Source of the DNA: Methanomicrobia archaeon DTU008
GTDB taxonomy: Archaea; Thermoplasmatota; Thermoplasmata; Methanomassiliicoccales; Methanomassiliicoccaceae
Length of the DNA: 41,711 bases
Assembly (NCBI GenBank): GCA_001512965.1
Contig: LFRW01000035.1
Coordinates: 136,303-178,013, forward strand
Direction of reading: 5' to 3'
Shown: positions 1-41,711 of the stretch, piece by piece
Layout of the letters: each line of letters begins with the position of its first letter
How positions within the stretch are numbered: the stretch's first letter is position 1
Notes under the pieces: generated by a model
The model's input: the letters and a program-made list of their open reading frames with translations, nothing else
What the model was told of the DNA's origin: nothing
Databases searched by the model: none
Made by a program: the position numbers and the translations under genes

Positions 1-46
1 CGACGGCCACGGCAGCCATGGCCACTATCTTCGTGTTCTTTACCAT
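1..46 (-). CDS. ABC transporter substrate-binding protein, N-terminal fragment (ProX/OpuAC type, by context)
   Basis: Only the first 15 codons lie inside the window. The reading starts with ATG at 46-44 and begins MVKNTKIVAMAAVAV, a basic N-terminus followed by a hydrophobic stretch that looks like the start of a signal peptide or lipoprotein leader. An AGAGG sequence lies a few bases upstream of the ATG. It follows the permease gene (stop at 89) on the same strand, where the substrate-binding subunit of a glycine betaine-type importer is normally found. The identity comes from position and the leader-like N-terminus, not from any binding-domain sequence. Confidence 0.6.
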   Translation of the reverse strand, partial: MVKNTKIVAMAAVAV

Positions 47-88
47 ATCTATACCTCTTTGTTCACAGACCTTCTCGAACGCAGACGA

Positions 89-925
89 TCAGAGGGGCTT
101 GCTCGCCCCTCCGATGTTCTGCGATATCCTGTCGAGGATGACTGCGATGATCACGATGGCCAGTCCGGCCTCGAAGCCCATCGCCACATCTATCCTCTGG
201 ATCGACATCAGGACGTTGTAGCCCAGGCCGCGCGCTCCGATCATGGAGGCGATCACCACCATGGACAGCGACAGCATGACGCACTGATTGATCCCCGCTC
301 GAATGCTGGGCATGGCCACTGGCAGCTGGACATAGGACAGCTTCTGGAGTCTAGAGCTGCCGAAGGAGTCGGCCACCTCGTTCAGCTCCCTGGGCACCTG
401 CCGTATCCCCAGGTTGGTAAGGCGTACCACGGGTGGCAGGGCGAAGACCACCGTGGCGATCATTCCCGGAACATTGCCAAGTCCGAAGAAGATGACCACT
501 GGGATCAGGTATACGAACGAAGGCATCGTCTGCATGAAGTCCAGGAAGACCTTGACCACGGCCTCCACCTTGGTGTTACGTGAGGACATTATGCCCAACG
601 GAATTCCTATGAGGACGGCGGCGCCCGCCGCCACCAGCACCAGGGACAGTGTTTCCATGGTTTGGTCCCACAGCCCCATGTTGTCGATTAGGAGCAACCC
701 TAATGCCACGCCGATCGTCAACAGCACCTTCCTGGTCAGTATCAGGGTGACCACAGACATCAGGAGGATGAACGTCACGGAGGGGAAGAATGCCAGGATG
801 GAGCTGACGGCCTCCAGCAAGAACTTCAGGAAGCCGGAGATGGCATCCAGGAGGAAGCTCAGGTTCAGCGCGATCCATTCGACCAGTGCTTCCGCCCATT
901 CGCCAAAAGGTATCCTGGAGCTCAC
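89..925 (-). CDS. proW: Glycine betaine/proline-type ABC transporter permease (ProW/OpuAB family)
   Basis: This 278-residue integral membrane protein is the channel subunit of a quaternary-amine/osmolyte importer. Hydrophobic segments lie near residues 20-48, 50-80, 93-112, 130-165 and 212-265. The cytoplasmic EAA loop that contacts the ATPase is recognisable at about 183-202 (EVADSFGSSRLQKLSYVQLP). The start is a GTG at 925 that overlaps the TGA of the upstream ATPase gene (GTGA), with GGAGG just upstream, so the two genes are translationally coupled. The binding protein follows downstream. The substrate is probably glycine betaine or a related compound; the sequence alone does not separate betaine, proline betaine or choline. 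Confidence 0.92.
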   Translation of the reverse strand: MSSRIPFGEWAEALVEWIALNLSFLLDAISGFLKFLLEAVSSILAFFPSVTFILLMSVVTLILTRKVLLTIGVALGLLLIDNMGLWDQTMETLSLVLVAAGAAVLIGIPLGIMSSRNTKVEAVVKVFLDFMQTMPSFVYLIPVVIFFGLGNVPGMIATVVFALPPVVRLTNLGIRQVPRELNEVADSFGSSRLQKLSYVQLPVAMPSIRAGINQCVMLSLSMVVIASMIGARGLGYNVLMSIQRIDVAMGFEAGLAIVIIAVILDRISQNIGGASKPL

Positions 926-2334
926 GCCATCACCTCCTCCTTATCGGCGACGAACTCGTCCGGACGTATCTTGTCCATGACCGAACCCGGGTAGATGACC
1001 CCTATCAGGACGCCGGCATCGTTCAGCACCGGTATGGGGTAATCAGTCTCCACCAGGATGGCGATGAGGTCCTCGACCTTGGTGTCTGGCGTCACGGTCC
1101 TGATGCTATCGTTGACGGCCTCGCTCAGGGGTGCCGACCTCTCAAGGGCCCTCAGGATGTCCTCGGCCTTCACCAGTCCGACGAAGCGCCTGTCCTTGTC
1201 GACGACCATCCCGATCACCTGATCGGAGTCGTCCAGCATCTTCAATGCGGTGCGGGGCCCCATCTTCAGGGGTATGACCAGTTCAGGCCTCTTCATCAGG
1301 CTCTCGCATGTCAGAACCTTCGAGCGATCTATGCCATTCAGGAAACTGGCCACATACTCGTCGGCAGGGTTGCTAAGGATCTCTTCCGGAGTGCCGACCT
1401 GCACTACCTGACCATCCCTCATGATGGCGATGCGGTCGCCAAGTCTCAAGGCCTCATCCAGGTCGTGGCTGACGAAGACGACGGTCTTCCTCAACTTGTC
1501 ATGCAGCTCGATAAGCTCGTCCTGCATGCTCCTACGGATGATGGGGTCCAGTGCGCTGAACGCTTCATCCATGAGGAGGATGGCAGGATCGGTCGCCAAG
1601 GCCCTGGCCAGTCCCACCCTCTGTTTCATCCCTCCGCTCAACGCGGAGGGCAGGGCCGACTCATACCCCTTCAGGCCCACCAGCTCCAACATCTCCTGTG
1701 CCTTGGCGCGCCTTTCTTCCAGCGGCATGCCCCTGACCTCCAGCCCGTAGGCTACGTTGTCGATGACGCTCCTATGGGGCAACAGGCCGAAGTTCTGGAA
1801 CACCATGCCTATCTGGGTTCGGCGAAAGTTCAGCAGGTCCTTGTCGTCCAGCTTTCGAATGTCGATGCCATTGACGATTATGCTCCCTTCGGTTGCTTCA
1901 ATGAGCCTGTTGAGACATCTCAACAACGTCGATTTTCCAGAGCCGGAGAGCCCCATCACCACGAATATCTCGCCCTTGCGTATGTCGAGATCGATGTCCT
2001 TCAGGCCCACTACTGAGCCTGTGCGTTCCAGCACCTCTTGCTTGTCCGCCCCTTCCTCCAGCATCCTCATGGCCGCTTGGGGTCTGGAGCCGAACACCTT
2101 GGTGAGGCCCCTGATGGAGATGATGTCCTCAACTTCTTCCCCTTCGGGAGAGGCGATCTCATATCCTGTTCCAGCAGGGTAGCTGGGATCCTCATCAGGT
2201 TGGCCAGCGTATGCCGAGACCTGAAATTCCCTTACCCATCTTCGTACTGGCATGAATAGGTGGTCTAGTTGGCGGGACAGGCTGGTCTCCAGGCGAGCCA
2301 GCATATCCTTTGCTGCACTAGTGTTTAATGGCAT
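922..2334 (-). CDS. proV: Glycine betaine/proline-type ABC transporter ATP-binding protein with tandem CBS domains
   Basis: The protein has about 470 residues from the ATG at 2334. It shows a full ABC ATPase: Walker A GLSGSGKST (about 128-136), Q-loop in MVFQNFGLLPHR, signature LSGGM (about 232-236) and Walker B ILLMDE (about 252-257). Two CBS domains fill roughly the last 130 residues, as in OpuAA/ProV, where they sense ionic strength or nucleotides. I chose the ATG at 2334 because AGGGGAATGGAAT precedes it; an in-frame start at 2376 would add 14 unconvincing residues. Even so, about 70 residues precede the usual ProV start (IISIRGLTKVFG), a longer N-terminus than typical. It is the first gene of the operon and overlaps proW by 4 bp. 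Expression is probably osmotically controlled, by analogy only. Confidence 0.92.
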   Translation of the reverse strand: MPLNTSAAKDMLARLETSLSRQLDHLFMPVRRWVREFQVSAYAGQPDEDPSYPAGTGYEIASPEGEEVEDIISIRGLTKVFGSRPQAAMRMLEEGADKQEVLERTGSVVGLKDIDLDIRKGEIFVVMGLSGSGKSTLLRCLNRLIEATEGSIIVNGIDIRKLDDKDLLNFRRTQIGMVFQNFGLLPHRSVIDNVAYGLEVRGMPLEERRAKAQEMLELVGLKGYESALPSALSGGMKQRVGLARALATDPAILLMDEAFSALDPIIRRSMQDELIELHDKLRKTVVFVSHDLDEALRLGDRIAIMRDGQVVQVGTPEEILSNPADEYVASFLNGIDRSKVLTCESLMKRPELVIPLKMGPRTALKMLDDSDQVIGMVVDKDRRFVGLVKAEDILRALERSAPLSEAVNDSIRTVTPDTKVEDLIAILVETDYPIPVLNDAGVLIGVIYPGSVMDKIRPDEFVADKEEVMA

Positions 2335-2420
2335 ATTCCATTCCCCTGCTGCGCCATGTCCGTGCCATGCAAGCATGTCGCACCAACGGCGCGGCCAGAT
2401 ATTGGCGCTCGGTATGTGTC

Positions 2421-2449
2421 CGGTTCGAAAACAAACGGAACACGAACCG
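2421..2449. promoter_or_regulatory. Inverted repeat upstream of proV (candidate operator)
   Basis: The arms CGGTTCG (2421-2427) and CGAACCG (2443-2449) form a perfect 7-bp inverted repeat about 90 bp upstream of the proV start. It sits next to a very AT-rich block (about 2465-2545) that contains TATA-like sequences such as TTTAAATATA and TTTTAAAAG. Position and symmetry suggest a regulator site. No regulator is identified and no other copy was seen in the window. Confidence 0.35.
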
Positions 2450-2655
2450 TTTCAATCACGGTATCCATTAAGTGATTTTACCCGAAACTCTTTTAAAATA
2501 ACAGTAATAATTTATATTTAACCTATAATCTAAAATTATGTGGATGCTCGCCATATGATGGGCTCGAGCCCCCGATATGCTGACCCGCCCCGGCGGCCAT
2601 GGTCAACTAGGGGCTTCAAGCTACATTCTATCCATCGTGCAATGGCTCTAGGAAA

Positions 2656-2666
2656 CTTTATTAAGT
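2656..2666 (+). promoter_or_regulatory. TATA box of the tRNA gene
   Basis: CTTTATTAAG lies about 25-35 bp upstream of the mature 5' end of the initiator tRNA. This is the distance expected for an archaeal TBP site with transcription starting at or just before the tRNA. Confidence 0.5.
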
Positions 2667-2690
2667 AATGCGCAATAGTGGTGCTTACAC

Positions 2691-2765
2691 AGCGGGGTGG
2701 GGTAGCCAGGACATCCCGTCGGGCTCATAACCCGGAGACCGGTCGTTCAAATCGACCCCCCGCTA
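2691..2765 (+). tRNA. Initiator tRNA-Met (CAT)
   Basis: A complete cloverleaf can be folded by eye. The acceptor stem is AGCGGGG (2691-2697) with CCCCGCT (2758-2764) and discriminator A at 2765. The anticodon stem is CGGG/CCCG around the loop CTCATAA, with anticodon CAT at 2726-2728. The T arm is GGTCG-TTCAAAT-CGACC. The A1-U72 pair and the run of G:C pairs in the anticodon stem are hallmarks of the archaeal initiator rather than elongator tRNA-Met. There is no intron, and the 3' CCA is not encoded (CTCC follows). A TATA-like CTTTATTAAG lies about 30 bp upstream. Confidence 0.96.
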
Positions 2766-2808
2766 CTCCTTTCTTCTATCGTTCCGCCAATATTGATTTA
2801 TCATCGGC

Positions 2809-3231
2809 ATGGGTTCTCTTAACTCAATGTCCGTTCTTGACATCGTCGATCCAGTTGAGATCGTCGAGATCATAGCTTGGATCATCGCAGCGTTCGGACT
2901 CATCATCATAATACTGGCCAGTTTCGATACGTTCATCCGTCTTGTCAACCTTTTCATCATCCGCCATCCAGATGAACAACACGAGCGGTTGGACCTGGTC
3001 GTCCTCCGCGAGAAGCTCACCTCCCGCATCATTTTCGGTCTGGACTTTCTGATCGCCAGCGACGTCGTTCTAAGCGTGCTCGTCCCCAATCTCGAGGAGA
3101 TATTGCGACTGGGCGGAACGGTCCTGATCAGGGTGGTCCTCACATTCCTGATAAGCAAGGAGACACAGGAACTGGAGAGGAGGCAGCAATGGGAGAGGGA
3201 GCACGACCATTTGGGCGACCGGGAGGCGTGA
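2809..3231 (+). CDS. DUF1622-like small membrane protein
   Basis: This protein has 140 residues. Hydrophobic segments lie near residues 16-40 (after IVDPVEIVEI), 75-92 and 104-116, and the C-terminus is charged. The pattern, with conserved-looking 'LVVLREKLTSRIIFGLDFLIASDVV', matches my memory of the DUF1622 family of small integral membrane proteins of unknown function. An in-frame ATG at 2827 may be the true start, because a weak TATA-like ATTGATTTATC lies about 26 bp before it, which would make the mRNA leaderless. It ends about 34 bp before glpA, and a separate TATA-like sequence stands before glpA, so co-transcription is uncertain. Confidence 0.7.
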   Translation: MGSLNSMSVLDIVDPVEIVEIIAWIIAAFGLIIIILASFDTFIRLVNLFIIRHPDEQHERLDLVVLREKLTSRIIFGLDFLIASDVVLSVLVPNLEEILRLGGTVLIRVVLTFLISKETQELERRQQWEREHDHLGDREA

Positions 3232-3243
3232 AATAATATAAGC
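3231..3243 (+). promoter_or_regulatory. TATA box of the glpABC operon
   Basis: AAATAATATAAGC is centred about 27 bp upstream of the glpA ATG (3265). This spacing suggests a transcript that begins at or next to the start codon (leaderless mRNA). Confidence 0.5.
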
Positions 3244-3264
3244 AACGAGCGAGCTTGCAGGCCG

Positions 3265-4776
3265 ATGCGTTCGAGGGTGGATGCGCTCATCATAGGCGGC
3301 GGTGCAACTGGCGCGGGCATAGCCAGGGACCTTTCCATGAGGGGGGCCAAGGTCCTGCTGACCGAAAGGGGGGACTTCGCAGCTGGCGCCACCGGGGCCA
3401 ATCACGGCATGCTTCATAGCGGGGCGAGATACGCGGTCAACGACCCCGCGTCGGCCAGGGAGTGCGCTGAGGAGGGAAGGATACTCAAGCGCATAGCTCG
3501 GTTCTGCATAGAGGACACCGGTGGACTGTTCGTTGCCGCTGGCGAGGATGACGCAAGATATATGGACCGATTCCTTCCGGCATGCCGCGATGCTGGCATA
3601 GGGGTCAGGGAGATAGGGGTGGATGAGGCCTTGGAGATGGAGGCGGGCCTGGACAAAAGCATCCAGGCCGCCGTGGAGGTTCCAGATGCCTCGCTGGACC
3701 CGTTCTTCCTGACCCTTGGGAACGTCAACTCGGCCCGCGGTCATGGCGCAACGGTGCTGAACCATTCCCCTGTTCAGAGTATAAGAAGAACCGGGAGCGG
3801 CTTCGAGGTCACCATCGGGCGAGGCCGGAGGGAACGCCGGATCTCTGCGGACGTGATCGTCAATGCCGCAGGGTCCTGGGCAGGCGAGGTCGCGGCCATG
3901 CTGGGCGCATCCATACCCATATGCGTGGACAAGGGAACCCTGGTGGTGTTCAACGGCCGGCTGGTGAACCGCCTGGTCAATCGCCTACGCCCCCCGTCGG
4001 ACGGCGACATACTGGTGCCTCACCGGACGGCCACCATCCTGGGGACGACGTCATCGCCAGGCATGCCGGGGGAGGCGGCGACCTCGGAGGAGGTGGAGCG
4101 TCTGATCGCTCAGGCCGCCGCCGTCCTTCCCGGCATCCGGGCGGCAAGGGCGGTACGCGCATATGCCGGCACCAGGCCACTGCTTGGCAGCGGGAAGACC
4201 GGCCGAGGGGCGACAAGGACGTTCCAGGTGATCGATCATGGCAAGGATGGGATAGATGGACTGATCAGCGTCGTGGGAGGAAAGTTGACGACCTATCGTC
4301 TCATGGCCGAAAAGGTATCGGATGCGGTAATGGAGAAACTGGAGCTCGGCGGGAGGTGCCGCACTGCCGATGAAGAGATCGTGCCGTTCGATGATGGCCC
4401 GTCCGATCGATTCGACATCGAGGCGATGCGCTACCGGCAAGGAACGAAGGAGTTGAGCATGCCCTTAGTACCCGGGTGCGGCTGCGAGGCCGTCTCCCGT
4501 GAAGAGCTCGAACTCCAGGCATCGTCGCCGGACGTTGCCGACATCGGCGACCTGATGCGACGGACGCGAGCAGGCATGGGCTACTGCCAGGCCGGGCTAT
4601 GTGCGGTGAACATGGCATCGGCGATGGGCATGGGGACAAGGGAGCTTCGACGATATCTCGGCGAAAGGTGGAAAGGTGTGGAACCGGTCCTGTTCGGCGA
4701 ACAGCTCCGGCAGGAGGTCTTCAAGGCCCACCTCATTAGAGTGTACGGGTTCGACCATACGGGGGCGGACGAATGA
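3265..4776 (+). CDS. glpA: Anaerobic glycerol-3-phosphate dehydrogenase subunit A
   Basis: This 503-residue flavoprotein oxidises sn-glycerol-3-phosphate to dihydroxyacetone phosphate. The N-terminal FAD-binding Rossmann motif is at about 7-16 (ALIIGGGATG), followed by the family motif ATGANHGMLHSGARYAV. The C-terminus carries a BFD-type [2Fe-2S] domain with Cys405, Cys407, Cys441 and Cys446 (CGC ... YCQAGLC), which is characteristic of GlpA and absent from GlpD. The stop overlaps the glpB ATG by 4 bp. Finding the catalytic, FAD and FeS subunits together (glpABC) makes this assignment firm. It may use G3P from bacterial-type lipids or glycerol, since archaeal lipids themselves use glycerol-1-phosphate. 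Confidence 0.93.
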   Translation: MRSRVDALIIGGGATGAGIARDLSMRGAKVLLTERGDFAAGATGANHGMLHSGARYAVNDPASARECAEEGRILKRIARFCIEDTGGLFVAAGEDDARYMDRFLPACRDAGIGVREIGVDEALEMEAGLDKSIQAAVEVPDASLDPFFLTLGNVNSARGHGATVLNHSPVQSIRRTGSGFEVTIGRGRRERRISADVIVNAAGSWAGEVAAMLGASIPICVDKGTLVVFNGRLVNRLVNRLRPPSDGDILVPHRTATILGTTSSPGMPGEAATSEEVERLIAQAAAVLPGIRAARAVRAYAGTRPLLGSGKTGRGATRTFQVIDHGKDGIDGLISVVGGKLTTYRLMAEKVSDAVMEKLELGGRCRTADEEIVPFDDGPSDRFDIEAMRYRQGTKELSMPLVPGCGCEAVSREELELQASSPDVADIGDLMRRTRAGMGYCQAGLCAVNMASAMGMGTRELRRYLGERWKGVEPVLFGEQLRQEVFKAHLIRVYGFDHTGADE

Positions 4777-5876
4777 GCCTTCCTTCCCTGGACGTCGACG
4801 TTCTGGTCGTGGGGGGCGGCGCGGCAGGTCTCACGGCGGCCTCCCGCCTTGCGCTGAACGGGAGAAGCGTCGCGGTCGCGTCCTCGGCCACGCCGGCAAC
4901 GGCCCTGTCCACCGGTAGGATCCTGCTCGATGTGGACGATCCCGCGGCAGAGGAGTGGGCATCCTTCACCCTTGCCCAGTTCCGTCGGCAGGGGGCATAC
5001 TACGTCATGTCTAAGAAACCGGTCGTCGCCATGACCAACCTTGGAACCCGGATGCGGCAATCGATAACCAGCCCATTGTTCGACTGGACCCGCACCGACC
5101 GGAACGTTGCGGTGGTGGGTTTCATCGGCAACTGCGATCTGGACCCCGACCTGGTGGCCCGGGAAGTGGGGCGTTCGCGTCGCGCCAGGCCAAGGCCGTA
5201 CTGGTTCTCCCCCTCCTACTCGCCAGAGCTGGACCGGGACCTGTTCGTTGAAGAGCTGGGCAGGGCCCTCATGCAGGATGTCTCCGAGGAGACGGTAGTG
5301 CTTCCCCCCATGCCGCAGAGATCACCGTATGACATCATGGCCGAGCTGCGGAAGCGATCGGGCAAGAACGTCGTGGAGGCGGCCACTCCCCTCTCGTGGC
5401 CTGGCCGGCGCCTCCAATCCCTGCTGGAAGGCGTAGCCGCAAGGCTCGGCGTAACTCTGCTCAAGGACCGACGACTGGCCTCGATCCAGCTGGATGGGGG
5501 GGAGGCATCTGCGGCCCAACTGTCATCGGGAGGAAGGTCGCAGAGGGTAGATTTCAACGCGCTCGTGTTGGCCACCGGCAATGTCACGTCAGGCGGCCTG
5601 GCCGTGGAAGGACGCGATATCGTCGACCCGCTCGGCATTTTCCAAGTGGCATCCTCTCCTGCATCCGGCATCGCCTCCCGGCACCTCCTCTCTGCCCTGT
5701 CGTCCGGGATGGTGACCCGAGACGGGAAAGCGGTCACCAGGCAAGGCTCGACACTTCGCAACGTCATCCCGGTGGGTTCGCTCGTCAGAGGCATGTCGTA
5801 TCCCCTGGGCCGTGGCCTTGGCGATGTGGTTCTGCAGGCGTGGAAGGCAGCCCTGGTCGCGGAGGATGCGCTATGA
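4773..5876 (+). CDS. glpB: Anaerobic glycerol-3-phosphate dehydrogenase subunit B
   Basis: This 367-residue flavoprotein is shorter than the roughly 420-residue bacterial GlpB. It has an N-terminal dinucleotide-binding motif (VLVVGGGAAGLTAA, about 10-23) and a C-terminal FAD-type motif ending in LGRGLGDVVLQAWKAA. In the GlpABC complex it passes electrons from GlpA towards the FeS subunit GlpC. It overlaps glpA and glpC by 4 bp each (ATGA). Identification rests mainly on its place between unambiguous glpA and glpC genes and on the flavoprotein fold. Confidence 0.85.
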   Translation: MSLPSLDVDVLVVGGGAAGLTAASRLALNGRSVAVASSATPATALSTGRILLDVDDPAAEEWASFTLAQFRRQGAYYVMSKKPVVAMTNLGTRMRQSITSPLFDWTRTDRNVAVVGFIGNCDLDPDLVAREVGRSRRARPRPYWFSPSYSPELDRDLFVEELGRALMQDVSEETVVLPPMPQRSPYDIMAELRKRSGKNVVEAATPLSWPGRRLQSLLEGVAARLGVTLLKDRRLASIQLDGGEASAAQLSSGGRSQRVDFNALVLATGNVTSGGLAVEGRDIVDPLGIFQVASSPASGIASRHLLSALSSGMVTRDGKAVTRQGSTLRNVIPVGSLVRGMSYPLGRGLGDVVLQAWKAALVAEDAL

Positions 5877-6898
5877 TCCGCCGCACCGAGGATGGCTGCA
5901 TCAAGTGCGGAGCCTGCCAGAGCGTGTGCCCGGTCATGAGGCTGGAGGGCTATCAGCGATTTCCCGGGCCTCGTCGCCTTGCGGTCGAAGCACCGAGATT
6001 CTCCAGGGAGCTGGCGGCGCTCTCGGGGCCCCTGCAGATGTGTACATCCTGTGCGCAGTGCGAATCGGCCTGTCCGTCGAGATTGCCGATCACCGATGCG
6101 ATCATGCGACTTCGCGCCCGGTTCGGGACCTCGACCGAAGGCGGAGAACGCATGCTTCGCAACGTCCGCCAGCATGGTCGAACGGTCGCCCCTGTCAGTA
6201 GATCGATGGCTCCGACGGAAGGCTCGGCGCTGTTCTTCCCCGGATGCATCGGTGAGGCAAGGACACCGTTGTCGGTGCAGATGACCCTGGACTTGCTCCT
6301 CGCCGTTGGTGACGGGATCTACATCCCCGAACGATGGCACTGTTGCGGCTCCCCGCTGCAGAAGATCGGAGCGCAAGATGAGGCGAACAGGCTTCGAGAC
6401 CTCAACACCTCCATATTGGAAGGTGCCGAGGAAGTGATCACCGCATGCCCCGGTTGCGCCGTGCAGCTGCGGCGGGCGAACGGGGTGGAGGCCCTGCACG
6501 TGTTGGAATACCTCTACGAGTCGATCACACCTTCACGGCTGAGATGGCGTTCGCCCCGCCCGATGACCGTGGCGATTCACTCCCCCTGTCATCTCGTGAG
6601 ATCGGTAGGACCCCACACCATCGACTATGCACGTGAACTGTTGGCCTCCGTCGACGGATTGAGGGTGGTGGACATGGATGATGAAGGCTGCTGTGGTGGG
6701 GGAGGCGGAGTGGCCTCCGCGCGACCGGAGCTGGCGGCAAGGATGGCACGGCGGAGGACCGATAGCGCTACCAGGGCTGGCGCGGAGGTCCTTCTCGCGC
6801 CCTGTCCGTTTTGCGTCGTGAACCTGGAGAGGGCTGGAGGGCTGAAGGTGCAGGACCTGACCTCCTTCCTTGCGACTCTTTCGGAGAACCGGCAATAA
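5873..6898 (+). CDS. glpC: Anaerobic glycerol-3-phosphate dehydrogenase subunit C (HdrD-like FeS/CCG protein)
   Basis: The protein has 341 residues. Two ferredoxin-type [4Fe-4S] motifs stand at the N-terminus (Cys9, 12, 15, 19 and Cys57, 60, 63, 67), followed by two CCG domains (FFPGCIGE ... HCCGSPL ... CPGC and HSPCHL ... GCCGGGGG ... CPFC). This is the architecture of GlpC and of HdrD, so it may pass electrons to a quinone-like carrier or to a heterodisulfide-linked chain. The ATG at 5873 overlaps the glpB stop, and earlier in-frame starts would run deep into glpB. Alone it could be called HdrD-like, but the operon makes GlpC the better name. Confidence 0.88.
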   Translation: MIRRTEDGCIKCGACQSVCPVMRLEGYQRFPGPRRLAVEAPRFSRELAALSGPLQMCTSCAQCESACPSRLPITDAIMRLRARFGTSTEGGERMLRNVRQHGRTVAPVSRSMAPTEGSALFFPGCIGEARTPLSVQMTLDLLLAVGDGIYIPERWHCCGSPLQKIGAQDEANRLRDLNTSILEGAEEVITACPGCAVQLRRANGVEALHVLEYLYESITPSRLRWRSPRPMTVAIHSPCHLVRSVGPHTIDYARELLASVDGLRVVDMDDEGCCGGGGGVASARPELAARMARRRTDSATRAGAEVLLAPCPFCVVNLERAGGLKVQDLTSFLATLSENRQ

Positions 6899-6918
6899 TG
6901 AATAAATAGGTCGATGGC

Positions 6919-7143
6919 GTGGTAGGAGCATTGAACACTGAAAAGCCTATTTGCCTCTCTTGTCTCTACATGGACAAGCGGCCCGAATCGGGCATAAATG
7001 CAGGCCTGTTCTTCTGTCAAAAGAAGATGCTGATCCTCCGGCCCAAGGCGGAATGCCCTCTATACATCAAGGCGACCGCCAAGAACCTGGAGAGCTTCAA
7101 AGCATCGATCTACGGAACCATGATGGCCGAAGAGATGGAGTGA
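6919..7143 (+). CDS. Small cysteine-containing protein, function unknown
   Basis: This is a 74-residue ORF with four cysteines arranged as CLSC ... FFC ... EC, which could bind zinc or an FeS cluster. It starts at GTG 6919; a TTG at 6931 preceded by GGAG is an alternative. It follows glpC by about 20 bp on the same strand, and an AT-rich ATAATGAATAAATAGG between them could be either the end of the operon or a promoter. I do not recognise the family. The regular Cys spacing and good codon pattern argue that it is real. Confidence 0.6.
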   Translation: MVGALNTEKPICLSCLYMDKRPESGINAGLFFCQKKMLILRPKAECPLYIKATAKNLESFKASIYGTMMAEEME

Positions 7144-7636
7144 GGACAGCTCACTCCTGGCAGTCGCCATACATCTGACGGTGCGATTCACCCCGGGTCG
7201 CTAGCATTGTGCTCGGACAACTCCCTAGCTTCAGCGCTCTCGCGCCATAGGGACGTTTTCGGCACGCTCATCATCGACGTTGGGTCGACGCCCCTCGCTC
7301 GTTCCGAGGCTCGGCACTGGAATCGTCACGCATCGCAACCGGCCTTCAGTATCATGGAGCAGGCCTGCCCCATTGTGGCCTGTATCAGCTTCAGCCATCG
7401 ATGCTGGATATTCAGCGAGAAATAGATGGAGCGGCCTCTTTCCGCTCTGCATGGTCGACAGGACGATCACGGATGGGCGCAGCCCTCCATGGCCTGCTAG
7501 AAGCTCCCATTCGAGCCCACCCCTGGGTCGGACCAGGGAGCATGCGCCATTGGTCAACGCATGGATCGAGCGTTGCTGAAACCTGTTGTCACATCAGCGC
7601 ATAGCGTGGGACCCGTTTCGATATCTGCGTTTTTTG
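7144..7636. other. Gene-poor intergenic stretch
   Basis: About 490 bp lie between the small Cys protein and the glmU-like promoter. ORFs on both strands are short and have no protein-like composition or recognisable motif. I see no tRNA, repeat array or clear hairpin with a T-run. It may hold a decayed gene or an unrecognised small RNA. Confidence 0.4.
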
Positions 7637-7649
7637 AATAATATTTAAG
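7637..7649 (+). promoter_or_regulatory. TATA box of the glmU-like/glmS operon
   Basis: AATAATATTTAAG stands about 40 bp upstream of the GTG start at 7685. A short leader with GGGAG about 8 bp before the start is implied. Confidence 0.5.
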
Positions 7650-7684
7650 TCGCTGTAGTTGAATCGAGATTTGGGAGATCGCTC

Positions 7685-8878
7685 GTGAAAGCAGTCATTT
7701 TGGCAGCAGGGGAAGGGACCAGGTTGCGGCCTTTTACAATGTCCCGTCCCAAGAGCATGATACCGGTGGGGAACCGTCCTATTCTTGAATACATCGTCGA
7801 AGCCCTGGTCAGCAACGGCGTGAAGGACATCATCATGGTGGTCGGTTATCGAAAGGACACGATAATGTTGCACTTCCAGGATGGGAAGAGATTCGGCGCG
7901 TCCATAGAATATGTGGTTCAGGACAAGCCGCTGGGAACGGCGCACGCGCTCGCACTCGCAGGGCCGTTGCTCGATGGAAAGCCGTTCATCACCGTGGCCG
8001 GGGACAACATGATCGATTCCAGATTGATCGCCGATCTCTTGGAGAAAAGGAACGGCCTCACCATGGTGGTGGCGGAATCCGACAATCCCTCCAAGTACGG
8101 TGTGGTCGAGATCGAGGGCGATCGGATCGTAGGCTTGGTGGAGAAGCCTGAATGCATGATAGGCAACATCATCAACACGGGGATCTATCATTTCCCATAT
8201 CAGATGATCGAGATGTTCATGTCACAGACCTTCGGCAAGGAGCTGGGCATCACCCAGCTGCTGTCCAAGGCGATTCCAGAGATGGACATGAGGGTGGTGA
8301 AGTCCAAGGGCCAGTGGAACGATGCCGTATATCCCTGGGACCTGGTGAACGTCAATGCTCAGGCCTTGGACGACATATCGCAGGGGATCATGGGGACGGT
8401 CGAGCCCGGCGTCACCCTCAAGGGGCCCGTGAACGTGGGAGCGGGGACGAGAATACGTTCAGGCTGCTACATAGAAGGCCCGGTGACGATAGGAGAGGGT
8501 TGCGACATCGGCCCGAACGTGGTGATACATCCATCGACATCAATAGGCAATGGCGTGCAGATCGAGCCGTTCAGCTACATCGCCCACTGCCTGATCATGA
8601 GCAACGTCATCATCGGTTCTCACAGTCACATATCTCGATCGGTCATCGGCGATGGGGTCAGATCGAAGGCTGGACTGTTCATACCATCAGACTCCTGCAT
8701 CGTGCGGGCGGATCGCGAGGTGTTCCAGCTCTTCGACGTCGGCGCCCATGTAGGTCAGGACACCGTGATAGGCTCTCGCGTGGTAATATCGCCCGGGACG
8801 GTCGTAGGGGCAGGATGCCGTATCAATGATGGAGTGCGGGTCTCCGGCAATCTGGAGAACAAGTGTGTTGTGGTCTAG
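7685..8878 (+). CDS. glmU: Bifunctional sugar-1-phosphate nucleotidylyltransferase/acetyltransferase (archaeal GlmU-like)
   Basis: This 397-residue protein probably makes UDP-GlcNAc from glucosamine-1-phosphate by acetyl and uridylyl transfer in the cytoplasm. The N-terminal nucleotidyltransferase domain has LAAGEGTRLRPFT (about 6-18) and PKSMIPV. From about residue 235 there are hexapeptide repeats of a left-handed beta-helix (VNVGAGTRIRSGCYIEGPVTIGEGCDIGPNVVI and onward), the acetyltransferase domain. This is the architecture of archaeal GlmU-like enzymes such as Sulfolobus ST0452; glucose-1-phosphate thymidylyltransferase is an alternative for the N-domain. The start is GTG with GGGAG upstream. 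It ends in TAG, which directly abuts the glmS ATG in the same frame. Confidence 0.88.
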   Translation: MKAVILAAGEGTRLRPFTMSRPKSMIPVGNRPILEYIVEALVSNGVKDIIMVVGYRKDTIMLHFQDGKRFGASIEYVVQDKPLGTAHALALAGPLLDGKPFITVAGDNMIDSRLIADLLEKRNGLTMVVAESDNPSKYGVVEIEGDRIVGLVEKPECMIGNIINTGIYHFPYQMIEMFMSQTFGKELGITQLLSKAIPEMDMRVVKSKGQWNDAVYPWDLVNVNAQALDDISQGIMGTVEPGVTLKGPVNVGAGTRIRSGCYIEGPVTIGEGCDIGPNVVIHPSTSIGNGVQIEPFSYIAHCLIMSNVIIGSHSHISRSVIGDGVRSKAGLFIPSDSCIVRADREVFQLFDVGAHVGQDTVIGSRVVISPGTVVGAGCRINDGVRVSGNLENKCVVV

Positions 8879-10669
8879 ATGTGCGGCATCGTCGGATACG
8901 CCGGTGGGCGGATGGCAGTGGACATCCTGCTCGATGGACTGAAGCGACTTGAATACAGGGGCTACGACTCGGTGGGCGTAGCGATCGCCTCCGAAGGGCT
9001 GAAGGTCTTCAAGGATAAGGGGGAGATGTCCAAGATCGAGCCCCTCATACCTCGTTGGAACGGACAGATGGGTATCGGCCACACCCGCTGGGCGACCTGC
9101 GGCAGGCCATCGAAGGAAAACGCCCATCCGTTCGTGGACTGCACCGGACGCATCGCCCTGGTGCACAATGGCATCATCGAGAACCACCTCGAGCTCAGGA
9201 AGCAGCTGGAGGAAGAAGGGCATACGTTCACATCCGAGACCGACACGGAGGTGCTGGTCCATCTGATGGAACACTACTATGACGGAGACGCCCATGCCAC
9301 CCTGCGCGCCGCACTGTCCAGGGTGAAAGGCAGCTATGCCGTCGCCGCCATGGTCGAAGGGGATGGCCACATAGTGGTCGCCAGGAAGGAGAATCCCCTG
9401 GTGATCGGCGTCGGCGTCGGGGAGAACATGGTGGCGTCGGACGTGACGGCAGTCCTTGGCCTGACTAACAAGGTAGTGTACATCCAGGAGGGGGAAAGCG
9501 CCATAGTCTCCGCCGACGGGATATCGATCTTCGATGCCCAGGGCAGCACGGTAGACAGGCAGCCAACCCCCATCACATGGACGGTGGAGGACGCCGAGAA
9601 GGGCGGTTTTGAACATTTCATGCTCAAGGAGATATACGAGCAGCCCGCCGCCATCCACAACTCCCTGCTAGGCAGTCTGGACGAGATCTATGCCGGCGCG
9701 GTCATACCCGACATCGATGTCAGCTCGGTGAAGCTGGTGGCATGCGGGACATCCTATCATGCCGCCATGGTGGGCAAGTACGTGATCGAGGATCTTGCCC
9801 GCTTGCCTACCACGGTGGAACTGGCATCGGAGTACCGCTATTCCCCCGGAACAGGGGAATGCCCTTTCACCGTCCTGCTGACGCAATCGGGGGAGACGGC
9901 CGACACTCTGGCAGCTGCGAGGGAGGCCCGCCGGAGAGGGTGCCGGACATTGGCCGTGACGAATGTGGTGGGAAGCACCATATCGCGAGAGGTCGACCAT
10001 GTGTTCTATACCAATGCAGGCCCCGAGATCGGCGTGGCGGCCACCAAGACCTTCACCACGCAGCTCATCGCCATGTACCTGCTCGGCCTGCGGTTGGGAG
10101 CCATGAGGCAGACCATAGACAGGACGAAGGTGAGGCACCTGTCCACCGAGCTGCGCTCCATGCCCCGTTATGTCAGCGGTGTGCTGGACCGGGCTTCACA
10201 GATCGAGGAAGTGGTGGAGATGCTGGTGGACGCCAGAGACATCTTCTACCTGGGCCGCAACATCAATTACCCCACCATGCTGGAGGGTGCGCTCAAATTG
10301 AAGGAGATCTCATACATCCACGCAGAAGGCTATGCGGCGGGTGAGCTCAAGCATGGTCCCCTTGCCTTGTTGGACGCCTCCACTCCGGTGGTCGCCGCCT
10401 GCGTGAACGATCACACTCGCGAGAAGATGCTGGGCAACATCTCGGAAGTGGCGGCGAGGGACTCGCCAGTCCTGGGCATAGGTGTGGAAGGGGATCGTGA
10501 GCTGGCTGCCATCACCGACGCCATGATCGGCGTCCCACGTGTTCCGCCAATCCTAAGTCCGGTCCCGCTGACGGTGGTGCTGCAGCTCATCGCCTATTAC
10601 GTGGCGAAGAAGAAGGGGTGTTCCATCGACAAGCCGCGAAATCTGGCCAAGAGCGTCACCGTGGAGTGA
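8879..10669 (+). CDS. glmS: Glutamine--fructose-6-phosphate aminotransferase (isomerizing)
   Basis: This 596-residue enzyme forms glucosamine-6-phosphate from fructose-6-phosphate and glutamine. The N-terminal class II amidotransferase domain begins MCGIVGY with the nucleophile Cys2. The sugar-isomerising half contains two SIS domains, with signatures such as VACGTSYHAA and LLTQSGETADTL, and the C-terminus ends KPRNLAKSVTVE as in the family. The length is typical. The ATG follows the glmU-like TAG without a gap, so the two form an operon. Glucosamine mutase (GlmM), which would connect them, is not in the window. Confidence 0.96.
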   Translation: MCGIVGYAGGRMAVDILLDGLKRLEYRGYDSVGVAIASEGLKVFKDKGEMSKIEPLIPRWNGQMGIGHTRWATCGRPSKENAHPFVDCTGRIALVHNGIIENHLELRKQLEEEGHTFTSETDTEVLVHLMEHYYDGDAHATLRAALSRVKGSYAVAAMVEGDGHIVVARKENPLVIGVGVGENMVASDVTAVLGLTNKVVYIQEGESAIVSADGISIFDAQGSTVDRQPTPITWTVEDAEKGGFEHFMLKEIYEQPAAIHNSLLGSLDEIYAGAVIPDIDVSSVKLVACGTSYHAAMVGKYVIEDLARLPTTVELASEYRYSPGTGECPFTVLLTQSGETADTLAAAREARRRGCRTLAVTNVVGSTISREVDHVFYTNAGPEIGVAATKTFTTQLIAMYLLGLRLGAMRQTIDRTKVRHLSTELRSMPRYVSGVLDRASQIEEVVEMLVDARDIFYLGRNINYPTMLEGALKLKEISYIHAEGYAAGELKHGPLALLDASTPVVAACVNDHTREKMLGNISEVAARDSPVLGIGVEGDRELAAITDAMIGVPRVPPILSPVPLTVVLQLIAYYVAKKKGCSIDKPRNLAKSVTVE

Positions 10670-11036
10670 CCTTTCGAAGTCCCGGATGCGTCTGGACGGG
10701 GCGGCGCTTCCAGCCCGGGCCCTAGGTAGGCGGATGGCAAGATGGGGCTCACATGCCCCTTCGCTTCGTCCGTGTAGCCTCCATGGGTCATGAGCAGAAT
10801 GGCAGGTGCACCTGACCCGATGATGCTAAGAGGAACGTGGGTCGCTAGGCTACCGGGCCTTCACATGTCATCGACCGATGCCATGTCCCGCTCTCCAGCG
10901 TGGGCGATGGCATCTAGGTCTTCATCCGCTGCACCGAACGGACGGCGGCATGGCGGTCCATGATGAAGGAGCCGTCCGCGGTCGGGGACATGCCCGCGTA
11001 CTTCGTCGCGTCATGTCCTTCTACCGATCGCGATGG
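10670..11036. other. Intergenic stretch without a recognised gene
   Basis: About 370 bp lie between the convergent glmS and CDIN1-like genes. A short hairpin GGGGC-TCACAT-GCCCC lies at about 10744-10759 but lacks a T-run. No ORF looks like a protein, and no conserved SRP RNA, RNase P RNA or tRNA motif was seen. Confidence 0.4.
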
Positions 11037-11840
11037 TCAGGCGTGAGGGCTTTGAGGCAGTTCTTCTGGGCAGAAATCATCCCCTGCTTTCTGACAGTTC
11101 ATGTCGCACAGGGAAGCATCGATTATCTCGATGCCGGGCGGGCAGTCCAGGTTGTCAACGTGCCCGAACCAGTACACCACCACGCCGGGGCCGAACATTT
11201 CAACATACTGGGCAAGCTGGCCGCGTATGTTCTTGTTGAACTCTATCCTGTCTCCGAAGGAGGCTTTGCTCTCGATCCAGTTGATCGTCCATCCGTTGAG
11301 CCTGATGGGTTCGGTAAGGAGGCAGTCAGGCGTCTTGGAGTACTTGCCCCTAAGGTCGTTCTCGGTGTGATAGGTGAGCTCCTGTTCGTCCAGCCACTGC
11401 TGGAGCTTGGCCTCTCCCCACTTGCCTCTCTTGAACTGCACCTCGTTCCCCTCGGGGGAATAGATGGTGTCAGCGGCCGTGATCTCCTCGATCTCCTTCC
11501 TGAGGCGAGGATCGCTTATCTGTTCTGGTTCGCGCACGTACTTCCAAAACTGCTTCTTGGAGAAGCCGTTCTCTTGGAACAGAAGCAGACCTGTGAGGAT
11601 AGGCGGGAACCGCCATCGTTTCGCTATCGACAATAGACTGGAGCCAGCCTTCCATTCCCTGAGCAGTCTGGGAGCATTACGCTTCACCACGTGATAGCGT
11701 TTGGTCGCATCCCTCACCGTCTTCTGGGTGTAGATGACGTTTAATAGCTCTTCATCAAGGCCGGTCTCCTTGGCGAGTCGTTCAACATCGGAGTACTCGT
11801 TCAACTCATCATATATGGCCTTGAACTCTTCGTACTTCAT
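11037..11840 (-). CDS. TPD-motif nuclease-like protein, archaeal homolog of CDIN1/C15orf41
   Basis: This 267-residue protein has an N-terminal helical region (about 1-115) that resembles one or two helix-turn-helix domains. The C-terminal part carries the TPD motif (170-172, in KTPDCLL), W-I-E-S-K at 188-192 and QYVEMFGPGVVVYWFG at 211-226. These are the signature blocks of human C15orf41/CDIN1, and the D ... ExK pattern is that of a PD-(D/E)xK nuclease related to Holliday-junction resolvases. A strong TATA box stands upstream. It is monocistronic and diverges from the zinc-ribbon membrane protein gene. The DNA or RNA substrate is unknown, and the nuclease assignment is inferred from family and motif. 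Confidence 0.85.
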   Translation of the reverse strand: MKYEEFKAIYDELNEYSDVERLAKETGLDEELLNVIYTQKTVRDATKRYHVVKRNAPRLLREWKAGSSLLSIAKRWRFPPILTGLLLFQENGFSKKQFWKYVREPEQISDPRLRKEIEEITAADTIYSPEGNEVQFKRGKWGEAKLQQWLDEQELTYHTENDLRGKYSKTPDCLLTEPIRLNGWTINWIESKASFGDRIEFNKNIRGQLAQYVEMFGPGVVVYWFGHVDNLDCPPGIEIIDASLCDMNCQKAGDDFCPEELPQSPHA

Positions 11841-11883
11841 GACAATCCTACTATAGGTTTTGTATTTCCTAAATGGTCGTCCC

Positions 11884-11892
11884 TTTTATAAC
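11884..11892 (-). promoter_or_regulatory. TATA box of the CDIN1-like gene
   Basis: On the minus strand the sequence reads AGTTATAAAAGGG, one of the best TATA boxes in the window. It lies about 45-50 bp before the ATG at 11840, giving an estimated leader of about 20 nt. Confidence 0.55.
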
Positions 11893-11937
11893 TATTGCCG
11901 GAACGCCCCGTACGACCGGGAGGACCTGAATCCGGAA

Positions 11938-11959
11938 TGACATATGAATAATTATGTCA
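11938..11959. promoter_or_regulatory. Inverted repeat between divergent genes (candidate operator)
   Basis: TGACATA (11938-11944) and TATGTCA (11953-11959) are perfect 7-bp arms with an 8-bp spacer. They lie between the divergently transcribed CDIN1-like gene and the zinc-ribbon membrane protein gene. The symmetry suits a dimeric regulator, which is not identified. Confidence 0.35.
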
Positions 11960-12019
11960 GAAAAACGATAGATTCTTTATCAAAGAGGGTAATCAACCGC
12001 TCAGCATCAATCATCAGCT

Positions 12020-12664
12020 GTGGTGACATTGGTAACTATTCCGTATCTAGCAAAGAACGCCGGGCCGGAGTGGCTGCCCCTGGCGGCAGCGCAGGGAAGG
12101 GAGTCCGCATTCTGGGGGCAGGTGGCCCTGCTGCTCATGGCCGCGGTCCTGCTCATCGCCGGGGTCGCCAGCATGATGGCTGGTGAGTATTCCATAGGAG
12201 TTTACACGATCATCGCATCCGTGGTCAACCTCATACTCTATGCCATGATGCCCAGCACCGTGTTCGCGCCCATGGACCAGGGACGGTTCCGCGAGGCCAG
12301 CGACAGGTTGCTCATATGGGGCGTCCTTGCCCTGCTCTTCGGCATCGTGGGTGGGATCGCGCTCCTGATCGCTTACATCCGGTTGCAGGATGTGTTCCAG
12401 CCCCAGTATCAACAGTATCCTCCTGGGCAGTACTATGAACACCCTCGATATCAGCAACCCCGATATCAACCGGCGCCTCCGCCCTATCAGGCGCCCCCTA
12501 AGGTCGAGGAAGAGATCGTCCCGGCAGAAGTGGAGGAAGCATCGCAACCCGAACCGGAGCCCGAACCTCCCCGCAAGGCGGAGATGACCAGATGCAGGAA
12601 TTGCGGTGCGCAATATCCTTCGTTCATGAGGAACTGCCCCAATTGTGGCGCTCCTCGCAGTTAA
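12020..12664 (+). CDS. Membrane protein with C-terminal zinc ribbon
   Basis: The protein has 214 residues. Three hydrophobic segments lie at about 33-52, 58-77 and 98-119. They are followed by a Pro/Gln/Tyr-rich and then Glu/Pro-rich linker (about 125-185) and a C-terminal zinc ribbon with CRNCG ... CPNCG (Cys192, 195, 206, 209). Such membrane-plus-zinc-ribbon proteins are common in Thermoplasmata, but their role is unknown. It starts at GTG 12020; an immediately following GTG is equally possible. Its TAA overlaps the stop codon of the convergent UPF0248 gene. Confidence 0.75.
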   Translation: MVTLVTIPYLAKNAGPEWLPLAAAQGRESAFWGQVALLLMAAVLLIAGVASMMAGEYSIGVYTIIASVVNLILYAMMPSTVFAPMDQGRFREASDRLLIWGVLALLFGIVGGIALLIAYIRLQDVFQPQYQQYPPGQYYEHPRYQQPRYQPAPPPYQAPPKVEEEIVPAEVEEASQPEPEPEPPRKAEMTRCRNCGAQYPSFMRNCPNCGAPRS

Positions 12665-12918
12665 GGAGTGCCTTCCACGATCACTTCCTCCCTATCCACA
12701 TAGAGGGCCTCGCCGTCCAGTTCTATCAAGCGTATGCGATGGTAGGGGATCCTGCTCTCGGCAGTGGTGAAGAAGGACCTTTCCAGGGCGACTATCTCCG
12801 AACCAGAGATCGTCCTTCTATCCCCCGGAGCTCCCCGGTGCAAGTAAGTTATCCTCGCATCCTCTAGCCTGCCCCTATGCCACTTCAGTTCGTTGAGCAC
12901 TTCGCGAGGGAAGACCAT
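12661..12918 (-). CDS. UPF0248 (DUF504) family protein
   Basis: Starting at ATG 12918, the protein has 85 residues. It carries the family blocks LNELKWHRGRLEDA, YLHRGAPGDRRTISGSEI and RSFFTTAESRIPYHRIRLIE, typical of the short archaeal UPF0248 proteins. I preferred this internal start because family members begin a few residues before LNxLKW. In-frame ATGs at 13029 and 12990 would add up to 37 residues that do not resemble the family. Function is unknown; it has been noted near RNA-related genes in other archaea, but nothing here confirms that. It is divergent from the adenine deaminase-like gene and convergent with the zinc-ribbon gene. Confidence 0.82.
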   Translation of the reverse strand: MVFPREVLNELKWHRGRLEDARITYLHRGAPGDRRTISGSEIVALERSFFTTAESRIPYHRIRLIELDGEALYVDREEVIVEGTP

Positions 12919-13068
12919 GGTCCGTTCACTGTCCGCGAGGCACTTGAAACCTTGCCCTTCCTCATGCGTCGATGCCTCCGACCACCACATCCTCTCAGGC
13001 GCTGGTAGGCATGGCTCGAGCGACATCATCGGAAAGCTTCATCATCGTTCCCCTCTCATAGAATTATC

Positions 13069-14685
13069 ATGCGTTCCGGCATGTACTTCCCGCCCTATGG
13101 CGATGCGATCGGCTCCATCGTCGTAAAGCACGTCACTGGATATTTCGTAGACGTGGTCGGGGGAGCGATATATCCCGCCTGCGTCAATTTTCATGAGAGT
13201 AGGATCATCCGCATAGAGCGAAGGGTGGCCGTACCTGACCAATACATCCTGCCAGGGTTGATCGACTCGCACGTTCATGTGGAATCATCGCATCTGAGCC
13301 CCTACAGGTATGCTGAACAGGCCATCCTGCACGGCACCACGGCCGTCGTGGCCGACCCCTCCCCTGCCTCCGCCACGGCCGGGGCGGCTGGTCTGGACTA
13401 CATGGTGGATGCCGGCCGCGCCACTCCGTTGAAGTTTTATTTCACCGCACCATCCGACATCCCCGGATTGGGGTGGGGGGAAGTGCGTTCATTGCTATCG
13501 AGGGACGACTTCGTCGGCCTTGGCGAGGTAACGGACCACGAGGGCCTGATAGAGGAGCAGCCGAGCATAGCGGGCAAGGTGGAGGTCGCATATCAGACTG
13601 GAAAGCGCATCGACGGGCACGCTCCGGGCCTCAGGGGTTTCCGCCTTGACCGATACATCATGAACGGCGTGACGTCCGATCACGAATCGAAGTCCCCAGA
13701 GGAGGCGGAGGAGAAGTACCGGAAGGGGATGGCCATCGCCCTGAGGGAGAGCAGCATCAGCCGGGACCTGCGGGCGCTAATTCCATTCGCCAAGGAGAAT
13801 CCTCATATGTTCGCGACCGACCACCTGCGAGCCAGGGACCTGGTGGATGGCCATATCGACTCATTGCTACGCATCGCCGTGGAGGAAGGGATCGACCCCG
13901 TTCAGGCGATAAGGGCGGCGACCATATGGCCCGCCCAGCACTATGGCCTGGACACCGGGGCGCTGCATATCGGCGCTCCCGCCGATATAACGGTGGTCAG
14001 CGACCTTCGCTCTTTCAGGGTCCTAGAGACGTGGATCGGCGGGGAACTGGTGGCGAGGAATGGGGAACTTCTGTACCTCGGGAGCCCTCCCATGCCGGTA
14101 GCTCCACTGTTCCCCATGACTCAGCTGAGCGAGATCGACGTCCGGGCGTCCGGACCGTCTGCCAGGGTGAAGGTGATGCAGGTGGACCGCCGCGGAACGG
14201 TCGCATGGGGGCAAGAGGAGCTTCCGGTCGAGGACGGGAGCATCGTCGCCGACCCCATACGCGACGTGCTGTATCTCGTGTGGGCCGACCCGTCGCGAGA
14301 CTGGTCGCTGCGCGTAGGCTTCGTCAAGGGCTTCGAACTGAATGGAGGGGCCATCGCCACCTCGGAGGTGAACAAGTTCGGAGGTATAGTAAGCGTCGCC
14401 ACCACCTTGACCGGGGCGCGGGATGCCATGAACGAGGTGGCCATGGCAGGTGGCGGTTCCGTGGCGATACTGGGGAGCGAACGCTCGGTGTTACGGCTTC
14501 CAGTGGCAGGGTTGATGTCCGACCTGCCCGCCAAGGAAGTGGTCGCCAAGGAGATGGAACTCCTATCCTTCACCCAGGCGATGGGCTGCCCCCTGGAGGA
14601 TCCTTTCCTGACGCTCGCCACCATGGGGCCGTTCCTGCCGGCGGCGTTCCGGGTGGAGCGCAAGGTGCTGTCTGTCGGGACCTAA
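13069..14685 (+). CDS. ade: Adenine deaminase-like amidohydrolase
   Basis: The protein has 538 residues; adenine deaminases have roughly 540-600. It would convert adenine to hypoxanthine and ammonia. Amidohydrolase metal motifs are present: HVH (68-70) in GLIDSHVHVESS, Glu153 in GLGEV, His184 in IDGHAPGLRG, His205 in TSDHE and Asp251. The C-terminal Ade domain is also present (GFVKGFELNGGAIATS, EVAMAGGGSVAILG). Two usually conserved spots differ: the DPHE motif reads DPSP (96-99), and the usual TDD reads TDH (250-252), so activity or substrate may be altered. Two purine phosphoribosyltransferase genes follow, which fits purine salvage. It starts at ATG 13069, close to a divergent promoter region. 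Confidence 0.82.
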   Translation: MRSGMYFPPYGDAIGSIVVKHVTGYFVDVVGGAIYPACVNFHESRIIRIERRVAVPDQYILPGLIDSHVHVESSHLSPYRYAEQAILHGTTAVVADPSPASATAGAAGLDYMVDAGRATPLKFYFTAPSDIPGLGWGEVRSLLSRDDFVGLGEVTDHEGLIEEQPSIAGKVEVAYQTGKRIDGHAPGLRGFRLDRYIMNGVTSDHESKSPEEAEEKYRKGMAIALRESSISRDLRALIPFAKENPHMFATDHLRARDLVDGHIDSLLRIAVEEGIDPVQAIRAATIWPAQHYGLDTGALHIGAPADITVVSDLRSFRVLETWIGGELVARNGELLYLGSPPMPVAPLFPMTQLSEIDVRASGPSARVKVMQVDRRGTVAWGQEELPVEDGSIVADPIRDVLYLVWADPSRDWSLRVGFVKGFELNGGAIATSEVNKFGGIVSVATTLTGARDAMNEVAMAGGGSVAILGSERSVLRLPVAGLMSDLPAKEVVAKEMELLSFTQAMGCPLEDPFLTLATMGPFLPAAFRVERKVLSVGT

Positions 14686-14698
14686 GTTAAAAATATAT
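14685..14698 (+). promoter_or_regulatory. TATA box of the phosphoribosyltransferase gene
   Basis: AAGTTAAAAATATATCC directly after the ade stop contains a strong TATA sequence about 65 bp before the next ATG (14757). That gene therefore probably has its own promoter. Confidence 0.45.
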
Positions 14699-14756
14699 CC
14701 GCCCTGACGCATCATCCAGTCGGCCTGGGCCCGCATGCCTGGCGGACGGTCATGGG

Positions 14757-15416
14757 ATGATACAGAAAGAGAGCTTCCGATGCAAGTTGGTCACTTACGA
14801 TGAGATAGTCAGCTGGACGAGGGACCTTGCGAAGCAGATAAGGGCATGTGACTGCAAACCTACCGTTGTCATCGGTCTGACGCGCGGAGGGTGGGTTCCA
14901 GCCAGGTTGCTTTGCGACCTTCTCGGTGTAAAGAAACTGTACGCCGTTAAAACGGAGCACTGGGGTGTTACGGCCAACCCCGACGGGAAGGCGCTTCTCA
15001 CCCAAGAGCTGAACGTGAGCATCGAGGACGAAGAGGTGCTGGTGGTCGATGACATCACCGATACTGGCGAATCGATGTCCATTGCAGAGGCCCATCTGTG
15101 CGAGATGAGGCCCAGGGTGCTGAGGACCGCCACCTTGCTGCATATAACCCGCTCCCGGTTCAAGCCTGAGTTCTACTCGGTCGAAGTGCCGGAGGACCAG
15201 TGGACCTGGTTCATCTTCCCCTGGAACAGGAACGAGGACCTCAGGACACTTCTTCCCAAGACCCTGTACGAGGAGAAGAGCGAAGCTGACATCCAGAACG
15301 CGTTCAGGGAGCAGTTCCAGATCGACGTCCCGATGGAGGACATCCTCATGACCCTGAAGGACCTCGAGGACGCCGGAGCGGTCGTCCAGAATGGAGGCAG
15401 ATGGACGAGGGCCTGA
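14757..15416 (+). CDS. Purine phosphoribosyltransferase-like protein (Gpt/COG2236 type)
   Basis: This 219-residue protein has a type I phosphoribosyltransferase fold. The PRPP loop is VLVVDDITDTGES (about 94-106), preceded by VVIGLTRGGWVPARLL (about 37-52). About 75 residues follow the core (after WTWFIFPWNRNEDLR). They end in a helical region, QIDVPMEDILMTLKDLEDAG, resembling a small winged-helix or oligomerisation domain. Related archaeal proteins are annotated as hypoxanthine/xanthine-guanine phosphoribosyltransferases. The neighbours ade and hpt support a role in purine salvage, but the base used is not readable from the sequence. Confidence 0.85.
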   Translation: MIQKESFRCKLVTYDEIVSWTRDLAKQIRACDCKPTVVIGLTRGGWVPARLLCDLLGVKKLYAVKTEHWGVTANPDGKALLTQELNVSIEDEEVLVVDDITDTGESMSIAEAHLCEMRPRVLRTATLLHITRSRFKPEFYSVEVPEDQWTWFIFPWNRNEDLRTLLPKTLYEEKSEADIQNAFREQFQIDVPMEDILMTLKDLEDAGAVVQNGGRWTRA

Positions 15417-15431
15417 TGCAGGCTTCTTGAG

Positions 15432-15446
15432 ATATAGTGTTAAAAA
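15432..15446 (+). promoter_or_regulatory. TATA region of the hpt gene
   Basis: ATATAGTGTTAAAAAC, with TTAAAAA centred at 15443, lies 26 bp before the GTG at 15469. This is the spacing expected if transcription begins at the start codon. Confidence 0.45.
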
Positions 15447-15468
15447 CCGCGTACTTAATGCCTCTGGC

Positions 15469-16023
15469 GTGCTAGAGCTTCTCCGCGAATCGTTCCTGCG
15501 GGCCAAGGTGATCCGGGTCGGTGCGTACGACTACATAGTGCATCCGCTCCTGGACGGCGTCCCCGCCGTCGAACCAGAATTGCTGGAGGAGGTCGTGGAT
15601 GCCATGTCGGGCATCAAGGACATGGGATGCGACCTCATCGTAGCCCCTGAGGCCATGGCCCTGCCGCTGGCGGCACCTCTCTCCTTGTCAGCCCGGATCC
15701 CTTATGTGGTGGTGCGCAAGCGCGCCTACGGCCTGGAGGGAGAGATCAGGATCGACCAGTCCACCGGATATTCTAACGGCACGATGTTTCTCAACGGCGT
15801 GAGGGGGGGCGACAAGGTCGTCGTGGTCGACGACGTGCTGAGCACCGGAGGCACCCTTCGCGGCCTCATGAAGGCATTGCGCGAGGCGGGGGCGGAGGTC
15901 CTGAAGGTCATGGCGATAGTCGACAAGGGCGGCCGGGTCGAGGAACTGGAAGGGGAGCTCGAGGTCGAGATCGAATGCCTCCTACGCCTGGAAATCCAGG
16001 ACGGCCGCGTCATCATCAAATGA
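15469..16023 (+). CDS. hpt: Archaeal hypoxanthine/guanine phosphoribosyltransferase
   Basis: The protein has 184 residues from a GTG start. It matches the archaeal HGPRTase family (related to adenine phosphoribosyltransferases), which begins LxxLxxS and continues YxYxVHPxxDGxPxVEPELL, seen here as YDYIVHPLLDGVPAVEPELL. The PRPP-binding motif is VVVVDDVLSTGGT. It makes IMP or GMP from hypoxanthine or guanine and PRPP. I chose GTG 15469 over ATG 15391 because family members start at this point and a TATA box sits 26 bp upstream, which suggests a leaderless mRNA. The upstream start would overlap the preceding gene by 26 bp. Together with ade it completes an adenine-to-IMP salvage route. Confidence 0.9.
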   Translation: MLELLRESFLRAKVIRVGAYDYIVHPLLDGVPAVEPELLEEVVDAMSGIKDMGCDLIVAPEAMALPLAAPLSLSARIPYVVVRKRAYGLEGEIRIDQSTGYSNGTMFLNGVRGGDKVVVVDDVLSTGGTLRGLMKALREAGAEVLKVMAIVDKGGRVEELEGELEVEIECLLRLEIQDGRVIIK

Positions 16024-16821
16024 TCACTTGGTCAATCTCTTCTTCATCATCCTCACGGCCAGGTATGTCGCTGCGATGGTCATTATGATGACATATATCA
16101 TGGCCAGGCCATCGATCGGACCGAGCAGCCCGAGGGACATGTCCCTTATCAGCAAGGAGGTATGGGTCAGCGGCAATATGTATGCGAGCGGCTCGGCAGC
16201 ACCCAGCTGGCTTATGGGGAAGAAGGTGCCTCCGAACAGGAACATGGGCGTGATGAGCAGGAAGAAGGGGTAATTGAAGGAGTCTATGTTCGGCACAAGG
16301 GCGGTGAATATCATCGCTATGGAGGCGAACATGAGGCCTGCCATGAACGTGAGCGGCGGCACCAGCAGTATGGTGAGGGATGTGAACTGGATCGCCGGGA
16401 AGAGGAACCACCCCATCAACGTGATGACCGTAAGCACTATGGTGGAGTTGATGAAGCTCTTGCTCGCGCCCCACATTATCTCCCCGACTATGACGTCCTC
16501 CAGGCTGACCGGCGTGGCCACGATGGCGTCGAACGTCTTCTGGTAATGCATTCTCACGAACGAGCCATAGGTGCACTCGAAGAAGCCGCCGTACATCGCC
16601 GATATGGAGATCAGGCCGGGAGCGAGGAAGCGTATGTATTCGATGGGCTGTCCCGCATAGGTCAGGCCGGCCACCAGGCCGCCGAACCCCAGCCCCATGG
16701 CGACCAGGTAGAGCAGGGGCTCGAACACGGAAGGCAGGAAGTTGGTCCTCCAGGTCTTGAAGAACACATCGGCGTTCCGCCTCCATACTGCCACCGCCCC
16801 TCGGTCGATGCCCATGATCAT
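16024..16821 (-). CDS. ABC-2 type transporter permease (NodJ/DrrB-like)
   Basis: The protein has 265 residues. It has an N-terminal cytoplasmic stretch and about six hydrophobic segments, with the ABC-2 motif region around AYILPLTHTSLLIRDMSLG near residues 205-225. The gene starts at ATG 16821, overlapping the ATPase stop (ATGATCATG); a second in-frame ATG is at 16815. It pairs with the ATPase upstream to form an exporter. The substrate (drug, polysaccharide or lipid) cannot be told. It ends next to the convergent hpt gene. Confidence 0.9.
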   Translation of the reverse strand: MIMGIDRGAVAVWRRNADVFFKTWRTNFLPSVFEPLLYLVAMGLGFGGLVAGLTYAGQPIEYIRFLAPGLISISAMYGGFFECTYGSFVRMHYQKTFDAIVATPVSLEDVIVGEIMWGASKSFINSTIVLTVITLMGWFLFPAIQFTSLTILLVPPLTFMAGLMFASIAMIFTALVPNIDSFNYPFFLLITPMFLFGGTFFPISQLGAAEPLAYILPLTHTSLLIRDMSLGLLGPIDGLAMIYVIIMTIAATYLAVRMMKKRLTK

Positions 16822-17738
16822 TCCTTCAACCTCCTGCCAGTGAGGCGCAGGAAGACATCCTCCAGCGTTGCGGGTCGGATGACGGAATATATTTCCGGAT
16901 GAAGCCTCCGGAATTCCTGGTTGATGGTCCGACAATCTTTCGAATACACGTACAGGCGATCGGCGGAGCGCTCCACCTGCTGTCCGAGGGAGCGTAGGTA
17001 CCTCTCCGCCTCGTCGCCATCCGTCTCGATGACCTCCATGACGCAGTCGCCCACCACGTCCGCTATCAGCCGCTTCGGCTCGCCCTCCACCAGGAACTTG
17101 CCGCGCTCCATGATGACCAGTCGGTCGCACAGTTGTTCCGCCTCATCCATATAATGCGTGGTGAGGATGATGGTGCGCCCTTCCCGCTTCAACTGCCGCA
17201 CCCTCTCCCATATGAGGTGCCGGGCTTGAGGGTCTAGCCCGGTGGTGGGCTCGTCCAGTATTATGAGGTCCGGATCGTTGATCAGGGCTCTCGCGACTAT
17301 GAGCCGGCGTTTCATGCCTCCGGACAGGTTCTCGATCATGACATCGCGCTTCTCGCTCAGCTGCATGAACTCCAGCAGTTCCTCGGCCCTTCGAGCGGCC
17401 TGGGCCTTCGGTATGCCGAAGTAGCGGGCGTAGCTTGTAAGGTTCTGTATCACGTTGAAATCCGGATCGAGGTTGTTGTCCTGCGGCGCCACTCCCAGGC
17501 GGGCCTTGATCTCCCGAGGGCGCTCACGAACGTCCATTCCAAGCACCTCCAGCTTCCCTGAGGTGACGGGCGACACGCACTGGATCATTCGAATGGCCGT
17601 GGACTTCCCAGCTCCGTTTGGGCCAAGGAATCCGAAGATCTCGCCCTGGTTTATGTCGAAGCTGATCCGGTCGACGGCGGTGAGGTCCTCATATCTTTTG
17701 ACGAGATCTCGAGCGACCACCACGGGGGCCATGTGCAT
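16818..17738 (-). CDS. ABC-2 type transporter ATP-binding protein (NodI/DrrA-like)
   Basis: The protein has 306 residues from ATG 17738; an ATG at 17732 is equally possible. Walker A GPNGAGKST is at 39-47, the Q-loop is APQDNN, the signature is LSGGM (138-142) and Walker B is LDEPTTGLD (161-169). A C-terminal regulatory region of the DrrA type follows. A TATA-like AGCTTTATG lies about 25 bp before the start, suggesting its own near-leaderless promoter. The frame is open upstream without a stop as far as the TAG of polB2 (18000-18002). Confidence 0.93.
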   Translation of the reverse strand: MHMAPVVVARDLVKRYEDLTAVDRISFDINQGEIFGFLGPNGAGKSTAIRMIQCVSPVTSGKLEVLGMDVRERPREIKARLGVAPQDNNLDPDFNVIQNLTSYARYFGIPKAQAARRAEELLEFMQLSEKRDVMIENLSGGMKRRLIVARALINDPDLIILDEPTTGLDPQARHLIWERVRQLKREGRTIILTTHYMDEAEQLCDRLVIMERGKFLVEGEPKRLIADVVGDCVMEVIETDGDEAERYLRSLGQQVERSADRLYVYSKDCRTINQEFRRLHPEIYSVIRPATLEDVFLRLTGRRLKE

Positions 17739-17999
17739 CCAATATCCAGCATCGTGGCATAAAGCTTCGCGGAGAAGGTATCGGGCCGGCAACGCCCCTG
17801 AGACACGAACTCTTGCAGCGAGGCATGCGGTGGGAAATGCTCCTTCCATGCTCCTCAGGGCAAGAACGATCCCGGGCCCACATACGCCAGCTGGACCCTC
17901 TGGACATGGAGGCGGCGATCGAGGTCGGACGGAAGGCGCATCGTTCCACGGTCGGGAGCACCGCAGGACGAATTCGTGAGCTCCCGGCGGATGCCGCGG

Positions 18000-20183
18000 C
18001 TACCTTCCGGGATCGGATGCCCGGTCTCTGTGGCGAAGTCTGTCTCGTTCGCGGATGCGGTGGAACGGCCATCCGAAGGGCGACAGCAGTTCGGCCGCCC
18101 CGCGGTGGACAAGTTCGACATATTTCTCCGCATCATATTCATGTCCCAGGAAGGGCGCTACGCTCACCCTTTCCCATGAACGGTCGCTCTCCGAATCGAC
18201 CATGACATATTCGATGGACTGTCCTGGCTCCAGGTCGAACCCTCGTTCATGCAGCTGGCGCAGGGCGGCCACCGAATCGTTGAACTGCGAATATTCCTCC
18301 AGGCGTCGAGATATCCGCCTTCTGATCACGAGGCGGTCCGTGGAAACCTCTCCGCCCCTCAGTTCCGCAGCATAGCGGTCGACCACTTCCAACGATTCCG
18401 GCACCGTCTCCATGAACTGCTCAGCATCGTGCGCGCGGGACAGGAAGTGGAGCATGTCCAGCTGCAACTCCTCCACTATCGCCGGCGTATCCTTGCGGCG
18501 CGCGGCGATCCCTCGCAGCTTGAGCTCGCCATCGTCCAGCAGCCCATAGTATCGGTTGAGGGCCCCCACCCCGGTGGACACGTTTGGAAGGAACACGATC
18601 CAACGATAATGGCCCTCTATGGCGAGCGTTATGCCGAACTCCGACGATATCTCGTCGCAGAGACGTCCGGCGTCCCCGCTGCCATGCAGCCATAGGGAAT
18701 CCACGATGCCGTGCAGCACCTCGAAGCCCCTGCCCTCGGCGATCGCCGCCGAGCGTACCAGGATGTCCCGGCCGTATGCGGTTATGCTCTCATGACATTC
18801 GATGCGCCCGAAACGCGCGTTTCTGTAGCCGGTATAGCCGAAACAGGTCACCAGCACCCACTTGAGCGCCTTGGCCCTCTGCTGATAGATGACCCCCTTC
18901 CGGGGATCATGCTTCATGCTCTTGTACACCTTGCGGCGATTGAGTATCGGCACCAGCACCGTGGGGATGAGCCCCGTCCGTTTCTCGCACACCCTGTACC
19001 CTATCTCTGGAACGATGCGGGAGGAGCGGGGACAGCACGTGCAGTTCAGGGTCTCCGGCGAGATGTTGTACCTCACCATGATGCTGGGATACAGGGAGAA
19101 GAAATCGAGCCCCCACACATCGTCATGCACTCCGACGCGGGGCTCGTAGATGAACCCTCCGCGATCGCAAGCTATGAGGGCCCCGGCGGTCTTGAAGTCC
19201 TCTGGACGGTTCTTCTTCCACCGTATGAGGTGCCCGCCGCGCACCGCCTCGTTGACCTGCATGGCGCTGATGACGCTCCCCGGGGACAGCCGAGAGACAT
19301 CCTGCAAGGGTATGTGAGACAGCCTGGACATCTCGATGAGCCCGGGCAGCCCCGATTCGCCATAGATGAATGACGCCTCCCGGTCTATGTGCACCCGTCC
19401 GCGAAGCTTGTAGGCTGGAGGCTTGTACACGATGCGGCCATAGGTGAAATAGCTCTTTCCTCGCGACGTCCTCTCCCCCTCCTCCCGGCCGAGCTCCAGC
19501 TTCATGCCGTGCAGGGAGGCTCGATGCTGCAGATACGGCATCACGAACGAGTCCCCCTTCTCGGTGTAGATCACGTCAGGGTCCTCATCGCGAACCATCG
19601 AGGCCAGCTCATCAAGGACGGAATCCTCTGGACCGTCCAGCACCTCGCCGTTCACCGAGACCGACATCAAAGGGTCGTCCATGGTCGGTACTCCATCCCC
19701 CCTCACCTTGATGTCGAGCTCCAATCCCTTCAGCTCCGGCACGGGGTAGTCGATGCGCTTCCATGCATCCATGTTCTTGAGTCCATCTATCTCGGTAAGG
19801 CCCATGGCGAAGAGCCCTTTGAACAGGAAGTATCGCTGGTCCATTCGAAGGTCGACATTGTACAACGCATACTCACGATAACCTCCCCAAGAGTCTATGG
19901 TGGTCGCCAGCGACTGCAGGGACGCATACTCGCGTACCGGGATCGCCAACACCTCCCTTTCCTTGTCACCGAGCGAGGTCCTCCGCATCTCGCTCACCGC
20001 GCCCCTCACGCCGATCATGGCAAGGTCCCCTGCCAGCTTCCTTAGGCGCTCTCGCGATGAGCATACATAGATGTACGGCGTCATGTCATCGACGACACGG
20101 ACCGCGCCGCCCGGCGTCTTGAACCATATTACCATTCGGTTGGCATCCAGGTCCGGGTAGCAATCCAGGACCCAGCCCCTCAT
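18000..20183 (-). CDS. polB2: B-family DNA polymerase, PolB2 (Dpo2-like) with degenerate catalytic motifs
   Basis: The protein has 727 residues. Motif A is intact: Asp360 in GLDFFSLYPSI. Motif B is altered: KWVLVTCFGYTGY at 441-453 has Val where the conserved Asn of KxxxNSxYG is expected. Motif C reads HGIVDS (491-496), so the first catalytic Asp of YGDTDS is Ile493 while Asp495 remains. The KxRG block is present (KLRGIAARRKDTP, about 555-567). The exonuclease domain is also degenerate: Exo I reads DIK (157-159), and Exo II lacks Asn and Asp. This pattern fits the archaeal PolB2 family, first described as inactivated and later linked to damage tolerance in Sulfolobales (Dpo2). It overlaps the upstream small gene by 4 bp and ends in TAG. 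Confidence 0.88.
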   Translation of the reverse strand: MRGWVLDCYPDLDANRMVIWFKTPGGAVRVVDDMTPYIYVCSSRERLRKLAGDLAMIGVRGAVSEMRRTSLGDKEREVLAIPVREYASLQSLATTIDSWGGYREYALYNVDLRMDQRYFLFKGLFAMGLTEIDGLKNMDAWKRIDYPVPELKGLELDIKVRGDGVPTMDDPLMSVSVNGEVLDGPEDSVLDELASMVRDEDPDVIYTEKGDSFVMPYLQHRASLHGMKLELGREEGERTSRGKSYFTYGRIVYKPPAYKLRGRVHIDREASFIYGESGLPGLIEMSRLSHIPLQDVSRLSPGSVISAMQVNEAVRGGHLIRWKKNRPEDFKTAGALIACDRGGFIYEPRVGVHDDVWGLDFFSLYPSIMVRYNISPETLNCTCCPRSSRIVPEIGYRVCEKRTGLIPTVLVPILNRRKVYKSMKHDPRKGVIYQQRAKALKWVLVTCFGYTGYRNARFGRIECHESITAYGRDILVRSAAIAEGRGFEVLHGIVDSLWLHGSGDAGRLCDEISSEFGITLAIEGHYRWIVFLPNVSTGVGALNRYYGLLDDGELKLRGIAARRKDTPAIVEELQLDMLHFLSRAHDAEQFMETVPESLEVVDRYAAELRGGEVSTDRLVIRRRISRRLEEYSQFNDSVAALRQLHERGFDLEPGQSIEYVMVDSESDRSWERVSVAPFLGHEYDAEKYVELVHRGAAELLSPFGWPFHRIRERDRLRHRDRASDPGR

Positions 20184-20419
20184 TCCTCTCCCTTCAGCCT
20201 GCGGATCTCCTTCTCCTGCTCCAGCAGGATGGAGAGGAACGCACCCTCCACGGGGTCGGAGAACGCGGCGTAGGTGGCGGCCGACGCATGCATGCGCGCC
20301 CTGTTCACCATCCTGTCGAACGCCTCCCGGTCCTCCTTGGGCAACGCTCTGCGGTAGTCGCTCCAGCTCGCTATTATCGATTCCAGGGTGTTGCGGTATG
20401 TCGGCACGGTCCTTCCCAT
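20180..20419 (-). CDS. Small helical protein of the PolB2 operon, function unknown
   Basis: The 79-residue protein is rich in charged and Ala residues and probably all-helical. Its core reads WSDYRRALPKEDREAFDRMVNRARMHASA and it ends SILLEQEKEIRRLKGEE. An ATG at 20419 overlaps the RadA-like gene by 46 bp; a GTG at 20407, preceded by GGAAGG, is an alternative. Its TGA overlaps the polB2 ATG. Tight coupling on both sides suggests it works with both neighbours, perhaps as an adaptor. I do not recognise a named family with certainty. Confidence 0.82.
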   Translation of the reverse strand: MGRTVPTYRNTLESIIASWSDYRRALPKEDREAFDRMVNRARMHASAATYAAFSDPVEGAFLSILLEQEKEIRRLKGEE

Positions 20420-21174
20420 GTTGTCACGAACTCCTCAAGCGTGGTCTGGTATCGGGGCACGGGGTGGTAGATCATCCACTCTTGGCGGTTTGGCAGTGAG
20501 ATGCGAAGGGCCCGGGACGCCCGTTCAATGCGGATCACATCGTCCGCCGTTTCATAGAACAGCCCCTTCAGGCTCTTCCTCTGCATCATCTTCATCAGGC
20601 CGAGATTGGTGATCAAGGTCACCAGCCCCTTCTTCTTGGTAAGGTTCAGGGCGGTTTCGACGCACCGCCGCAGAAGCGAATACGACTCGGACCACCGCAT
20701 CTCCTTGTCCAGGAACAGGTCTGGGAGGCACGACAGCACCACCATTCCGGCGTCGGTGCGCTCAACTTCATCTTCCAGACGCTCATCTATCAAGGATACC
20801 AGTTGATACGCTGTGAACGCCCGCGCTACCTGGATGCTGCCCAGCACCTCATCCCTGTCGCGGCCGAAGCGCCGGCATATGCGGCCGATATCGTACGGGT
20901 CGACGGAGTTCCCCCCGTCGATCCATACCACATCCTTGTCCAGCATGCCGACGCCATTGACGCATAATATGTTGGTGAGGTCGAACACCATTCGATCGGC
21001 GGAGTCTATCAGCGTCAGGCTGCCCTGTCTCAGGCCTCCGATGAACGAGTCAAGGACGGGGATGAGCGTGCGGACCGTCCTCTCGCCATGCATATCCGGC
21101 ATCGGTCTCACGCCTATAGCTTCCGCTCGTTCTGTCCAATAGCGCCGTTCCGTCCCCGCGTTCAGGGGTACCAC
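20374..21174 (-). CDS. RadA/RecA-like protein lacking Walker A (PolB2-associated)
   Basis: The protein has 266 residues. RecA-superfamily features are present: IPVLDSFIGGLRQGSLTLI (38-56), VVWIDGGNSVDPYDIGRICRRFG (82-104) and a RadA-like VARAFTAYQL (116-125). The expected GxxxxGK[ST] after LTLI is replaced by DSADRMVFDLTN, so ATP binding through a classical P-loop is unlikely. The Walker B strand is also weak (MVVLSCLPDLF). It is the first gene of the three-gene polB2 operon. A GTG start at 21174 is preceded by AAGGGGAGT, and a TATA-like TTTAATATCTATATTTC lies about 25-35 bp upstream. By analogy with ImuA it may recruit or regulate the polymerase at damaged DNA. Confidence 0.8.
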   Translation of the reverse strand: MVPLNAGTERRYWTERAEAIGVRPMPDMHGERTVRTLIPVLDSFIGGLRQGSLTLIDSADRMVFDLTNILCVNGVGMLDKDVVWIDGGNSVDPYDIGRICRRFGRDRDEVLGSIQVARAFTAYQLVSLIDERLEDEVERTDAGMVVLSCLPDLFLDKEMRWSESYSLLRRCVETALNLTKKKGLVTLITNLGLMKMMQRKSLKGLFYETADDVIRIERASRALRISLPNRQEWMIYHPVPRYQTTLEEFVTTWEGPCRHTATPWNR

Positions 21175-21192
21175 TCCCCTTCTTCCCGTTCG

Positions 21193-21208
21193 AAATATAG
21201 ATATTAAA
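21193..21208 (-). promoter_or_regulatory. TATA region of the polB2 operon
   Basis: On the minus strand, TTTAATATCTATATTTC stands about 20-35 bp before the GTG at 21174. This fits an archaeal TBP site with a very short leader. No obvious operator repeat was found next to it. Confidence 0.4.
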
Positions 21209-21214
21209 TGATGG

Positions 21215-21845
21215 AAGGGGAGAGGTCCCCGAAACTAGACCTTCGCTTCCGATAGGATGGCAACGACTTTAGGTGTTGAAAGTGACCTCCCCACGAGATC
21301 ACGGCATCATGCCACCGGTCACAAGACGATCCCCTGTAAGCTAACCGATGATGAGGATCGTTAGCATGCGACGTTCAGCCCCTTCATCGGCCGCTCAGCC
21401 GGCTTCATGAGAATGTTTCGTCGGACAGCGTCCTTCACCAAGCCGAAGGCGAAAGGCGCTTTAGATCATGGGTCCAGGCATCTGTCGTCCGACATGCGAT
21501 CGCCATTTCACGCCGATGATATGACATCCTGTCGGACCGGCGCTTTAGATGCACGACGACGGATTTCTACGAGAAAAGTAAAAACACTGCGTTTAGGGCT
21601 TTCCAACACGACGGCCTCTTCCTTGATGATGGTCGCATCTTGTAGCTCATCTAGCTACATCCGATCATGGAAGCGGCCCCTTCGCTCGGGCGCTCACTTC
21701 ATGATGTCAAGGCCATTTACGCCAAGGCGGAAAAGTATTTGTCCATGGGTTCATGTCGACCTTTGGTGCGAGACCATCTTTCGCCAACTATGTTCCACCG
21801 ATTCAGAATCTGGACTAGCCAGATGGGTTTTTTCATAGCACGCTA
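21215..21845. other. Gene-less region upstream of the ribosomal operon, with short repeats
   Basis: About 630 bp lie between the polB2 promoter and the L3 promoter. A plus-strand ORF here has biased, non-protein-like composition. The 12-mer GGCGCTTTAGAT occurs twice (21455-21466 and 21539-21550), each near GTCGGAC (21420-21426, 21531-21537) or its complement GTCCGAC (21487-21493). These elements could pair into stems. I see no SRP RNA, RNase P RNA or tRNA signature. Confidence 0.45.
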
Positions 21846-21847
21846 AC

Positions 21848-22065
21848 TTTAAATATTATAACCATTATCGGACCCATACGCTCAACGCGCTGAGGACGTT
21901 CGACCAGACGCCATGGGCAATGCTCTTGCATCCCAACTTCCCCTCTATTCCATTCTCGGAGGGCGGATAACGCGTCACGGTCGAAGGTGCTAACCTCGAG
22001 CGATCGAGAAAATCACGCGTAGCACGATAGAGAGTGGATTCTCTCCAGATGCGAGAGGGAGAACC
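21848..22065 (+). promoter_or_regulatory. Promoter and long leader of the ribosomal-protein operon
   Basis: TTTAAATATTATAACC (21848-21862) is the likely TATA box. With a start about 25 bp downstream, the leader to the L3 ATG is about 190 nt, long for an archaeon. Near its end CTCTC (22041-22045) can pair with either GAGAG at 22030-22034 or GAGAG at 22053-22057, the second next to the ribosome-binding sequence GAGGGAG. That would allow two alternative hairpins, a possible autoregulatory switch. This is inference from pairing by eye. Confidence 0.4.
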
Positions 22066-23067
22066 ATGCCAAATAAAAGACGTCCACGGAAAGGCTCTAA
22101 AGCATATTCACCACGCAAGAGAGCAGCTAGCCAGACTCCTAGACTAGATTCTTGGCCAGAGATCAGCGAAGGCCCTAAGCTTCAGGGCTTCGCCGGCTAC
22201 AAGGCCGGCATGACTCACGCCTTTGTAGTAGATTACAGGCCCAAGAGCCTCACCAGCGGCCAGGAGATACAGGTGCCCGTCACGGTGTTGGAGGTGCCTC
22301 CCATGAAGGTGGCGGCGGTCAGGGTGTATGAGAGCACCCGTTACGGCCTGCGCACCGTTGGAGAGGTCTGGTCCAACTCGCTCAACAGCGAACTGTCTAG
22401 GCGATTGCCCATTCCCAAGAACTACGATCCAGAGAAGGCTTGGAACGACCTGTCCAAGAGCGACATCGACGATGTACGCGTCCTTACCTATACCCAGCCC
22501 AAGCTGGTCTCCGGGGTTCCCAAGAAGGTGCCCGAACTGATGGAGACCCGCATAGGCGGCGGTACCATCGAAGAGAGGCTCGAGTATGCCAAGTCCTTGC
22601 TGGGCAAGGAGGTCTCGGTCTCCGACTTCGTGAAGGATGGAGGCATAATCGATGTCTCCGCCATCACCAAGGGCAAGGGATTCCAGGGTGCCGTTAAGAG
22701 ATGGGGCATAAAGCTTCTGCACCACAAGAACTCCAAGCACCGCCGTCTGGTCGGTAACCTTGGCCCCAAGAGGCCTGGATATGTGCGCCCCACCGTCCCT
22801 CAGGGCGGTCAGATGGGCTACCACCAGAGGACCGAGTTCAACAAGCGTGTTCTCAAGATCGGGGAAAAGGGCGAGGAGATAACCCCCAAGGGAGGCTTCC
22901 TCAACTATGGGGATATTAGGAACAATTACGTGCTGATCCACGGCTCCGTGCCTGGGCCCACCAAGAGGCTCATCCGCCTCAGGGACCCCGTCAGGCCGAA
23001 CGGCACCATGCTGAAGGAGGCTCCGAACATAACCTATGTCTCCATACAGTCCAAGCAGGGGGCCTGA
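22066..23067 (+). CDS. rpl3: Large ribosomal subunit protein uL3
   Basis: The 333-residue protein has the basic N-terminus of archaeal/eukaryotic L3 (PRKGSKAYSPRKRA) and the blocks GFAGYKAGMTHA and KGKGFQGAVKRWG, plus HRRLVGNLGPKRPG and GQMGYHQRTEFNKRVLKIG. L3 organises the peptidyl-transferase region of 23S rRNA and is an early assembly protein. It is the first gene of the operon, after a long leader, with GAGGGAG before the ATG. Confidence 0.97.
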   Translation: MPNKRRPRKGSKAYSPRKRAASQTPRLDSWPEISEGPKLQGFAGYKAGMTHAFVVDYRPKSLTSGQEIQVPVTVLEVPPMKVAAVRVYESTRYGLRTVGEVWSNSLNSELSRRLPIPKNYDPEKAWNDLSKSDIDDVRVLTYTQPKLVSGVPKKVPELMETRIGGGTIEERLEYAKSLLGKEVSVSDFVKDGGIIDVSAITKGKGFQGAVKRWGIKLLHHKNSKHRRLVGNLGPKRPGYVRPTVPQGGQMGYHQRTEFNKRVLKIGEKGEEITPKGGFLNYGDIRNNYVLIHGSVPGPTKRLIRLRDPVRPNGTMLKEAPNITYVSIQSKQGA

Positions 23068-23072
23068 ATATC

Positions 23073-23843
23073 ATGGCTAAGAACAGCGTCAATGTCTATT
23101 CCATAAATGGCGACGTGGTTAGAAGCGTCGAGCTGCCATCCGCTTTCAAGATGGAGTTCCGGCCCGACCTCATACACCGCGTTGTCGTGGCCGAGCAGGC
23201 CAACAAGCGCCAGCCCTATGGCCCCAGCCCCACGGCAGGCATAAGGCATTCCGTCTCCACCTGGGGGAAGGGTCGTGGGGTTGCACGTGTTCAGAGACTT
23301 TCACAGGGCAGCAAGGCCGCCGAGTCGCCCAACAACGTGGGTGGCCGCCGCGCCTTCCCTCCGAAGCCTGAGAAGGATTATTCCAAGAAGGTCAACAGGA
23401 AGGAGAGGCAGAAGGCAAGGCTGTCCGCCCTAGCCGCTCTGGCCGACCCGGAGATGGTCCGCCAGCGTGGTCATCTGTTCAGCGAAGGCATCACCACCCC
23501 TGTAGTGGTCGAGGATGCTTTCGAGGCTCTGTCCACCACTGCCGAGGTCTACGAAGCATTGGACAAGATCGGAGTATCCGCCGATCTGGAGAGGGCCAAG
23601 AACGGTCGCAAGGTCAGGGCTGGGAGGGGCAAGATGCGCTCCCGCAGGTACAAGGGCAAGCGCTCGCTCCTGCTGGTCGTCTCCGCCCCGGAGGCTTCCC
23701 TGTTCAAGGGGGCCAACAATCTGCCCGGCGTCGAGATCGTAAGCGCCGACATGCTCAACACAGGCAGGCTCGCTCCGGGAGGAATGCCCGGAAGGCTGGC
23801 CGTGTTCTCGGAGTCGGCCCTCAAGAAGATAGGAGAGTGGTAA
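23073..23843 (+). CDS. rpl4: Large ribosomal subunit protein uL4
   Basis: The 256-residue protein shows the L4 core: PDLIHRVVVAEQANKRQPYG, the long loop that lines the exit tunnel (STWGKGRGVARVQR), and GRRAFPPKPEKDYSKKVNRKER. It lies 5 bp after L3. In bacteria L4 can repress its own operon; whether it does so here through the long leader is unknown. Confidence 0.97.
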   Translation: MAKNSVNVYSINGDVVRSVELPSAFKMEFRPDLIHRVVVAEQANKRQPYGPSPTAGIRHSVSTWGKGRGVARVQRLSQGSKAAESPNNVGGRRAFPPKPEKDYSKKVNRKERQKARLSALAALADPEMVRQRGHLFSEGITTPVVVEDAFEALSTTAEVYEALDKIGVSADLERAKNGRKVRAGRGKMRSRRYKGKRSLLLVVSAPEASLFKGANNLPGVEIVSADMLNTGRLAPGGMPGRLAVFSESALKKIGEW

Positions 23844-23845
23844 GG

Positions 23846-24127
23846 ATGGCAAAAGACAACATCCTCCTTCACCCCTATGTCACCGAAAAGACGATGAACA
23901 GCATGACGGGCACCCCTACTCAGGACTTCAAGGATGGAAACCGCATCGAGTTCGTGGTCCTGAAGTCCGCGACCAAGCAGCAGATCAAGGAAGCGTTCGA
24001 AGCGCATTTCGATGTCAAGGTCGAGAAGGTCTGGACCAAGGTCACCAAGAAGGGGAAGCGCGCCACGATACTGCTCGCCGAGGGTTACTCGGCAGAGGAC
24101 ATTGGAATGAGAATTGGAGTGTTCTGA
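23846..24127 (+). CDS. rpl23: Large ribosomal subunit protein uL23
   Basis: The 93-residue protein starts MAKDNILLHPYVTEKTMN and contains the family's ATKQQIKEAFEAHFDVKVEKVWT. It sits at the tunnel exit, where SRP docks. I chose ATG 23846 (TAAGG before it) over an in-frame GTG at 23837, because family members begin next to the HPYVTEK block. Confidence 0.95.
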   Translation: MAKDNILLHPYVTEKTMNSMTGTPTQDFKDGNRIEFVVLKSATKQQIKEAFEAHFDVKVEKVWTKVTKKGKRATILLAEGYSAEDIGMRIGVF

Positions 24128-24136
24128 GGGGATACT

Positions 24137-24829
24137 ATGGGAAAACAACTCAGACAGCAGAGGCGCGGCAAGGGCACGTCCGTATATCGCAGCCCCAGCC
24201 ACCGACACGTCGCAGATATTCGGTATCCCCGCCTCGATGCCACCAGCGGCACTATCGAGGACCTTGTACACGCTCCCGGCCGGAGCGCCCCCTTGGCAAA
24301 GGTCGACTTCGCCGGAAAGAAGGTCTTCCTGATCGCCGCAGAGGGCATGATGGTGGGGAACGACGTAAGCTATGGGATTCCTGGGAGGATCGCTCCTGGC
24401 AATGTGGTCCCGTTAAGTAGCGTCCCCGAAGGAACGTTCGTATACAATATTGAGGGGCAGCCCGGCGATGGCGGCAAGTTCGTCCGCACCGCCGGAACCT
24501 CCGCTACTATCGTCAGCAGAGGCGACAAGGTCGTCGTGCTCATGCCCAGCGGCACTTTCAAGTCGTTCGACCCCCGCTGCACCGCCACCGTTGGCATCGT
24601 TGCAGGCGGCGGCATGAAGGACAAGCCCTTCGGCAAGGCAGGCAACAAGATCCACGCCTACCGCAGCAGAAGCAAGGCCACTTTCAAGGTGAAAGGTCTG
24701 GCCATGAACGCAGTCGATCACCCCCACGGCGGTGGAGGTCACCCGCATGTGGGTAAGCCCAGCACAGTAAGCAGGAACGCACCGCCAGGCCGTAAGGTCG
24801 GCCGTCTATCCCCCAAGCGGAGGAAGTGA
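24137..24829 (+). CDS. rpl2: Large ribosomal subunit protein uL2
   Basis: The 230-residue protein starts MGKQLRQQRRGKGT and ends with the hallmark VDHPHGGGGHPHVGKPSTVSRNAPPGRKVG region containing the conserved His. L2 is needed for subunit joining and peptidyl-transferase activity. The reading GRIAPGNVVPLSSVPEGTFVYNIE matches archaeal L2. The gap after L23 is 9 bp and carries GAGGGGATAC. Confidence 0.97.
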   Translation: MGKQLRQQRRGKGTSVYRSPSHRHVADIRYPRLDATSGTIEDLVHAPGRSAPLAKVDFAGKKVFLIAAEGMMVGNDVSYGIPGRIAPGNVVPLSSVPEGTFVYNIEGQPGDGGKFVRTAGTSATIVSRGDKVVVLMPSGTFKSFDPRCTATVGIVAGGGMKDKPFGKAGNKIHAYRSRSKATFKVKGLAMNAVDHPHGGGGHPHVGKPSTVSRNAPPGRKVGRLSPKRRK

Positions 24830-24833
24830 TTAA

Positions 24834-25295
24834 ATGGCAAAGGAAAAGACAGGCGGCCAGAAAGCCGCGCGCAGGAGGCAGCGCAAGAAGAAGGGCGGCA
24901 TCACGGCGAAGAGGAAGAAGGAGTTCACCTTCCGCGGCTACACCATGGAGGAGCTCCTCGAGATGCCCTTCGACGAGATGGTGCTTTTGCTCCCTGCCAG
25001 GGCAAGAAGGACTCTCACCAGAGACATGAACGATGAGCAGAGGATCGCGTTCGAGGTCCTGAAGAACGAGAACCGCGAGGTCACCAGGACCCACCGCCGC
25101 GATGTACCGATAATCCCTCAGTTCGTCGGAAAGAAGGTAGCGGTCTACAACGGGAAGGAATTCATCGAGTTCGAGATCAAGCCCGAGATGATCGGGCACT
25201 TCACCGGTGAGTTCGCCATGACCCGCAGCGAAGTGAAGCACTCCGGACCGGGTGTTGGTGCCACAAGAGGCTCCAAGTTCCTGCCGCTCAAGTGA
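24834..25295 (+). CDS. rps19: Small ribosomal subunit protein uS19
   Basis: The 153-residue protein has an N-terminal Lys/Arg-rich stretch (RRRQRKKKGG), then FTFRGYTMEELLEMPFDEM. The C-terminal conserved S19 block is VPIIPQFVGKKVAVYNGKEF and GEFAMTRSEVKHSGPGVGATRGSKFLPLK. It sits in the head of the 30S subunit with S13. Confidence 0.97.
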   Translation: MAKEKTGGQKAARRRQRKKKGGITAKRKKEFTFRGYTMEELLEMPFDEMVLLLPARARRTLTRDMNDEQRIAFEVLKNENREVTRTHRRDVPIIPQFVGKKVAVYNGKEFIEFEIKPEMIGHFTGEFAMTRSEVKHSGPGVGATRGSKFLPLK

Positions 25296-25306
25296 GGTGA
25301 ACACAC

Positions 25307-25753
25307 ATGGCTGGATACACTCAATATGCTGATCCGGACACCACCGCTCGGGCAATCGGCAAGGAGCTCCCCATCTCCCCCAAGAAATCCCGCGAGGTAT
25401 GCAGGATGCTGCGCGGCAAGAAGGTCGACGTGGCCCTTCGCATGCTGGAGGAGGTGGCCGAGCTCAAGAGGCCCGTGCAGTTCGCCCGCAACAACGCCGG
25501 TGTGGCTCACAAGAAGGGAGTTGGCCCCGGGCGCTATCCCGTGAAGTGCGCCAAGGCCATCTACAAGGTCATCGAGAGCGCCAGGCACAACGCCGAATAC
25601 AAGGGCCTTGACGCCGACAACCTGAGGATCAAGGTCATCACCGCCAACCTCGGCCGGACAATCCCTGGATACATGCCCCGCGCCTACGGCCGGAGCACCC
25701 AGTGGAACCAGCAGACCGTCAACATCGAGGTCATCCTGGAGGAGGTACAGTAA
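25307..25753 (+). CDS. rpl22: Large ribosomal subunit protein uL22
   Basis: The 148-residue protein has KELPISPKKSREVCRMLRGKKV at the N-terminus and the tunnel loop region ending MPRAYGRSTQWNQQTVNIEVIL. GAGGTGA stands before the ATG. Its stop overlaps the S3 start as TAATG. Confidence 0.96.
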   Translation: MAGYTQYADPDTTARAIGKELPISPKKSREVCRMLRGKKVDVALRMLEEVAELKRPVQFARNNAGVAHKKGVGPGRYPVKCAKAIYKVIESARHNAEYKGLDADNLRIKVITANLGRTIPGYMPRAYGRSTQWNQQTVNIEVILEEVQ

Positions 25754-26565
25754 TGGCAAGTGAAAGGAAGTTCATTGCAGAGAACGTCCGCCGGGTCCTC
25801 CTCAAGGAGTACCTTATGAAAGAGGTCAGCAGGGCAGGCTTTGGCGGATTGGACGTACAGAGGACCCCCATGGGCACCAGGGTGACGCTCATCACCGAGC
25901 GCCCTGGCATAGTCATCGGACGTCGCGGTTCGGCCATCAAGAACCTGACCCGCGCCATTGAAGAGGACTTCAACTTCGACAACCCCCAGGTGGAGGTTCA
26001 GGAGGTCGAAAGCCCCAACCTCAATGCCCAGATCATGGCCGAGAAGCTGGCATTCGCCCTGGAGAGGGGATGGCACTTCCGAAGGGCCGGCCACTCCACC
26101 CTCCGCAGGGTAATGGAGTCCGGCGCTCGCGGATGCCACATCGTCATCGCCGGCAAGCTGACCGGTCAGAGGCATCGCACGGAGAAGTTCAAGGATGGCT
26201 ACATCAAGTTCTGTGGCGAGACCAAGATCACCAACATGGACCGCGGATATGCGGTCGCAAAGCTGAAGCCGGGCGTCATAGGCGTGACCGTAGAGATCAT
26301 GCACCCGGACGCCAAGCTGCCCGACGAGATAGAGATCACTACCCCTTCGGAAGCGGCAGAGAAGTTCCCGGACCTTGCTGAGCTCATCAACAAGAAGGAA
26401 GCGCCTATCGTCGCCGTTGAGGTGAAGGAGAAGGTCGAGGAGCCTTCTGAAGAGCCTGTCGAGGAGCCGCTCGAGGAGCCGGTGGAAGAGAAGGAAGCTG
26501 AGCAGGAAGAACAGCCGGATGAGGCCTCGGAGGCCTCCAAGGGTACGGAGGAGGGTGAGCAGTAA
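25753..26565 (+). CDS. rps3: Small ribosomal subunit protein uS3
   Basis: The 270-residue protein begins MASERKFIAENVRRVLLKEY, has a KH RNA-binding domain with IVIGRRGSAIKNLT, and the S3 C-domain GARGCHIVIAGKLTGQRHRTEKF. The last 50 or so residues form a repetitive acidic Glu/Pro tail (EEPSEEPVEEPLEEP), longer than in most S3 proteins. The start overlaps the L22 stop by one base (TAATG); the next gene overlaps in the same way. Confidence 0.96.
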   Translation: MASERKFIAENVRRVLLKEYLMKEVSRAGFGGLDVQRTPMGTRVTLITERPGIVIGRRGSAIKNLTRAIEEDFNFDNPQVEVQEVESPNLNAQIMAEKLAFALERGWHFRRAGHSTLRRVMESGARGCHIVIAGKLTGQRHRTEKFKDGYIKFCGETKITNMDRGYAVAKLKPGVIGVTVEIMHPDAKLPDEIEITTPSEAAEKFPDLAELINKKEAPIVAVEVKEKVEEPSEEPVEEPLEEPVEEKEAEQEEQPDEASEASKGTEEGEQ

Positions 26566-26768
26566 TGGCCCTCATTCGCACCGCAGATATCCGGAAGATG
26601 TCCGTCGAGGAGAGGGACAAGAAACTCCGTGAGCTCCGCGATGAGCTCATGCATGAGAGGGGAGCGGCCGCCATGGGCGGTGCACCCGCAAACCCCGGGA
26701 AGATCAGGGCCCTCAGGTCCAATATCGCTCGGATCATGACCATCCAGAGGGAGGTGGAGAAGCACTAA
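26565..26768 (+). CDS. rpl29: Large ribosomal subunit protein uL29
   Basis: The 67-residue helical protein has the blocks IRKMSVEERDKKLRELRDEL and PGKIRALRSNIARIMTI, typical of L29. It is overlapped on both sides by TAATG junctions with S3 and aIF1. Confidence 0.95.
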   Translation: MALIRTADIRKMSVEERDKKLRELRDELMHERGAAAMGGAPANPGKIRALRSNIARIMTIQREVEKH

Positions 26769-27067
26769 TGGCAGAAATTTGTCCGGTATGTGGACTACCC
26801 AAAGAGCTGTGCATGTGCGAAGAGATCGCACGTGAGCAACAGACTGTCCGTATCAGCACAGACAGCCGGCGGTACGGCAAGATTGTCACCGTCGTCGAAG
26901 GAATCGATGAGAACGACATTGACATGGACGACCTGGCCAAAAAGCTCAAGAGCAAATGTGCCGCCGGCGGTACGGCCAAGAAGGGCCGTATCGAGCTCCA
27001 GGGCGACCACAAAAAAAAGGTCAAGGAAGCCCTCGAACAGATGGGCTTCAAGACGGACGTCAGATGA
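26768..27067 (+). CDS. Translation initiation factor aIF1 (SUI1)
   Basis: This 99-residue protein belongs to the SUI1/eIF1 family, which monitors start-codon selection on the small subunit. The core is VRISTDSRRYGKIVTVVEGI and AGGTAKKGRIELQGDHKKKVKEALEQMGF. The N-terminus has a CPVCGLPKELCMC metal-binding pattern (four Cys), usual in archaeal aIF1. It overlaps the RNase P gene by 4 bp. Confidence 0.94.
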   Translation: MAEICPVCGLPKELCMCEEIAREQQTVRISTDSRRYGKIVTVVEGIDENDIDMDDLAKKLKSKCAAGGTAKKGRIELQGDHKKKVKEALEQMGFKTDVR

Positions 27068-27327
27068 ACAGAGTAAGAAAGAGGGATGTCATGAGATCGG
27101 AGCTCATAGGTCTTGAGGTGGAGGTCAGGTCGTCTGGCCAAGGTGTGTTCACAGGCACCGTGGTGGACGAGACCAAGAACACCTTCACCATACGGCGCGA
27201 GGGCCGCGAGGTCATGGTGCCAAAGGACCGCAATGAGTTCCAGTTCACATACCAGGGCGAAAAGGTTCTCCTCCAAGGATCGGAGATCCAGTTCCGACCT
27301 GAAGATCGAATCAAGAAGATAAGGTGA
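27064..27327 (+). CDS. rnp1: Ribonuclease P protein component 1 (Rnp1/Pop4/Rpp29)
   Basis: The 87-residue protein contains the Rpp29 beta-barrel: SELIGLEVEVRSSGQGVFTGTVVDETKNTFTI and KDRNEFQFTYQGEKVLLQGSEIQFRPEDR. It is a subunit of archaeal RNase P, which trims tRNA 5' ends. I chose ATG 27064 (ATGA overlap with aIF1); an in-frame upstream start would add 36 residues unlike the family. Its place between L29/aIF1 and S17 is typical for Euryarchaeota. Confidence 0.93.
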   Translation: MNRVRKRDVMRSELIGLEVEVRSSGQGVFTGTVVDETKNTFTIRREGREVMVPKDRNEFQFTYQGEKVLLQGSEIQFRPEDRIKKIR

Positions 27328-27332
27328 TCCCA

Positions 27333-27662
27333 ATGGCTAATGAAGTCAAGGATATCGGAATCGATGTCAAGGTTCCTGACACCACCTGCACCGACAAGAA
27401 CTGCCCTTTCCATGGGCAATTGGCGGTCCGGGGGCAGATCATTGAGGGGGTTGTAGTCTCCACCAAGATGGACAAGACCGCAGTGGTCAAGAGGAACTAT
27501 CTGAACTATCAGCAGAAGTATGAAAGATACGAGAAGAGGACGAGTCACTACTCCGCGCACTGCCCTCCATGCCTGGACGTCAAGGCTGGCGATCAGGTGA
27601 GGATCATGGAGTGCCGCCCGCTGAGCAAGACCGTCTCCTTCGTCGTCGTAGAGAAGAGGTGA
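27333..27662 (+). CDS. rps17: Small ribosomal subunit protein uS17
   Basis: The 109-residue protein has CTDKNCPFHGQLAVRGQ, then GVVVSTKMDKTAVVKRNY and the S17 block YERYEKRTSHYSAHCPP. ATG 27333 follows AAGGTGATCC; a GTG at 27324 would overlap rnp1 and is less likely. Confidence 0.95.
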   Translation: MANEVKDIGIDVKVPDTTCTDKNCPFHGQLAVRGQIIEGVVVSTKMDKTAVVKRNYLNYQQKYERYEKRTSHYSAHCPPCLDVKAGDQVRIMECRPLSKTVSFVVVEKR

Positions 27663-27666
27663 GGTG

Positions 27667-28065
27667 ATGAAAGGCATCGCAGGAAAGCAAACTCGCGGGG
27701 TCTGCAGCGGCTCCGTGCTGAACGTCGTAGACAACACCGGCGCTAAGACGATCCAGATCATCACCGTCCCCGGCTATCATGGGACCTCCCGCAGGGTGCC
27801 CTCGGCAGGTGTGGGCGACATCGTCATAGCCTCCGTGAAGAAGGGTACCCCCGAGATGAGGAGGCAGATAGTCCATGCCGTCGTCGTCCGCCAGCGCCGC
27901 CCGTTCAGGCGCGCCGACGGCGTCATGGTCATGTTCGAGGACAATGCCGCAGTCATCACCTCCGAGACCGGGGAGACCAAGGGAACGGACATAAAGGGCG
28001 CTGTGGCCAGGGAAGCTGCCGAGAGATGGCCCCGCATAGCCGCCACCGCCTCCATTATCGTCTGA
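27667..28065 (+). CDS. rpl14: Large ribosomal subunit protein uL14
   Basis: The 132-residue protein has VLNVVDNTGAKTIQIITVPGY and GDIVIASVKKGTPEMRRQ, plus VMFEDNAAVITS, diagnostic for L14. ATG 27667 follows GAGGTG directly after the S17 stop; GTG 27664 is the alternative. Confidence 0.96.
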   Translation: MKGIAGKQTRGVCSGSVLNVVDNTGAKTIQIITVPGYHGTSRRVPSAGVGDIVIASVKKGTPEMRRQIVHAVVVRQRRPFRRADGVMVMFEDNAAVITSETGETKGTDIKGAVAREAAERWPRIAATASIIV

Positions 28066-28075
28066 GGTGAATGGT

Positions 28076-28453
28076 ATGGTAGTTAGCAAGAAAGCAAGAA
28101 AACAGAGGAAGGCGCTGTACAACGCGCCTAACCATGTCCGGAGCGCCATGGTATCCTCCCACCTCGACGAGCCGCTGCGCAAGGAGTACAAGTTGCGTTC
28201 GGTCCGCGTGATCAAAGGCGACACCGTCAAGGTCGTGCGCGGGGATGATGATATCATCGGCCTCGAGGGCAAGGTCCAGGAAGTAGATACCAAGACGGGA
28301 CGCATCGTCGTGGAAGGTGTCACCATAGCCAAGGCTGATGGGACCCAGACCGCGCGGCCCGTACATTCTTCCAAGGTCATAGTCACGAAGCTTGACCTCA
28401 CCGACGCCCGTCGGAAGGACAAACTCACCAAGGCCAAGGAGGTTTCACAATGA
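28076..28453 (+). CDS. rpl24: Large ribosomal subunit protein uL24
   Basis: The 125-residue protein has VVSKKARKQRKALYNAP and the KOW-motif region SVRVIKGDTVKVVRGDDDIIGLEGKV. The ATG at 28076 has GAGGTGA about 5 bp upstream. The stop overlaps the S4e start by 4 bp. Confidence 0.95.
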   Translation: MVVSKKARKQRKALYNAPNHVRSAMVSSHLDEPLRKEYKLRSVRVIKGDTVKVVRGDDDIIGLEGKVQEVDTKTGRIVVEGVTIAKADGTQTARPVHSSKVIVTKLDLTDARRKDKLTKAKEVSQ

Positions 28454-29160
28454 GCAATGAACTAAGGAGACTGACCGCGCCCAGGAGCTGGCCGATCAAG
28501 CGCAAGGCGCACCACTGGGTCACCAAACCGTCCCCTGGAGCCCACTCCATCGAGGACAGCGTGCCAGTGACAGTGGTGGTCAGGGACTTGCTCAAGATCT
28601 GCGACACCGCGGCCGAGGTCAAGAGGATCCTGTCCAACCGCGACATGCTTGTGGACGGGAAGGTCGTGAGGGACGTCAAGAAGGGCATAGGCCTGATGGA
28701 TGTCGTGTCGTTCCCCAAGAGCAATGCCCACTACCGCATGGTGGTCAACGTACGTGGCAAGCTGACCCTGGTGCCCATCCCTGAGGATAAGGCCAACTGG
28801 AAGCTTTGCCGCATAGACAACAAGACCACCGTGAAGGGAGGGAAGACCCAGCTGAACCTCCACGACGGAAGGAACATCCTGGTCGAGGGCGACGGCTACA
28901 AGACCGGGGACGTTCTTAAGATCGAGATCCCCACCCAGAGGATCCTGGAGGCATACAAGATGGAGCAGGGCAGCCTGGCGCTCATCACCTCCGGTTCGAA
29001 CGTGGGCAAGGCGGAGGTCATCGACGAGATAGTCGTCAGGCGGCTGTCTTCGGACAACATCGTCAACTTCAAGAACGGTTCGTCGACCACGAGGAGCAAC
29101 GTCTTCGTCATCGGCAGCAAGACGTCAGAGATCGAACTGCCCGAGGAGGCGGCGATATGA
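28450..29160 (+). CDS. rps4e: Small ribosomal subunit protein eS4
   Basis: The 236-residue protein is found only in archaea and eukaryotes. It has RRLTAPRSWPIKRKAHHWV, an S4-like RNA-binding region (NRDMLVDGKVVRDVKKGIGLMDVV) and a KOW-containing C-terminus (GSNVGKAEVIDEI). Overlaps of 4 bp on both sides couple it to L24 and L5. Confidence 0.96.
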   Translation: MSNELRRLTAPRSWPIKRKAHHWVTKPSPGAHSIEDSVPVTVVVRDLLKICDTAAEVKRILSNRDMLVDGKVVRDVKKGIGLMDVVSFPKSNAHYRMVVNVRGKLTLVPIPEDKANWKLCRIDNKTTVKGGKTQLNLHDGRNILVEGDGYKTGDVLKIEIPTQRILEAYKMEQGSLALITSGSNVGKAEVIDEIVVRRLSSDNIVNFKNGSSTTRSNVFVIGSKTSEIELPEEAAI

Positions 29161-29669
29161 GCGACGTCATGAGGGCCCTACGGATCGACAAGGTCGTCAT
29201 CAACATCGGCGTGGGCGAGGCAGGCGACCGCCTCAACAAGGCCCAGAAGGTCCTTAGGATGCTCACCGACCACGAGCCCAAGGTAACGGTCGCCAAGGTC
29301 ACCAACCGTGACCTGGGGATCAGAGAGGGCATGCCCATCGGGTGCAAGGTCACCCTTAGGCGCACGGACGCCGAAGAGTTCCTCAGGAAGGCCCTGGCCA
29401 TCCGCGAGAACCGCATAGCGTCCTACAGCTATGACCCTGAGGGCAACCTCTCTTTCGGCATAACCGATTACACCGACTTCGAGGGCATGAAGTATGACCC
29501 TGAGATCGGGATCTTCGGCATGGACATAAGCGTGGTGTTCCGCCGCCCTGGCTACAGGGTCGCGAGGAGGCGCATCGCGCCAAGGAGGATACCAAAGGAG
29601 CACCGCATCACCCGCGAGGAGACCCAGGCCTTCATGCGTGAGCGGTTCAACGTGGAGGTGGTCGATTGA
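29157..29669 (+). CDS. rpl5: Large ribosomal subunit protein uL5
   Basis: The 170-residue protein has [20 protein letters not shown] and [21 protein letters not shown], with [20 protein letters not shown]5 binds 5S rRNA. Its TGA overlaps the TTG start of S14. Confidence 0.96.
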
Positions 29670-29812
29670 AGACTAAGAAAGAGTTCGGTAGGAAGAAGGG
29701 CTGCCTGCGTTGCGGCAGGAGGCGCGGTATAGTGCGCAGGTATGGTATGCACCTGTGCAGGCAGTGCTTCCGCGAAACGGCACCGGAGATCGGTTTCAAG
29801 AAGTACTCGTGA
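29666..29812 (+). CDS. rps14: Small ribosomal subunit protein uS14 (zinc-binding form)
   Basis: This 48-residue protein is read from a TTG start at 29666 that overlaps the L5 stop (TTGA). It begins [11 protein letters not shown] and carries a four-Cys zinc motif, CLRCG (Cys13, Cys16) and CRQC (Cys31, Cys34), then [14 protein letters not shown]. The last block is the usual S14 C-terminus. The rare TTG start and short length make it easy to miss. Confidence 0.95.
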
Positions 29813-29821
29813 GGTGATGAC

Positions 29822-30211
29822 ATGCAGAGCGATCCACTTAACGATGCCATGTCGACCATCAAGAACGCGGCCTCGGTCGGTAAGAGCGAATGCGTGATCC
29901 ACCCCTCCTCCAAGCTGATCGGAAGGGTGCTGAAGGTCATGCAGGAATATGGCTATATCAACCAGTTCGAGTTCGTCGAGGACGGCAAGGCTGGAATATT
30001 CAAGGTACGAATGCAGGGAAGGATCAACGACTGCGGCGTGATCAAGCCGAGATATTCGGTTCAGAAGAACGATCTCGATAAGTTCGAGTCCCGCTATCTC
30101 CCGGCCCAGGACTTTGGCGTACTGATTCTCACCACTACCGCGGGTGTGATCAGTCACGCCAAGGCCAAGGAGCTGGGCATAGGCGGCAAGCTTCTGGCCT
30201 ACGTGTACTGA
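29822..30211 (+). CDS. rps8: Small ribosomal subunit protein uS8
   Basis: The 129-residue protein starts [16 protein letters not shown] and has the archaeal S8 blocks [20 protein letters not shown] and [31 protein letters not shown] precedes the ATG. S8 binds helix 21 of 16S rRNA; in bacteria it also represses its operon. Confidence 0.96.
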
Positions 30212-30220
30212 GGGATTCAG

Positions 30221-30772
30221 ATGACATTGACTGGATTGATCGAACAGAAGGTCGCCATCCCCTCGGGAGTCACCGCCACCGTCGACGGTAGCAAGGTCAC
30301 CATCAAGGGGCCCAAGGGCACCCTCCAGAGGGACCTATCCTATCCCAAGGTCGCGATCATCGTAGAGGGCGAAGAGATGGTGGTCAGAAGCGAATTCCCC
30401 CGTGTCCGCGAGAAGGCCATCGTGGGGACGTTTGCCGCCCATATCGCCAACATGATCGAGGGAGTGACCAACGGCTTCGAATACGAGATGAAGATCGTTC
30501 ACTCCCACTTCCCCATGAAAACCTCGGTGAAGGGCGACAAGTTCGTCATCGAGAACTTCCTAGGGGAGAGAGCCCCCCGCAAGGCGAACATCCTAGGCGA
30601 CACCAAGGTCCAGGTGAAGGGCAACGATGTCCTTCTGACCGGTACCGACATCGAGAAGGTCTCCCAGACGGCCGCCAACATCGAGCGTGCCACTACTATC
30701 AAGGGCTTCGACAGCAGGGTGTTCCAGGATGGGATATACATCACTAAGAAGGGAAAGAGGGTGAGCCCGTGA
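30221..30772 (+). CDS. rpl6: Large ribosomal subunit protein uL6
   Basis: The 183-residue protein shows the duplicated L6 fold: VDGSKVTIKGPKGTLQRDLSY and KVQVKGNDVLLTGTDIEKVSQTAANIE, with GFEYEMKIVHSHFPM between. It ends overlapping the GTG start of L32e. Confidence 0.96.
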   Translation: MTLTGLIEQKVAIPSGVTATVDGSKVTIKGPKGTLQRDLSYPKVAIIVEGEEMVVRSEFPRVREKAIVGTFAAHIANMIEGVTNGFEYEMKIVHSHFPMKTSVKGDKFVIENFLGERAPRKANILGDTKVQVKGNDVLLTGTDIEKVSQTAANIERATTIKGFDSRVFQDGIYITKKGKRVSP

Positions 30773-31437
30773 GCGACAACAAGAAGAACATCAACGAGCT
30801 GACCGACCTTCCTCGCTACAAGAACGAATACACCGCCCAGCTGGAAGAGATGGGCATCACCACGATCGCCGAGCTCAAGGAGGCTTTGGCAGGCGACGAC
30901 GCCAAGAAGATCGAGGAGGTTGTCGGTTCCAAGAGCATCGCCCTCTGGAAGGAGGAACTGGGCGTGGACGCCTCCGAGGCGGAGACGGAGATAGTCGAAT
31001 CCGAGACGGAGGTCGTCGAGGAAGGCGGCTACCGCGTCAAGCTCAAGCCAGAGCTGGATGAGGAAACGAAGAGGTTGCTGGCACTTCGCAACGAAATGTC
31101 CAACGACCGCGTCGAATTCCTTCGCCAGGAATGGTTCCGCTACCCCCGCCTGGGCGAGAAGTGGAGGAAGCCTCGCGGTCTGCACTCCAAGATGAGGAGG
31201 CATTACAGCTACCGTCCTAACATCGTGAGCGTGGGCTACCGCGGTCCGGCCAAGGTCCGCGGACTGCACTCCTCCGGGTTCCAAGAGGTCATGGTGTACA
31301 ATCCCGACCAGCTCGACGATATCGATCCCAAGACCCAAGCTGTGAGGGTAGGTTCGAGCGTTGGTTTCAAGAAGAGGCAGGCCATCGAGGCCAAGGCCGA
31401 CGAGATGGGCATTCGTGTGCTTAACAGGGTGGGATGA
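30769..31437 (+). CDS. rpl32e: Large ribosomal subunit protein eL32 with N-terminal extension
   Basis: The protein has 222 residues. The conserved L32e domain occupies about the last 120 (FLRQEWFRYPRLGEKWRKPRG, VSVGYRGPAKVRGLHSSGF). The first 65 or so residues form a helix-hairpin-helix-like unit (YTAQLEEMGITTIAELKEAL), and an acidic linker joins it to the core. Extensions of this kind are known in some Euryarchaeota. The start is GTG (GTGA overlap with L6). Confidence 0.95.
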   Translation: MSDNKKNINELTDLPRYKNEYTAQLEEMGITTIAELKEALAGDDAKKIEEVVGSKSIALWKEELGVDASEAETEIVESETEVVEEGGYRVKLKPELDEETKRLLALRNEMSNDRVEFLRQEWFRYPRLGEKWRKPRGLHSKMRRHYSYRPNIVSVGYRGPAKVRGLHSSGFQEVMVYNPDQLDDIDPKTQAVRVGSSVGFKKRQAIEAKADEMGIRVLNRVG

Positions 31438-31895
31438 ACATGGACCTTAAGAACCAGAAGCGTATGGCCGCTGAGATCCTGGACTGCGGATATAGCCGCG
31501 TCTGGATAGACCCTAACCGCGTGGAGGATGTGGCCGACGCGATCACCAGGGCGGACATCAGGACCGCCATAGCATCCGGCACGATCAAGGCCCTTCCCAA
31601 GAAGGGCATATCCAAGGGCCGGATACGACATAACCGTGCCCAGCGCAAGAAAGGGCGTCAGCGTGGCCCCGGCTCCCGAAAGGGAAGGTCTGGTGCCAGG
31701 TCCCCCGCCAAGAGGGAGTGGATCCAGACCATCCGGCCCATTCGCGCCACCCTCAGGGAACTGAGGGACGAAGGCAAGATCTCCCGCTCCGTGTACCGGG
31801 AGTTCTATATGAAGGCCAAGGGCGGGATGTTCAAGAGCCGCGCTCATGTGATCTCCCATCTGAAGGCCGAAGGACACCTCCAGGAGGGACAGTGA
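31434..31895 (+). CDS. rpl19e: Large ribosomal subunit protein eL19
   Basis: The 153-residue protein contains LKNQKRMAAEILDCGYSRVWIDPNR and the basic RKKGRQRGPGSRKGR stretch typical of L19e. The ATG at 31434 overlaps the L32e stop; a second in-frame ATG at 31440 could be used. Confidence 0.95.
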   Translation: MNMDLKNQKRMAAEILDCGYSRVWIDPNRVEDVADAITRADIRTAIASGTIKALPKKGISKGRIRHNRAQRKKGRQRGPGSRKGRSGARSPAKREWIQTIRPIRATLRELRDEGKISRSVYREFYMKAKGGMFKSRAHVISHLKAEGHLQEGQ

Positions 31896-31896
31896 T

Positions 31897-32397
31897 ATGG
31901 CATATGGTCCAAGATACAAGGTGAACTTCCGCCGCAGGCGGGAGGGCAGGACCGATTACCGGCAGAGACAGCGGTTGCTCCGCGCCCGCGTCCCGCGGGC
32001 CGTGGTGCGCCTGTCCCTGCGCAACGCCAGAGTTCAATTCATAGATTTCGACTTCGCCGGCGACAAAGTACTGGCCCAGGCGAGCTCCAAGGAGCTGACC
32101 AAGCTAGGCTGGACCGCCGCGACTGGAAACATTCCGGCATCCTATCTCACCGGCTATCTGGCCGGCAAGAGGGCTCTCGCCAACGGCGTGGAGCAGGCTG
32201 TGCTGGACATTGGCCAGAAGGTCCCTGCGAAGGGTTCCAACGTATTTGCCGCCCTCAAGGGAATGGTCGATGCTGGCGTGGACATACCGTACGGGGAGGG
32301 AGTGTTCCCTTCCGACGACAGGCTCGCTGGCAAACACATCAGCGAGGACATCGAAAAGATGATCGAAGAAGTGAAGAGCCGCATGGAGGCTGATTAA
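31897..32397 (+). CDS. rpl18: Large ribosomal subunit protein uL18
   Basis: The 166-residue protein begins [21 protein letters not shown] and contains [21 protein letters not shown] and [20 protein letters not shown]-like blocks (here ALKGMVDAG...). L18 binds 5S rRNA. GAGGGACAGTGAT precedes the ATG. Confidence 0.96.
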
Positions 32398-32399
32398 GG

Positions 32400-33092
32400 A
32401 TGGCCGACTGGATACCAAAGACCAAGCTGGGCAAGATGGTCCTGAACGGTGAGATAACCACCATGAGCCAGGCCCTTGCCACCAAGCTCCCCCTGAGGGA
32501 GCCCGAGATCGTCGACATCCTCCTCCCTGAGCTCAAGGACGAGGTCCTCGACCTCAACATGGTCCAGCGCATGACCGACTCTGGAAGGAGGGTCAGGTTC
32601 GCCGTGACCTGCGCCGTCGGCAATGGGGACGGGTTCATCGGACTAGGCAGGGCCAAGGGAAAGGAGGTCGGGCCGACCATCAGGAAGGCGATCGACAACG
32701 CCAAGCTCAACATGATCGAGATCAAGAGGGGCTGCGGCTCTTGGGAGTGCGGTTGCGGCACCGCCCACTCGCTTCCCATGACCGTGGTCGGCAAGTGCGG
32801 CTCCGTCGAGGTGACGCTCAGGTCGGCGCCCAGAGGTGTCGGGCTCGCCGTCGGCGATGTGCCCAAGAGCATCCTCGGCCTGGCCGGGATAAAGGACAGC
32901 TGGGGCTTCGCCCGTGGGCACACCAAGACCACGGTCAACTATACTCTCGCCACCTTCGATGCTCTGAAGCGGACCGCTGAGATCAGGATCTCCGAGGAGC
33001 AGGAAAAGCGTCTCAAGATCGTCAGTGGCCCCACTCAGATCAACCTCACTGGCTCGGACTTCTCTGAGGAAGCCGAGGAGAAGGAAGCGTGA
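32400..33092 (+). CDS. rps5: Small ribosomal subunit protein uS5
   Basis: The 230-residue protein has the S5 RNA-binding region [20 protein letters not shown] and [20 protein letters not shown], followed by [23 protein letters not shown]. It contributes to decoding accuracy. It lies 2 bp after the L18 stop. Confidence 0.96.
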
Positions 33093-33097
33093 TTGAA

Positions 33098-33562
33098 ATG
33101 GCATTTGCTGTCATCAGAGTGCGCGGACATATAAACATCAAGAAGGACATCGAGGACACCATGACCTTCCTCCGCCTCAACAGGGTGAACCATTGCGTGG
33201 TGATCCCCCAGAACGACGTCAACAAGGGGATGCTCCAGAAGGCGAAGGACTTCATCACCTGGGGCGAGGTTTCGGATGAGATGTTGGCCAAGATGATCCG
33301 CAGCCGCGGCCGGCTCTCGGGGGACAAGGAGATCGACGACGCCTACATCGCCGAGAACACCCCTTACGAGAGCGTGGAAGCGTTCGCGAAGAGCGTCGCT
33401 GCTGACGAGGTCAAGTACTCCGACCTCAAGGACGTGAAGCCTGTGTTCAGGCTGCACCCTCCCAGGCAGGGCTATGAGGGCGTGAAGAGGACCTTCACGA
33501 CCGGTGGCGCCCTGGGATATCGTGGCGAGAAGATTAATGCCCTCATCGAGAGGATGCTGTGA
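33098..33562 (+). CDS. rpl30: Large ribosomal subunit protein uL30
   Basis: The 154-residue archaeal-type L30 begins MAFAVIRVRGHINIKKDIEDT and contains LRLNRVNHCVVIPQN and HPPRQGYEGVKRTFTTGGALGYRG. I chose ATG 33098. A GTG at 33089 overlapping the S5 stop would add three residues and could instead be the coupled start. Confidence 0.95.
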   Translation: MAFAVIRVRGHINIKKDIEDTMTFLRLNRVNHCVVIPQNDVNKGMLQKAKDFITWGEVSDEMLAKMIRSRGRLSGDKEIDDAYIAENTPYESVEAFAKSVAADEVKYSDLKDVKPVFRLHPPRQGYEGVKRTFTTGGALGYRGEKINALIERML

Positions 33563-33571
33563 GGTATCAAG

Positions 33572-33997
33572 ATGCCTAGCAGAACCAACAAGTTCAGGGG
33601 TCGAAGGACCCACGGAAGGGGCAAGAAGGCGGGTCGTGGAGCCGGTATAAGGGGCGGACACGGCAATGCCGGTCTGCACAAGCACAAGACAATCTCCGTG
33701 CTCAAGTATGACCCCAAACACTTCGGTAGATACGGGTTCAAGCGCCCCCAGAAGATGGTTTCGGCCAAGATCACCCTGAACGTCGGAGACCTGGAGCAGA
33801 GGCTCGAAGAGTTCTTGAAACAGGGATTCGCCGTGAAAGAGGATGATAAGGTAAAAGTAAACCTGACCAATATGGGCGTCGACAAACTCCTTGGATTCGG
33901 CAAGATCTCCAACTCCTATGAAGTGGTCGTCGCCGAGTACTCGGCGAAGGCCTTGGAGAAGCTGGAGGCGGCCGGAGGATCCATACAACAGCCGTGA
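33572..33997 (+). CDS. rpl15: Large ribosomal subunit protein uL15
   Basis: The 141-residue protein starts SRTNKFRGRRTHGRGKKAGRG, the typical Gly/Arg-rich N-terminus, then FGRYGFKRPQKM and VDKLLGFGKISNSYEVV. It precedes secY, the normal order in archaea and bacteria. GAGGTATCAAG stands before the ATG. Confidence 0.96.
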   Translation: MPSRTNKFRGRRTHGRGKKAGRGAGIRGGHGNAGLHKHKTISVLKYDPKHFGRYGFKRPQKMVSAKITLNVGDLEQRLEEFLKQGFAVKEDDKVKVNLTNMGVDKLLGFGKISNSYEVVVAEYSAKALEKLEAAGGSIQQP

Positions 33998-34018
33998 TAG
34001 AAGTTCAGGGATGAACAT

Positions 34019-35599
34019 ATGGCCGAACAGAAGAGCATGCTGTACAGGTTGAAGCCCCTCACGGATAGGCTTCCCACGGTCCAGCGTCCGGAGGGCCACG
34101 TGCACTTCCGGACCAAGATCATGTGGGTTATCCTGATGTTGGTCTTCTACTTCATAATGACGAACGTCTTCATCTATGGGCTTGACACCGAGGGAAGCCT
34201 TGACCTGTTCGCTCAATACAGGGCGATCCTGGCGGGCGCGCAAGGTTCGCTGATGCACTTGGGTATTGGCCCGATAGTGACGGCCTCGATCATCATGCAG
34301 CTCTTCGTTGGGGCCAAGATCATCCGTCTGGACCTCACCAACGACGAGGACAAGGCGATGTACCAGGGCGCCCAGAAGTTCCTGGTCCTCGTCATGATCC
34401 TCGTCGAATCGATTCCCCAGGTGTTCGGATACCTGGTGCCATCCAACACCTTCATAGCCGGCCTCAACAACGTGGTCGGCACAGGCGGCCTCATAGACGG
34501 CCAGGGCCTTGCGCAGATCATCATCATAGCGCAGCTGTTCATAGGCTCATATCTCGTGTTCCTCATGGACGAGGTCGTATCAAAATGGGGCATCGGGAGC
34601 GGTATATCGCTCTTCATCGCGGCCGGGGTGTCACAGGCCATCTTCACCGGTACGGCGAACTGGGTGCCTGCGATGCCTAACGAGGAGGTCAGCCTGAGCA
34701 ATCCGCCTTCGGGCACCATCCCCAAGACGATATACTTCCTTACCAACATGTCCGCGAGCGATCTCGCAGGAGGAGGCTACGAGTCGATACTCCTATCGCC
34801 TCCCAACCCCATGATCGCTCTCATAGGGACGATAGTCATCTTCATGTTCGTCGCCTACATCGAGTCGACCAGGATCGAACTCCCCTTGGCGCACGGTGGC
34901 GCTAGGGGTGCTCGCGGCAGGTACCCGATCAAGCTGCTGTATGCGTCAAACATCCCGGTCATCCTCATGGCCGCCCTGTTGGCCAACGTCAGCATGTTCA
35001 CCCTGCTGCTGTGGAACCCTGACAGCGTGCTGTCACAAATACCACTCATCGGCCACAACAGCGCATTGGGATACTTCGAACCCGGAGAGACGAATCCAGC
35101 CGGAGGTCTGGCCTGGTATCTGTCAGCTCCCCGGGGCCTTGCGGATTGGCTGCTCCCCATGCTGAATCCGGAGGCGTACTCGGCGCAGGTGTATGGCCAT
35201 AGTTCGCTTCAGATACTCATACGAGTGCTGACGTACTTCGGCGTCATGGTGGTAGGCTCCATCATATTCGCAAAGTTCTGGATCATGACCACCAATATGG
35301 GGCCCGAAGCCGTCGCCAGGAAGATCGAGAGCTCTGGCCTCCAAATACCCGGGTTCAGGCGCGACCCCCGTGTCCTGAAGCGCGTGCTTGAGAGGTACAT
35401 CCCCGTCGTCACGGTGATATCCGGTGCGCTGGTCGGTGCACTCGCCGCCGGCGCCGATCTCATCGGTACGGTCGGTAACGCATCTGGTACCGGTGTGCTG
35501 CTGGCAGTGGGAATCCTGATCCAGTTCTATGAGGCGCTGGGTCGAGAGCAGATGATGGAGATGCACCCCATGCTCAGGGGATTCTTCGGAGGTGAGTGA
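34019..35599 (+). CDS. secY: Protein translocase subunit SecY (Sec61 alpha)
   Basis: The 526-residue, ten-helix membrane protein forms the protein-conducting channel. It has the N-terminal LKPLTDRLPTVQRPEGHVHFRTK and the plug region GSLDLFAQYRAILAGAQGSLMHLGIGPIV. The cytoplasmic loop IESTRIELPLAHGGARGARGRYPIKLLYASNIPVIL and a second loop around EAVARKIESSGLQIPGFRRD are ribosome-binding loops. GGAGGTGA inside its 3' end serves the next gene. Adenylate kinase, which follows secY in many archaea, is absent here. Confidence 0.97.
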   Translation: MAEQKSMLYRLKPLTDRLPTVQRPEGHVHFRTKIMWVILMLVFYFIMTNVFIYGLDTEGSLDLFAQYRAILAGAQGSLMHLGIGPIVTASIIMQLFVGAKIIRLDLTNDEDKAMYQGAQKFLVLVMILVESIPQVFGYLVPSNTFIAGLNNVVGTGGLIDGQGLAQIIIIAQLFIGSYLVFLMDEVVSKWGIGSGISLFIAAGVSQAIFTGTANWVPAMPNEEVSLSNPPSGTIPKTIYFLTNMSASDLAGGGYESILLSPPNPMIALIGTIVIFMFVAYIESTRIELPLAHGGARGARGRYPIKLLYASNIPVILMAALLANVSMFTLLLWNPDSVLSQIPLIGHNSALGYFEPGETNPAGGLAWYLSAPRGLADWLLPMLNPEAYSAQVYGHSSLQILIRVLTYFGVMVVGSIIFAKFWIMTTNMGPEAVARKIESSGLQIPGFRRDPRVLKRVLERYIPVVTVISGALVGALAAGADLIGTVGNASGTGVLLAVGILIQFYEALGREQMMEMHPMLRGFFGGE

Positions 35600-35601
35600 T
35601 A

Positions 35602-36273
35602 ATGACGACCAGTTCGGCGCCGGTGCCCCCGGCGCCCTCGGCCAAAAAACAATCCAGCACGTTCATCACCATATTCATATTCCTCTTCGCGATGTTCATC
35701 CTGTTCGACCAGGACCTGCGTTTTGGACTTGGTCAGCTGATCGGCTATGCGCTCGATCCGCTCATCGGGTTCGGAGGATCGTCTCCGGTTCTGACGCTCA
35801 TGCTGGCAGGCATAGTGATGACCGGATTGACCACTCTACTGAGGCACTTCTTCACAGACTATGTCGCCCAGGCCCAGAGCCAGACGGTGGTCAGCGCATT
35901 CAACAAGGAGCTCCGACAGGCCAGGCTGGAGAACAACCTGTACAAGATCAAGAAGCTCAGTGAACAGCAGAATCAGATCCTGCAGAAGAGCATGGAAATG
36001 TCCACCACTCAGATGAAGCTCATGCCCGTCATGATGCTGATCATCATCCCCATCTTCGCATGGGTATCGGTGTTCATCGCTGGCCTGCCGCCAGGAACAG
36101 CCATCGTGAACGTGCCTTGGGCGGAGGCGGTGGACCTCAACGCATCCACGGTCCTGCCGCACTGGATCCTGCTGTACTCTCTCATCAGCATACCCTTCGC
36201 CCAGCTGCTCAACCGGACCCTCCGGTACTACAGCTTCAGGAAGAAGTTGCAGGAGCTTGAGGCAGGGGCATGA
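35602..36273 (+). CDS. DUF106 membrane protein (EMC3/TMCO1-like, Oxa1 superfamily)
   Basis: The protein has 223 residues. Transmembrane segments lie at about 21-37, 63-82, 139-160 and 186-203, with a coiled-coil stretch (about 88-135, rich in Gln/Lys/Glu) between the second and third. This is the archaeal DUF106 pattern, related to YidC/Oxa1/EMC3 insertases. Its place directly after secY supports a role in membrane-protein insertion. I chose ATG 35602, six bases after GGAGGTGA. It overlaps cmk by 4 bp. Confidence 0.9.
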   Translation: MTTSSAPVPPAPSAKKQSSTFITIFIFLFAMFILFDQDLRFGLGQLIGYALDPLIGFGGSSPVLTLMLAGIVMTGLTTLLRHFFTDYVAQAQSQTVVSAFNKELRQARLENNLYKIKKLSEQQNQILQKSMEMSTTQMKLMPVMMLIIIPIFAWVSVFIAGLPPGTAIVNVPWAEAVDLNASTVLPHWILLYSLISIPFAQLLNRTLRYYSFRKKLQELEAGA

Positions 36274-36815
36274 GGATCACCATATCGGGTCCTCCGGGTT
36301 CCGGCAAGACCACGGTCTGCCGCATCCTAGGGGAGCGCCTGGGCCTCGATGTCGTGGTCTCAGGACACATCTTCAGGCAGATGGCGAAGGAGCGCGACAT
36401 GACGCTCCCGGAATTCGGGCACATGTGCGAGATCGATCCACAGGTGGACATCGAACTGGACCGAAGGATGGTCGAAATCGCTAGCCGAAGCGAGAACCTC
36501 TGCCTGGAAGGCCGCCTGGCCGCCCATATGCTTACCCGCCATGGCATAGCGGCGCTACGCGTGCTCATGACCGCGGACATAGTCGAGCGATCAAGGAGGG
36601 TGGCGGAGCGCGAGGGAGGCTCCCCCGAACAGAGAAGGGCCGAGATCGAGGAACGAGAAGCCTGCGAGGCCAAGCGCTACCTGACCTACTATGATATCGA
36701 TATCAGGGACAGGAGCATCTATGATCTGATAATCGACACCACTGACATTTCCGCGGAAGAGGTGGCCGAGATCATCATCAGGGAGGCAAAGAAGCATGGC
36801 GGAAATGCTCGTTAG
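36270..36815 (+). CDS. cmk: Cytidylate kinase (archaeal type)
   Basis: The 181-residue P-loop kinase has GPPGSGKTT at 7-15 and phosphorylates CMP or dCMP. Motifs FRQMAKERDMTLPEF and EGRLAAHM match the archaeal CMP kinase family, which is regularly found in this operon. It overlaps DUF106 by 4 bp and cbf5 by 20 bp. Confidence 0.93.
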   Translation: MRITISGPPGSGKTTVCRILGERLGLDVVVSGHIFRQMAKERDMTLPEFGHMCEIDPQVDIELDRRMVEIASRSENLCLEGRLAAHMLTRHGIAALRVLMTADIVERSRRVAEREGGSPEQRRAEIEEREACEAKRYLTYYDIDIRDRSIYDLIIDTTDISAEEVAEIIIREAKKHGGNAR

Positions 36816-37752
36816 GGACAAGAGCCCGCTGCCGTTGCAGGCAGGCAAGCGCCCGTCGGATCGCACCATGGAGGAACTGCTCGCGGCAGGCGTCATCAAC
36901 ATGGATAAGCCGATGGGTCCGACCTCCCATCAGGCGACCGCATGGGTCCGGGACATATTGAACGTAGAAAAGATCGGCCACGGTGGGACGCTGGACCCAA
37001 AGGTCTCAGGCGTTCTCCCGGTGGCGACGGGACGCGCCGTACGCGCCCTTAGCCTGACGCTCCGCGCAGACAAGGAATACATATGCCTGATGCGCCTACA
37101 TCGCGACAAGAGCGAGGAAGCGATCCGCAGGGTGATGGACACCTTCGTCGGCCGCATCTATCAGACGCCTCCGGTCCGGTCGGCGGTCAAGAGGCAGCTT
37201 CGCGTCAGGACCATACACGCCCTGGAGGTCCTCGAGATAAGCGGCCGCGACGTCCTCTTCCGTGTGGACTGTGATGCTGGCACATACATCAGGACGTTGT
37301 GCGTCGACATCGGGGACGCCCTTGCGGTGGGCGCAAGCATGGAGGACCTTCGCAGGACGCGCTCCGGCAACATGACCGAGGACGACGCGTTCACTCTCCA
37401 GGACATCAAGGACGCGTATGTCGAGTGGAAGGAGGAGGGCGATGACGCCTGGCTGCGCCGCATCGTCAAGCCGTTCGAGGTCCTGTTCGACCCGCTCCCC
37501 AAGGTGATGGTCAAGGACTCCGCGGTGGACGCGATATGTCATGGTGCTGACCTTGCCGCCGTTGGCGTGCATAAGGTCGACGCCTCGGTGGAGAAGGAAG
37601 CGATGGTCGCCCTGATGACCGCCAAGGGAGAGGCCATCGGCGTCGGCTCCGCCAAGATGACCGCCGACGAGATGGTCAGGGCGAAAGAGGGAGTGGCGGT
37701 TTCGACCGACCGGGTTTTCATGCCGGCCGGCACCTATCCCCGAATGTGGTAG
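36796..37752 (+). CDS. cbf5: tRNA/rRNA pseudouridine synthase Cbf5 (TruB family, PUA domain)
   Basis: The protein has 318 residues. The catalytic Asp67 lies in GHGGTLDPKVSGVLP, preceded by INMDKPMGPTSHQATAWV. A C-terminal PUA domain (about 235-312) ends GVAVSTDRVFMPAGTYPRMW. With Nop10, Gar1 and L7Ae it forms the H/ACA guide RNP and can modify tRNA U55. I chose ATG 36796 because GGGAGG lies 9 bp upstream; ATG 36805 is an alternative. It ends the ribosomal operon with a TAG stop, and an in-frame TGA follows four codons later. Confidence 0.95.
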   Translation: MAEMLVRDKSPLPLQAGKRPSDRTMEELLAAGVINMDKPMGPTSHQATAWVRDILNVEKIGHGGTLDPKVSGVLPVATGRAVRALSLTLRADKEYICLMRLHRDKSEEAIRRVMDTFVGRIYQTPPVRSAVKRQLRVRTIHALEVLEISGRDVLFRVDCDAGTYIRTLCVDIGDALAVGASMEDLRRTRSGNMTEDDAFTLQDIKDAYVEWKEEGDDAWLRRIVKPFEVLFDPLPKVMVKDSAVDAICHGADLAAVGVHKVDASVEKEAMVALMTAKGEAIGVGSAKMTADEMVRAKEGVAVSTDRVFMPAGTYPRMW

Positions 37753-37753
37753 C

Positions 37754-38473
37754 TCACTTCTTGAGCGACTCGTCACCGTCGTTGAACTGGATGCTGATGT
37801 GCGAACCGTCGCAGAAAGGCTTCACCTTGGACGCGCCGCAGCGGCACAGGGTGACGCGGTTCCGCGTTTCGTACTCGGAGCCGTTGGCCGAGACGATCGG
37901 TATCCTGCCCCGCACGTACAGCGGTCCGGACACCCCTCTGTGAGGATGCTGTAGAACGGCGATCTCCTTTTCAAGCGACATCTCCAGCACCTCGCCGGTC
38001 TCCTTATCCTTCACGACCAATCGTCCGGCCGGGCAGCTGTTCACCACGCCTATGGCCGCCTCTCGCTTGTCAGCCTCGTCGGAGTGCTTTACCAGCGTCC
38101 ATGCACCGGTCCTTTGCTGGCAGTGGCCTGCCCGGGCGCAGATGTCCTGTCTGTCGTACAGAACGAGGGTGGGGCCCTCGAGCACCTTGCAGCGCTCGCT
38201 GAACGGCGCGCGGTCGGCGGTCTCGTCGCCCTTGAAGCCGATCCTGACGTGCGTGCCGTTACAGTAGGGCGGCGTCTCGGTCTGTCCGCATCGGCACAAT
38301 GTATAGGTCTTCTTCTCCGGATATACACCCTTCATCTCGTATCCAGTGGAGATGCCTCCCTCCGATACGATGTCCTCCTTGACCAGGGGGACGCTGCCAC
38401 TGACGACGTAGGGCCCATCCTTCACGACGGTGATCTTCTTCGACGGCTCATTGGACTCGGCCATGGTGCTCAT
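37754..38473 (-). CDS. Iron-sulfur protein with two CDGSH domains flanking a Fer4_19-like domain
   Basis: The protein has 239 residues. The first CDGSH-type motif is C-R-C ... YCNGTH (Cys60, Cys62, Cys71, His75), with Asn72 instead of Asp. The second is complete: C-R-C ... FCDGSH (Cys210, Cys212, Cys221, His225). Between them is a third Cys-containing region (CARAGHC ... NSCPAGRL), resembling the divergent Fer4_19 domain often fused to CDGSH domains. CDGSH domains bind [2Fe-2S] through three Cys and one His. A TATA-like GTTTAACTA lies about 25 bp before the ATG. Function is unknown, probably redox or FeS handling. A second in-frame ATG is 9 bp downstream. Confidence 0.9.
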   Translation of the reverse strand: MSTMAESNEPSKKITVVKDGPYVVSGSVPLVKEDIVSEGGISTGYEMKGVYPEKKTYTLCRCGQTETPPYCNGTHVRIGFKGDETADRAPFSERCKVLEGPTLVLYDRQDICARAGHCQQRTGAWTLVKHSDEADKREAAIGVVNSCPAGRLVVKDKETGEVLEMSLEKEIAVLQHPHRGVSGPLYVRGRIPIVSANGSEYETRNRVTLCRCGASKVKPFCDGSHISIQFNDGDESLKK

Positions 38474-38583
38474 GAAATGCTCAGACGATAGTTAAACACG
38501 TTCCTGAAGGTGAACCGCATTTGCCGGGCCCCATGATTCCATTGCTACATCGATGATGGACGATAATATGTCATATCATGTCA

Positions 38584-38601
38584 TGGCGGATTTATCCGCC
38601 A
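38584..38601. promoter_or_regulatory. Inverted repeat upstream of the MFS gene
   Basis: TGGCGGAT (38584-38591) and ATCCGCCA (38594-38601) form a perfect 8-bp inverted repeat with a 2-bp centre, about 115 bp before the MFS start. It may be an operator for the transporter/methyltransferase genes. Confidence 0.35.
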
Positions 38602-38712
38602 CAGAGTTCTTGACGACCTTGCGTTCGAACATTTCCTCCGCTGAACGCATATCGCGATCATGTAATCCTCCCATGTCCCGGTCACTGCCGGGCCGCAGGA
38701 GGAGAATGAGAG

Positions 38713-40047
38713 ATGACACTCGACAGTAAAGCGAGATCTAAGGTGCTGAAATATCGATGGGCGATATTCGGCGTTCTGGCGTTCGCGTATTTCTTCGTGT
38801 ATTTCCATCGCGTATCGACAGCGGTGGTCTCGGAGGACCTGCAGGGGACCTTTGGAGTGGGGGCGGCCTCGATAGCGCTGCTGAGCTCGGCTTACTTTTA
38901 CGCCTACACGATCATGCAGCTGCCCTCTGGTCTGCTGACCGACAGCTGGGGCCCACGCAAGACGGTGAGCATATTCACCATGGTGGCGGCGGCCGGCGCG
39001 ATCCTGACCGGTATCGCCTCCAGCTTCCTTCTGGTCATCGCCGGGAGGCTGTTGATCGGCGTGGGAGTGGCCATGGTATACATCCCCATCATGAAGATCC
39101 TGGCCACCTGGTACCGCAAGAACGAGTTCGCATCCCTGTCCGGCATACTGCTGGCAGTGGGCAACATCGGCGCGCTGAGCGCCGCCGGGCCGCTGGCATT
39201 GATGTCTGGCGCGTTGGGATGGCAGCAAGTGTTCCTGGCACTGGGCGTCATCACCGTGGTGCTGGCGGTGGCGGCATGGATGATCACCCGCGACCGCCCC
39301 GTAGACATGGGGCTGCCCAGCATCCAGGAGATCGAATCGGACGAGACGGGGGAGCCGATACCGCCCGCCAAGGAGGTGGAGAAGATCCCCATGACGCAGG
39401 CGCTGAAGATGACGTTCGGCTCGGGGATGAAGTTCTGGCCTCTTGCGGTCTGGTTCTTCTTCATGTATGGTAGCATCATGGTGTACCAGGGGCTGTGGGC
39501 CGGACCGTACTACGCCGATGTCCTGGGCTGGGACAAGGCCACCTATGGCATGGTTCTCACTTTCATCGGCATCGGCATGATCATAGGCTGTCCGCTAGCA
39601 GGCATCCTCTCGGACAAGGTGCTGAAGTCCCGCCGAAAGGTGCTGATCATCGGGACGGTGGCCTACACCATCATCTGGGCGGCCATCTGGATGTCGACCG
39701 GCAGGCTGGACAGCGTGATCGGGCAGAGCGCCCTCAACTTCATGTTCGGCTTCTTCGGGGGCTTCTTCGTGGTGAGCTACGCGCAGATCAAGGAACTGTT
39801 CCCCATCAGCATAGTGGGGACCACCACGGCCGCGCTGAACATCTTCCCCTTCGCTGGAGGGGCCATCCTCCAGCAGGTGACGGGCCTCATGCTGGTGGAG
39901 CGCACCGCGGCGGGCTATGAGACCATCTGGCTGTTCATGCTGGTATGCATGATCATCGCCACCGTGGCCGGCTTCCTGTCCAAGGAGAAGGCCAGGGTCC
40001 CGGCGACCGTGCCGACGGCGGAGAAGCAGCAGGAGATGAGGGGGTAG
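38713..40047 (+). CDS. Major facilitator superfamily transporter
   Basis: The 444-residue protein shows twelve hydrophobic segments and the MFS loop motif GLLTDSWGPRKTV (about 75-87). An acidic cytoplasmic loop (EIESDETGEPIPPAKEVEKIP) separates the two halves near residues 210-232. GGAGGAGAATGAG stands before the ATG. The methyltransferase gene follows 60 bp downstream, so the transporter may import its methylated substrate, but this is inference. It ends in TAG, with an in-frame TGA three codons later. Confidence 0.9.
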   Translation: MTLDSKARSKVLKYRWAIFGVLAFAYFFVYFHRVSTAVVSEDLQGTFGVGAASIALLSSAYFYAYTIMQLPSGLLTDSWGPRKTVSIFTMVAAAGAILTGIASSFLLVIAGRLLIGVGVAMVYIPIMKILATWYRKNEFASLSGILLAVGNIGALSAAGPLALMSGALGWQQVFLALGVITVVLAVAAWMITRDRPVDMGLPSIQEIESDETGEPIPPAKEVEKIPMTQALKMTFGSGMKFWPLAVWFFFMYGSIMVYQGLWAGPYYADVLGWDKATYGMVLTFIGIGMIIGCPLAGILSDKVLKSRRKVLIIGTVAYTIIWAAIWMSTGRLDSVIGQSALNFMFGFFGGFFVVSYAQIKELFPISIVGTTTAALNIFPFAGGAILQQVTGLMLVERTAAGYETIWLFMLVCMIIATVAGFLSKEKARVPATVPTAEKQQEMRG

Positions 40048-40063
40048 GCGAACTGAACGAACG

Positions 40064-40083
40064 GAGGGGGCGTACGCCCCCTC
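40064..40083. repeat. Perfect 20-bp palindrome between the MFS and methyltransferase genes
   Basis: GAGGGGGCGTACGCCCCCTC reads the same on both strands. It lies between the MFS stop (40047) and the methyltransferase ribosome-binding site (GGAGGAG at 40095-40100). It could be an RNA hairpin that tunes expression of the downstream gene or a protein-binding site. It has no T-run, so a simple terminator is less likely. Confidence 0.6.
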
Positions 40084-40106
40084 ACACATGGATGGAGGAG
40101 AACAAA

Positions 40107-41165
40107 ATGGCTACAGAAGAGAGGAATGACAACGGAATGACCCCGCGGGAGCGACTGCTCCGCTCGCTGGCCTGCAAGGAGGTGGACCGGCCGGCGGTGG
40201 CGGGCATGACGACCGCGGCCACCACCGAGCTCATGGACTACTGCGGGGCGGCCTGGCCGGAGGTGCATACCAACGCCAAGTTGATGACCAAGCTGGGACT
40301 GGCGATGTACCCGTTCGTCGGCCTGGAATCCTGCAGGATCCCCTACTGCCTGACCTACGAGGTCGAGGCGCTGGGCTGCAAGGTCGATCTGGGCAAGAAG
40401 AACAGCACGCCCATGGTGAAGTCGAACCCCTTCTATGACCGCATCGACGAGGACCTGGTCCTCCCGAAGCGCGAGGAGGTGGCCACGCTGGCGAGGAACA
40501 AGGTGATCCTGGACGCCGCCAAGGACATGAAGGCGGAGGCCGGGGACATGCTGCCCACCATCGTGGGCGTCACCGGGCCGTTCACCATCGCCGGCCATTT
40601 GGTCGGGGTGGACAACCTGCTGCTGTGGATAATAACCGATCCAGAGAAGGCCCACAAGATAGTCAAGTTCGCCGCCGAGTACGAGCGGATGTGGCTGCAG
40701 GAGGTGGAGAAGCTTCACATCGACCTGATCCAGATGTCCGAGCCCTCGGCCTCGTGGGACATGATCAACCCTGACTGGTTCGACGAGTTCGCCGGGCCGT
40801 ACGTCAAGAGGGCGTTCTCCGGCCTGGAGGACACCAAGAAGGTGCTGCACATCTGCGGCAACATGGTCCCCATGCTGGAGCAGATGATCGCCACCGGCGC
40901 CGACGGACTGTCGATCGAGGAGAAGAGCGACCCCTACAAGGCGGTGGAGGTCGTGGACGGCCGCGCCGCCCTCGTCGGCAACGTGGGAGTGGTCAAGCCG
41001 CTGCTGCAAGGCACTCCCGAGGAGGTCCGGCAGGCCGCGCTGCGTTCGGTGGACGCGGGCTTCAACATCATCTCTGCCGGCTGCGGGCTGTCGGCCCTGA
41101 TCAAGAAGGAGAACCTGCAGGCCATGGTGGACGCCGTCAAGAGCCTCCCGCCCAAGCGACGCTGA
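40107..41165 (+). CDS. Methylcobamide:CoM methyltransferase (MtaA/MtbA family, UroD fold)
   Basis: The 352-residue protein belongs to the uroporphyrinogen-decarboxylase fold family. It carries the zinc site of MtaA/MtbA methyltransferases: His248 and Cys250 in LHICGN and Cys326 in SAGCGLS. The zinc activates coenzyme M for methyl transfer from a methylated corrinoid protein. The N-terminus MTPRERLLRSLACKEVDRPAV is typical. Whether it serves methanol (MtaA) or methylamines (MtbA) is not clear. The start ATG 40107 has GGAGGAG seven bases upstream. It follows the MFS gene and is closed by a terminator. Confidence 0.9.
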   Translation: MATEERNDNGMTPRERLLRSLACKEVDRPAVAGMTTAATTELMDYCGAAWPEVHTNAKLMTKLGLAMYPFVGLESCRIPYCLTYEVEALGCKVDLGKKNSTPMVKSNPFYDRIDEDLVLPKREEVATLARNKVILDAAKDMKAEAGDMLPTIVGVTGPFTIAGHLVGVDNLLLWIITDPEKAHKIVKFAAEYERMWLQEVEKLHIDLIQMSEPSASWDMINPDWFDEFAGPYVKRAFSGLEDTKKVLHICGNMVPMLEQMIATGADGLSIEEKSDPYKAVEVVDGRAALVGNVGVVKPLLQGTPEEVRQAALRSVDAGFNIISAGCGLSALIKKENLQAMVDAVKSLPPKRR

Positions 41166-41175
41166 GACCTCTTCG

Positions 41176-41221
41176 CGGGCCGGGAACCGTCGCCATGTCA
41201 TCCCCGCTCGGCCCGTTTTTT
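41176..41221 (+). terminator. Hairpin and T-run after the methyltransferase gene
   Basis: CGGGCCG (41176-41182) pairs with CGGCCCG (41209-41215), extended by wobble pairs, and is followed by TTTTTTCTTT. The layout is that of an intrinsic terminator; in archaea the T-run itself is the main signal. It separates the plus-strand gene from the convergent regulator. Confidence 0.7.
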
Positions 41222-41226
41222 CTTTA

Positions 41227-41711
41227 TCAACGCCCCAGGAACTCGGCCAGGAGCTTTCTCTCGGCCCGGCGCAGAACGATGTTCAACGAAGACTTGGAGC
41301 ATCCCACCAGGGGAGCGAGCTGTTCCAGGGTGGTGCGCTGCGGTATGTCGTAGTAGCCCTGGTCGAAGGCGATCTCCAACGCCTTGACCTGGTGCGCCGT
41401 CAGTCCTGTTCTGGAGCTCAGATCTCGGCTGCTGCGGACCACCACCTTCCGGCCGGTCGCTCTCAGGTCGGTTATCAACTTACCGATCGAATCTATGTCG
41501 GGGCCCAGGATGGTCCAGGACACCACGCCGTTCGGCTCCGCCCTGGCCGATTCGACGAAGCAGCCGGAGGAAGGTATCATGCGGCAGATGTCACAGTCGT
41601 TGTTGGACACCATCGCGAGATAGTCGCCCGGCGCGTGCTTGGTGAGATACACCGTGCACCATTCGCCCAGCCTGCTGTCGAGATCGGAGATCTCCTTCTC
41701 GCACTGCTCCT
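41227..41711 (-). CDS. HTH_10 (Bat-type) transcriptional regulator, 5' end beyond the window
   Basis: The gene is open from its stop at 41227 to the window edge (about 160 residues). The C-terminal HTH_10 domain reads LTAHQVKALEIAFDQGYYDIPQRTTLEQLAPLVGCSKSSLNIVLRRAERKLL. A GTG at 41652 could be a start, but the upstream frame stays open and protein-like (EKEISDLDSRLGEWC), so the true start is probably outside. The N-terminal part has several Cys residues (CDICRMIPSSGC), which may sense metal or redox. Regulators of this type often control neighbouring methyltransferase genes in methanogens. It converges with the methyltransferase gene. Confidence 0.85.
   Translation of the reverse strand, partial: EQCEKEISDLDSRLGEWCTVYLTKHAPGDYLAMVSNNDCDICRMIPSSGCFVESARAEPNGVVSWTILGPDIDSIGKLITDLRATGRKVVVRSSRDLSSRTGLTAHQVKALEIAFDQGYYDIPQRTTLEQLAPLVGCSKSSLNIVLRRAERKLLAEFLGR

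Follow-up and report, generated by a model that had tools for sequence, protein, structure and literature searches.

A CDIN1 orthologue in a Methanomassiliicoccus genome: predicted nuclease fold, distribution and association with a membrane Cas4-like gene

The archaeal orthologue of the human protein CDIN1 (C15orf41) is encoded on the minus strand of the window, the whole stretch of 41,711 nucleotides analysed here. It is probably a metal-dependent DNA nuclease of genome maintenance, which ancestrally would have acted alongside a membrane Cas4-like nuclease. The host of the window is a methane-producing archaeon, a species of Methanomassiliicoccus. Archaeal CDIN1 orthologues older than codanin-1, the partner of the animal protein, were already known in 2020, when C15Orf41 orthologues were reported from Euryarchaeota and the family was found to be older than codanin-1 (PMC7092493). 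The original prediction of a CDIN1 homologue free of codanin-1 in archaea is congruent with that report.

The TPD gene and its predicted fold

The open reading frame at 11037-11840 is, judged by its sequence, a genuine member of the TPD family. Pfam assigns it one domain, TPD (PF14811, the C15orf41/CDIN1 family), at residues 110-240 (E = 1.3e-46, 158.3 bits, against a curated cut-off of 27 bits). No NCBIfam model matches the protein. The dN/dS of the gene against five close relatives is 0.055-0.14, which indicates strong purifying selection and excludes a chance open reading frame. The protein is 45-91% identical to most of its relatives, and the closest named relative among the matches listed is that of Methanomassiliicoccus sp. 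UBA345 (91% protein identity). The gene and the parts of its product are:

11037..11840, minus strand: coding sequence of the TPD/CDIN1 orthologue (P0001), ATG start, 267 aa, from the PF14811 match and dN/dS
11514..11840, minus strand: N-terminal all-helical domain, residues 1-109 (AlphaFold2, pLDDT 96-98, helices only)
11121..11513, minus strand: TPD domain, residues 110-240, PD-(D/E)xK nuclease core (Pfam and AlphaFold2)
11412..11414, minus strand: E143, putative first acidic ligand, in a core helix (kept in all 28 aligned rows and in all 50 of a larger set)
11325..11327, minus strand: D172 of the TPD motif, putative metal ligand (invariant in the alignments)
11265..11273, minus strand: E190-S-K192, the (E/D)xK motif (K192 invariant; position 190 is E or D in every row)
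11205..11219, minus strand: Q208-x3-Y212, a QxxxY-type motif in helix 198-216 (both residues invariant in every row)

The homology to CDIN1 that was originally proposed is confirmed by the Pfam match, by structural matches to mimivirus CDIN1 and TPD proteins and by a published BLAST comparison of human and archaeal C15Orf41 (E ~1e-34; PMC7092493). The three sequence blocks on which the proposal was based (KTPDCLL, WIESKASFG and FGPGVVVYWFG) are all present in the translation, and its residue numbers for D172, E190 and K192 are correct. Like the CDIN1 family, the window protein contains the TPD domain, the TPD and (E/D)xK motifs and a helical N-terminal domain joined to a nuclease core, and it is of similar length. 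The genetic context is different. The codanin-1 partner is known from eukaryotes and none is known in archaea, whereas archaeal relatives encode TPD together with a membrane Cas4-like nuclease.

The AlphaFold2 model of the protein (pLDDT 94.2, pTM 0.87) contains the PD-(D/E)xK core that a structure prediction had been expected to show. Residues 1-123 are helical and are followed by a helix at 129-152 with E143 inside it. Two strands, 173-181 and 184-192, come next, with D172 just ahead of them and E190 and K192 at their end. A further helix (198-216) holds Q208 and Y212, and a strand follows at 219-223. As modelled, this order of helices and strands is the PD-(D/E)xK arrangement, with the acidic, D and (D/E)xK residues in register on the core elements. 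The proposed catalytic residues are conserved among archaeal members. Across 28 diverse proteins, E143, T170, P171, D172, W188, K192, Q208, Y212 and several glycines are invariant. RecB/Cas4-type nucleases are characterised by a Q-x3-Y motif in the helix that follows ExK. D172 is likely the counterpart of D196, an active-site residue of human CDIN1 (PMC7261414). By analogy with the human protein, in which an HTH is predicted (PMC7261414), the N-terminal helical domain may be HTH-like.

In Foldseek searches, the model matches giant-virus TPD/CDIN1 proteins with E-values of 1.2e-14 to 5.8e-9 and TM scores of up to 0.78. Two of the three best matches are named, as 'TPD domain-containing protein' and 'CDAN1-interacting nuclease 1'. 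These mimivirus-type proteins (BFVD A0A167RJG3, A0A2L2DJP4 and the unnamed A0A8F8SNR0) are CDIN1-like and resemble archaeal TPD in structure; the two best match it over the whole length (TM 0.72-0.78). They are encoded by giant viruses and are 15-21% identical to the window protein.

Matches to solved structures are much weaker. A sequence search with the window protein finds none, and a search with the TPD profile finds T7-type endonuclease I only at E>0.5. Foldseek against the PDB gives a best E-value of 0.1, with none below 0.001. The top match is RPB5, which is restriction-endonuclease-like, and the top weak matches also include BbvCI, DdmD, AF1548, NucS and the phage 15-6 Holliday junction resolvase. 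A PD-(D/E)xK fold is not by itself proof of catalysis, since RPB5 and others share the fold and are inactive. TPD could accordingly be a catalytically weak or inactive nucleic-acid-binding scaffold, with its residues persisting for a metal-dependent structure. RPB5 is non-catalytic, and activity has repeatedly gone undetected in human CDIN1, alone or with the codanin-1 C-terminus, on linear DNA, flaps, Holliday junctions and RNA (PMC7261414; PMC13370696). The catalytic-motif residues, however, are strictly kept across very diverged members, with position 190 varying only from E to D, and a scaffold appears unlikely.

Gene neighbourhood and the Cas4-like gene

In the window genome the TPD gene sits alone, as was predicted. 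It is flanked by the following features:

8879..10669, plus strand: glmS, convergent neighbour (Pfam SIS and GATase; kept in 49 loci)
10670..11036, no strand: gap of 367 bp from the glmS stop to the TPD stop, the site of the Cas4-like gene in L051, L052 and L053
11882..11895, minus strand: TATA-like promoter element ATAGTTATAAAAGG, with TATA at -51 from the ATG
12020..12664, plus strand: divergent neighbour with hydrophobic segments and a C-terminal zinc-ribbon-like motif (kept in 41 loci)

The gene had been described as having a strong promoter and as lying next to genes of unknown function, and the second description is half right. The TATA-like box CAATAGTTATAAAAGG at -51 keeps its position and sequence in three close relatives (L051, L052 and L054) and is diverged in L053; in other genera, CGATAtgTTTAA stands in its place. 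With this position-conserved box, a strong promoter is plausible. The product of the divergent neighbour, a membrane/zinc-ribbon protein, is uncharacterised, and its zinc-ribbon matches are weak and below the cut-off. The convergent neighbour is glmS, which is also convergent in relatives, where it lies beyond the Cas4-like gene. At 12661-13029, the minus strand of the window encodes a small MJ1316-domain protein (RNA cyclic group end recognition domain), which is kept near TPD in 26 loci.

In 44 loci, a gene for a Cas4-like protein of about 330 aa lies directly downstream of TPD on the same strand, with a gap of -60 to +150 bp. Examples are:

L051:4260-5258: Cas4-like gene, with 44 further loci besides this one
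L014:425-1459, minus strand: Cas4-like gene
L108:6789-7814: Cas4-like gene

The Cas4-like protein contains Cas4 and PDDEXK_1 domains (Pfam) and keeps the motifs G-x-P-D, E-x-K and Q-x3-Y. It has four conserved cysteines (C36, C331, C334 and C340) and about four hydrophobic segments at residues 60-180, predicted transmembrane helices that are inserted ahead of the nuclease core. Its predicted fold is closest to Cas4, Dna2 and MGME1 (Foldseek E 5.5e-5). TPD shares the layout of D, ExK and Q-x3-Y with the Cas4/RecB-type nucleases, of which this operon neighbour is a member. Unlike them, it lacks conserved Fe-S cysteines and is matched by neither the Cas4 nor the PDDEXK_1 model, and the profile-profile comparison of TPD with the Cas4-like neighbour is insignificant. 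No description of the membrane Cas4-like protein was found in the solo-Cas4 survey (PMC5704561). In an incomplete search of the literature, no earlier report was found of an operon of TPD with a membrane Cas4-like gene, or of its loss.

On the TPD tree, the presence of the Cas4-like neighbour requires about 6 changes, compared with 37 when the labels are shuffled. Such a pattern fits an operon that arose early and was later lost in places. It occurs in only part of the Thermoplasmatota, and losses that left TPD in place have happened several times, so the Cas4-like partner is not required. The Cas4-like gene is also present in genomes of family f6 that have no TPD.

The relatives L051, L052 and L053 carry the Cas4-like gene between TPD and glmS. 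In the window, the corresponding stretch (10670-11036) is single-copy and has no Cas4-like remnant and no detectable similarity in blastn and tblastn searches. No RNA gene was found in it, and the window genome has no other Cas4-like copy anywhere. The clean absence of a gene that is present in relatives of the same genus explains why TPD sits alone here. Its isolation is most simply a derived state that resulted from recent loss of the Cas4-like gene.

The recurrent neighbour also bears on the type of nucleic acid. TPD could be an RNA-processing nuclease, as is suggested for animal CDIN1 by the similarity between codanin-1 and CNOT1; an RNA-metabolism analogy has been proposed for the animal complex (PMC7092493; PMC11911400). 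The analogy does not carry over, since codanin-1 is not reported from archaea, and the Cas4/Dna2/MGME1 fold of the recurrent archaeal neighbour belongs to a class of DNA nucleases. An RNA substrate is unlikely, and the reading as a DNA nuclease is preferred.

Distribution and the Holliday-junction question

TPD is present in 115 of the 120 genomes of the order, and in all 73 near-complete ones it is single-copy. Across the phylum, it is present in 160 of 293 sampled genomes, many of which are metagenome-assembled. In this sample, families f6 and f7, which belong to the same class, gave no TPD match. GTDB contigs contain 511 stretches that encode TPD, and the best 80 loci of a contig scan are nearly all Thermoplasmatota-like. 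TPD behaves as a core chromosomal gene. A mobile, viral or plasmid origin is rejected, as no TPD relatives are present in IMG/VR or in the phage and plasmid collections. The same absence of phage and plasmid matches, the presence in 73 of 73 near-complete genomes and the lack of any PADLOC defence model matching the gene also reject a known anti-phage defence gene.

Two departures from the common form are seen. Families f24 and f32 (L033, L034, L045, L046 and L047) have a diverged, longer TPD with an N-terminal extension, which is Arg/Lys/Asn/Gln-rich in L033 and L045. This form contains RTPD or NTPD and WIDAK motifs, in which D replaces E190, and shares 21-24% identity with the window protein. 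In family f5, one genome (G280) contains two TPD copies, L031 and L032; nearly all other genomes contain one.

The distribution also bears on a possible link to histones. Animal CDIN1 is bound to codanin-1, which in turn binds the histone chaperone ASF1 (PMC11911400), and chromatin or histone handling could by this route be the ancestral role of TPD. Histone-fold proteins, however, were found in 22 of the 293 genomes and in none of the window's order, where TPD is near-universal. The histone-chaperone context of animals is thus not ancestral in this clade, for which a histone link is rejected, and as an ancestral role of TPD it is highly improbable.

The original prediction described the protein as Holliday-junction-resolvase-like, and this description is not supported. 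Pfam finds no Hjc domain in the protein. When its profile is compared by hhalign with that of Thermoplasmatota Hjc, the match is insignificant (probability 0.25%). Solved resolvases match it in structure very weakly, and other PD-(D/E)xK proteins stand among them. TPD shares the active site of the superfamily with archaeal Hjc (PF01870), namely an acidic helix residue, D and ExK, but differs in its invariant QxxxY motif and its extra N-terminal helical domain.

A separate question is whether TPD serves this archaeon as its Holliday junction resolvase, in place of an Hjc lost from the clade. Hjc is absent from the window genome (Pfam and a Thermoplasmatota-specific profile), and none of the genomes examined from families f1, f3 and f4, which include the window's own, gave a match to it. 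The same specific profile finds Hjc in most f2-type genomes (E 1e-63 to 1e-81), and Hjc is enriched in the other, host-associated clade of the order (PMC7883539). RuvC is also absent from the window genome. The lack of Hjc in the clade and of RuvC in this genome leaves room for TPD as a resolvase there. No earlier report linking TPD with Hjc loss was found in the incomplete literature search. In control genomes, TPD without an Hjc match is seen in M. acetivorans, and Hjc without a TPD match in M. jannaschii, H. volcanii and S. acidocaldarius.

The mutual exclusion suggested by these control genomes is rejected over the 293 genomes of the phylum. Both genes are present in 132 genomes, TPD only in 28, Hjc only in about 111 and neither in 22 (one Hjc-positive genome is omitted, with negligible effect). 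The presence of TPD and that of Hjc are independent (Fisher p=0.88), so TPD is no general substitute for Hjc. The insignificant profile comparison with Hjc also stands against a resolvase, as does the finding that human CDIN1 did not cut junctions (PMC7261414). Replacement of Hjc by TPD in this archaeon is doubtful.

Proposed mechanism and meaning

The reading favoured here is that of a housekeeping DNA nuclease that would take part in repair. Substrate binding would fall to the N-terminal helical half of the protein. Mg or Mn would be coordinated by D172 and E190 together with E143, and the water that attacks the substrate would be placed by K192. Q208xxxY212, an invariant motif of a type also present in RecB/Cas4 nucleases, suggests that the enzyme works on DNA ends, flaps or single-stranded branches, and speaks less for the symmetry of a classical resolvase. 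The ancestral TPD may have cooperated with the membrane-anchored Cas4-like nuclease encoded in the same operon, and the window strain would since have lost the latter.

A bolder proposal, put forward tentatively, is that TPD and the membrane Cas4-like nuclease ancestrally formed a pair of DNA-processing nucleases at the archaeal membrane, with TPD handling Holliday junctions or branched DNA in the Hjc-less clade of the Methanomassiliicoccaceae type. If this were true, an intermediate of DNA recombination would be the substrate on which human CDIN1 ancestrally acted.

Mutations of human CDIN1 are found in congenital dyserythropoietic anaemia type I, yet studies of the protein have demonstrated neither an activity nor a substrate. 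The archaeal orthologue, which has no codanin-1, is a simple stand-alone protein in which a biochemical activity may be found. For this clade, the lack of histones speaks against an ancestral role tied to them, and the Cas4-like neighbour and the loss of Hjc point to the processing of DNA ends or branched DNA.
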